Source: a virus
IMG/VR virus record: IMGVR_UViG_3300037606_000477
Location: 1-32,238 of that record
DNA length: 32,238 nt
Reading direction: 5' to 3' (one strand)
Part shown: one piece after another, positions 1-32,238 of the stretch
Position numbering within the stretch: the first letter of the stretch is position 1
Layout: each line of letters begins with the position of its first letter
The notes under the pieces: model-generated
What the model was told of the DNA's origin: nothing
Databases searched by the model: none
Seen by the model: only the letters and a program-made list of their open reading frames with translations
Translations under genes and position numbers: made by a program

Positions 1-111
1 GTATAATTCAAAATTATTTTCTCCTGCCACTTTTAAAGCAATAATCGAATTTGGCTTTAAGTTTTCAAGAGAGTCTTCTTTATATGCAAATACTTGTTTT
101 TTATTTACCAT
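1..111 (-). CDS. Partial phage protein (N-terminus only), probable tail/fibre gene
   Basis: An ATG at 109-111 opens a leftward frame that stays open for 37 codons to the window edge (begins MVNKKQVFAYKEDSLENL). It overlaps the stop of the upstream gene by a few bases, as elsewhere in this operon. The short start, with 'IIALKVAGENNFELY', looks like the beginning of a virion or fibre protein, but that is inferred from position after the tail genes. The rest lies outside the window, so no function can be assigned. Confidence 0.55.
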   Translation of the reverse strand, partial: MVNKKQVFAYKEDSLENLKPNSIIALKVAGENNFELY

Positions 112-443
112 TTTATTTCATCTTCCCACTCAAAAGGTTGTGAGTAGTAATTATTAATGTCTCTATACTTTGTTTGCGCCACTTTTAGATCGACTACTAC
201 TATGTTTTCATCTCCTAAAGCACCTCTCAATTTTTTATCTATAAACTTCTGTAACTCACACTCTTTACTTTCTAATATTCCACCTAGTAAATAAGAGTGT
301 AAAAATTCTTCTCTATTATAGTTAGATTGTATTTTAAATCTTTTTTCGGCGAAATTTAAATCGGCTTGAAAATTTAACTTTTTAGCGTGAGTTTTTATTA
401 GTTTATCTCGATTGTAATTTTCTATTTGTTGTTGTCCAGCCAT
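105..443 (-). CDS. Hypothetical protein, 112 aa, late operon
   Basis: Complete leftward ORF with an ATG four bases after the stop of the 179-aa gene. The protein is soluble, charged and mostly helical by composition, with no signal peptide or membrane segment; the C-terminus is acidic and aromatic (FEWEDEIKW). It lies among tail or fibre genes after the lysis cassette, so a small structural or assembly role is possible. I do not recognise the family. Confidence 0.7.
   Translation of the reverse strand: MAGQQQIENYNRDKLIKTHAKKLNFQADLNFAEKRFKIQSNYNREEFLHSYLLGGILESKECELQKFIDKKLRGALGDENIVVVDLKVAQTKYRDINNYYSQPFEWEDEIKW
343..354. repeat. Copy of TTTTCGGCGAAA in the 112-aa gene
   Basis: Exact 12-bp copy inside the leftward 112-aa gene, where its complement is read in the codons of Phe-Ala-Glu-Lys (NFAEKRF). 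Nearest partial copy: CCCGCCGAAAA at about 17753-17763. Confidence 0.6.
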
Positions 444-447
444 GATT

Positions 448-987
448 TTAAAAACAATTTACACATTCAACATACTTATTTAGCATTTTTTTAGACTCTT
501 CGAAGAATCTTTGTGCTTTTACAAAATCCCCTAACATAGCATGTGATTTAGCTACTTCTAATATCCCTTTAATTTCAACCATGTAGTATAAGAAATCTTT
601 AGAGTCAAAATCTAATCCATATTTTATCATAACTTTACTATACTCAATCTCAAACCTATCTGTTTTTAGGTAAAACTTGGTTCTATCTAAGTCCTCATAG
701 CTTGACAATAATTGTATGGTGTATATTCCATCGGGTAAATCAATATACTCCTCGTCTTTACAATTTGCTGTTAAACAACTTAATCCTAAATTATTAGAAT
801 TAAATATGTTTATTTGTTTTTTACTAAAAGAAAACGCTTTTGTTTTAGAAGACCCTGGTGTTGTTACTTTTATGTATGCAGGTTGATTTTCAGAGTACAC
901 CCAGTCTGAAAAATCAGCAATTTTTAATTGTTTTGGACTATCTGAGAATACTGTAAATTCTATATTTATATTTCCTACTATTTCCAT
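448..987 (-). CDS. Probable virion (tail) protein of a Bacteroidetes-phage family, 179 aa
   Basis: The N-terminal ~120 residues look like an all-beta domain; 'LPDGIYTIQLLSSYED' followed by 'FYLKTDRFEIEYSK' resembles a structural protein I recall from crAss-like and other Bacteroidetes phages, where a beta-sandwich is followed by a helical tail and a terminal Cys pair. Here the helical part (about 130-170) is followed by CVNCF at the end. The gene sits between the lysis cassette and the left-edge genes with 4-5 nt spacing. The family link is from memory and moderate; a virion role fits the position. Confidence 0.7.
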   Translation of the reverse strand: MEIVGNINIEFTVFSDSPKQLKIADFSDWVYSENQPAYIKVTTPGSSKTKAFSFSKKQINIFNSNNLGLSCLTANCKDEEYIDLPDGIYTIQLLSSYEDLDRTKFYLKTDRFEIEYSKVMIKYGLDFDSKDFLYYMVEIKGILEVAKSHAMLGDFVKAQRFFEESKKMLNKYVECVNCF

Positions 988-992
988 TTTTC

Positions 993-1289
993 TTAATTAT
1001 CTAATTGTTTCCACATTGTGCCATTCCAACCAAAGAAGTTATTACCAGAGAACCTTATTGTTCCCGCACCTGTTGGTGGTATTGGTGTTATTGCTCCGTT
1101 TAATATTCCTGAAAGAGTTGGAGTTTTTACTTCTTCTAGTTTTTGAAACATCTTTTTAAGCCTATTGGGTAAATCAAATTCTATCAGTCCTTCTCTAAGC
1201 TCTTCTAGAGTACTATCATCATATATACGACTTAACCCCTTAAAAGGGTCTACTCCGTTTGCGTTTGTAAAGTTTAAAAAATTTTTCAT
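993..1289 (-). CDS. Small tail-fibre-like protein, 98 aa
   Basis: The N-terminal two thirds is helical and charged. The C-terminus, 'GTIRFSGNNFFGWNGTMWKQL', is close to a short beta motif (GT-I-R-x-G-x-x-F-x-G-x-N-G-x-x-W) that ends many phage fibre proteins, where it helps form trimers or marks the start of a shaft. Its stop is 5 nt before the next gene start and its ATG directly abuts the stop of the membrane protein upstream. Probably a virion component; the exact role is unknown. Confidence 0.65.
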   Translation of the reverse strand: MKNFLNFTNANGVDPFKGLSRIYDDSTLEELREGLIEFDLPNRLKKMFQKLEEVKTPTLSGILNGAITPIPPTGAGTIRFSGNNFFGWNGTMWKQLDN

Positions 1290-1931
1290 TTAAAATTCTA
1301 TTAATACTTTACCTCCTACTTGTCTTTCTGTAGTGGCTCCGCCGATTATATTAATCTTACCAACCCTTACTCCAACATTTACTTCAAAGCTTGAATTTAC
1401 ATTTGGGCTCAGTGAATGGTTGTAACCTCCGCCCGCTAAAAAATTAAAATTATCTCTCTTTACAATAGTATTAGTTATTGTTTTTTCTTGTACGATAACC
1501 TCTCTTTCTTTCACTTTATAATCCGCACGTATGTCTTTTAATTCACCTTGTACTTTTGTCCAAACTTTTAAATCGATATTTTTATCTGAAAAATCTGTTA
1601 CGTTTTCTTTTTGCTGTATTGATTGAATATATAATATTTGTTTTAAACTATCATTAGCTTTTAAGTACTTATCGGCAAGTTTTTTATCTATGGGGTGCGT
1701 TGTATAAATTATTTTATCTTTATAAATAATTGAATCTGTACTTTTACTCGGCAGTTCTGTTATGTTACTAGGTTTCAGTGTGCCTATTATTTCTGGTATT
1801 TTTACCGACACATCTTTTATATCAACTTTTGTAGTCTCTTTAGTGGTGGTGTTACCTTTTATTAAAAACAAAATTATCACAACTAAGATAGCTATGATAA
1901 TATAGTTTAGGTATTTTTTTATAAATTCCAT
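1290..1931 (-). CDS. Membrane-anchored protein with beta-rich C-terminus; spanin candidate
   Basis: 213 aa. Residues ~9-26 are a single strongly hydrophobic helix preceded by Lys (N-in signal anchor). A long polar, partly coiled-coil region follows (about 30-165). The last ~45 residues are Gly-rich alternating beta (GGGYNHSLSPNVNSSFEVNV..., ending KVLIEF), resembling an outer-membrane beta-hairpin with a terminal aromatic. It starts 3 nt after the amidase stop, so it belongs to the lysis cassette. An inner-membrane anchor, periplasmic rod and outer-membrane-like tail are what a one-protein spanin would need. No lipobox is visible. An uncharacterised anchored virion protein is the alternative. 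Confidence 0.7.
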   Translation of the reverse strand: MEFIKKYLNYIIIAILVVIILFLIKGNTTTKETTKVDIKDVSVKIPEIIGTLKPSNITELPSKSTDSIIYKDKIIYTTHPIDKKLADKYLKANDSLKQILYIQSIQQKENVTDFSDKNIDLKVWTKVQGELKDIRADYKVKEREVIVQEKTITNTIVKRDNFNFLAGGGYNHSLSPNVNSSFEVNVGVRVGKINIIGGATTERQVGGKVLIEF

Positions 1932-1934
1932 TGT

Positions 1935-2678
1935 TTAATATTTTAATTTTTGTCCTATAAGAATTGTATCCGAATTTAGACTGTTTTCTTTTTTTAACTT
2001 TGTAACCGTTGTTTTTAGTTTTGTAGCAATTTTTATTAAATTATCTCCACTTACAACTGAATAAAATTTAAATATTGGTAAGCTAGTTGGTGTTTTTACA
2101 GTTGGTAATAATCCTTTTCTGTCTGGCGATGTGTAGTTTTCATATTCTTTTATTGCATCAAAACAAGGACACTCTTTAATTCTTTCAAAAGGTGCTATAA
2201 CACCGTTTCCATCTTTATCTTTAGAAAAGTCCCGATGCCCCACGACAGATAAATTCTTATTTACATCTTTTCCATTTTTAGTACACCAAGATAAAAACTG
2301 ATTTATTACAATTTCAAGTGAGGCTTTTTGCGCCACTGTTCTAGTGTCTTTACCCTTGAATATGTTTTGTCCTTTTTTGTCCTTCCCTATAACTTCTATT
2401 CCACCTATATAGCATATTGATACGCTATTTGAGTTGTTACCAGCTACACCATTGGTTATAAATTCAAAACACTTACCGTCATTGTAATTTTCTACGTAAC
2501 CGTGCTTAGCTGTGTTATCATTTAGGTACCAAATTTTACCACTAGTTTCAACTATTACACCGTATCCTTTACTTCGCCATTTTAATCCTTCTCTCCAAAA
2601 ATTTTCTATTCCTATAACTCCTGAAAATCCAGCTGAAGTGTGAAGTACTAAATTATCTACTTGTATCGCTTTTGGCAT
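1935..2678 (-). CDS. Endolysin: N-acetylmuramoyl-L-alanine amidase (type 2) with LysM
   Basis: 247 aa. Residues 1-180 form an amidase_2/PGRP-type zinc amidase that cuts the bond between MurNAc and the stem peptide. Likely zinc ligands are His13 (LHTSAG), His148 (VVGHRD) and a Cys in the CPCF motif (170-172). Between them D154-K-D-G-N-G-x-I-x-x-x-E165 matches an EF-hand-type calcium loop, which I recall in other Bacteroidetes-phage amidases. Residues ~204-247 are one LysM (FYSVVSGDNLIKIATK...LIGQKLKY) that should bind peptidoglycan. There is no signal peptide, so release depends on a holin. The start overlaps the end of the small membrane gene by 26 nt. Confidence 0.93.
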   Translation of the reverse strand: MPKAIQVDNLVLHTSAGFSGVIGIENFWREGLKWRSKGYGVIVETSGKIWYLNDNTAKHGYVENYNDGKCFEFITNGVAGNNSNSVSICYIGGIEVIGKDKKGQNIFKGKDTRTVAQKASLEIVINQFLSWCTKNGKDVNKNLSVVGHRDFSKDKDGNGVIAPFERIKECPCFDAIKEYENYTSPDRKGLLPTVKTPTSLPIFKFYSVVSGDNLIKIATKLKTTVTKLKKENSLNSDTILIGQKLKY

Positions 2679-2895
2679 GATTATATTGTTTTATTTCTTT
2701 AATTATTTTCTTTGTTTCATTAATTGTGTCCTCCACTTGTACTGTTCTAATATAGAGTGCGGTTTTTGTGAAGTCCTCTTTTATTGTTGTGTCATTAAGT
2801 TTTATAATGTCAACCTTTGGGTAGTTCTCTTGTTTAGGTGAGACCGTAAATAAAATTACAACCATTCCAACTATTGATACTATTGTTCCTTTCAT
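2653..2895 (-). CDS. Small single-span membrane protein of the lysis cassette, 80 aa
   Basis: An N-terminal hydrophobic stretch (about residues 4-19, IVSIVGMVVILFTV) is followed by a 60-residue polar, Lys/Glu/Thr-rich tail predicted to lie outside. It overlaps the upstream gene by ATGA (4 nt) and the amidase by 26 nt, so the genes are probably translationally coupled. Position and shape fit a holin-associated protein or inner-membrane spanin; sequence alone cannot decide. There is no Cys for a lipobox. Confidence 0.7.
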   Translation of the reverse strand: MKGTIVSIVGMVVILFTVSPKQENYPKVDIIKLNDTTIKEDFTKTALYIRTVQVEDTINETKKIIKEIKQYNHAKSDTSR

Positions 2896-3230
2896 TTTTC
2901 TACTTTAATATTTTTTACTTCTCTGTAGTTTTCTCTGGATTCTTCTTCGAGTTTTTCAACTCTTTCTCTAAAGTATTTCTGTGCTTCTTCGGTAATTCTA
3001 AATTTTTCTCTTTCTTGTTCAGCGATTTTATTATGTAAAATATTGATATTAGTGTTATATCTATTGTCATTGTTAATAATAATTCCATCTAATTTATCAA
3101 CTTTATTACTAAGTTTATAATTTATAAAAGCTTGACTTCCGATAACTATTACAACCAATGCTGTTATTATTTGCTTAGTTGTTAGTAATATAAAAAATTT
3201 TAAATACTCCATCAATGAATTTGGGGTCAT
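2892..3230 (-). CDS. Membrane protein with coiled coil, holin or i-spanin candidate, 112 aa
   Basis: First gene of the lysis group. A hydrophobic segment at about residues 18-36 (IITALVVIVIGSQAFINY) is followed by a charged heptad-like helix (about 70-110, Glu/Lys/Arg rich) that should form a coiled coil. This is the layout of inner-membrane spanins (Rz type) and of some one-span holins. It is immediately upstream of another small membrane gene and the amidase. The late transcript enters from the hairpin-rich spacer at 3249-3388. The exact lysis role is inferred from context. Confidence 0.7.
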   Translation of the reverse strand: MTPNSLMEYLKFFILLTTKQIITALVVIVIGSQAFINYKLSNKVDKLDGIIINNDNRYNTNINILHNKIAEQEREKFRITEEAQKYFRERVEKLEEESRENYREVKNIKVEK

Positions 3231-3248
3231 TTATTTTTTAGGTTTTTA

Positions 3249-3388
3249 AGTGTTATTTATTCTTTGGGGGATTATTTATAACACTCATTAATTGTGAGAA
3301 AAGGACAACTAGAATATAATTGCCCCTTTTTCACAAACCAAAGAAAAAAGAAAATCTTTAATTAATAAGGGGCTTTTATACCCCTTAT
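3249..3388 (-). other. Spacer with three successive hairpins between tail and lysis genes
   Basis: Three inverted repeats fill the 168-bp gap. They are 3249-3256 with 3278-3285 (8 bp perfect, AGTGTTAT), 3293-3308 with 3320-3335 (16-nt arms, 14 pairs including one G-U), and 3365-3372 with 3381-3388 (8 bp perfect, ATAAGGGG, 8-nt loop). On the leftward transcript the ATAAGGGG hairpin comes first, directly after the 743-aa gene, and is followed by AU-rich sequence, so it is a plausible terminator or RNA-stability stem. No promoter of the phage consensus was found here. Confidence 0.65.
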
Positions 3389-3398
3389 CTTTGTGTTA

Positions 3399-5630
3399 TT
3401 ATATTGCCACGTTAGGTGCTGGTATACCTACCTTTGCAGCTAATCTACTAAGTAATGTTTCTATTGCTTGGTGCTTACCTTGTTCTACAATTATCATAAA
3501 ATCATGGGTGATGTTTGATCTACCCCCAGCCATTTGAGATAAAGTTGTATCTTGATACTGAACGTGGTATTGTACCATTCTTTTATTGTATCCTAAAATT
3601 CTCTCTTGAGAAAGGTTAGTTCTTGCAAAAAGGTTAGCATGAAACACTTTTTTATTAGTGTAGTGTTGGTTCCCCATACGCTCAGCTCCGAACAAATCTT
3701 GACTAAGGTTATCCACATCTTGTGCAGTCTCTACTCTAACTACTTTTGCAAATTCTTGATCTACATCATAAGTAGTTCCTGTGTAATTTAGGATATCATC
3801 TTCTCTCCATCCGAATGATGCTGAACGAACTTTTAAAGATGTTTCCATAAATGGAATGAAATCTTCTTCGTGAGCTTCTGGATATAAGAAAAACGGTTTA
3901 CCTTTTACAAAAATACCCATTTTAGCTGTATCAGATGGTGCAGTTTCTGCCTCTTCCCAATATCCATCTCCAAAAGGTAAGGGTGCTTCTCCGTAGAAAG
4001 GTTGTAAATAAATAGGCGAACATTCACTACATACTAAGTTTGTACTAACTGATGTAGAATAAACTCTTTTACAACCACCTGTTTGTGTAGCTGTTGGTGA
4101 TACTAAAACTCCTACTGCTTCTGTTAATCCACCCGCAACTGCTACAATAGAAGGAAATACTCCTGTTGGTGCTGAAATTGTTATAACAGCTCCTGTTGAA
4201 GTTACTGTGGCTTCTGCGTTTGCTAGAATATTTGGTGCATGTGCTAAAACAAATGCTGCTGCTGTTGCTGTTAAACTAGTGATAAATGCAGTTGTGTAAG
4301 TTACTCCGTCAATTACTAAAGATGCGTCACCTGATGCTCCTGTTAGTGTCACTGCTCTTGTAGATACACCAGTTAAACCTCCCTCAACTATTGTTAACTC
4401 AGGATAAGCTGCTTGTAATTCTGCTAATCTTGTTTGTCCACACTCATTATCTTTTAAGATAATTTTAAACTCTTTAGTGATAGCTGTACAAATTTCTCCA
4501 TCTACCCAAACAAAGCTCTCAGTTCCTGTAAAGTTACATACATCTTTGATCTCTCCTACAATAGAAAGTTCTGCTGTTACATTTGCATTTAAAAAAGTTG
4601 TTCTTTGAGCGTTTGTCAACTGAGTGTTTAAAACTACAGAGTAAGTTCCTTTACCATCTTTGTTTCCAAATTTAACTGCACTTGCAACAATAGCTGTTGG
4701 TAATGCTTGTACTGTAGCTGTAGAGTTTGTACCGTTATCTTCTAAAGAAACATGATAAACGTATCCTCCTTCAAGTAAGCTATATCCTGCTTGGCAATTT
4801 GTACAATCTTTTCCAATAACGTCTACTGACACTTTTGAATAATTAGCTAAGACATCTGAAACTTTACGCAAAATTGTGTAAGTTGTTACTCCGTTTTGTC
4901 TGTCAGTTTTTACTACTTTGAATAGTGGGTATTGTGCTTGAATATCTCCCAAGTCATTTGAATCACCATTATCTTTTATAGAGATAGTAGAAAAAACTGA
5001 ATTTACTCCAACCGCTTGAGTTGCTTCACTATCAATAACTCCAATTTCTAAGAATTTTGAAAGTTTGTCCTCTGTTGATGCCCAACCAGATGCTGTAGGA
5101 ATTAAATCATCATTAAGTTCTTTTACTACTCTTCGGATAACTTTTTGCATAGTTTCTCCAACTCTTCTTGAAACCCTCTTTTGAATTAGGTAAGATTCTC
5201 GTCCAAAGAACATAGAAGCAACTTGACCATAGACCATAATGTCCATTACTGCTGATTTACCCTCTGGGATAAATAGAGCTGTGTCTGCGTTGATTCCATC
5301 ATACCCTACTTCAATGTTATCTACTTTTAGAGTTACGTGGGAAGGTGCGTAAGCTTTAATGTCTACAATGCTTCCAATAGGAAAATACCCTGTTGATTTA
5401 GAAGACACTTCTTTAATTCTTAGGTTAGATGGTGTTGTTACCTCACCCACTTTGAAAGAGATTAAATCTTTTGCTGTCATTCCTGCGAAATCAGAAATTA
5501 CTTCAGCTCCTAGTCCTTTTATAGCTTTATTTTTGACAACTGCTAGTTGCCCTTTTGCTAAGTTCCCTGTATACCCACTAGTTAAAAGTGATGTTACTAC
5601 TACAGGTTTTGTAATTGCTCCGTGTGGCAT
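3399..5630 (-). CDS. Large virion protein (tail), 743 aa, with beta-domain insert
   Basis: Begins MPHGAITKPVVVTSLLTSGY and ends with a helical segment (QGKHQAIETLLSRLAAKVG). Residues ~430-490 carry an Ala/Thr-rich beta module (SLVIDGVTYTTAF...GAVITISA) that I recall being scattered in Bacteroidetes-phage structural proteins and which looks like an Ig-type insert; four or five Cys pairs lie between ~270 and ~550. It is one of the largest genes and lies after MCP and neck genes, so an abundant tail or surface protein is likely. I cannot tell sheath, tube or appendage apart. Codon use looks expression-optimised (few rare A/T codons) compared with the small genes. Confidence 0.8.
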   Translation of the reverse strand: MPHGAITKPVVVTSLLTSGYTGNLAKGQLAVVKNKAIKGLGAEVISDFAGMTAKDLISFKVGEVTTPSNLRIKEVSSKSTGYFPIGSIVDIKAYAPSHVTLKVDNIEVGYDGINADTALFIPEGKSAVMDIMVYGQVASMFFGRESYLIQKRVSRRVGETMQKVIRRVVKELNDDLIPTASGWASTEDKLSKFLEIGVIDSEATQAVGVNSVFSTISIKDNGDSNDLGDIQAQYPLFKVVKTDRQNGVTTYTILRKVSDVLANYSKVSVDVIGKDCTNCQAGYSLLEGGYVYHVSLEDNGTNSTATVQALPTAIVASAVKFGNKDGKGTYSVVLNTQLTNAQRTTFLNANVTAELSIVGEIKDVCNFTGTESFVWVDGEICTAITKEFKIILKDNECGQTRLAELQAAYPELTIVEGGLTGVSTRAVTLTGASGDASLVIDGVTYTTAFITSLTATAAAFVLAHAPNILANAEATVTSTGAVITISAPTGVFPSIVAVAGGLTEAVGVLVSPTATQTGGCKRVYSTSVSTNLVCSECSPIYLQPFYGEAPLPFGDGYWEEAETAPSDTAKMGIFVKGKPFFLYPEAHEEDFIPFMETSLKVRSASFGWREDDILNYTGTTYDVDQEFAKVVRVETAQDVDNLSQDLFGAERMGNQHYTNKKVFHANLFARTNLSQERILGYNKRMVQYHVQYQDTTLSQMAGGRSNITHDFMIIVEQGKHQAIETLLSRLAAKVGIPAPNVAI

Positions 5631-5657
5631 AATTATTCTTGTTTAAATTTTTGTTGT

Positions 5658-6320
5658 TTATTTTTGTGATCTTAATGTTTGTAATTGGAATCTTGGATTA
5701 TTTTCGTTTATGTCTGAATTAAATACCATCAACGATATTATATCATCTAGAGATTTATCATCCCATTCTATTGGAAAATCTTTATTAAATTCTGATTCTG
5801 GGTTTTCTTCGTCGAGAAGGGTAAGTTGATTTGGGTAGCGATAGTAGTTTAATAAGATTTCGCTAACTGAAAAGGTTTTGTCGGTGTAGATTGACAACCT
5901 ATTGGAGTTTACTGTGTATGGTGCCTCTCTCCATTCGAAAGAAGGTTTGTTAAACTCGTCTTGTAATATTTCGCTTAGATTCTCTGTTCTTACTTCAAAT
6001 AAGTAAATTAGATCTCTGCAATTTTCTTTTTTAGCTTTTGCTCTAACGTCTGCTAAATCAAAATAATTTGGAGGTAATTTAAAATTGTATTTATCCTCCT
6101 CTTTGGATGCATAAGGTATATTCTCATCTAAAACTAAAAAGTTCTGAACATACCTTACATCATCTACTCCTCTTTGTTGCAAGTGCAACGTTAGAAATTT
6201 ATTTTGACTCTCATTAAACAGTAAACTAATTCTATAATTATCTGTAGTTATATTATCGTTTGTGCCATTTTTTTCAGCTTTAATAATATATCTCTCTTTT
6301 ACTTGTTCGAATGTTGCCAT
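5658..6320 (-). CDS. Probable head-tail adaptor/neck protein, 220 aa
   Basis: Soluble acidic protein. The N-terminus is helical (FEQVKERYIIKAEKNG); the middle holds 'FKLPPNYFDLADVRAKA' and 'EILLNYYRYPNQLTLLDEE', a pattern (beta strand ending in YYRYP) seen in neck/adaptor proteins that sit on the portal. The C-terminus is helical. The gene lies two genes downstream of the major capsid protein, the usual place for connector proteins. The fold is inferred from pattern only; confidence in a virion role is higher than in the specific assignment. Confidence 0.7.
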   Translation of the reverse strand: MATFEQVKERYIIKAEKNGTNDNITTDNYRISLLFNESQNKFLTLHLQQRGVDDVRYVQNFLVLDENIPYASKEEDKYNFKLPPNYFDLADVRAKAKKENCRDLIYLFEVRTENLSEILQDEFNKPSFEWREAPYTVNSNRLSIYTDKTFSVSEILLNYYRYPNQLTLLDEENPESEFNKDFPIEWDDKSLDDIISLMVFNSDINENNPRFQLQTLRSQK

Positions 6321-6330
6321 TAATTATTTT

Positions 6331-7314
6331 TTAAAATACTTCTCTCCTCACTTGTGGATTTTCATCAATTAAGGCTTGAATTGCTTTATATTGTCTTGAA
6401 TCTGTTTTTAAGCAGAATAGTGCTGCATCTTGTAGAGTTAGTCCTAAAAATTCTCCACCCTCTGTTACAAATCCTCTTTTATCTTTTTTAATCTTTCTTA
6501 AAGAGAATAACTTTTTGATGACATGGAAAAACTCCATTTTTGTTTGTCCAGCCTCTGTTTCATACTCACCGCATGCATCTAAGAATCTTTCTGAAAAATC
6601 AACTCCTGTACCTTTATCATTAATTATTTCAAAGTACATTAATTTAAGATCATCTGCTTTTACTTTTGTAGTATCTTCTCTACCAACAAATTGTAAAACT
6701 AAATCTAACTTATCTTTGTCCGTAGTAGCTAATATTGAAAGTTTTTCAATTGCTGAGAGTCTTAACTTAGTACGTTCTTTATTTTTAGTTTTAACCAATA
6801 AAGGATTAGATATTGTAAATTGAGCACCACTCCTATAAAATGGATTTCTTTCATTCTTTTCACAAGCCACACCTTGAATTATAATTTGAAAAAGTTCAAA
6901 TAATTGTTGTGGATCACTTGTGTCAAATTCTTTATTCACATAAGCCTCGTACCTATATTCTTTCCAAAAATCATTATTAGCTGAAGGTTCTAACTTCACA
7001 TTTCTAAGCTCTTCAAAAGGTATTAGAATTTGCCTTTTATATGCATTTACCCACTCTGCTTTTTCTTCATCTTTATAATTATTTAAGCAATTTGAGCCGT
7101 CATAAAAACCTGTGTCATATAAATTCTTTACATTGTCAAAATAAACGCAATCCATAACACCGCTTCCTGTAAAAGGAAATTTTGTAGCTTCTATTTTTTT
7201 TAATGCGTCTGGTGCTGTTCCGTCAAGTTTATGGTCTAAAGTATATTTCTGACCAATTTCGATTTGAGAATTACCAATTTTAAGTATCTTTAATTCTTTC
7301 TTTTGTATTGCCAT
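6331..7314 (-). CDS. Structural-module protein of unknown function, 327 aa
   Basis: Follows the capsid gene after a hairpin spacer and precedes the neck candidate by 10 nt. The protein is soluble and mixed alpha/beta; its first ~90 residues look beta-rich and its C-terminal ~100 residues are helical and charged (MEFFHVIKKLFSLRKIKKDK). Two features to note are 'QIIIQGVACEKNERNPFYR' and a stretch of ordinary Lys-rich helices; no catalytic motif was seen. Likely a head-completion or virion protein by position. Family not recognised. Confidence 0.7.
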   Translation of the reverse strand: MAIQKKELKILKIGNSQIEIGQKYTLDHKLDGTAPDALKKIEATKFPFTGSGVMDCVYFDNVKNLYDTGFYDGSNCLNNYKDEEKAEWVNAYKRQILIPFEELRNVKLEPSANNDFWKEYRYEAYVNKEFDTSDPQQLFELFQIIIQGVACEKNERNPFYRSGAQFTISNPLLVKTKNKERTKLRLSAIEKLSILATTDKDKLDLVLQFVGREDTTKVKADDLKLMYFEIINDKGTGVDFSERFLDACGEYETEAGQTKMEFFHVIKKLFSLRKIKKDKRGFVTEGGEFLGLTLQDAALFCLKTDSRQYKAIQALIDENPQVRREVF

Positions 7315-7346
7315 TATTCTTTTTCTTTTGGTTAATTTTGGAATTT

Positions 7347-7373
7347 GTATCCTCCGCTTTGGACAGAGGATAC
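7347..7373 (-). terminator. Hairpin after the capsid gene
   Basis: An 8-bp perfect inverted repeat (GTATCCTC at 7347-7354, GAGGATAC at 7366-7373, 11-nt loop) starts 15 nt after the capsid stop on the leftward transcript. No long U tract follows (AAAUUCC), so it may be a partial terminator or a 3' stabiliser that lets capsid mRNA exceed downstream mRNA. Confidence 0.5.
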
Positions 7374-7387
7374 TTCCCTTTTATTTA

Positions 7388-9112
7388 TTATCTGATACCA
7401 GACATTCTATTTTTTAATTCGATCATTACAAATTTACTCGGGTCTGGCATCCACATTGCTCCAAATCCGTAGATAAAGAATCCTTCTGCCATTAACTTAC
7501 TAGAGGCTACAATGTCAGAAGCTCTTTTAGAATTGTATCTACCATTCTCTCTACCCCAAACAATTGGATTTCTTTCAGGACGTACTAAGTACATATTACT
7601 TGACGCTTGCATTTCACCACCAACTGATTTTGTACCTTCAGGTAAAATTGAATTAGATGAAAATCTTTTGTCGGTTACATCCCAAACATACCCTGAATAA
7701 GTTGTGTGATCTTTACCACCTATATTAATTCCTCTTACTCTTACATCAGTGTATCCGTCTAGGTGATCTAAAGTTCTGTCTTCTGTTGCCATTAAGTTAC
7801 CTACTCCTGGAATATAAGCTTTTGCAAATTTAACTGGTGCTACAACTAAAGCGTCTAAAGATCCTGTAACAGGGTTTACAGGTAATATTCTATCGGAACC
7901 TAGTAACGGTGCAAGATTAATAATTTGTGCTTGTGCATGTTTAGCAATAATTGATTGAATGTTAGCATACAATTCAGAACCTGCTTCAATATTTAAGAAT
8001 GTATCTTCAACTCTTGAATCATTATACATGTAAACATAGTTTCTAACTTGAGCTGCGTCTGTTTCTGTAAATCCGCCTTTCCTGTTATACGTAAATATTT
8101 TTCCACGTCTCATTTGTTGCCAAGCTCCCTCGTTAAATTCTATAACTCCTTTTGAAGTTGAAACTTTAGCGGCTGGCATAAACATTAATGAACTATTAAA
8201 TCTCTCATTAAATGAACGGATTGTCAAAAGTTCTAAAATATCTGCTGCTGTTGTAATGCTTCCGCCTGACATTTTTTGAGCACTTACAATAGCTAAATTA
8301 GTATCTGAAATACCTGCTGCTTGCAACTCTGATAAATAAGCTTGAGTGTCTGCTGTTGTATAGCCAGAATTCAATTTTAATGAGTCTGCTTTTCCTGTAA
8401 ACCAATGTTCTGCTCCTTGTCCACTACCTAGCTTAAATTCACATTCCATGTAGTTTGTAGCGTCTGGTAAATGTGGAATACCTAATTTTTCAGAGTATTC
8501 TGTAATCATACTGTTCGAAGCTACTTGGTAGACAACATCTGATTTTAAGTAGTGTACTGGGTAAGCTAAGTTTTTGTCATTTTCAGAACCAACTAACGAT
8601 ACATAATGCTCATAACCACTACCAATGTAAGTTGGTTCTGGGCTTTCTGCTACCATTAAAAACATTCCAAATGCTTTATCTACTGTAAGTGTTTGAAAAG
8701 GTGATAGTTTTTTATTTAAAACTATTCGGAAACTAGTTCCATCAACACCTGCATATCCTTCAGGAGATTGGTCAGAGGTATCTTCTACAGTTCTAAAGCA
8801 GTTATCTGTTTCGATAGCCATTTTATACTTAAATCCTCCGTCTTGTCCGTTAACTGTCAATACAGCATTTGAACCTACTACTTTTTTGTAAAGAGAACTT
8901 GAAAATGAAGTTTTCTTCATTACTTGTTCGTCCCACTTGTTTTGTAACATAATCATGTTACGCATAGGATCTAGTTCCACAAAAGAGGATAGTAAGATAC
9001 TTGAATCTAAAAATCCTTGTTGGGCTTGTATCATATGCTCTCCTCTAACGGGTGCCACACTCATGCTTGAAATAGCAGCTCCGTTGATAGCTAAATTTTG
9101 ATTTGAAATCAT
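7388..9112 (-). CDS. Major capsid protein (probable), 574 aa
   Basis: Position after portal and scaffold and before neck genes, size, lack of enzymatic motifs and evenly mixed alpha/beta composition all point to the HK97-fold major capsid protein. Phrases such as 'SSFVELDPMRNMIMLQNKWDEQVMKKTSFSS' near the N-terminus and the compact C-terminus (FGAMWMPDPSKFVMIELKNR) fit capsid proteins of Bacteroidetes podoviruses and crAss-like phages. The gene is flanked by a hairpin at its 3' side and starts 9 nt after the scaffold stop. Codon use is less AT-extreme than in the early genes, as expected for a very abundant protein. Confidence 0.82.
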   Translation of the reverse strand: MISNQNLAINGAAISSMSVAPVRGEHMIQAQQGFLDSSILLSSFVELDPMRNMIMLQNKWDEQVMKKTSFSSSLYKKVVGSNAVLTVNGQDGGFKYKMAIETDNCFRTVEDTSDQSPEGYAGVDGTSFRIVLNKKLSPFQTLTVDKAFGMFLMVAESPEPTYIGSGYEHYVSLVGSENDKNLAYPVHYLKSDVVYQVASNSMITEYSEKLGIPHLPDATNYMECEFKLGSGQGAEHWFTGKADSLKLNSGYTTADTQAYLSELQAAGISDTNLAIVSAQKMSGGSITTAADILELLTIRSFNERFNSSLMFMPAAKVSTSKGVIEFNEGAWQQMRRGKIFTYNRKGGFTETDAAQVRNYVYMYNDSRVEDTFLNIEAGSELYANIQSIIAKHAQAQIINLAPLLGSDRILPVNPVTGSLDALVVAPVKFAKAYIPGVGNLMATEDRTLDHLDGYTDVRVRGINIGGKDHTTYSGYVWDVTDKRFSSNSILPEGTKSVGGEMQASSNMYLVRPERNPIVWGRENGRYNSKRASDIVASSKLMAEGFFIYGFGAMWMPDPSKFVMIELKNRMSGIR

Positions 9113-9121
9113 CTGCGTTGT

Positions 9122-10213
9122 TTATTTATTTGTATTTAGTATTTCTTGTGTATATTCTTCTAAAGATGAGCTACTTAATTTAGGAGCTCTAGTTTTATTC
9201 AAGTTCAACGTTAATAGTGGTTTAACTTTACCTTCTAACTTAGCTTCTAATACTTTTTTAGAGCTTATAAACTTTTTAAAACTGTCTGGGTTATTTAAGA
9301 AGTAATTTAATTCGGCAAACTTTTTTGGATCTTTTACCGCCTCAAAATATAATTTATCCGTGTTGGATATTTTATCTTCGTCTAATTTAGTTGCGTTGTC
9401 AACTAATTGTTTTTGAATGTTATCTGGTATATTCCATTCTTTATAAGTAGAGCTTAAATTCTTTCTTAGCTCCTTAATGTTTTGTTTTTCTGCTTCAACA
9501 CTTTCTAATTGACCAATTCTCTTAGCTTCTATAGCATCATTGTGTATGCTTAAATGTTGATCTAAAATGGTGTTGGCTTGGTTTTCTAATTCTCCATCTT
9601 CAACTAAAGCTGCAATTTGAGCTTGAATCACTTTTGGTTTTAAACCTCTTTGTTGTAAATCGTGTCCAACAATATTTATTTGTACTTGTTCGTCGTCAAT
9701 ATTAGTTTTAAGTTGAGTCAGTTGATCTATTGCAGTTACATTCTCTCTAATTAATTCTTGAATGTCTCCCCCTGATCTTCTTATTTCAATAAGCTTTTTA
9801 GTGGTTTCATCTAATCCATCAACAGATACGTACTTTTCTTTTTTCTGTTTCTCTTTCTCCTCTTTCCAACCTTCCAAAATCTGCTTGTAGCCTTCTTCTG
9901 TTAAGTCTGCGATTTGATCTAAGTAAACATCCTCCTCATCTACTGTAATTGTAAAATTATCTATAAAGCCGTCATCTATTAAAGACTTTAACCTTTTACT
10001 ATAATCAGAAGAAACTTTTGGTTTTTCCTCTTCTTTTGGTAGTTCCTGTTTAGGCGGTGTTGGTAAAACTTGTGCATTATCTATAACTTCTAAATCTGTT
10101 TTTACATCCTCCTTCTTTACTTCTGCTGGAGTTTGTGTTAGATTGTAATCGTTAAATATTTGAGCTACTAAATCAGAAGAAACTACTTCTGCTGTTGTGT
10201 TTGTGTTTTCCAT
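9122..10213 (-). CDS. Probable capsid scaffold/assembly protein, 363 aa
   Basis: A highly charged, almost entirely helical protein with Glu/Lys/Gln-rich heptads (for example about 75-120 and 180-270) and a Pro/Glu-rich linker near residue 60-80. It lies between portal and capsid genes, the classic scaffold position, and has a basic C-terminus (LNKTRAPKLSSSSLEEY) that could bind capsid. I start it at the ATG at 10213: the longer frame begins at a TTG at 10228 that lies inside the promoter -7 box (10226-10233), so those five codons are unlikely to be translated. Confidence 0.72.
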   Translation of the reverse strand: MENTNTTAEVVSSDLVAQIFNDYNLTQTPAEVKKEDVKTDLEVIDNAQVLPTPPKQELPKEEEKPKVSSDYSKRLKSLIDDGFIDNFTITVDEEDVYLDQIADLTEEGYKQILEGWKEEKEKQKKEKYVSVDGLDETTKKLIEIRRSGGDIQELIRENVTAIDQLTQLKTNIDDEQVQINIVGHDLQQRGLKPKVIQAQIAALVEDGELENQANTILDQHLSIHNDAIEAKRIGQLESVEAEKQNIKELRKNLSSTYKEWNIPDNIQKQLVDNATKLDEDKISNTDKLYFEAVKDPKKFAELNYFLNNPDSFKKFISSKKVLEAKLEGKVKPLLTLNLNKTRAPKLSSSSLEEYTQEILNTNK

Positions 10214-10225
10214 TTTTTCTTGGTA

Positions 10226-10256
10226 CAAAATTATTATTTTATTCTTTTATGTGCAA
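10226..10256 (-). promoter_or_regulatory. Bacteroidetes-type promoter for scaffold-capsid genes
   Basis: On the leftward strand: TTG (10254-10256), 20 nt, then TAATTTTG (10233-10226). Transcription would begin only ~10 nt before the ATG at 10213, giving a very short leader. The -33 region also has the TTGCAC form shared with several other promoters of this phage. Confidence 0.7.
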
Positions 10257-10279
10257 TTGTGTTAAAGTCGTTGTAGTGT

Positions 10280-10299
10280 TTGACAAAAATTTTTGTCAA
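10280..10299. promoter_or_regulatory. Perfect 20-bp palindrome upstream of the capsid promoter
   Basis: TTGACAAAAATTTTTGTCAA is a full 20-bp palindrome. It sits between the portal stop and the promoter at 10226-10256, centred about 24 bp before the -33 box start (roughly -70 from the expected start). That is a typical spot for a dimeric activator or repressor site. It could also fold as a stem after the portal gene, but no U tract follows on the leftward strand. Confidence 0.6.
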
Positions 10300-10314
10300 T
10301 TACATTTTTTGTTT

Positions 10315-13104
10315 TTAGTTTTTATTTGTAGTTGCTATTTGTAAATCAATTTGTTTCATTGCACCTCTTTGTTCTATCTCCTGTCTCTTAATTTTTAACT
10401 TCTCTGATTCTATTCTCTTACTTGTATCATCCATATCCATCTTTCTAGATATTTCTTCTTGTTTCATTTGCATGTCAGCTACGTGTACTTCTCTTTTAAA
10501 GTTTGATTCATAAGCCTTTGTAATGTCAGCTATGTTATCCTCTTTAGTTGATGCGGTATCTCTTCCTATCGCCGTTAAGTATGCTTCTTTATACTGCCAT
10601 TCCCCTTTTATGTTAGCTAACTCTACCTCATGTGCTTGTAGATCTTCTCTACCTTCTCTAACAGACTCTAATTGTTTAGTTAATTGACTATCTTCAAATT
10701 CTCTTTGTTGTTGTTGATTTGCTTGAGTTCTTGCTCGCATGTCTCTTCCATATTGTCTTAAATTTAAAACTATAGGATTTGTAAATATATCTACTAAGTC
10801 TCCAAAATCTTTTTGTATGGTGTTGTCATTTAATAACATTTGTTGAAGTCCTTTCACAACCGCCCTATCTTTAGAAGTAGATGCAGGCATAACCGAAATT
10901 CTTCTTAAAGGAAAGTAGTCAGGATCTTCAGATAATATGTCTATAAAGTTATTTGTCCCATCACTATTCTTAACCATTCTATTCGAGGACTTCCCATTAA
11001 CTTCACACTGTTGTGCAATAGCTATATGCAACTCATTAGACTTAGATTTTGAAGTATTAAACTCGTCAATAATATTTGACATTAGAGCGTAACTTGCTGT
11101 TGCTTGTTGACTTACCCCTTCTGCTGTTTCGTACTTTGTGGGGGAGCCTATCATTTGAGGCGTGATACCTACTTGTTGAAAACCTTGCTGTTTGAAATAT
11201 TCAGCCATTTGTTGTCTGTACTGAACTTGTGATGCAAAAACAACTTCGTTTCTTTGGAATATATTTGGATAGACAGAGCTACCTTGTATGTTACTTCTTG
11301 ATGGATCAAGTGGTAATAACTTGGTTGATTTAATTGTATTCATTATAGAAAATAAAGCTTCCTCAGTTGTTTCGTCTTTATATTCTGCGGGCAGTGTATT
11401 AATATCTATTGAGTAGAATGTACCTGGTTCATCTGCTAAAAGTTCGCCAATTTGATTCAAACAGATGTTGTGCAACTGTTGATATGGAAATGCTTTTGTT
11501 ATTGCTGACTTTCCAATAAGCCCTCCTACAGGGTGTTTTACTTGGTAAATATTACTATCTCCTGGAATTTGTTGTTCTAATGGATCACCCCCTAAAATTA
11601 AATCTTCATCCATTATTATGGAATTATTAGATTTGATTACAACCATGTAACGTGAATGTGGTTTATAGTGCCATGTTAAAGTATTCACATGTTCCACTAA
11701 AGTATCCTCTTTTAAAGACTTTTGTAGTTCTTGTAAAGATATTGTTTTCTTAACTTTAATTTCGTTTTCCTTAATAAACTCCTTCATTAAGTCTTCCGTA
11801 ACTGTTTCTACATCTATAGCTCCAACTTCATTTTCGTATATTAAAACTCCGAATTTTTCCATTGAAGTCCAGTAAACCTCCATAACTTCTACAGTTGCAT
11901 TACTAACTTGTATATCACTTCTCAGCTCTTGGCTAAATCCTCTACCTGTAGCATTAAAATCTGTACCTGCTCTTGGCATCCAATCGTTTACAACTGTGCC
12001 GTCTTCTTGTTTGGTGTATCCTATTGGTGCTCCTAAAGCACTTTCCATTTGTAAATTTAAATTGTGATCTAAATAATTATGGAAGGGCATTATTAAATTC
12101 TCTGCAAAAGGTGCAACACCACCTGCTCCGAAAGGCGTTATTCCAGATTTATATTCAGAACCTTGTCCCCAAAAATCTCCAATTTTTTCTTGTTGCTTTT
12201 GATTCATCATATAGCCGTACTTAGATAGAGTATCACTAACTGACATCTCTGTAAGTCTACCTATAAATTCTGCATCTTGTGGGTATTTAGTATTTGAGTA
12301 TTCTGAAAAGAAAACTTCCTCTACTTGCCAATCTTCTATGTCGTAGTAATCATATCCAACTCTGTAGTGTCTAAACCATCTACCTGTTAAAATATAATCA
12401 ACAAGACTGTTTTTATCGGCTTCCTCTAAATGAAACTTTTCTTTATCTGCCGTTAGTACATTACTAGCCCACTCTGTTGCAATAATCTTAAAATTCTTCG
12501 ATAAATCTTTCTCAATTTGTTCAGGTGTTAAGCTTTTTACTTCTGCATCTAATTGCGCCAAATATTGTTGTTTCTCTTCTTCCGATTGAAACTCTTGTTG
12601 GTTGGGGTTTATACCCCTCATTATAAGAAGCTTGTCTATACTCCGTTTGAATATAGCTTTAGCGTATTGATTTAACCTCTCAGTCTTTTCTCGGATAAAA
12701 TCGTTTGTGTAATATTCATCAATTGATTGTACTCTATACTGACTATCCATTTCTCCAAAAACACTTTTTATAGCATTGGAAATAATACCAAGAAAATCAA
12801 AGTGTTTTAAATGTGTTGGAGCACCTACATCAGAGGTTAAAGTTTTATAAGCTTGAGTTGCTTCGTTTGTACTTAAAGTACTCTCTATGTCTACAGAGCG
12901 ATATACAAACTCTCCCTCTGTCATTTTTCTTATATCAGAAAACACAGAATTTCTTCTTCTTTGTCTAGTTGCTTCAAAGTATAGAAAATCCGCATTAGCT
13001 TGCAACCAAGCGGGGGTCTTCTTACTTTTTGGAAGTGTCTGTACAGGAAGCATCCTTTGTGTGGCACCTCCATTGATTTTATTTAGTACGTTATATTCTT
13101 GCAA
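10315..13104 (-). CDS. Portal protein (probable), 929 aa
   Basis: Directly follows the large terminase in the leftward operon. The middle contains 'ILTGRWFRHYRVGYDYYDIEDW' and 'VEEVFFSEYSNTKYPQDAEFIGR', a pattern (membrane-crown-like helix, then beta strands giving 'P..v.ydp......da.fi') typical of portal proteins of large Bacteroidetes phages. The final ~150 residues are a Gln/Glu/Lys-rich coiled coil (QQQQREFEDSQLTKQLESV...), as in long-barrel portals. At 929 aa it is long for a portal but not exceptional in this group. Its own promoter lies at 13125-13155. The neighbours (terminase before, scaffold and MCP after) strongly support the call. Confidence 0.85.
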   Translation of the reverse strand: MQEYNVLNKINGGATQRMLPVQTLPKSKKTPAWLQANADFLYFEATRQRRRNSVFSDIRKMTEGEFVYRSVDIESTLSTNEATQAYKTLTSDVGAPTHLKHFDFLGIISNAIKSVFGEMDSQYRVQSIDEYYTNDFIREKTERLNQYAKAIFKRSIDKLLIMRGINPNQQEFQSEEEKQQYLAQLDAEVKSLTPEQIEKDLSKNFKIIATEWASNVLTADKEKFHLEEADKNSLVDYILTGRWFRHYRVGYDYYDIEDWQVEEVFFSEYSNTKYPQDAEFIGRLTEMSVSDTLSKYGYMMNQKQQEKIGDFWGQGSEYKSGITPFGAGGVAPFAENLIMPFHNYLDHNLNLQMESALGAPIGYTKQEDGTVVNDWMPRAGTDFNATGRGFSQELRSDIQVSNATVEVMEVYWTSMEKFGVLIYENEVGAIDVETVTEDLMKEFIKENEIKVKKTISLQELQKSLKEDTLVEHVNTLTWHYKPHSRYMVVIKSNNSIIMDEDLILGGDPLEQQIPGDSNIYQVKHPVGGLIGKSAITKAFPYQQLHNICLNQIGELLADEPGTFYSIDINTLPAEYKDETTEEALFSIMNTIKSTKLLPLDPSRSNIQGSSVYPNIFQRNEVVFASQVQYRQQMAEYFKQQGFQQVGITPQMIGSPTKYETAEGVSQQATASYALMSNIIDEFNTSKSKSNELHIAIAQQCEVNGKSSNRMVKNSDGTNNFIDILSEDPDYFPLRRISVMPASTSKDRAVVKGLQQMLLNDNTIQKDFGDLVDIFTNPIVLNLRQYGRDMRARTQANQQQQREFEDSQLTKQLESVREGREDLQAHEVELANIKGEWQYKEAYLTAIGRDTASTKEDNIADITKAYESNFKREVHVADMQMKQEEISRKMDMDDTSKRIESEKLKIKRQEIEQRGAMKQIDLQIATTNKN

Positions 13105-13124
13105 AATAGTTTTCTTTTAATTTG

Positions 13125-13155
13125 CAAATTTAAAATTTTTATTGTATATGTGCAA
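13125..13155 (-). promoter_or_regulatory. Bacteroidetes-type promoter for the portal gene
   Basis: Leftward TTG (13155-13153), 20 nt, TAAATTTG (13132-13125), located between terminase and portal. The -33 region is again TTTGCACAT. It gives a leader of about 15-20 nt. Confidence 0.7.
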
Positions 13156-13177
13156 ATCTGTTAAATTGGTTGTAAGA

Positions 13178-15832
13178 TTATCTCCTTTTTTGAAAGAAAG
13201 ATCTCCTATTATTTTGTGTAAAGAATTGTAGTTTTTTCTCAGTTTTTACTACTTCTGGTTCGTGTTTTTTTTCTTGTTTCCTTTTATAATTTTCTGGTAT
13301 CCAGAATTGTGCGTGTCTTAAATAGTGGGCATAACCGTAGCATCCCATTGCACTAGTTATACGATCCACATTTAAATTGTCTGACCAGTTAATAATTTCC
13401 TCAAGTAGTCCTAGGTCATCAATTAACTGTACACCTTTCATAAGTTTGATGCTCCCATCTTCTTGTTCTATTTCATGTACTTCATTACACTCTTCAACAA
13501 ATAGGTCAAAAAGAAACTTTTTAGATGTCGTTGGATTCCATCCAGTTTTTCTTTTATTGTTATTTGGGATATTAAAACTTGAAGAAAAATCTAAGCTAGG
13601 TGCTAAATATTTATCTGCTAGTTGTCGTCTTTCTAAAAAGTCTTTTATCCCATAGTTAAAGTTTTCCCCAAAACAAGTTGTTTCTAAGTTGTAAGCTTCC
13701 ATTAGTAGTTGCCACTTCTCCCAAACAGTTGAGTGATTTTCTGGTCTAAATGATATTGAAGCCACAATTCTCTTTGAAAATATATCTCCTAACACTTCAT
13801 TCTTTTTAACATAGAATGTAGAGACAGAAGATGTTGCAGCATCATCAGATGCATAATCATCAAAACCAGCAGTGTACATACCCCAAGGTGGTTTTGTTTC
13901 TGGTATATCCTCAAATATGAGAAATGGTGCGTCTATTATCCCACCTCTATGTGGAAACGGAGCTAATTCTTTATTGGATTTATTTGCTCTTATTTTTCCT
14001 TCACTGTCTCTAAACACATCCATCCTCCTATCCCATAAACCTGTTTCTAGTAAGTAAGCCTTGTGTGCCTTTGCTTCATTTACTGGGAATCTGTTTCTTG
14101 TTCCAGATTGTGTTATCTCTGATGGCTTCAGTGGTGCGTATATAGTTGTCTTGTGTAACTTTATCTTATCTTTAGATACCGCTTCTCTCTCTGCTCGTAT
14201 TTTTTCGTTGGCTTTTTCCCAATCAGTTACTTTGATTTTTATTTTCCTAAGAGACTCACTTTCAGGTTTTCCTAAATAGTCTGCTAATGTGCTTTCCACT
14301 TTAGGCATATCCACCCTGCATTGACCTGGAATAAATGTACCAAAAGGTTTTAATTTATCTTCTTCCCAAGTTATGTGTTCTGGAGCTATACCTCTCTCAA
14401 GTATATCCCATCTCATTGGTAATATTTCATAGGTTTCAGGGTCTAGTAGTGCTTTTATACCGTCAGATGATAACTCTTCTGTTCCTGCTGTTCCTGTTAA
14501 CATTCCGAAACATCGTATTGTTCCGTCATCCCCTACCATTGCGGGTATTACCCCTTCTAAAGATTCTAAAAAAGTACTTTTTAAACATTCATCATAAACT
14601 AAAACATCGGGGGTAAAACCAGCAAATATTTCTTTATTGTTCCCTGAATCTGTATTTATAATATTTAAAGTTGATAATAATATTGTTTTATTTCCTTTAG
14701 TTTTAATACCTAATTCAACTTTTTTATCCCAGTCATTGGTTACATTATACACTTTAAATGCAGGATTTTTATTCAGGTTATCTAGTTTAAAGTTTTTAGC
14801 TAATTGTCCTAAATCTTTTGCGGATGCCCCTGCGCAAAGTAATGTTTCTTTACCTATCGTGGCGGAATAGCCAAGTAGACTAGCCTCCCCTGTACTTTTT
14901 GCAACACGACGGCTTGCCCCAATGAATAGAAATTTTATACTTTCCATTTCTTGTATCGCCCTATTTTCAAACAACATCCAATCACTATCTCTAAGTGGAG
15001 GATTCATTTTAAAATCTTTTGAAACATATTTTTTTTGAACCTCGTTCCATACCTTTCTTGGAATAGAGGCTACAAAAATGTTCATGTGATAGTAAGCCCA
15101 CCCCGATATATATACTCCGTCTATTTCAATTCCATTTTCGAGTTTTTTAAATTCGTCCACATAAAATTGTAGTGTCTCTTTTGTTTGCTCAAAATAGTGT
15201 AGATTTATATCCCATTTAGGTACATTATCCATGTATATTAACATCTCGTTATTTGGAGGTGTCGTAAAATCTATCTCTTTATACTCTAACTCTTTTAGTA
15301 TTACTTCTGAATATTCAGGGAGCTCTATAAGAATTTTATGCATTGATAGAGGTGCTTTTGCATCTGACAAAAATTCAACAGCATTTAAATTTTCATCCCC
15401 AAACTTAATATCCAGAGATTCTACAGCATCGTCAATAGCATTGTACTTTTTTTGAAGAGTGTTATGGAAATCCATCTCCTCTAATTTTAAATCGTTTGTG
15501 GATATTTCGTCTAAAGAAAAACCGTTAATATAAGTATCAATTCTGTCCATGTGGGTGTTGATAACTTTATTAACGTGCGCCACATACTTTTTAAATTGTG
15601 GCAGTCTGTGATGTTGGTTTGCTTTTTTGGAAAAAAATTTTAATCGGTCTATAAGAATAAGTACAGATTGGTCTTGCACCATAAACTCTTCTTTCTTTGG
15701 GTTTATTACTTTTCCGTTCTCTAATATTGTTATTTTACCAAGAATTGTCCAATCATTATCTTTAATATATTTTTCGGTCTTTAAAAGTGTACTAATATAC
15801 TTTTTAATATATTCCTCTACATATTGGCTCAT
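13178..15832 (-). CDS. terL: Terminase large subunit, 884 aa
   Basis: DNA-packaging motor. Walker A is at 305-314 (GASRRVAKST), Walker B with the catalytic Glu at 410-415 (VLVYDE), and a coupling motif at ~445-451 (LTGTAGT). The C-terminal RNase H-like nuclease shows GFDDYASDD (657-664), FGENFNYG (721-728) and NVDRITSAM (821-829), supplying the acidic metal ligands. About 300 residues precede Walker A, longer than in most terminases, with helical and coiled segments. The gene begins 2 nt after the homing-endonuclease stop and has no promoter of the phage consensus directly in front, so it probably shares the transcript of that gene. Confidence 0.95.
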   Translation of the reverse strand: MSQYVEEYIKKYISTLLKTEKYIKDNDWTILGKITILENGKVINPKKEEFMVQDQSVLILIDRLKFFSKKANQHHRLPQFKKYVAHVNKVINTHMDRIDTYINGFSLDEISTNDLKLEEMDFHNTLQKKYNAIDDAVESLDIKFGDENLNAVEFLSDAKAPLSMHKILIELPEYSEVILKELEYKEIDFTTPPNNEMLIYMDNVPKWDINLHYFEQTKETLQFYVDEFKKLENGIEIDGVYISGWAYYHMNIFVASIPRKVWNEVQKKYVSKDFKMNPPLRDSDWMLFENRAIQEMESIKFLFIGASRRVAKSTGEASLLGYSATIGKETLLCAGASAKDLGQLAKNFKLDNLNKNPAFKVYNVTNDWDKKVELGIKTKGNKTILLSTLNIINTDSGNNKEIFAGFTPDVLVYDECLKSTFLESLEGVIPAMVGDDGTIRCFGMLTGTAGTEELSSDGIKALLDPETYEILPMRWDILERGIAPEHITWEEDKLKPFGTFIPGQCRVDMPKVESTLADYLGKPESESLRKIKIKVTDWEKANEKIRAEREAVSKDKIKLHKTTIYAPLKPSEITQSGTRNRFPVNEAKAHKAYLLETGLWDRRMDVFRDSEGKIRANKSNKELAPFPHRGGIIDAPFLIFEDIPETKPPWGMYTAGFDDYASDDAATSSVSTFYVKKNEVLGDIFSKRIVASISFRPENHSTVWEKWQLLMEAYNLETTCFGENFNYGIKDFLERRQLADKYLAPSLDFSSSFNIPNNNKRKTGWNPTTSKKFLFDLFVEECNEVHEIEQEDGSIKLMKGVQLIDDLGLLEEIINWSDNLNVDRITSAMGCYGYAHYLRHAQFWIPENYKRKQEKKHEPEVVKTEKKLQFFTQNNRRSFFQKRR

Positions 15833-15834
15833 AT

Positions 15835-17028
15835 TTATGTTATTTGTTTTATTGGTAATTTCCTATTGTAACACTCTTGATTACCTGAAAACTTTAATTT
15901 TGGGACATACTTATACTCCCTATTCTCTATTTTTAAATCTTCCTCTTTTTTTGAAGCTTTTCTTCCATCATCAAACACAAAACATTTAATAATTTTATAA
16001 TTGTAAGGTATTACACTTTTATTAGGAAACCTATTCTTAATTGTTGTGAAAGTCTTCCCTATTTTGTAAAACTCTTCTTCATCGTTCCAACACTTTATCA
16101 AATAAACTTTAAAACTGTCAAAGTTTTTATATTTTTTAGCACCTTTTATCCAATCACTATATTTCCAACCAGTGTTACTTTCTAAAACTCGTAAATCACC
16201 ACACTTCTTACACCCACTTCCACTTAAGTGTATATTTGGTTTTTGTTTGAAAATACCGTGGTTATCTATTTTACACTCTATCTCTACTTCACTATTACTT
16301 TTTACGTAAATTGTTTGAGAGTAGTCATAAAAGTTGCTATGTACTTTATTAGCTTTTTCAATAAATTGATCGGTTGTCATAATTCTACTCTGAGACTTTA
16401 ACGCATTTCCACAAGATGGGCATCTACTACCTTTTAAGAAATTATTTACATCTTTAGTAAAATCACCATGTATTCTACATGTAACTGTTATTTTTGTTTT
16501 TGAATCAGTATATAAGGTTTTACTGTAATCATATCTATCTCCGTGTTTATCTATAAATTTTTGTAATTGTATAGAGTGGTCTTTTTTTAGATTGTTTCTC
16601 CTAACTATTTCTCCGCATTCAGAGCAACCACATGTTCTTAAGTGTACTTCAGGTGTAATATTAATTTCACCATGTGTTTTACATGAAATTTTTACCTTAG
16701 TAAATTTATTGATAAAAACAACACTAGAATAGTCATATTTATCTTTGTGTTTTAATATAGACTTATTTAAAAAATCAAAATATGTTAATGAATTACATAT
16801 CCCAGTCTTTTTACTTCCGCATTTTCTACATCCTCTACCACTTAAATGTGAATTTGGAGTTTGCTCAAATCTATGTTTTAATTTATTACAGGTTATAAAC
16901 ACTTTATCCGAATCCTTTACATAAACCACTTCACTATAATCGTACTTATCCCCATGTATGGCTGTTGCGTCTCTTATGAATTCCTCTCGTGTTTTCTTCT
17001 TTCCCATATTAATTATATTTTTTGACAT
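15835..17028 (-). CDS. Homing-type endonuclease: four zinc-ribbon-like repeats plus GIY-YIG domain
   Basis: 397 aa. Four ~65-residue repeats each read H-G-[DN]-x-YDYS-x-V-x-Y...V-x-I-x-C...HG-x-F-x-x-x-P-x-x-H-L-x-x-x-x-C-x-x-CG. The CxxC ends are at GRGCRKCG, TCGCSECG, GSRCPSCG and GSGCKKCG. These DNA-reading repeats are common in free-standing phage nucleases. The C-terminal ~100 residues (VYLIKCWNDEEEFYKIGKTF...IKNRF) look like a GIY-YIG/T5orf172-type nuclease. A second possible start is the ATG at 17007. It lies between a terminator (17161-17195) and terL, the kind of site such mobile genes invade. Which site it cuts is unknown. Confidence 0.85.
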   Translation of the reverse strand: MSKNIINMGKKKTREEFIRDATAIHGDKYDYSEVVYVKDSDKVFITCNKLKHRFEQTPNSHLSGRGCRKCGSKKTGICNSLTYFDFLNKSILKHKDKYDYSSVVFINKFTKVKISCKTHGEINITPEVHLRTCGCSECGEIVRRNNLKKDHSIQLQKFIDKHGDRYDYSKTLYTDSKTKITVTCRIHGDFTKDVNNFLKGSRCPSCGNALKSQSRIMTTDQFIEKANKVHSNFYDYSQTIYVKSNSEVEIECKIDNHGIFKQKPNIHLSGSGCKKCGDLRVLESNTGWKYSDWIKGAKKYKNFDSFKVYLIKCWNDEEEFYKIGKTFTTIKNRFPNKSVIPYNYKIIKCFVFDDGRKASKKEEDLKIENREYKYVPKLKFSGNQECYNRKLPIKQIT

Positions 17029-17160
17029 ACTCCCATAGCTAAAGCAAATGGGATTCTTGAAAACGCTTAAACTATTGCCTTACGTTACCTCCAAAGGAAG
17101 ATGCCCCTTCCAAATATCTGTTCGTTTAAAGCCCCAAGTGATAGGGTGTTCTTGAACGAG
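17029..17160 (-). other. Non-coding leader of the homing endonuclease gene
   Basis: About 130 bp without a convincing gene on either strand. Two short hairpins are visible: GGAAG/CTTCC around 17096-17111, and TCCCAT/ATGGGA around 17032-17055. The octamer TTCTTGAA occurs twice (about 17052 and 17147). The only -7-like sequence is GATATTTG at 17118-17111, which lacks a properly spaced TTG. It is probably DNA carried with the mobile gene; I do not see a group I intron core. Confidence 0.4.
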
Positions 17161-17195
17161 GTCATAAAACAACAAAAGAGGCTACGAAAGCCCCT
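17161..17195 (-). terminator. Rho-independent terminator overlapping the 141-aa gene stop
   Basis: On the leftward transcript AGGGGCT (17195-17189) pairs with AGCCTCT (17183-17177) with one G-U, a 5-nt loop and then UUUGUUGUUUU. The stop codon of the 141-aa gene (17182-17184) lies in the 3' arm. It should separate the small-gene block from the endonuclease-terL block. Confidence 0.75.
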
Positions 17196-17607
17196 GTTTA
17201 TTTTGTTCTTGTGCTATTGCAATGTCCACTTGTTGTTTTTTGTAGGCATCGTACAATCCATTGTCTACTATTTCTTTTTTGCCGTTCTTTACTGCGAAAG
17301 TATACTTGACATCAAATCCTTCTAGTTCTTTTACAATCTCCTTTGGTATTTCTATAATATCTTTAGCTAAATTATAATAATGAAATAACCTAGTTTTAAT
17401 CTGCATAAAATCTATATTTAGCGGATGAAGGTACCCTACGGTATCAAAAAAAAGTTCTGCATAATCTTTTGGAGTTTCCATTTCAAGGACTCTTTCTGCC
17501 ATTGAACTCCTTTTATTACCCATATCTTTTGTTTCCGCTTCAAGGAATAATTTAAAGTCTAGATATTCTTTAAACGCCTGTTCTATATCTGTTTGTATTT
17601 TTGACAT
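17182..17607 (-). CDS. Hypothetical protein, 141 aa (possible small terminase or packaging partner)
   Basis: Soluble, helical, charged protein (IQTDIEQAFKEYLDFKLFLEAE...). It ends with a Gln/Lys-rich helix (QQVDIAIAQEQNKQGLS). It is the last gene of the small-gene block before the terminator and, if the homing gene is ignored, would directly precede terL. That is where small terminases are often found, and its size fits. No helix-turn-helix is obvious, so this is only a positional suggestion. Confidence 0.65.
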   Translation of the reverse strand: MSKIQTDIEQAFKEYLDFKLFLEAETKDMGNKRSSMAERVLEMETPKDYAELFFDTVGYLHPLNIDFMQIKTRLFHYYNLAKDIIEIPKEIVKELEGFDVKYTFAVKNGKKEIVDNGLYDAYKKQQVDIAIAQEQNKQGLS

Positions 17608-17621
17608 TATTCTTTTATTTC

Positions 17622-17828
17622 TTAGTCTGTGTAAAATGTATCTGAGTAGTAGTCACTCTTTATGGTAGTTTTCAAAGCATCATATATCTCTTGATTGGTT
17701 AGATCGTAAAACTTTTTCTTTGCTGTCTTTTCTATTTGTGTTAGCTTTTCTCCCGCCGAAAATCCGTCATTAATGCAAAATAAATCTCCTATCAATTCTG
17801 CTATAGCCCCTTCTAATTTTAATTGCAT
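17622..17828 (-). CDS. Hypothetical small protein, 68 aa
   Basis: Starts inside the end of the DUF1573-like gene (10-nt overlap) and stops 14 nt before the 141-aa gene. It is soluble and mostly helical (FYDLTNQEIYDALKTTIKSDYY) with one Cys. No motif or family recognised; the tight spacing supports a real gene in the operon. Confidence 0.6.
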   Translation of the reverse strand: MQLKLEGAIAELIGDLFCINDGFSAGEKLTQIEKTAKKKFYDLTNQEIYDALKTTIKSDYYSDTFYTD

Positions 17829-18142
17829 CTCCCTGTTAATTTAATTAATCCTAATTGTACGTTTTTATATTTTACTACCACTGTTTTTGCAAAGTTCATA
17901 TCACAATCTTTATAAGTCAACTTTACAGACAGTCTCTGTTTATCTAAGACTAAATTGTTGTTTATGGTACAACCACATTTTGGTTCTATAGTAAATAGTG
18001 TTGAGTCTTCAACTCCTGACAAGATTAGCTCTACTGTCTTATCCTCAGCCATTTTTACACTACCCATATCAACCGTAAATAATATCCCCTCTTGTGTAAG
18101 CGTGTATTTATTTGTAATTTTTTCTACTGTCATTGTTTCCAT
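17819..18142 (-). CDS. DUF1573-like/Ig-fold protein, 107 aa
   Basis: All-beta pattern of about seven strands with 'FTIEPKCGCT' (near 52-61), matching the S-C-G-C-T strand motif of the DUF1573/PapD-like beta-sandwich common in Bacteroidetes. The rest follows the same layout (V-x-L-x-L-x-G, then V-V-V-K-Y-K, then L-x-G-R-C at the end). There is no signal peptide, unlike most bacterial members, so it should stay in the cytoplasm or join the virion. It overlaps the upstream gene by 13 nt. Family assignment is by pattern. Confidence 0.65.
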   Translation of the reverse strand: METMTVEKITNKYTLTQEGILFTVDMGSVKMAEDKTVELILSGVEDSTLFTIEPKCGCTINNNLVLDKQRLSVKLTYKDCDMNFAKTVVVKYKNVQLGLIKLTGRCN

Positions 18143-18522
18143 TTATTTTTAGGGCAAATTTCTAAATCCTCCATTGTTTTATAATATATACTACAGCTTG
18201 AACAGACTAAACAATTTCCTAAATTATCTTTATCTAAAGTCCCACAAATACAGGAATAAAAATCCGATAATTTTATAATAACTCTCTTATTCCAAGGTAT
18301 ACTTTCTGAATTTTTAGAACTGAATGGACATGTATCACACACCAATCTTCTACCTCTTACTTTTTCTGTTACCACTTCTTTTTTAAGACGGCTCTTAATT
18401 ATAATTAAAGCCGTTGAGAGGGGAGTTAAAAAAGGGTTGCGGAAACTAAGTCCACTATATAAATCGCTAAAAATGCGACAAAAACTTACCCCTCTCTCTT
18501 GCTTTTTCTTTTTACTTATCAT
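18130..18522 (-). CDS. Cysteine-rich zinc-finger-like phage protein, 130 aa
   Basis: From about residue 58 it reads R-R-L-V-C-D-T-C-P-F-S-S...YSCICGTLDKDNLGNCLVCSSC...CPKNKW. This resembles a family I recall in Bacteroidetes phages: two CxxC knuckles, a central C-x-C, and a terminal CP-x-x-x-W. It probably binds one or two zinc ions; the function is unknown. The first ~55 residues have an odd composition and overlap strong inverted repeats (18387-18496), so the protein may begin later, for example at a GTG. The start overlaps the preceding gene by 11 nt. Confidence 0.7.
   Translation of the reverse strand: MISKKKKQERGVSFCRIFSDLYSGLSFRNPFLTPLSTALIIIKSRLKKEVVTEKVRGRRLVCDTCPFSSKNSESIPWNKRVIIKLSDFYSCICGTLDKDNLGNCLVCSSCSIYYKTMEDLEICPKNKWKQ
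18387..18496 (-). other. Tandem inverted repeats within the 5' part of the Cys-rich gene
   Basis: Two inverted repeats adjoin. ACGGCT (18388-18393) pairs with AGCCGT (18409-18414) around the 14-bp perfect palindrome TTAATTATAATTAA (18395-18408). GAGAGGGG (18416-18423) pairs with CCCCTCTC (18489-18496), and its loop contains the small stem TCGC/GCGA. They could control translation of the gene or be a small RNA overlapping it. Confidence 0.5.
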
Positions 18523-18838
18523 CTATTTTTAATCTTTGGTGTCCACTTAAATAATGGTGTAGTTGCATCTCTGCTCTTTTATAAATTGGACTGTCTATTG
18601 ATTTTTTTAAATTATCTAACTTTAGTCTTTTATGCAAAAATGTGCAAAAACCTCTTAAATGGAATCCCATTTTTTCTGCACTATTATCTTCCAGTTTGTA
18701 GAGTATAAATTTATATAAAGCTCTGTAAAGATCCTCAGCATCCTCTTTTGTCATCCTTTTTCTTCTTGCGGAATACCTGTCTATTAAATCTTGCTCGGTA
18801 AAATACTCTAAATAATTCTTTACTCTTTTGCTTTCCAT
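18512..18838 (-). CDS. Hypothetical protein, 108 aa
   Basis: Basic, helical, soluble protein (YSARRKRMTKEDAEDLYRALYKFILYKLED) with no membrane segment. It overlaps both neighbours (11 nt downstream, 19 nt upstream), which supports translation. A DNA-binding role is conceivable from charge, but no helix-turn-helix could be defined. Family not recognised. Confidence 0.65.
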   Translation of the reverse strand: MESKRVKNYLEYFTEQDLIDRYSARRKRMTKEDAEDLYRALYKFILYKLEDNSAEKMGFHLRGFCTFLHKRLKLDNLKKSIDSPIYKRAEMQLHHYLSGHQRLKIDDK

Positions 18839-19173
18839 TCTAACATTAGTATTGATTTACTGTCATTATTTAAATACATAGTAAGGAGGTTCTCAAAATT
18901 TTCATGTAGTCTTTTACCGTTCCTCGAATTTAAATCTACAAAGATACCTTTATCACTAAGCCTTTTTACTAACTGTCCGTAATTCTCTTTTGTAGTTTTA
19001 TAATTAATCATAAAACTTTTTTTAGATTTATCATTAACTCCCCCACATCTTAAAACTTCACATAATAAATCTAGTTCTCTTCCTGTTACATTCTGAAAGC
19101 AAAATAGACACATTGTATGAACAAATTGTCTAACCGCTTCTATTCTATTGTTAGACGAATTTAGTTTTAACAT
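18820..19173 (-). CDS. Hypothetical protein, 117 aa, possible winged-helix
   Basis: The pattern 'TGRELDLLCEVLRCGG...FMINYKTTKENYGQLVKRLSDKGIFVDL' suggests a helix, turn, helix and wing arrangement in which 'TTKENYGQLVKRLSDKGIF' would be the recognition part. Comparable small proteins occur in early or middle modules of Bacteroidetes phages, as I recall. It overlaps the GroES-like gene by 7 nt. A transcription-related role is possible but unproven. Confidence 0.65.
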   Translation of the reverse strand: MLKLNSSNNRIEAVRQFVHTMCLFCFQNVTGRELDLLCEVLRCGGVNDKSKKSFMINYKTTKENYGQLVKRLSDKGIFVDLNSRNGKRLHENFENLLTMYLNNDSKSILMLEWKAKE

Positions 19174-19478
19174 TTAGCAAATATTATTTTATGATTAAGT
19201 AATAAATATTTATTTTCAAAATTCTCTGAGTTTTTAATCCTTATAGGTGTTAAAAAATCTTCTCTAATTAATACCGAGTCTCCTTCTTTCAGTTCTTTTT
19301 GCTCTTTCCCGATTTTAAGAACTGTACATTCTACTAACTCTCCTTTCTCTTGATTAACTGCCGTTTGACTGAATACGTTTTGTTCCGAAGAACCACCTTC
19401 TACTTGCGAGGTCTTTTTTGTAACTATAACTTCTTCGTTTAAGAATTCCAACATCTCTAAAGTTATCTTCATTTTCAT
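19167..19478 (-). CDS. GroES-like co-chaperonin (probable), 103 aa
   Basis: GroES is the lid of the GroEL folding chamber. The size matches (97 aa in E. coli) and the order of elements aligns: 'FLNEEVIVTKK' with PLHDRVIVKRK, a polar flexible stretch 'SQVEGGSSEQNVFSQTAVNQ' in place of the mobile loop, 'KGELVECTVLKIG' with RGEVLAVG, 'LKEGDSVLI' with VKVGDIVIF, and 'YLLLNHKIIFAKC' with VLIMSESDILAIVEA. The mobile loop lacks the usual GGIVL triplet of hydrophobics (the nearest is NVF), which would affect GroEL binding. Starts at M1 or M3 are both possible. The first ~125 nt overlap the 127-aa gene in another frame. A chaperonin at 31929 strengthens the call. Confidence 0.62.
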   Translation of the reverse strand: MKMKITLEMLEFLNEEVIVTKKTSQVEGGSSEQNVFSQTAVNQEKGELVECTVLKIGKEQKELKEGDSVLIREDFLTPIRIKNSENFENKYLLLNHKIIFAKC

Positions 19479-19737
19479 CTATTTTATTTAAAATTTCTAT
19501 TATTCTTTTTCTTATTGGTTTTACGTGATATCCGTGCATTGCAACTCTAGTTAGTATCTTTTTAGTGGGTTTGTAATAAAACCAAACTAATACTCGCCTA
19601 TTTTGGAAATCATTTAAAATAACTACTGTTGTACTTTCAAAATTGTATATTTGAAGTCCCTTTTTCTTTCTCTTATGCGACATTCCTTTCGCATATTTCA
19701 TCATAGAAAAAAGGTATTTAAAATATTTGTCTAACAT
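19354..19737 (-). CDS. Hypothetical basic protein, 127 aa, first gene of the leftward operon
   Basis: Its ATG lies ~19 nt after the leftward promoter -7 box, so it heads the operon. Residues 1-90 look like a normal basic protein (MSHKRKKKGLQIYNFESTTVVILND..., then VLVWFYYKPTKK). The last ~40 residues are read across the start of the GroES-like gene in another frame (125-nt overlap), are very basic (LKRRSYSYKKDLASRRW) and may be poorly conserved. No family recognised; a nucleic-acid or host-takeover role is possible for a leading basic gene. Confidence 0.62.
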   Translation of the reverse strand: MLDKYFKYLFSMMKYAKGMSHKRKKKGLQIYNFESTTVVILNDFQNRRVLVWFYYKPTKKILTRVAMHGYHVKPIRKRIIEILNKIDENEDNFRDVGILKRRSYSYKKDLASRRWFFGTKRIQSNGS

Positions 19738-19756
19738 CTTTTAGTATTATTCTTTG

Positions 19757-19787
19757 CAAATATATAACATTGTTTTTTAATATGCAA
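19757..19787 (-). promoter_or_regulatory. Main leftward promoter
   Basis: Leftward TTG (19787-19785), 20 nt, TATATTTG (19764-19757), about 19 nt before the first leftward ATG. With the rightward promoter at 19833-19863 it forms the divergent control region of the window. Confidence 0.8.
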
Positions 19788-19832
19788 GTTTTTTAACAAA
19801 TATTTTTAATAGTTACAAATTTTGTCAAACAT

Positions 19833-19863
19833 TTGTGAGTTAATAATTTTATAACTATCTTTG
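19833..19863 (+). promoter_or_regulatory. Rightward promoter of the divergent pair
   Basis: TTG (19833-19835), 20 nt, TATCTTTG (19856-19863), 20 nt before the ATG of the 90-aa gene. A partial palindrome (ACAAATTTTGT, 19815-19825) just upstream shares half-site letters with the 20-bp palindrome at 10280-10299. Confidence 0.8.
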
Positions 19864-19883
19864 CTTTACCAAAATAAGAGAAA

Positions 19884-20156
19884 ATGTATTACGAACAACA
19901 AAAACTAGGTTTTTTACAATATGAAGAATTATTTTACGATTCTTTATCAAAAGTTGTAACTAATGCAAGTCATGTAGAGAAGAATAAAGATTTTTACGAT
20001 CACTTTGTATTTAAGAGCTATGAGAGGTATGAAAATAGTAAGACGGAGAATTATTCTATTCGGCAAATAATTACAATTTTTGAATTGGTACTAGACTCAA
20101 TGTTTAAGTATCAACCTTCTGTTAGTTTACCAGATGATGTTATTACTATCTCTTAA
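19884..20156 (+). CDS. Hypothetical early protein, 90 aa
   Basis: First rightward gene, directly behind a strong promoter. The protein is acidic-to-neutral and helical (YEELFYDSLSKVVTNASHVEKNKDFYDHFVFKSYERYE), with no membrane segment, Cys or known motif. Its place and size fit a small immediate-early host-takeover protein. A short T6/A6 stem follows the stop. Function unknown. Confidence 0.7.
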   Translation: MYYEQQKLGFLQYEELFYDSLSKVVTNASHVEKNKDFYDHFVFKSYERYENSKTENYSIRQIITIFELVLDSMFKYQPSVSLPDDVITIS

Positions 20157-20275
20157 ACTTTTTTAGCAAAAAATATAATAAAAACATCATCCCTGTCCTT
20201 ATAAGTTTGTAAATAGAAACACCTAGCGGGGCGAATTAAAAAAGTGTAAGTGAGTTATGGTGTGCCTCACAAAAT

Positions 20276-20348
20276 GCTTCGATAGCTCAGTTGGTAGAGC
20301 CCCTCATTTGTAATGAGGTGGTCGTAGGTTCGAATCCTATTCGAAGCT
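20276..20348 (+). tRNA. tRNA-Thr (UGU)
   Basis: Full cloverleaf: acceptor GCTTCGA/TCGAAGC (7 bp), D-arm GCTC/GAGC, anticodon stem CCTCA/TGAGG with loop TTTGTAA (anticodon TGT) and T-arm GTAGG-TTCGAAT-CCTAT (one G-U). The discriminator is T and no CCA is encoded. A 5-bp hairpin (20250-20254 with 20266-20270) lies just before it. It reads ACA, a common Thr codon in this AT-rich genome. The stretch 20157-20275 has no gene. Confidence 0.93.
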
Positions 20349-20464
20349 CTAAAATAACTGTCTTTTAATTAGGTGGTTAAAAAATTAATTCGTAAATTTG
20401 CTCGTTGGTTTAGTTGTGCCGTAAAACAACCATTAGAATTTAAAATAAAATGTTTATAAGTGAT

Positions 20465-20576
20465 AGCGACTACTTACAAACTAGACAAAGAAAGATATAA
20501 TAAGCTTTGAAAGCTCTTTAATTAAAAAATCCCTTTGTAGTCGCTTTAAAAGGGAATTTTTGATTTTAGGGCTTTC
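20465..20576 (+). promoter_or_regulatory. Pseudoknot-prone leader with terminator-like hairpin
   Basis: AGCGACTAC (20465-20473) is the exact complement of GTAGTCGCT (20537-20545). The latter lies in the loop of a hairpin TCCCTTT (20530-20536) with AAAGGGA (20549-20555), which is followed by a T run (20557-20561). In addition GAAAGCTCT (about 20509-20517) pairs with AGGGCTTTC (20568-20576). It ends 13 nt before the ATG at 20590, so it may act as an attenuator or riboswitch-like switch. A weak promoter (TAAATTTG at 20393-20400, with TAG instead of TTG at -33) lies upstream. Confidence 0.6.
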
Positions 20577-20589
20577 TGCATTTTATATT

Positions 20590-21423
20590 ATGAACAAAAA
20601 AGTTTACATTAATAACGCTGAGTATAATACTTTCTTCAACACACCTAATGTTGATTCAGATAAGTTATGCGCTGTTTTTACTCACTTACGTGGGAACAAG
20701 AACGGAAATCGCCGTTATTCACCTAAAGGTAAACTTAAACATTTCTCTCTTCTTAGAGAATTTACTGGAATGTCAAGACACGCAATTGAAACTTATGTAC
20801 CAATTTTAATAAATATTGGCGTTGTCACTTTAAACAGTGATGGTGGTGTTTCTGTTATGGGTTTTAACAGCACGTTTAAGAAGCTTAGAACGTCTGAAAC
20901 TCGTATAATACATATTCCAATTGAAATGTGTAAATCGTTCTTAAAAACGGCTGTAAGTGTTGGTTCAGTACGTATCAAAACAAATATTAGAAAACAGAAT
21001 AAACAAATAGACTTAAAGGAAACGCAGACTAAACTACTTAAAAAATATGTTTATCAGCAACAAAATCCTACAAAATCAATTCTGTCAAAGAAGGAAACTT
21101 CGGCGGTAGGTAAGATTATTGAAAGATTTGGTTCGATAAATGAATTCACTAAAGCTTATTGCGAAGAAGTTATCCTAAGTCAAAACGGATTTACTAACCT
21201 TAATGGGGGAGTAGATGGTAGATATTTTAAAAAACAGTTATTAGCAAGTGGATTTATAGAATCTAAAATCAGAACAGAAAAACTTACAAATGCAATTCAG
21301 TATCCAGAATACCTAAAGATTAAAACTACTATCATCAGTTCTGTTGGTAATGGTGTCTTTTGGTGCCCCTCTGATAAATGCGTCTATAAGTACTTAGCTA
21401 GTTCTTTGGTTTGGATTAAATAG
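20590..21423 (+). CDS. Winged-helix-like DNA-binding protein (replication or regulatory), 277 aa
   Basis: I start at the ATG at 20590; the longer frame from a TTG at 20560 would run through the leader hairpin. Residues ~10-95 suggest a winged helix: 'HFSLLREFTGMSRHAIETYVPILINIGVV' is a helix, turn, recognition helix and strand pattern, and 'LNSDGGVSVMG' would be the wing. The rest is basic and helical. RepA-like initiators and phage transcription factors share this layout. The structured leader implies separate control. The exact role is not determined. Confidence 0.72.
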   Translation: MNKKVYINNAEYNTFFNTPNVDSDKLCAVFTHLRGNKNGNRRYSPKGKLKHFSLLREFTGMSRHAIETYVPILINIGVVTLNSDGGVSVMGFNSTFKKLRTSETRIIHIPIEMCKSFLKTAVSVGSVRIKTNIRKQNKQIDLKETQTKLLKKYVYQQQNPTKSILSKKETSAVGKIIERFGSINEFTKAYCEEVILSQNGFTNLNGGVDGRYFKKQLLASGFIESKIRTEKLTNAIQYPEYLKIKTTIISSVGNGVFWCPSDKCVYKYLASSLVWIK

Positions 21424-21459
21424 GAATAGGGAAAAGAATTTTTTTTTAAGTAGTAGAGA

Positions 21460-21479
21460 ATTTTCAGCAAGTTGAAAAT
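21460..21479 (+). terminator. Weak hairpin after the winged-helix gene
   Basis: ATTTTCA (21460-21466) pairs with TGAAAAT (21473-21479), 7 bp with a 6-nt loop, after a T8 run following the stop. No U tract follows the stem, so it may be only a weak terminator, placed right before the next promoter. Confidence 0.4.
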
Positions 21480-21493
21480 AATATAAAATAAAT

Positions 21494-21524
21494 TTGCAAG
21501 ACAAAAATAAAAGAATTACATTTG
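21494..21524 (+). promoter_or_regulatory. Promoter for the small-gene operon
   Basis: TTG (21494-21496), 20 nt, TACATTTG (21517-21524), 22 nt before the ATG at 21547. Confidence 0.75.
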
Positions 21525-21546
21525 TATTGTAAAGAAAAAAAGAGAA

Positions 21547-21834
21547 ATGAAATATATAAGGGAGGGTTGGGCTCAATACTCAGAAAGGTTAAAATCATAT
21601 GATTACACTCAAGAGCAAATTGACGCAGTAAGAATAGTCAGAGAAGAAGCAGAACAAGTGCCAAACGAAATGTTTGACGAGCTTGTAAGACTAGGAGTAA
21701 TTGAGAGAACAAGAAAATTAAAGAAGAAAAGAAGTCTTTATGTCTTACAGGATGGGAAAATAGTATATCTTGAGCATTTTAACAAGCAACTGGAGTGGTG
21801 TGGATATTTTAAAGAGAGAGAAGATGGAGAATAG
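21547..21834 (+). CDS. Hypothetical protein, 95 aa
   Basis: Charged, helical N-terminal half (YTQEQIDAVRIVREEAEQVPNEMFDELVRLGVIERTRKLKKKRSLYVLQDGKIVYLE). 'MFDELVRLGVIERTR...LYVLQDGKIVYL' could be a small winged helix or a partner-binding fold. It starts behind its own promoter and overlaps the next gene by 11 nt. Family not recognised. Confidence 0.65.
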   Translation: MKYIREGWAQYSERLKSYDYTQEQIDAVRIVREEAEQVPNEMFDELVRLGVIERTRKLKKKRSLYVLQDGKIVYLEHFNKQLEWCGYFKEREDGE

Positions 21835-22039
21835 GTGTTATATGCTTGGTGAAGATGAATTCTTTGAAACATTTGAAGACCGTGTCTTTTATTTTGTTTT
21901 CGGCGAAAAAGAGATTAAAACAGGATTTTTAGAAAGCTTAAATCCAAATCAAAAATACAAAGAAGTAACAGAGAAAGAGTTAAGAAGAGAGATCAACATA
22001 AGATTACAGTACTTTACAAGAGATAAACTTGCACAGTAA
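21824..22039 (+). CDS. Hypothetical acidic protein, 71 aa
   Basis: The ATG at 21824 lies inside the end of the preceding gene and is preferred over a start at 21770, which would overlap it by 65 nt. Acidic and aromatic (FFETFEDRVFYFVFGEKEIK). The codons VFGEK contain the genome motif TTTTCGGCGAAA (21897-21908). Its 3' end carries the -33 box of the next promoter. Function unknown. Confidence 0.62.
   Translation: MENRCYMLGEDEFFETFEDRVFYFVFGEKEIKTGFLESLNPNQKYKEVTEKELRREINIRLQYFTRDKLAQ
21897..21908. repeat. Copy of the 12-bp motif TTTTCGGCGAAA
   Basis: Exact copy, inside the 71-aa gene, read as codons of Val-Phe-Gly-Glu-Lys. Other copies are at 343-354, 22169-22180 and 25861-25872. Confidence 0.6.
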
Positions 22040-22059
22040 TAATAAAAGAACTATCTTTA
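22029..22059 (+). promoter_or_regulatory. Promoter for 22.1-kb small genes
   Basis: TTG (22029-22031), 20 nt, TATCTTTA (22052-22059), 17 nt before the ATG at 22076. The -33 box overlaps the end of the 71-aa gene. The TTGCACAG start is identical to that of the PhoH-gene promoter at 27063. Confidence 0.72.
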
Positions 22060-22075
22060 CACAAAGAAACATAAG

Positions 22076-22273
22076 ATGACAATAGAACATTTATTAGAAG
22101 AGCATAAATTAGCCAAACTAGAAACTTGGGAACAATTAAACGAATTAAAACAGTTTGACACTTCTAAATTTTCGGCGAAAGAAAAAGAAGAAATAATATT
22201 ATCACTAATGGAACTTCAGATGGAATACTCTATGCGCTGTCTTTTTTTAAGTGAATTAGAAAGTTTATTATAA
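22076..22273 (+). CDS. Hypothetical protein, 65 aa
   Basis: Acidic, Leu-rich helical protein (EHLLEEHKLAKLETWEQLNELKQF...EEIILSLMELQMEYS), probably a helical hairpin or coiled-coil dimer. Contains a TTTTCGGCGAAA motif in codons for Phe-Ser-Ala-Lys. First gene behind its promoter; no family recognised. Confidence 0.65.
   Translation: MTIEHLLEEHKLAKLETWEQLNELKQFDTSKFSAKEKEEIILSLMELQMEYSMRCLFLSELESLL
22169..22180. repeat. Copy of the 12-bp motif TTTTCGGCGAAA
   Basis: Exact copy inside the 65-aa gene, in a different reading frame from the copy at 21897, so coding constraint does not explain both. Confidence 0.6.
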
Positions 22274-22284
22274 TATAGAATAAA

Positions 22285-22458
22285 ATGAAAGATCAATTTA
22301 TAATCGTTAACCTACACGACATGGACTACATGAAAGATAAAGAAGGTAAAATAATGTTCTTTGATACATTAAACGAAGCATGTGAAGTTTGCGGAATGTA
22401 TGAGTTTTCTGATGCTTGGGTAATGCAGTTAATGTATAACCATATTGAGAAGGATTAA
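22285..22458 (+). CDS. Small hypothetical protein, 57 aa
   Basis: ATG at 22285, 11 nt after the preceding stop; TAA at 22456. Sequence begins MKDQFIIVNLHDMDYMKDKE and continues with EACEVCGMYEFSDAW, a mixed alpha/beta small protein with a CxxC-like pair (C-E-V-C). Good spacing and normal composition support a real gene; function unknown. Confidence 0.6.
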   Translation: MKDQFIIVNLHDMDYMKDKEGKIMFFDTLNEACEVCGMYEFSDAWVMQLMYNHIEKD

Positions 22459-22469
22459 AAACAGAAATT

Positions 22470-22613
22470 ATGAAAACAAGACCAATAGAAATGGCTGAAC
22501 TAGAGATAATACTTTTAAGATTTAAAATAATGTTAGAGGAAGAACCTGATAGATACACCATTCAAGAGTTCATAGAACAAGAGGATTTTAGAAGAGATTT
22601 GTTTCCAAAGTGA
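22470..22613 (+). CDS. Small hypothetical protein, 47 aa
   Basis: ATG at 22470, TGA at 22611 overlapping the GTG of the next gene. Begins MKTRPIEMAELEIILLRFKI and ends EFIEQEDFRRDLFPK: acidic and helical. Tight coupling (GTGA overlap) with the next gene supports translation. No family known to me. Confidence 0.58.
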   Translation: MKTRPIEMAELEIILLRFKIMLEEEPDRYTIQEFIEQEDFRRDLFPK

Positions 22614-22981
22614 AAGAATCTAAAATAATTATAAAACAGTTCTCTGATAAATCTTCTAATTTTTGGGTAGACTTCGCACACTACTCTCTAAATGAAAATA
22701 AAGAAATAATTTGGTGTTCGGGCGAATCCGCCACAAAAGAAAAAATAGAGTTTTTAGAGGCATATATAAAAAGAAACAACAAAGTATTCAAAGAAAGAGA
22801 GAAAGTAGCTGAGATTAAAGATTATGATGCTCTATTTACGTTTGGTAAGCATATTAATACTAAAGTCGGAGATGTGTTTCTAAAAGATGCGACGTATTTA
22901 AAGTGGGCAAGGGATAATTACATTTTTAAGTCGGGCGAAGAAAAGTTAAAAGAACAGATTATAAAGGTATTGGGAAAATAA
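22610..22981 (+). CDS. ExoX C-terminal-like domain protein, 123 aa
   Basis: Starts at GTG in a GTGA overlap with the preceding gene. The N-terminal ~65 residues are mixed alpha/beta. The C-terminal part, 'LFTFGKHINTKVGDVFLKDATYLKWARDNY', matches the short F-G-K-x-x-x-x-x-x-x-V/I-x-x-x-D-x-x-Y-L-x-W module found at the end of exodeoxyribonuclease X and as stand-alone proteins in phages. No nuclease acidic triad was seen, so it is probably a nucleic-acid-binding accessory rather than an exonuclease. Confidence 0.7.
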   Translation: MKESKIIIKQFSDKSSNFWVDFAHYSLNENKEIIWCSGESATKEKIEFLEAYIKRNNKVFKEREKVAEIKDYDALFTFGKHINTKVGDVFLKDATYLKWARDNYIFKSGEEKLKEQIIKVLGK

Positions 22982-22990
22982 AAATTATAT

Positions 22991-23125
22991 ATGGAAATCA
23001 AACCATTAGACTTAAAACTATCAGAAGATATAAAGAGAATGTTAGAAATGCAAAAGTACGTTGAAAAACTTTGGGAAACTCATTTTTCAAAATACGTAGA
23101 GATAATTTCGGAGAAAAAGAAATAA
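22991..23125 (+). CDS. Small hypothetical protein, 44 aa
   Basis: ATG at 22991, TAA at 23123. Begins MEIKPLDLKLSEDIKRMLEM, single charged helix with Trp and His in the middle and a Lys-rich end. It fits the gene spacing of this operon (9 nt after the previous stop, 12 nt before the next start). Function unknown. Confidence 0.5.
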   Translation: MEIKPLDLKLSEDIKRMLEMQKYVEKLWETHFSKYVEIISEKKK

Positions 23126-23137
23126 AAACAGAAGAAA

Positions 23138-23383
23138 ATGAGTGCACAAACATTTAAATTAACATTAGGCAGTGAATACTTTGTAAACACAAATCTAAAA
23201 GATCAAGTAAAGCAAAGATATTTAAAAGTAGTGTCAGAACTAAAACATATTTACTACAAATGGTACCACAAATTATTAAATAAATTAACTTTAGGTTGCA
23301 GTTTTAAGGAGGCTTGGGTACATACTGTGGAAAGTATACCTGTAAAAATAGAATGGGGTTTAGGAAGTTTTGGTAAAAGATAG
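23138..23383 (+). CDS. Hypothetical protein, 81 aa
   Basis: Basic, mostly helical (VKQRYLKVVSELKHIYYKWYHKLLNKLTLG) with a C-terminal strand-rich part (ESIPVKIEWGLGSFGKR). No signal peptide or Cys cluster. It precedes the NinG-like nuclease; a DNA-binding partner is possible. Family not recognised. Confidence 0.62.
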   Translation: MSAQTFKLTLGSEYFVNTNLKDQVKQRYLKVVSELKHIYYKWYHKLLNKLTLGCSFKEAWVHTVESIPVKIEWGLGSFGKR

Positions 23384-23393
23384 ATATAAAATA

Positions 23394-23831
23394 GTGAAGA
23401 AATATAAAAAATTAGATTATAACACAAAAGATTTAGAAAGTTTGAGTACTTCCGATTTAAAAAAAGTTTGTGATTATTCTTTAAGACACTACTTATTAGC
23501 TAACCAAGAGTCAACTTATTATTTTTGCCCACTAAAAGAAAAAAACTATTCTACTGATAAGATGCATGTAGCCCATTTTTATGATAGAGGTATAATGTCA
23601 ACTCGTTATGATTTAAATAATTGCCACTTAATTTCAAGTCAATCTAATACGTGGGATTCTCAAATTCCAAAAGAAGGTTACAAGTCTCTACACCATTATG
23701 AATATGAAATATGGTTACATCAAAAATTAGGTGAAAAAAAGTTTAAAGAATTGTTGTGTAACTCAAAAAAATTGATTACATTTGCAAAAGAAGATTATAT
23801 AAAGCTAATTAAAAAGTTTAGAGATGAGTAA
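23394..23831 (+). CDS. NinG-like HNH-type endonuclease, about 145 aa
   Basis: The core 'KMHVAHFYDRGIMSTRYDLNNCHLISSQSNTWDSQIPKE' follows the lambda NinG/Rap pattern: H-x-x-H-F followed by R-x-D-x-x-N-x-H-x-x-C/S-x-x-x-N. NinG cleaves recombination intermediates in lambda. Here only one Cys is upstream (FCPLKEK), and the usual second zinc Cys in x-x-C is replaced by Ser (ISSQ), so zinc binding may differ. The start is GTG at 23394 or TTG at 23370; there is no ATG. The neighbouring RecA-type gene fits a recombination module. Confidence 0.72.
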   Translation: MKKYKKLDYNTKDLESLSTSDLKKVCDYSLRHYLLANQESTYYFCPLKEKNYSTDKMHVAHFYDRGIMSTRYDLNNCHLISSQSNTWDSQIPKEGYKSLHHYEYEIWLHQKLGEKKFKELLCNSKKLITFAKEDYIKLIKKFRDE

Positions 23832-24240
23832 TGAATCACACCCTTTTCATAAATTAATGTCTTTTGTTGAAGAGTATAATGAAAATAGAGAAAGCTTCAA
23901 TATGGAAAAGCTACAGTTAATGAGAGAAGATATTGCAATTAATCTTCTTTTACTTTCTGACAGTGTTAGTCAAACTATTGCTAACGCAGAAAGTAAAGAC
24001 TATGATAGAAAACGATTTTATGCACAAAGAGAAGAACATTATAGAAATGAAATAGATGAAAGAACAGGTAAAAATCACAATGTAGCTGATTCAGAGAGAT
24101 TAGCGAGATTAGATGCTAAAGAGATTGATGAAGCTTGCGCTTTTGCATATAAACAAAAAGAGAGGGCGAGGTTAACAGTCATAGCTATTCAACAAATCTT
24201 GAACTCAATTAGCGGACGAATTTCTAATTACAGTAAATAA
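23824..24240 (+). CDS. Hypothetical protein of the recombination module, 138 aa
   Basis: Helical, highly charged and acidic (FNMEKLQLMREDIAINLLLLSDSVSQTIANAESKDYDRKR...) with a second helical part rich in Arg and Glu. It overlaps the NinG-like gene by 8 nt, and the next gene starts at its stop (TAATG). A near-consensus promoter lies inside the NinG gene (TTG 23754, TACATTTG at 23776-23783, 19-nt spacer). Possibly a recombination mediator or structural helix protein; not recognised. Confidence 0.65.
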   Translation: MSNESHPFHKLMSFVEEYNENRESFNMEKLQLMREDIAINLLLLSDSVSQTIANAESKDYDRKRFYAQREEHYRNEIDERTGKNHNVADSERLARLDAKEIDEACAFAYKQKERARLTVIAIQQILNSISGRISNYSK

Positions 24241-24560
24241 TGTATCATCAACAAAAAAATCACTCCCAATTTAAAGAGGAGTTTTTTAATAAAAGCACAA
24301 AATTTTCCGAAAAAACCCTACGATTTATAACAGAATACGAAAATGTCAAAAAGCACTTATTGGTAGAATTTGAGGACTACGTATATAAAATAACCCCTAA
24401 TAATTTATTTAAAGGTAAGGATCTGAATATAATGTATTTGTTAAATAAAGAAAAGTATATAGAAAAAGAACTTCTAAAGTTAGGTATAAACTTAAAAATC
24501 GTAGAAGCGATAATATTTAAGAAAATAATAGATATAAATAATGGCGAAGAAATTAATTAA
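24240..24560 (+). CDS. Hypothetical protein, 106 aa
   Basis: Lys-rich helical protein (FKEEFFNKSTKFSEKTLRFITEYENVKKHLLVEFEDYVYKI) with a basic, Ile-rich C-terminus (KIVEAIIFKKIIDINN). Starts in a TAATG overlap and itself overlaps the RecA gene start by 20 nt, so translation is coupled. No known motif. Confidence 0.65.
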   Translation: MYHQQKNHSQFKEEFFNKSTKFSEKTLRFITEYENVKKHLLVEFEDYVYKITPNNLFKGKDLNIMYLLNKEKYIEKELLKLGINLKIVEAIIFKKIIDINNGEEIN

Positions 24561-25542
24561 AGACGGAGAAGAAGAATTAACAGCAATTGAAAAAATGTAT
24601 TTAAAGTATAATAAGACTGAAAATATATTTAACCCACCAACAGTAGATTTAGGGGATATTGATGTTTCAGTAGAACGATTAAAAAATCCCTTTCTATCAT
24701 TTGATAGGTATTTAGGTGGAGGCCCCGCTTACGGAAAAATTACAACTTACTCGGCTTTTGCCTCTTGTGGTAAAACTTCTTTGGCCTTAGCTTTTGCGGG
24801 AGTAAATAAAGATAAAGTTATTGGTTTTTGTGATAATGAGTTTAATTGGAGCGATTCTTCTTACATATGGATTGACAAGTACTTTGGTATAGAAAAGGAA
24901 AGAATACATGTACTACAACCAACATATCTTGAGGAAGGTGCAGAAATGGTTGAAGATTTATGTAATGTAGCAGATATTGTTATTTTTGATGGGTTTGATT
25001 CACTTGCCCCTAAAGCAGAATATCAAGCAACAATGGAAGAAATGCAAATGGGGCTTCAAGCTCGAGCATATAAAAAATTCTTCAGAAAAACAATGGGTAA
25101 AATATATAAAAGCAAAGCATCACTTGTAGTCACAAATCATTTATATGAAAATATTGGAAATGTATTTGAGCCTTTTAAAGAACCAGGTGGTAGAGCGATA
25201 CATGATTTTGCAAGTCAGAAATTATACCTTACTAGAAGTAACACAAAAGACAAAGAAAAACAAACTGTAGGACAAGATGTAAACGTAACAGTTAATAAGG
25301 ATAAATTATCAGGGCATAGAGGAGCAAAGTTTTCACTACCTTATAATAATAGAACAGGCTTTGATATAGAAATGGATATTTTAAATAATGCATTAGATTT
25401 AAAAATAGTCCAACAGACAGGGGCTTGGTATGCTTATGATGGCACAAAAATTGGTCAAGGTAAGGATAATGCAAGAGACACATTGAAAGATAATCCTGAA
25501 TTAATGTTAGAAATAGCTAACCTCTGTAGAGAAAAATTTTAA
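24541..25542 (+). CDS. RecA/UvsX-type recombinase, 333 aa
   Basis: Strand-exchange ATPase. The P-loop is A71-F-A-S-C-G-K-T78, of the [AG]xxxxGK[ST] type but with Ala in place of the common Gly-Pro-Glu-Ser start. The following 'GFCDNEFNW' (near 95) provides the catalytic Glu. Walker B is 'DIVIFDGFDSLAPK'. The L2-like loop is 'PFKEPGGRAIHDFASQKLYL'. The C-terminus 'GAWYAYDGTKIGQGKDNARDTL' is a close RecA match. Length is similar to bacterial RecA (352 aa in E. coli). It works with the SSB at 30140 and probably the nearby NinG-like gene in recombination-dependent replication. Identity is clear; host versus phage ancestry would need a tree. Confidence 0.93.
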   Translation: MAKKLIKDGEEELTAIEKMYLKYNKTENIFNPPTVDLGDIDVSVERLKNPFLSFDRYLGGGPAYGKITTYSAFASCGKTSLALAFAGVNKDKVIGFCDNEFNWSDSSYIWIDKYFGIEKERIHVLQPTYLEEGAEMVEDLCNVADIVIFDGFDSLAPKAEYQATMEEMQMGLQARAYKKFFRKTMGKIYKSKASLVVTNHLYENIGNVFEPFKEPGGRAIHDFASQKLYLTRSNTKDKEKQTVGQDVNVTVNKDKLSGHRGAKFSLPYNNRTGFDIEMDILNNALDLKIVQQTGAWYAYDGTKIGQGKDNARDTLKDNPELMLEIANLCREKF

Positions 25543-25570
25543 TATAGAAGCGTAACAAAAAAGCAAAAAA

Positions 25571-25653
25571 AGGTTCGTAGTAGCTTCCCACCAAACCAAG
25601 AACCTCGAAAAACTCACTAGAAATAAGGAGAGTTGTTAGGGTGGGAATTTTTT
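25571..25653 (+). ncRNA. Compact pseudoknotted RNA ending in a terminator
   Basis: TTCCCACC (25585-25592) pairs with GGTGGGAA (25640-25647) and a T6 run follows (25648-25653), a good intrinsic terminator. AGGTTC (25571-25576), which lies before it, pairs with GAACCT (25600-25605) inside its loop, giving a pseudoknot. A third stem, AACTC (25611-25615) with GAGTT (25630-25634), is nested inside. It lies between recA and the 59-aa gene, so it may terminate the recA transcript, regulate the next gene or be a small RNA. Confidence 0.6.
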
Positions 25654-25675
25654 AAATAAATAAAACAAAAAAATT

Positions 25676-25855
25676 ATGAAAAAATTACTATTATTCCTCT
25701 TAGAGGTAACAGGAGAAATTTCAGTCCAAAAAACTGGAGAAAAGGCTTTAAAAAGTGGTTTGTATAGAAGTGGTAAGCAAGTAATTCCATTAGCTAAGTC
25801 AGAACGGTTTCCACCTAGTGAGGATAATGTTTGGAATTTAGTTGTTTCTGTTTAA
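25676..25855 (+). CDS. Small hypothetical protein, 59 aa
   Basis: ATG at 25676, TAA at 25853. Begins MKKLLLFLLEVTGEISVQKT, ending in SERFPPSEDNVWNLVVSV. The C-terminal stretch 'YRSGKQVIPLAKSERFPPS' resembles a Y-x-S-G-x-x-I-P-L-x-K-x-E-x-F-P-P motif I recall in small Bacteroidetes-phage proteins. The N-terminus is hydrophobic but too short for a clear membrane anchor. It lies just after the pseudoknotted RNA and before a TTTTCGGCGAAA copy. Function unknown. Confidence 0.62.
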   Translation: MKKLLLFLLEVTGEISVQKTGEKALKSGLYRSGKQVIPLAKSERFPPSEDNVWNLVVSV

Positions 25856-25860
25856 TCCTT

Positions 25861-25872
25861 TTTTCGGCGAAA
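25861..25872. repeat. Intergenic copy of TTTTCGGCGAAA
   Basis: The only copy of this 12-mer outside genes, in the 34-bp gap before the membrane-protein gene at 25890. With flanks it becomes TTTTTCGGCGAAAAA, a 6-bp stem with a 3-nt loop. Confidence 0.62.
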
Positions 25873-25889
25873 AATAAAAAAACAACAAA

Positions 25890-26273
25890 ATGACAAACGT
25901 AATTTATATTTACTTTATAATTAATGCTTTTATAGCAGGATACACCTATAAAGATACCTATAGTTGGGAAACTAAGTTAACTTCTATTTCATACACTTTT
26001 TTTGCTTTGCTAGTAGGAATACCATTTTATATAATATTATTTATTATTAATGCCTCTGCTCCGATATTAGGATGGACTCATATAGAGATCAAATTTCAAT
26101 ACAGATTTCATTTTACGAAATATTGGGATAAAATACTTTTAGACGATAATTATTCTCCGATATACAAAACATTAGAAGATAAATTAGAAAGGGCTGAGAA
26201 ACTTACGAGAGGTAGTTCAAAACAAGTGAGAAGGCACAATAAAAAAGTAAAAAATAGATATGAAAAACTTTAA
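25890..26273 (+). CDS. Membrane protein, 127 aa
   Basis: Two hydrophobic segments are visible, about residues 4-20 (VIYIYFIINAFIAGYTY) and 33-57 (YTFFALLVGIPFYIILFIIN), followed by a basic, charged tail (TRGSSKQVRRHNKKVKNRYEKL) probably on the cytoplasmic side. It overlaps the next small gene by 14 nt. It may alter the host membrane or anchor replication; not a lysis gene by position. No family recognised. Confidence 0.7.
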   Translation: MTNVIYIYFIINAFIAGYTYKDTYSWETKLTSISYTFFALLVGIPFYIILFIINASAPILGWTHIEIKFQYRFHFTKYWDKILLDDNYSPIYKTLEDKLERAEKLTRGSSKQVRRHNKKVKNRYEKL

Positions 26274-26418
26274 ATGGTGCAGAAAATGGTTAGGGGGTAA
26301 TTGGTACAAACATGAAAACACATTTCAGTTGCAGTGTTTATATTTTGATTATTTTTGGGTAAGATATGGAGAGATTAATAGATACACAAAGGTGGTAGAA
26401 GTAGAAAGATGGCAGTAA
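26260..26418 (+). CDS. Small aromatic-rich protein, 52 aa
   Basis: ATG at 26260 inside the preceding gene, TAA at 26416 overlapping the next ATG (ATGGCAGTAA). Begins MKNFKWCRKWLGGNWYKHEN, with five Trp and many Tyr/Phe residues. Chained overlaps on both sides support translation. Possibly an interacting or beta-rich mini-protein; unknown. Confidence 0.6.
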   Translation: MKNFKWCRKWLGGNWYKHENTFQLQCLYFDYFWVRYGEINRYTKVVEVERWQ

Positions 26419-26837
26419 AAAAGAAAGAAACCGTAGAATGGACTTATAATAATATTATAGTAGATAACATTTTAAAAACACCTGAAGGTTCCCTAGCATT
26501 CATTTACAAGATATCTTTACTTGATGGCACAGGTCGTTATTATTATGGCCGTAAAACTATGTGGAAGCCACGCTATACGAGCGGTAAAAATAAAGGAATA
26601 AGTAAGGGGTTGTATGTTTGGCGAACTTACTGTGGTTCATCAAAGGAACTTACGGAATTAATCAAGGGTAATACACCTTACAAAAAAGAAATACTCAAAT
26701 TCTGTTTCTCAAAAGCAGAAACAAGTTATGAAGAAACTAAACAAATACTTTGTGGGGGAGGTTTGACAGACCCTCTATGTTTGAATTTTTGGATAAAAAG
26801 TTTGATTTACTCTAAACATTTAGAACCAAATAGTTAA
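26409..26837 (+). CDS. Probable GIY-YIG-like nuclease, 142 aa
   Basis: The layout fits GIY-YIG domains: 'AFIYKISLLDGTGRYYYGRKTMW' has Y-x-x-x...Y-Y-Y-G-R-K in place of GIY...YIG, then 'YCGSSKELTELI' and 'KKEILKFCFSKAETSYEETKQIL' with a conserved Glu position. A basic loop (KPRYTSGKNKGISKG) is inserted between them. The C-terminus has a Cys (ILCGGGLTDPLCLN). It could be a repair, restriction or DNA-processing nuclease of the early module, or a small homing remnant. The assignment is pattern-based. Confidence 0.6.
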   Translation: MAVKKKETVEWTYNNIIVDNILKTPEGSLAFIYKISLLDGTGRYYYGRKTMWKPRYTSGKNKGISKGLYVWRTYCGSSKELTELIKGNTPYKKEILKFCFSKAETSYEETKQILCGGGLTDPLCLNFWIKSLIYSKHLEPNS

Positions 26838-26862
26838 ATTTCCGCAAAAAAAATAAATAAAA

Positions 26863-27036
26863 ATGACAGAAGAACAGTATTTAATAATGGTAGGAATAAG
26901 AAGTATTGAGTATTCATATACAGATGAAGAGTTATTCAATAACTTGGAATACTTTAAAAAGTGTCACAGACGAGGATTAAGTGCATATAAAGCATTACTT
27001 TTTCTGTTTGATGAGTGGAGTTTTCCATCGGATTAA
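26863..27036 (+). CDS. Small hypothetical protein, 57 aa
   Basis: ATG at 26863, TAA at 27034. Begins MTEEQYLIMVGIRSIEYSYT and ends LFLFDEWSFPSD. Acidic helical protein. It is flanked by similar spacers AATTTCCG(C)AAAAA (about 26839 and 27035). Function unknown. Confidence 0.58.
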   Translation: MTEEQYLIMVGIRSIEYSYTDEELFNNLEYFKKCHRRGLSAYKALLFLFDEWSFPSD

Positions 27037-27062
27037 ATTTCCGAAAAAAGTAAGCTAAACAA

Positions 27063-27093
27063 TTGCACAGCTAAAAAACATTACTTATATTTA
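27063..27093 (+). promoter_or_regulatory. Promoter for the PhoH-like gene
   Basis: TTG (27063-27065), 20 nt, TATATTTA (27086-27093), about 22 nt before the ATG at 27115. Shares TTGCACAG with the promoter at 22029. Confidence 0.75.
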
Positions 27094-27114
27094 CTGAAAT
27101 AAATAAACATAATT

Positions 27115-27762
27115 ATGAAAGAACCGAACAGAGTTAGAAAATCAGAGATTAAGTATAATTTACAATTAAACGAAGAGCAAAAAGAAGCTAAAAGACTAAT
27201 TTTAGATAACCAGATTGTAATAATTACTGGGCGTGCGGGATCGGGGAAAAGTTTGGTGGGAGCTATCACAGCTTTAGATTTTTTAAGTACAAAACAATGT
27301 GATAAAATTTTAGTTACGAGAATTGCAATAGAAGTAGGAAAATCATTGGGTTATCTTCCTGGAAATTTAGATGACAAATTTAATGTGTATATCGAAGCAC
27401 TACTAGAAAATTTATACAAGTGTGCAGATAAGTCTAAAATAGACGAGTTTGTGAAAGATGGTAAGATACAAGGATTACCTGTCCAATATATTAGAGGTAA
27501 GACAATTGATGATGTTTTATTAGTTGAAGAGGCTCAAAACTTAACAGCAAAAGAGATGGAAGCAATTTTATGTAGATTAGGTAAAACAGGTAAGATAGTA
27601 ATTAATGGAGATCAAGCTCAGCGTGATATAACAGAAACTTACACAGGATTAGATTTTGCAATTGAGTTATCTAAAAATATTAAAGGTATAAATCATATCA
27701 AACTTAAAGAAAACCATAGGAGTGGATTAGTTGGAGAAATTTTAGATTATATTTATAAATAA
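27115..27762 (+). CDS. phoH: PhoH-like ATPase, 215 aa
   Basis: P-loop G39-R-A-G-S-G-K-S46, Walker B region 'VLLVEEAQN' (134-142), 'VINGDQAQRDI' and the C-terminal 'ENHRSGLVGEILDYI' (199-213) give the PhoH/SF1-helicase-like fold. PhoH-like genes are common in phages and may act in RNA processing or phosphate stress; the phage role is unclear. The single-domain form is shorter than the host version (~300 aa). It is transcribed from its own promoter, and its stop directly precedes the promoter of the non-coding RNA locus. Confidence 0.88.
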   Translation: MKEPNRVRKSEIKYNLQLNEEQKEAKRLILDNQIVIITGRAGSGKSLVGAITALDFLSTKQCDKILVTRIAIEVGKSLGYLPGNLDDKFNVYIEALLENLYKCADKSKIDEFVKDGKIQGLPVQYIRGKTIDDVLLVEEAQNLTAKEMEAILCRLGKTGKIVINGDQAQRDITETYTGLDFAIELSKNIKGINHIKLKENHRSGLVGEILDYIYK

Positions 27763-27764
27763 AT

Positions 27765-27795
27765 TTGTAAGTTAAAAAGTAAAGTTGTATATTTG
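27765..27795 (+). promoter_or_regulatory. Promoter of the 1.1-kb non-coding RNA locus
   Basis: TTG (27765-27767), 20 nt, TATATTTG (27788-27795). No protein gene follows for over 1.1 kb, so this promoter should make RNA that is not translated in its first part. It starts 3 nt after the phoH stop. Confidence 0.78.
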
Positions 27796-27799
27796 TAGA

Positions 27800-28011
27800 A
27801 GATAAAAACAAGCTGAAATACAAGACGTAGCATTAGATGTAGAATTGACTTTGAAACAAAAGGTTGTCTAATGTTATAACTCTTAAACCAATAAAGAGTG
27901 TGTTCTTGTGATAGGAAGTAGTAAGTAAGTGCTCCATTGATATCAGGGTTGAGGAGCTCCTGAATTATTTTCAACGGTTGGAATGTTGACTTGTTTTTTA
28001 TCTTTTTTTTT
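27800..28011 (+). ncRNA. Structured RNA, first segment of the non-coding locus
   Basis: Begins where the promoter predicts and ends in a T-rich terminator: TCAAC (27971-27975) with GTTGA (27985-27989), then TTGTTTTTT and T9 (to 28011). Other stems are CATTAGA (27831-27837) with TCTAATG (27867-27873), ACTCTT (27879-27884) with AAGAGT (27894-27899), and a small pseudoknot of GCTCC (27931-27935) with GGAGC (27953-27957) and TCAGG (27943-27947) with CCTGA (27959-27963). No ORF was found. It may be a ~210-nt sRNA or the 5' domain of a longer RNA. Confidence 0.6.
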
Positions 28012-28081
28012 GCGGAAAATTAAAATAAGTAAATACGAACCTTCTTTGGTGGAAGACAGACACATAATATGAATTTATTAT

Positions 28082-28215
28082 TCTCGGTAGAGAGTTCAAG
28101 ATGAAATTGCTTGTAAGAAGTTTTACTTAAATATCGGTTACATCTCCTCGAATAGTATTCTTGGACTGACCCACGTTGCTTGTTTAACCGAGAGTGTCAA
28201 GTGGGTTTATTTTTT
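28082..28215 (+). ncRNA. Pseudoknotted terminator RNA, second segment
   Basis: GACCCAC (28168-28174) pairs with GTGGGTT (28201-28207, one G-U), followed by TTTATTTTTT, a good terminator. Its 26-nt loop holds ACCGAGA (28187-28193), the exact complement of TCTCGGT (28082-28088) 80 nt upstream. An AT-rich hairpin ATAATA/TATTAT (about 28066-28080) precedes it. No ORF and no consensus promoter directly in front, so it likely belongs to the RNA started at 27800. Confidence 0.6.
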
Positions 28216-28314
28216 GGAGTAAAAGGGTTGTGTGATGATTTTAGGTAGGCTAGGACAAACTAGATGGCTAATGATATGTAGCTTAACACTGGGGGTTCGA
28301 TTCCACCTGCTCCA
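28215..28314 (+). tRNA. tRNA-like module with enlarged interior
   Basis: TGGAGTA (28215-28221) pairs with TGCTCCA (28308-28314) as a 7-bp acceptor-type stem. A T-arm GGGGG-TTCGATT-CCACC (28291-28307, one mismatch) abuts the acceptor 3' strand exactly as in tRNA. The interior (~69 nt) is too long for D plus anticodon arms and shows other hairpins (CTAG at 28250 with 28260; GGCTA 28266-28270 with TAGCT 28279-28283). No anticodon can be named. It could be a tRNA with an insertion or a tRNA-like end of a larger RNA. Confidence 0.45.
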
Positions 28315-28322
28315 CAAAACAG

Positions 28323-28363
28323 ACCACAAGAGGAGTGACAAACAGTAAGGGTTTGTAAGTGGT
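28323..28363 (+). ncRNA. Two-tier hairpin between tRNA-like modules
   Basis: ACCAC (28323-28327) with GTGGT (28359-28363) encloses ACAAAC (28338-28343) with GTTTGT (28351-28356). It sits between the modules at 28215 and 28370 and is part of the same RNA locus. Confidence 0.5.
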
Positions 28364-28369
28364 AAAGTT

Positions 28370-28440
28370 TAGTCAATAGCTCAATTGGATAGAGTGGGGG
28401 ATAAAACTCAGGGATATTGGTTCGAGCCCAATTTGACTAC
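28370..28440 (+). tRNA. tRNA-like gene with abnormal anticodon arm
   Basis: Acceptor TAGTCAA (28370-28376) with TTGACTA (28433-28439), D-arm GCTC-AATTGGATA-GAGT, and a perfect T-arm ATTGG-TTCGAGC-CCAAT. Between D-arm and T-arm only 20 nt remain (28396-28415) instead of the usual 22-23, and no regular 5-bp anticodon stem with a U33 loop forms. It is tRNA by three arms but no amino acid can be assigned; it may be decayed or work as a tRNA mimic. Confidence 0.55.
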
Positions 28441-28544
28441 CTATTCCAATCCTAAGGAAACAAATAAAAGGAGAGATTAAAGTTGTTCTCACAAGACAAC
28501 CGTTGGCAGAAAGACGTGAAAGATTCTGTGACTAATAGGAATAG
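28441..28544 (+). ncRNA. Closed structured domain in the RNA locus
   Basis: CTATTCC (28441-28447) pairs with GGAATAG (28538-28544), directly next to the preceding tRNA-like module. Inside are GTTGT (28482-28486) with ACAAC (28496-28500) and CAGAA (28507-28511) with TTCTG (28524-28528). No T-loop and no ORF. Confidence 0.5.
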
Positions 28545-28555
28545 ACTATTCTTAA

Positions 28556-28761
28556 TTCGTGATGGTGTAATTGGAAGGCACGCCTAAAGTTAAGTCGGTA
28601 GGTGGTAAGGGCAATAAGAGGAGTGTAATGATAAGTGGGAGTAATTAACCACTGAACTGCCAAAGTTAACTATTATTACAAATTAAAATGACCTAAAAGT
28701 AGAAGCAAGAAGTACGTATTACTTGTGAAAGCTCCGTGTAGGTTCGAGTCCTACTCACGAA
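28556..28761 (+). tRNA. tRNA scaffold interrupted by ~130 nt of structured RNA
   Basis: Acceptor TTCGTGA (28556-28562) with TCACGAA (28755-28761), D-arm GTGT-AATTGGAAG-GCAC (28565-28581, with A14 and GG in the loop) and a perfect T-arm GTAGG-TTCGAGT-CCTAC (28738-28754) are all tRNA-like. The anticodon region is replaced by ~150 nt. That insert folds on its own: TGTAATGATA (28624-28633) with TATTATTACA (28671-28680, one G-U) stacks on AGTGG (28634-28638) with CCACT (28649-28653), and AAGTA (28710-28714) pairs with TACTT (28720-28724). The exon boundaries and anticodon could not be fixed. It is too small for a usual group I intron. Confidence 0.5.
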
Positions 28762-28762
28762 A

Positions 28763-28850
28763 CACTAGTTGCTTAATTTGAACATAAAAAGTAACAGGCA
28801 TTGTAGAGTTCAATCTAGTGAATGTTAAGTCTTAATCACGCAGAATTAAG
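28763..28850 (+). ncRNA. Last structured segment of the RNA locus
   Basis: CACTAG (28763-28768) pairs with CTAGTG (28815-28820) around a 46-nt interior, and CTTAAT (28831-28836) pairs with ATTAAG (28845-28850). There is a GTTCAATC T-loop-like string near 28808 but no proper T-stem. No ORF. Confidence 0.45.
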
Positions 28851-28890
28851 GAGAGTACTTAAGGTAGGCATGTGCCAAACTCTCATTTTT
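28851..28890 (+). terminator. Terminator of the non-coding locus
   Basis: GAGAGT (28851-28856) pairs with ACTCTC (28879-28884), with an inner GGCA/TGCC stem (28867-28876), followed by ATTTTT. It separates the RNA locus from the genes that begin at 28914. Confidence 0.6.
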
Positions 28891-28913
28891 AAAAAACATA
28901 TACATTTACAATT

Positions 28914-29069
28914 ATGAAAATTTCAGGAAATGGCTTTACTTACTTTGTAGAAAATAAAGAAGTTAAAAGTTTTGAAGAGTGGGAAAGATTAACAAAAAAT
29001 GGAGATTGGATAACTAAAGTTAAAGACTTAGAATTAAGAACAACTAAAATTAAAAGTAATGGAGAATAA
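28914..29069 (+). CDS. Small hypothetical protein, 51 aa
   Basis: ATG at 28914, TAA at 29067. Begins MKISGNGFTYFVENKEVKSF and ends LRTTKIKSNGE; small, basic, alpha/beta. It overlaps the next gene by 11 nt (ATGGAGAATAA). A weak -7 (TACATTTA, 28901-28908) lacks a proper -33, so expression may come from read-through. Confidence 0.6.
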   Translation: MKISGNGFTYFVENKEVKSFEEWERLTKNGDWITKVKDLELRTTKIKSNGE

Positions 29070-29634
29070 TGCTAGGCATTTTATTGGTAACGTTGAAGTA
29101 GATAAAGAGGATATTAAAAATTGTACAACTAGTGCCACAAAAAAGAGTGGAAAGTCTATAAGTACAACTATGTTTCTTGATGAGGTATTAAGTGAGTTAT
29201 TTTCAGATTGTAATAATACAAGAAAAAAAGATAACAAGTATAATGAAAAAAATTGGGGAGTACTAAAAAATAACTTTAAAGGTTCTGTTTTTGAAACAAC
29301 AGAGCATCCACTAAAAGAAACAAAGGGTGTTAAATATAATGATGGTAAATTACCTCTAGATATTATGCTAACAAGACAGTTCCCAAAAGCTTTAAATGCA
29401 GTGTGTCAAGCAACTATGTTTGGACACAATAAGTATAAAGATACAGATGTCGATTTTTTAAATTTTAAAAAAGTATTAGGGGGGAGTCAAACTTATGCGG
29501 ATGCTTTACAAAGACACAGTGTTGACAAAAGTGTAATAGATTTAGACAGTGGATTGCCTCACATCTTTCATAAATGCTGGAATGCATTAGCAGAACTTGA
29601 ATTATGGATTGAAGAAAATAAATTTGCACATTAA
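29059..29634 (+). CDS. dATP/dGTP diphosphohydrolase-like (MazG-related fold), 191 aa
   Basis: From about residue 90: 'GVKYNDGKLPLDIMLTRQFPKALNAVCQATMFGHNKYK', then 'GGSQTYADALQRHSVD' and 'DSGLPHIFHKCWNALAELELWIEE'. This is the phage dATP/dGTP diphosphohydrolase N-terminal-domain pattern (N-D-x-K-L-P at the start, a G-x-x-K-Y mid-motif, and H-x-x-x-x-W-N-A-L-x-x-L-E-L helices). Such enzymes remove dGTP/dATP or related nucleotides to adjust pools. The first ~90 residues are a separate polar, Lys-rich part with no recognised domain. The promoter for the next operon overlaps its 3' end. Confidence 0.8.
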   Translation: MENNARHFIGNVEVDKEDIKNCTTSATKKSGKSISTTMFLDEVLSELFSDCNNTRKKDNKYNEKNWGVLKNNFKGSVFETTEHPLKETKGVKYNDGKLPLDIMLTRQFPKALNAVCQATMFGHNKYKDTDVDFLNFKKVLGGSQTYADALQRHSVDKSVIDLDSGLPHIFHKCWNALAELELWIEENKFAH

Positions 29635-29654
29635 AAAATAAAACACTAACTTTG
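29624..29654 (+). promoter_or_regulatory. Promoter for the SSB-chaperonin operon
   Basis: TTG (29624-29626), 20 nt, TAACTTTG (29647-29654). It lies in the 3' end of the preceding gene and just after it, about 48 nt before the GTG at 29702. Confidence 0.75.
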
Positions 29655-29672
29655 CTTAAATAAAAATAACAG

Positions 29673-29699
29673 ATGGGAGACCTAGAATTTTATACCTGA
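29673..29699 (+). CDS. Possible 8-codon leader peptide
   Basis: ATG at 29673 opens an 8-residue frame (MGDLEFYT) ending in TGA at 29697-29699, two bases before the GTG of the next gene. It has no gene-like length. It could couple translation to the GTG-initiated gene or be chance. Confidence 0.3.
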   Translation: MGDLEFYT

Positions 29700-29701
29700 C
29701 A

Positions 29702-30121
29702 GTGGTAAACTTTGTACCTAATGAGCAAGGACAAGCAAGAATAGATAAAGAAATAGCAAAAGAAGACGCTCAAGATGAAGTGCATGGATTTAGTAAAGCG
29801 TGGTACGAAGATCAAGGGTTACGCCCACCAAAAAATCTAGCCTCAGAAAAGTCTGAAATAGATGAAAATGGACTTATGACGTTAAAAAAAGAAGAGATTG
29901 AAGAAGAATTTTTAGACTTAATAGTTAATTATAGTGAGTTCGAAAGTTGTGAAGATAACTCAGAAGGTTTTAGTTTTTTAGAGCTTAAATCAGGTAAAGG
30001 TTATACGGTTGTTGAATCAGCAGAAGAGATTTACGCACAGATTTTCCTAATGGATCAAAGCATTTTAGATAGAATAATAAGTAGAATAAAACAAGCAATA
30101 AGCACCCTAAAACGGGAATAA
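29702..30121 (+). CDS. Acidic hypothetical protein, 139 aa
   Basis: Starts at GTG (29702); the frame is open upstream but contains no other start codon. Very acidic (KEEIEEEFLDLIVNYSEFESCEDNSEG), with a helical C-terminus (FLMDQSILDRIISRIKQAISTL). It precedes the SSB gene in the same transcript by 18 nt. It may be a partner or regulator of replication proteins; not recognised. Confidence 0.65.
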   Translation: MVNFVPNEQGQARIDKEIAKEDAQDEVHGFSKAWYEDQGLRPPKNLASEKSEIDENGLMTLKKEEIEEEFLDLIVNYSEFESCEDNSEGFSFLELKSGKGYTVVESAEEIYAQIFLMDQSILDRIISRIKQAISTLKRE

Positions 30122-30139
30122 CAATTAAATTAAATTAAA

Positions 30140-30865
30140 ATGGCAGCAGAAAACAATGCACAAAGCTCAGGTCGTAAGAACTATTATGGAGTTAGTTATG
30201 GTAAATTATCTACAAAGGTTAAAGACATCCCTGAAGGTTACACAGAGATTACAGAAGCAGATTTGAAATCTAAAACACAAGCTGTGGAACAATTAGATTT
30301 GCGTAGTAAGTACGTAAACAAAGGTAAAGGGGACTACCAATACCAAGTGTTTTACGATAGTTTGATTGGTAATATTACAGCGCAAGAAAAGTTTACAAAC
30401 GATAATGGAACAAATTTAAATCTTACAGTTTTAGATAAAGATGGAGATGAAAGTATTATTCAAATTAAATTCTATTCTAAGTATGCGGAAAATATTCTAA
30501 ATCGCTTATTGAATACAGATACAGCAAAACAGATGGTATTTTTTCCTTATGCTATCCCAAACACTTCGGAAATTAATGGAGAAAATAAAACGTACTACAC
30601 TTCAGGTATTTCTTTAAGAGTTGATGGTAACAAAGTAGAGCCTAAATATAAAGATAAAAGAACAGATTCAAAATCTTTACTACCTGACACAGAGCAAGTA
30701 AAAGTACAAGGTAAGATGACCACAAGTAGAGACTCTCGTTTAGACTTTCTTTATGAGGAATTCTCCAAACATTTTAAAGGTGCTACAGAGACTCCTAAAG
30801 CAAAAGCTCCAGAAGCTAAGACTGCTCAACAAGCATTTGAACCAGCAGATGATTTACCTTTTTAA
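30140..30865 (+). CDS. ssb: Single-stranded DNA-binding protein, 241 aa
   Basis: The last residues, 'EPADDLPF', are the acidic tail with terminal aromatic that SSB proteins use to recruit partners. It is preceded by a Pro/Ala/Lys linker (ETPKAKAPEAKTAQQ), also typical. The N-terminal ~190 residues are beta-rich (YQYQVFYDSLIGNITAQEKF...YTSGISLRVDGNKVEPKY), compatible with an OB-type phage SSB, though larger than the bacterial one (~110 aa domain). It should coat single strands for the RecA-type recombinase at 24541 and the replication machinery. Family placement within phage SSBs is not determined. Confidence 0.85.
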   Translation: MAAENNAQSSGRKNYYGVSYGKLSTKVKDIPEGYTEITEADLKSKTQAVEQLDLRSKYVNKGKGDYQYQVFYDSLIGNITAQEKFTNDNGTNLNLTVLDKDGDESIIQIKFYSKYAENILNRLLNTDTAKQMVFFPYAIPNTSEINGENKTYYTSGISLRVDGNKVEPKYKDKRTDSKSLLPDTEQVKVQGKMTTSRDSRLDFLYEEFSKHFKGATETPKAKAPEAKTAQQAFEPADDLPF

Positions 30866-30868
30866 AAT

Positions 30869-31186
30869 ATGGAAGACAAGGTAAAAAGATTTGTGGAATT
30901 ATCAATTAAGTTCACAAAAAAAGCAGAGGATCTATTTAATAGTCCTAATACTGATATTACTAGTATTTCAGGCACTCTTATGAATTATACAGGCACTGTT
31001 ATGAATTATACGGGTACCCTTAGTGCAGACTCTTCTCAAAACTTTGTAGAAAAGTCAAGGTCTGAAAAAATGCAGGTACAAACGGACGGATTAAAACTTT
31101 TGTCGGACGAGTATGATGAATACTTACACCTACAAAAGAACTTATTAAACTATTACAAATCGTTAGAAAATTTAAATGGAAAATAG
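30869..31186 (+). CDS. Helical protein with short repeats, 105 aa
   Basis: N-terminal helix (VKRFVELSIKFTKKAEDLF), then a Ser/Thr-rich stretch with the repeat GTLMNYT-GTVMNYT-GTL, then a long charged helix (KMQVQTDGLKLLSDEYDEYLHLQKNLLNYY). It starts 3 nt after the SSB stop and overlaps the next gene by 11 nt. It looks like a helical bundle with a repeat-derived linker; function unknown. Confidence 0.65.
   Translation: MEDKVKRFVELSIKFTKKAEDLFNSPNTDITSISGTLMNYTGTVMNYTGTLSADSSQNFVEKSRSEKMQVQTDGLKLLSDEYDEYLHLQKNLLNYYKSLENLNGK
30971..31012 (+). repeat. Two 21-bp tandem repeats inside the 105-aa gene
   Basis: Units at 30971-30991 and 30992-31012 differ at two positions and a partial third copy follows (GGTACCCTT). 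Each encodes Gly-Thr-x-Met-Asn-Tyr-Thr. Being in frame, unit number can change protein length without breaking the gene. Confidence 0.72.
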
Positions 31187-31580
31187 AGAGTTAGTAAACC
31201 CGTATGAATACTCATACGAACAAGATCAATTGATTTCAATAAACGCTAATGCTGTAACTGTTATAATGCAGTTCTTACAGCAAGTAATTGAAAAAGAGCC
31301 CTCAGTAGGTGCCTTAAGAGTATACCCTAAAAAAGTAGACGAGATTAAAGATGAAGATGGTAACTTATTAAAAGTTACTATTGATTGGGCGGAACACACA
31401 GCAAACAGTTTCTTTTTTACTGCTGCTGAGGAAAATGGAGCTGTACCTATAACCACGGAGATATCTCTTAAAGCAAACCAATTACTTTTTGCACTCACAC
31501 AAATACACCAAGATAATATTAACAAAGGGATTGCTAAAAAATCAGAAGAAGTAAATGGAGAAGGAGTTTTTAAATCATAA
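31176..31580 (+). CDS. Hypothetical protein, 134 aa
   Basis: Mixed alpha/beta: a beta-rich core (ALRVYPKKVDEIKDEDGNLLKVTIDWAEHTANSFFF) and helical ends (AVTVIMQFLQQVIEKEP; LLFALTQIHQDNINKG). It overlaps its neighbour upstream by 11 nt. Found between SSB and chaperonin genes; no known motif or family. Confidence 0.65.
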   Translation: MENRELVNPYEYSYEQDQLISINANAVTVIMQFLQQVIEKEPSVGALRVYPKKVDEIKDEDGNLLKVTIDWAEHTANSFFFTAAEENGAVPITTEISLKANQLLFALTQIHQDNINKGIAKKSEEVNGEGVFKS

Positions 31581-31605
31581 TCACTATTTAAACTTTATAA
31601 AAAAA

Positions 31606-31773
31606 ATGTTAAAAGCTACTTTTGTCGGTTGGGAGACTTACAAAGGTAGCAAAACATTAAAAGTGATAATAGACGGCAAAGTGTTTCCTATGAAGTTAAG
31701 TGATGGAGATATAACGGAAGACACGTACAGACAACTAATAACAGAACTAATGACCCCAAATGAAAAGGAATAG
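31606..31773 (+). CDS. Small hypothetical protein, 55 aa
   Basis: I choose the ATG at 31606, which follows an A-rich run like other starts here; an in-frame ATG at 31555 would overlap the previous gene by 26 nt and add 17 polar residues. Begins MLKATFVGWETYKGSKTLKV, a small beta-rich protein (KVIIDGKVFPMKLSDGDI). It overlaps the next gene by 14 nt. Confidence 0.6.
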   Translation: MLKATFVGWETYKGSKTLKVIIDGKVFPMKLSDGDITEDTYRQLITELMTPNEKE

Positions 31774-31942
31774 CGAAGATTTTAAAAAATTATACACGTG
31801 CCTAAGAGAAACAGAAGAGTTACATCAAATGTTTAGAGGTATGAGTGGAGATTGGGAAAAAGATAAAAATAAATTTATAGAGTCACAACTTATAATTGAG
31901 GAAATGGCGAACATAGTAGATATAGAGTATGACCAAGAGTAA
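31760..31942 (+). CDS. Hypothetical protein, 60 aa
   Basis: Acidic helical protein (FKKLYTCLRETEELHQMFRGMSGDWEKDKNKF). Overlaps the previous gene by 14 nt and the chaperonin start by 14 nt (ATGACCAAGAGTAA), so it is translationally coupled to the chaperonin. No family known. Confidence 0.6.
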   Translation: MKRNSEDFKKLYTCLRETEELHQMFRGMSGDWEKDKNKFIESQLIIEEMANIVDIEYDQE

Positions 31943-32238
31943 TAATATTTTAATTGACGATTACAAGAAATTAGACGCTGGTTTTTTAGAAGCGTGTGAC
32001 GCTGTAGCAAGGACTTTAGGAGTGGAAGGAAGATTAGCTATATTAGATAATAATACAGACCCACCTATTGTAACAAAAGATGGTGTAAGTGTTATGAAGC
32101 ACATAAGGTTTTCTAATAAGACTATGAATTTTGGAGCTTTGCAGGCAATTGCAGGTGCGGCTAGGACTTTAGAAAAATCAGGAGATAGTACAACAACAAC
32201 AGCAGTTTTTATGCAAGGTTTTCTAAGAAATCTAAAAC
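31929..32238 (+). CDS. groEL: GroEL-type chaperonin, N-terminal 103 residues (cut by window end)
   Basis: The start aligns with bacterial GroEL almost without gaps, offset by one residue. 'ARTLGVEGRLAILD' matches VTLGPKGRNVVLD. 'VTKDGVSVMKHI' gives the ATP-site Asp51 (GroEL Asp52). 'SGDSTTTTAVFM' gives Asp86 and the Thr cluster (GroEL GDGTTTATV, Asp87). The residue after Asp86 is Ser instead of Gly, and the P-K of GPKGR is V-E. Both ATP-site Asp residues are kept, so ATPase activity is plausible. The rest of the gene lies outside the window. It should fold phage proteins, perhaps the capsid; the GroES-like gene at 19167 may supply the lid. Confidence 0.93.
   Translation, partial: MTKSNNILIDDYKKLDAGFLEACDAVARTLGVEGRLAILDNNTDPPIVTKDGVSVMKHIRFSNKTMNFGALQAIAGAARTLEKSGDSTTTTAVFMQGFLRNLK

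Follow-up and report, generated by a model that had tools for sequence, protein, structure and literature searches.

Intrinsic (rho-independent) terminator-attenuators place a hairpin and then a U-rich run between a promoter and its gene, and in the pseudoknotted expression platforms of the fluoride, ZTP and preQ1 riboswitches a terminator is affected by pairing between a loop and a strand that is established while the RNA is being made. Few selfish genes are as common in phages as those of homing endonucleases, and to our knowledge their silencing outside T4-like phages is hardly known. In T4 itself the leader of the DNA-replication gene 32 forms a pseudoknot and is rich in A+U ahead of the start codon, and leader hairpins of mobE, segB and I-TevI lower translation (PMC3014915). 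The leader analyzed here combines a terminator-like hairpin with an upstream strand, A, that is complementary to the hairpin loop, A′, giving the strand order A-B-A′-B′, in which B and B′ are the two halves of the stem.

The stretch of DNA analyzed (the window) is a virus record of 32,238 bases, a fragment resembling Cellulophaga phage phi4:1. Its RecA is 68% identical to RecA of Cellulophaga phages phi4:1 and phi17:2 and 78–83% identical to RecA of six IMG/VR records, two of which (L005 and L006) match the same sequence over their shared part; a second recA-based search found no additional relatives. Promoter type and relatives point to Bacteroidota as the probable host of the IMG/VR contigs. 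Genes in the window run leftward to the left of ~19.7 kb and rightward to its right, and the first rightward gene (ORF 20590-21423, + strand, 277 amino acids) has homologues in G003, G002, G005 and G007, with a tRNA-Thr gene (20276-20349) directly before its leader. A Pfam search with the product gave no match and there is no sign that it is a single-stranded DNA-binding protein (SSB); it is probably replication initiator-like.

The element at 20465-20561 sits in the leader of this ORF, and all its features lie on the + strand. A Bacteroidota-type −7 box (TAAATTTG, TAnnTTTG type, 20393-20400) is recognizable in the sequence, the −33 element being weak; in the homologous leader of G004 the −7 box is TATATTTG, with TTTTTG upstream. 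It is followed by a small hairpin (loop GTGCCGTAA, 20407-20431) that is common to G004 (GTGCCGCAA) and absent from G007. Strand A (AGCGACTAC, 20465-20473) lies ~70 nt from the promoter, and by inspection a short upstream ORF of 16 codons (20450-20500) runs through it. A similar ORF covers A in G004 and another is found over A in G008 111983; the G007, G003 and G008 rep leaders have none with an ATG start. In the minimum free energy (MFE) fold an outer stem pairs GAAAGCTCT (20509-20517) with AGGGCTTTC (20568-20576), its 5′ half having counterparts in G004 and G007, and is joined through a TT/TT 2x2 internal loop to an inner stem. The 5′ half of the inner stem (20520-20536) reads AATTAAAAA, one A/A mismatch and TCCCTTT, and the 3′ half (20549-20565), which includes the first U-tract, reads AAAGGGA, A and TTTTTGATT, with AATTAAAAA paired to TTTTTGATT. 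The apical loop carries A′ (GTAGTCGCT, 20537-20545), the exact 9-nt complement of A. Behind the outer stem a U/A-rich run extends to the start codon (through 20589), and the segment TTTAGGGCTTT in this 3′ part (20568-20589) is identical in the window, G004 and G007. A stable stem and then a U-rich run lie between promoter and gene, with 14 nt from the end of the long, U-tailed hairpin to the start codon. The initial annotation had described the 9-bp A/A′ pairing and the inner stem TCCCTTT/AAAGGGA, both of which are exact, with a hairpin shorter than the one found here. As a prediction from sequence, the A/A′ plus hairpin structure at 20465 is well supported.

Homologous leaders were traced without reference to fold, through protein homology, synteny or DNA similarity. 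Both A/A′ and the stem persist in five of them (G004, G007, G003, G008 and G002), in letters that are almost wholly different. The G004 (L006) leader (A GCGAAGATA, A′ TATCTTCGC) is recognizably related to that of the window and stands before a different gene, encoding a BT4734-like protein, whereas the G007 (L080) leader, with GTAGTGC/GCACTAC, precedes a gene whose product is 62% identical to that of the window. The A/A′ strands are GTAGCACT/AGTGCTAC in G003, GTGGAAAGG/CCTTTCCAC in G008 and GTGGAAACC/GGTTTCCAC in G002; G008 and G003 are 78% identical over the 3′ half, yet A and A′ of G008 have been rewritten. All five have the stem and a U-rich 3′ side, the inner stem ends 24–34 nt before the start codon, and the individual p values range from 0 to 0.034 (1000 upstream shuffles each). 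A search of IMG/VR with the tail AGGGCTTT...GCATTT returned 37 matches, among which the only true members were G004 and G007.

Covariation was examined in an alignment of five leaders that align well (L208, L170, L204, L173 and L177). Both partners have changed at 5 of the 7 pairs in A/A′ and at 3 of the 4 in the inner stem, and standard pairs fill 98.9% of the cells over the proposed pairs; the covariation score was reached by none of 500 shuffles, and with slid partners about half of the cells or fewer are paired. In A4, the endonuclease leaders of G002 and G007, A/A′ is preserved, the linker has drifted, and the stem changes are compensated (GAAAAGTCTG/CAGACTTTTC versus AAAAAGTCTA/TAGGCTTTTT). 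Another endonuclease leader shows three stem differences between G003 and G008, all of which still pair through G-U. The pseudoknot strand order A-B-A′-B′ is accompanied by kept complementarity. The initial annotation had proposed a covariation check across related leaders and had named, as the outcome that would count against it, relatives that keep the stems and lose the A/A′ complementarity. The opposite was seen: relatives keep both with rewritten letters, and compensatory changes are found in A/A′ as well as in the stem. Sequence comparison thus indicates that selection keeps the A/A′ complementarity (7–9 nt) while the letters change.

The recurrence of one layout at four sites in the window, which the initial annotation had also put forward, is not supported. 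All four A-B-A′-B′ layouts are present in the sequence, but only that at 20465 exceeds chance in shuffles. A loop complement as long as the one at 20465 has p = 0.006 (shuffles of upstream DNA), and shuffled copies of 20200-28900 contain a mean of 0.017 layouts with a 9-bp A and a 6-bp B; layouts of 6+6 bp number 5 in the region versus 0.9 in shuffles, and one site survives closer tests. The second claimed case (25571-25653, + strand) is an ordinary terminator hairpin after recA in which A/A′ is at chance level (the 47-nt loop has no upstream complement longer than 6 nt; p = 0.50), with no promoter upstream; at the site after RecA in relatives no such element was found, two of them having a plain terminator hairpin only. 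The third (28080-28215, + strand; claimed from 28082) is a terminator-like hairpin in an RNA-gene cluster whose 7-nt complement (p = 0.10) has two rival A copies; it has GAATAGTATTCTTG and a similar order in common with G002 22417, which lends it partial support. The weak case (27931-27963, + strand) is a compact 5+5 bp H-type layout of different geometry (p = 0.24). None of the three was accepted as a member. A loose topology scan, with G-U allowed and no leader context, gave 213 layouts versus 191 in shuffles, barely higher, and the signal separates from shuffles only with leader context and tighter geometry. The proposal that pseudoknotted terminators or attenuators form a family with varying letters and a kept layout holds for 20465-20561, although the four-site evidence offered for it was mostly chance.

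Scanning leaders on the relatives' whole contigs for the order A, B, A′, B′ places the same layout before other genes. Seven leaders score at least 39 versus a mean of 0.08 and a maximum of 1 in 100 shuffles (94 genes, promoter 90–420 nt upstream), and 13 score at least 40 versus 1.03 in shuffles when neither promoter nor U-tail is required, some of these high scorers having short U runs. When small hairpin loops were screened genome-wide for complements in the DNA upstream of them, the family leaders also came top of the list. A loop complement of at least 7 nt is present in the loop's own leader in 17 of 19 cases and in 9.6% of other leaders, a cross-leader control that is not independent by itself because the 19 include cases found by fold. 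Downstream genes include GIY-YIG and T5orf172 endonucleases and, as judged by eye, LAGLIDADG and HNH types and an SSB-like protein (member G009 75388, read as SSB-like by eye only). The inner stem ends 12–35 nt before the ATG in 17 leaders, leaving the start codon outside the folded hairpin; inner hairpins range from -2.4 to -26.8 kcal/mol, and nearly all members have a U-rich 3′ side or tail. The distance from promoter to A is ~70–126 nt in replication-type leaders versus 10–26 nt in most endonuclease leaders. Candidate RNAs of this kind occur without a gene directly behind them at phi4:1 91619 (91619-91742) and G002 22417. G009 contributed one convincing case, G011 and G012 had no match to the layout, and the endonuclease genes examined in crAss-like phages and in Flavobacterium phages FL-1 and FpV4 had no such leader.

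An out-of-sample set was assembled by fetching relatives across IMG/VR with two endonuclease queries from family loci, which gave 111 previously unexamined leaders. A match was defined as an exact 7-nt upstream complement of a hairpin loop lying 30–65 nt before the start codon. Twenty of the 111 leaders match versus 0.93 expected (maximum 3 in 40 shuffles), of which ~17 are distinct, since L208, L210 and L211 have one leader, as do L256 and L257. With hairpins at or below -14 kcal/mol the counts are 16 versus 0.1, and at or below -17 kcal/mol 7 versus 0; a second, helix-based scoring gave 14 leaders with a score of at least 38 versus 1.05. By eye L163, L177, L199, L217 and L219 also fit. Most of the endonuclease leaders tested fail the strict criteria, so the layout is common rather than universal among them. 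In many of them a TAnnTTTG-type promoter box begins 10–26 nt before the first nucleotide of A, and A is hence predicted to lie near the RNA 5′ end. The actual family occupies orthologous loci and positions upstream of homing-endonuclease genes in other phages.

The computed folds suggest an order of events. In 13 of 17 leaders A:A′ is within the MFE structure of the prefix ending at A′, and the full-length folds mostly have B:B′ in place of A:A′; in these models an early A:A′ followed by the hairpin is the order expected of an attenuator whose early helix hinders or locks the terminator. During transcription A′ would emerge and pair with A while the 3′ half of the hairpin is still to be made, so that A:A′ could delay the terminator, compete with it or, as a pseudoknot, lock it. 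The share of RNA polymerases reading through would then depend on A being free. Instead of competing, A:A′ and the stem may be present together in a pseudoknot. We take 20465-20576 to be a candidate cis-acting leader RNA that regulates the adjacent downstream gene as a pseudoknotted attenuator, at a probability of roughly one half; its effect on transcription or translation is what we infer from the sequence.

A rival reading is translational control, in which the pseudoknot would act on ribosome entry, perhaps when bound by the gene product or a ribosomal protein. The tight spacing of 12–35 nt between hairpin and start codon in 17 leaders makes such a role possible, the short U runs of some high scorers fit it too, several downstream genes encode DNA enzymes, and the gene 32 pseudoknot and the mobE, segB and I-TevI hairpins of T4 provide precedents (PMC3014915). 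Against this, a U-tract is superfluous for translational control but present in nearly all members, the hairpin leaves the start codon free, in contrast to the T4 endonuclease hairpins, and the gene in the window shows no sign of encoding an SSB; we consider this reading the less likely one, though a serious competitor. It is rather improbable that the element instead yields a short, stable transcript, either a small RNA or a fragment of the 5′ UTR, in which attachment of the 5′ end to the loop of the 3′ terminator protects against nucleases, the gene being expressed by read-through. The predicted position of A near the RNA 5′ end in many endonuclease leaders and the RNAs without an adjacent gene at phi4:1 91619 and G002 22417 would suit it, but A in the window is ~70 nt from the promoter and the start codon is nearly always a short distance away, which indicates control of that gene.

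The upstream ORFs over A in the window (20450-20500), G004 and G008 111983 raise the possibility of ribosome-mediated attenuation, where translation through A would block A:A′ and so set the terminator. The G007, G003 and G008 rep leaders, however, have no ATG-started ORF over A, and as a general rule leader-peptide attenuation was rejected because the upstream ORFs are not conserved, which makes this explanation quite improbable for the family. Chance complementarity in AT-rich leaders fits the sites at 25571, 27931 and 28082; for 20465 and the family it is very improbable, being rejected by the shuffles, the cross-leader control, the out-of-sample test and the covariation.

Returning to the pseudoknotted attenuator, we would give about even odds to a broader proposal: that these leaders constitute an undescribed, sequence-free RNA switch. 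It would occur in several groups of phages whose promoters are of the Bacteroidota type, and selfish homing-endonuclease genes and some replication genes would carry it as a portable unit made up of the promoter, the 5′ strand A, the terminator hairpin (A′ in its loop) and the start codon. An mRNA would in this way read the loop of its own terminator with nucleotides close to its start. Its position on homing-endonuclease genes suggests that it keeps potentially harmful DNA enzymes low or timed. If so, it would be a compact two-helix switch whose letters are free to drift, useful for annotating phage control and for seeing terminator loops as regulatory contacts.

Among described systems, Rfam covariance models detected only tRNAs at gathering scores and no credible weak match within 20340-20620, and a group I intron, a riboswitch, a T-box and HEARO were ruled out for lack of an Rfam match. 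A literature search, which was not exhaustive, found no description of this layout, and none of the T4 leader pseudoknots and hairpins described in PMC3014915 has it; the layout is undescribed in Rfam and the literature searched. Ordinary RNA-family searches would miss a leader that is defined by its layout and not by its letters, and this may be the reason for its absence from Rfam. The fluoride, ZTP and preQ1 platforms differ in that the leaders here have no conserved aptamer letters and no Rfam match. Intrinsic terminator-attenuators likewise have the hairpin and then the U-rich run between promoter and gene; here there is no known ligand, leader peptide or sequence consensus, and the apical loop complements an upstream strand over 7–9 nt kept by covariation. 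With the T4-type endonuclease hairpins the leaders would share an RNA structure limiting homing-endonuclease expression (PMC3014915), which here is proposed only; those hairpins sequester the ribosome site, whereas here the hairpin leaves the start codon free and its loop pairs with a distant strand. T4 gene 32, a phage DNA-replication gene, likewise has a leader pseudoknot and A+U-rich sequence ahead of its start codon (PMC3014915). Its pseudoknot is compact and bound by the SSB protein, whereas the layout described here has a long hairpin, a U-tract and a linker of 20–60 nt, and stands before many unrelated genes.

At G004 31780-33165, on a contig of another phage, a leader related to that of the window (an upstream strand complementary to the loop of a U-tailed hairpin) is retained, while the gene behind it is an unrelated BT4734-like protein, a replacement. 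The leader is thus tied to the locus and not to one gene. Identical loop letters recur in three further leaders, with loop GTGAGAT and upstream ATCTCAC present in those of phage contigs G008 (131952) and G009 (75332) and in L172, a homing-endonuclease gene leader collected from IMG/VR; their stems are unlike and the genes behind them differ. The shared letters suggest loop exchange or a common binder. The 14-mer GAATAGTATTCTTG is common to terminator-bearing RNAs at window 28150 and at 22382 (minus strand) of the phage contig G002, which differ apart from this stretch.

Short palindromes of the type TTTTCGGCGAAAA are repeatedly present in the window (341, 21897, 22169, 25859 and 28003), and in relatives several lie a little upstream of start codons. 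The window also carries a SegE-like GIY-YIG endonuclease gene (26409-26837) and, at 29059-29634, another gene whose product has a dATP/dGTP diphosphohydrolase N-terminal domain.

tRNA-like genes of unusual length (100-200 nt) occur in the window (28556-28761 and about 28214-28317, the latter with a sub-threshold tmRNA match at 28216-28317), G004 (40952-41059), phi4:1 (91135-91250) and G002 (119034-118914). The 7-bp acceptor stem and T-arm are both intact, with the D and anticodon arms replaced by unusual sequence. These genes might encode tRNA-derived RNAs, or tRNAs carrying inserts.

Follow-up and report, generated by a model that had tools for sequence, protein, structure and literature searches.

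The closest precedent for the locus described here is found in phage T4, whose tRNA region gives rise to RNAC and RNAD, a pair of small RNAs with no known function (PMC3014915, PMC9697503). We likewise propose that small RNAs arise from a phage tRNA region, although phage and host differ. In contrast to T4, some of the neighboring tRNAs lack an anticodon or are oversized, and the main small RNA, here called motif C, is supported by covariation. Two further non-coding RNAs of phages, GOLLD (RF02032) and ROOL (RF03087), are also located near tRNA islands. In GOLLD the 3' region is conserved and the 5' region varies, the linker may contain tRNAs, and one member lies downstream of a tRNA-Met (PMC12286853). 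Compared with both, motif C is far smaller and the locus breaks into separate units. In organellar tRNA punctuation and in case of mascRNA at MALAT1, tRNAs or tRNA-like elements are RNase P/RNase Z cutting signals that release neighboring RNAs; those are different organisms, and comparable cutting is a proposal for the locus described here.

The window, meaning the whole stretch of DNA analyzed, is a 32-kb virus contig (32,238 nt). The structural proteins it encodes, terminase and portal among them, have matches in the Cellulophaga phages phi17:2 and phi4:1 (Lightbulbvirus, ca. 145 kb; terminase identity 39%), and a much closer match is the 146-kb metagenomic contig G001 (terminase identity 78%). 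We consider the window phage to be of Bacteroidetes type. In phi17:2 and phi4:1 a tRNA array likewise lies on that side of the structural genes and shows the same kind of abnormally spaced T-arm/acceptor pairs, one with a nested tRNA, but most of their tRNAs are canonical and neither motif C nor a PhoH match was found.

The RNA locus lies between a phoH-like gene and a 51-aa ORF at 28914, which has a weak homolog at the equivalent position in G001. An earlier note on this DNA had proposed a consensus promoter at 27765 to 27795 and a stretch lacking any good plus-strand ORF, and both claims hold. The promoter has the Bacteroidetes -33/-7 layout, is identically placed downstream of phoH in L004 to L007 (the four closest phoH relatives) and in G001, where an RNA region follows in each case, and stands at the head of the RNA unit in a further contig, L159. 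Additional copies occur elsewhere in the window. The longest plus-strand ORF inside the region does not exceed 38 aa, and no support was found for a 73-aa minus-strand ORF. The features are, in order:

27115 to 27762, plus strand: PhoH-like ATPase, upstream syntenic anchor (PHROG 170, E 2.8e-52; relatives)
27765 to 27795, plus strand: Bacteroidetes-type promoter, TTG-N20-TATATTTG (pattern and position; copies in relatives)
27796 to 28012, plus strand: RNA1, a rod of ca. 210 nt ended by a U-run at 28001 to 28011 (MFE z = -3.5)
28134 to 28215, plus strand: pseudoknot-terminator RNA (homologs in L004 and L162)
28215 to 28315, plus strand: tRNA-A, oversized and tRNA-like (acceptor TGGAGTA/TGCTCCA, T-arm GGGGGTTCGATTCCACC)
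28323 to 28363, plus strand: spacer hairpin ACCAC/GTGGT with inner ACAAAC/GTTTGT (sequence; fold z = -1.3, not significant)
28370 to 28440, plus strand: tRNA-B (Rfam RF00005, 36.5 bits; ARAGORN 'tRNA-???')
28441 to 28544, plus strand: spacer RNA closed by CTATTCC/GGAATAG (sequence; fold z = -1.4, not significant)
28556 to 28762, plus strand: tRNA-C, oversized and tRNA-like, 207 nt (ARAGORN with inserts allowed; T-arm/acceptor scan)
28764 to 28885, plus strand: motif C, structured RNA of 122 nt (alignment A1, covariation, covariance model R1)
28886 to 28890, plus strand: U-run TTTTT, probable operon end (directly after motif C in the window and L006; T-rich in L007)

Closing stems noted previously are correctly placed at 28215/28314, 28323/28363, 28370/28439, 28441/28544 and 28556/28761, and the proposed terminators correspond to U-runs behind stems at 28001 to 28011, 28206 to 28215 and 28886 to 28890. 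None of these three was detected in a generic terminator scan because their stems have long loops. The description of the locus as 'packed' with RNA structure did not survive comparison with chance. Mean folding z for 120-nt windows against shuffled sequence was +0.23 on the plus strand of 27800 to 28890 (-0.25 and -0.19 for the flanking genes), and the 27 exact 7-bp inverted repeats compare with 19.4 +/- 5.4 in shuffles, 24 of 300 of which reached that count. Inferring dense structure from stem counts is not safe. The only thermodynamic outlier is the first unit (27795 to 28005, z = -3.5).

This first unit, RNA1, is closed by a stem at 27800 to 27812/27990 to 28002, its 5' strand beginning at the expected start site and its 3' strand ending in the U-run. 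A similarly closed first RNA follows the promoter in L005, L006, L007, L159 and probably G001, conserved in layout and hardly in sequence. The second unit combines helix S1 (TCGGTT 28134 to 28139/AACCGA 28186 to 28191), hairpin GAATAGTATTC at 28150 to 28160 and helix S2 (CCCAC 28170 to 28174/GTGGG 28201 to 28205), followed by its U-run at 28206 to 28215. Across the window, L004 and L162, the S1 core CGGT/ACCG is constant while S2 differs but stays paired, reading GAGAGGC/GCCTCTC in L004 and CCTAC/GTAGG in L162. In L004 this RNA comes first after the promoter, and in L162 it stands by itself.

The hairpin motif GRATAGTATTCTTDGRCTGA of the pseudoknot RNA occurs in 20 viral contigs and, in those inspected, mostly follows a capsid-type gene; the weak matches L092 to L099, L098 excepted, were left out of counts. 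In L098, L164 to L166, L169, L174 and L178, which belong to a different phage group, it stands directly behind an apparent capsid gene and is followed by a strong terminator. Separately, GCGGAAAATTAA or CGCCGAAAA often comes after the U-run that ends a unit and forms a recurring tail in this phage group (window 28001 to 28020 and, on the minus strand, 26834 to 26863; L162, L004, L159).

Domains 28215 to 28314, 28370 to 28440 and 28556 to 28761 are tRNA-A, tRNA-B and tRNA-C; three of the six domain-closing stems in the earlier note are thus tRNA acceptor stems, which bears out its remark that GOLLD and ROOL RNAs are often near or fused with tRNA genes. We scanned for a GTTC(A/G)A T-arm followed by a 7-nt strand with an upstream acceptor partner and observed four pairs in the window against 0.075 expected per shuffled window, the fourth being a normal tRNA-Thr at 20276. 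All three elements have the acceptor stem and T-arm of a tRNA (RF00005), but in none of them was a 5-bp anticodon stem recognized that carries a 7-nt loop with U33. Of the three, Rfam and a standard ARAGORN run detect tRNA-B alone. Its acceptor (7/7), D- and T-arms (5/5) are good, while the anticodon stem is broken and no anticodon can be assigned. In tRNA-A the acceptor pairs at 7/7, with one G-U, across 76 nt and the T-arm at 4/5; U8 is absent, and a region of ca. 69 nt stands where no D or anticodon arm could be recognized. It was also considered as a tmRNA and rejected, as its RF00023 alignment scores 7.6 bits, below the 47-bit gathering score, and ARAGORN calls no tmRNA. The largest element, tRNA-C, matches the strict scan (0 matches in shuffles) with acceptor TTCGTGA/TCACGAA (7/7), D-arm GTGTAATTGGAAGGCAC and T-arm GTAGGTTCGAGTCCTAC (5/5), and carries ca. 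134 extra nt between D-arm and T-arm. Its anticodon region is either a 4-bp stem with a 12-nt loop or an insert, and ARAGORN models the whole as a tRNA with a 128-nt insert. The 28441 to 28544 spacer RNA directly follows tRNA-B and ends 11 nt upstream of tRNA-C. More T-arm/acceptor pairs at abnormal spacing, including a tRNA nested in a tRNA in phi17:2, were found in related phages, so that odd tRNA-like genes are a habit of the phage group.

The phi17:2 case (NC_021798) consists of the annotated tRNA-Ile at 142711 to 142783, flanked by the acceptor, D-arm and T-arm halves of an outer tRNA (L157:34650-34830, ca. 142650 to 142830). Seven Cellulophaga phage records are 100% identical at this site and its conservation is thus uninformative. 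Large tRNA arrays occur in G008 (71081 to 77596, 18 ARAGORN tRNAs) and G010 (20420 to 26079, 23 tRNAs), where the spacers are long and free of ORFs and contain additional T-arms not assigned to any tRNA; motif C is absent from the fragments searched.

Motif C closes the locus. From alignment A1, which comprises six divergent sequences (window, L004 to L007 and L159, all metagenomic contigs), RNAalifold proposes five helices:

ca. 28768 to 28773/28790 to 28795, plus strand: helix 1
28799 to 28802/28821 to 28824, plus strand: helix 2
28804 to 28806/28816 to 28818, plus strand: helix 3
ca. 28831 to 28850, plus strand: helix 4, a hairpin with ACGCA loop
28851 to 28855/28880 to 28884, plus strand: helix 5

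Paired cells amount to 89% compared with 69% in shuffles, a fraction partly given by construction since the structure was derived from the tested alignment; two-sided changes are the stronger evidence and occur in at least one sequence at 17 of 25 pairs. Covariation is 0.635 versus 0.223 in shuffles, matched by 0 of 500, and stays at or below 0.232 in every version in which the structure is slid along the alignment. The last helix is 100% paired, with two-sided changes at all five pairs. Judged by this alignment, motif C is a conserved structured RNA in six phages. Together with the retained pseudoknot helices at 28134 to 28215 and the T-arm/acceptor statistics, its covariation upholds the earlier view of the region as structured non-coding RNA with a promoter of its own.

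Covariance model R1 scores the window copy at 83.8 bits and finds one syntenic copy in each motif-C-bearing genome; no others were found in 1.3 Mb that included G001 and phi17:2 fragments. There is no match in Rfam 15, permissive thresholds included, and motif C is a previously uncatalogued RNA family in this sense. Pattern scans of viral contigs added L159 only. Another viral candidate, L182, was rejected as coding-type sequence with no model match. All eight inspected bacterial matches to the degenerate pattern lie inside ORFs, and the best bacterial candidate (L192, 22 bits) was taken as chance. Motif C was also compared by eye with RNase P, group I intron and hammerhead, all of which were dropped, with no model match.

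In all six phages motif C adjoins a tRNA, a tRNA-like element or a tRNA 5' half on one side or the other, with gaps of 0 to 6 nt. In the window, L006 and L007 the 3' end of a tRNA or tRNA-like element lies 0 to 2 nt upstream of its start and a T-rich run comes after it, whereas in L004 and L005 it ends 4 to 6 nt before a tRNA-Met with no T-run after it. In L159, a tRNA 5' half directly follows motif C and is interrupted by a homing endonuclease ORF. The neighbor is a canonical tRNA-Met in L006 and an oversized element with a perfect acceptor stem in the window (207 nt) and in L007, where a 182-nt counterpart takes the position of tRNA-C. On the reverse strand of L159 (ca. 730 to 1360), the interrupting ORF is HNH endonuclease-like and a T-arm lies after it.

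Homology of the region was found through synteny behind phoH, because a whole-region DNA search of phage records and 50 related records gave nothing beyond short matches to the promoter, to terminator tails and to low-complexity sequence. Across relatives we distinguish at least four kinds of unit (RNA1, pseudoknot RNA, tRNA or tRNA-like elements, motif C), and they occur singly and in changed order. G001, the nearest relative by terminase, has neither motif C nor tRNAs at this place; the module is therefore dispensable or exchanged with phoH.

We propose, with a probability of roughly 55%, that the locus is an operon without protein genes, driven by its own promoter, in which separate small structured RNAs alternate with tRNAs and tRNA-like elements and are processed by punctuation. 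Transcription would start near 27800, and RNA1 and the pseudoknot RNA would each be an end point for part of the transcripts. Transcripts that read through would be cleaved at the tRNAs and tRNA-like elements, the enzymes being host RNase P and tRNA 3'-end nucleases, which are expected to recognize acceptor and T-arm. Having lost a usable anticodon arm and kept the parts relevant for processing, tRNA-A, tRNA-B and tRNA-C may function chiefly as cutting signals; that they retain acceptor and T-arms but not the anticodon arm is in line with elements maintained for their processing role. RNase P cleavage of tRNA-A is not certain, since U8 and the D-arm are absent. Cuts would release stable small RNAs, motif C above all, whose 3' end may be made by termination in the window and by RNase P where a tRNA comes next. 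Punctuation predicts such an arrangement, as motif C adjoins a tRNA-type element in 6/6 cases and takes its 3' end from either a T-rich run or a tRNA: a T-rich run is present when motif C comes last (window, L006, L007) and absent when a tRNA follows (L004, L005, L159). The internal U-runs, the independent occurrence of units in relatives, the covariation of motif C, the excess of T-arm/acceptor pairs over chance, the oversized element that replaces the tRNA-Met of L006 in the window and L007, and the Northern blot reported in PMC9697503 also count in favor. For motif C we consider a role in trans most likely, either as a small RNA of the phage or as an RNA that binds protein. Doubt about the operon mostly concerns the mechanism and less the inventory. 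The promoter, the units with their borders, the covariation of motif C and its tRNA-type neighbor are observed directly.

The anticodon-less tRNAs could simply be decaying. Ordinary decay, in which a phage tRNA array turns into pseudogenes separated by spacers without function while the tRNA set shrinks from one related phage to another, would account for the broken anticodon stem of tRNA-B, for the strikes on tRNAs in relatives by a homing endonuclease (L159) and a nested insertion (phi17:2), and for ARAGORN tRNA numbers in relatives ranging from none to about 23. Decay alone does not predict acceptor stems at 7/7 in all three elements despite loss of the anticodon arm, and the strong covariation of motif C and the oversized element at the equivalent place in L007 also speak against it; we consider it rather doubtful.

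The earlier note favored one large ornate RNA of the GOLLD or ROOL kind. A single GOLLD-type molecule, with a variable 5' half, tRNAs in the linker and motif C as the conserved 3' domain, would explain the similar order of parts, but is unlikely. GOLLD is one continuous RNA, often longer than 800 nt, whereas two internal U-run terminators and units that occur singly or reordered in relatives argue for separate RNAs here, and there is no global folding excess. Motif C has 122 nt against 416 model positions and precedes the tRNA in three phages while following it in three. The Rfam search proposed previously listed no GOLLD/ROOL-type family in 27600 to 29100 at E up to 5, and permissive Rfam searches of the region and its relatives gave tRNA and chance matches only. 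Neither the GOLLD (RF02032) nor the ROOL (RF03087) model matched ten phage records at E up to 10, where the GOLLD control scored below cut-off and the ROOL control search was silent. By these searches, motif C is not GOLLD.

Defenses that cleave tRNAs in the anticodon loop are known in general. The elements might be decoys, tRNA-like RNAs whose altered anticodon loops sequester or escape anticodon nucleases of the host or other defenses directed at tRNAs, and the concentration of aberrations in the anticodon arm is in line with this. We found no recognizable nuclease target site and motif C would be left unexplained, making this quite unlikely. Very unlikely is a role of motif C on its adjoining tRNA, e.g. 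as a tRNA-processing ribozyme or tRNA-sensing RNA with the anticodon-less elements as evolved partners; if true, this would be a previously undescribed class of tRNA-linked functional RNA. Least probable by our estimate are intron-bearing or trans-processed genes spliced into working tRNAs, in keeping with the ARAGORN fit of tRNA-C with a 128-nt insert and the nested tRNA in phi17:2, but opposed by joining that gives no evident normal anticodon stem with U33 in its loop, by the lack of an Rfam group I intron match (window at gathering scores; 27600 to 29100 at E up to 5), and by a search for splicing enzymes, which in the records covered found no RtcB, and an Rnl1-type RNA ligase in G006 only (the window being a fragment).

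If the operon with punctuation is correct, tRNA genes of these phages, once adaptors, would now mark the cuts by which a conserved small RNA is freed, having given up the anticodon arm and retained acceptor and T-arm. Motif C adds a covarying RNA family absent from Rfam to the few phage RNAs of tRNA clusters (T4 RNAC/RNAD, GOLLD, ROOL), the function of all of which is unknown, and its small size and strict neighborhood make the role of such RNAs easier to test.

Two further observations concern the window outside the locus. The protein encoded at 29059 to 29634 matches PHROG 5033 ('endolysin; inhibits RNA polymerase') but also PHROG 801 (dATP/dGTP pyrophosphohydrolase), and its naming as endolysin is questionable. 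A possible attenuator lies at 20430 to 20590, in the leader of an ORF that starts near 20590: it contains AGCGACTAC/GTAGTCGCT and, overlapping with it, a TCCCTTT/AAAGGGA stem that has a T-run; L162 has the same layout in other letters (GTGACTGA/TCAGTCAC and TTAATTACCC/GGGTAGTTAA).
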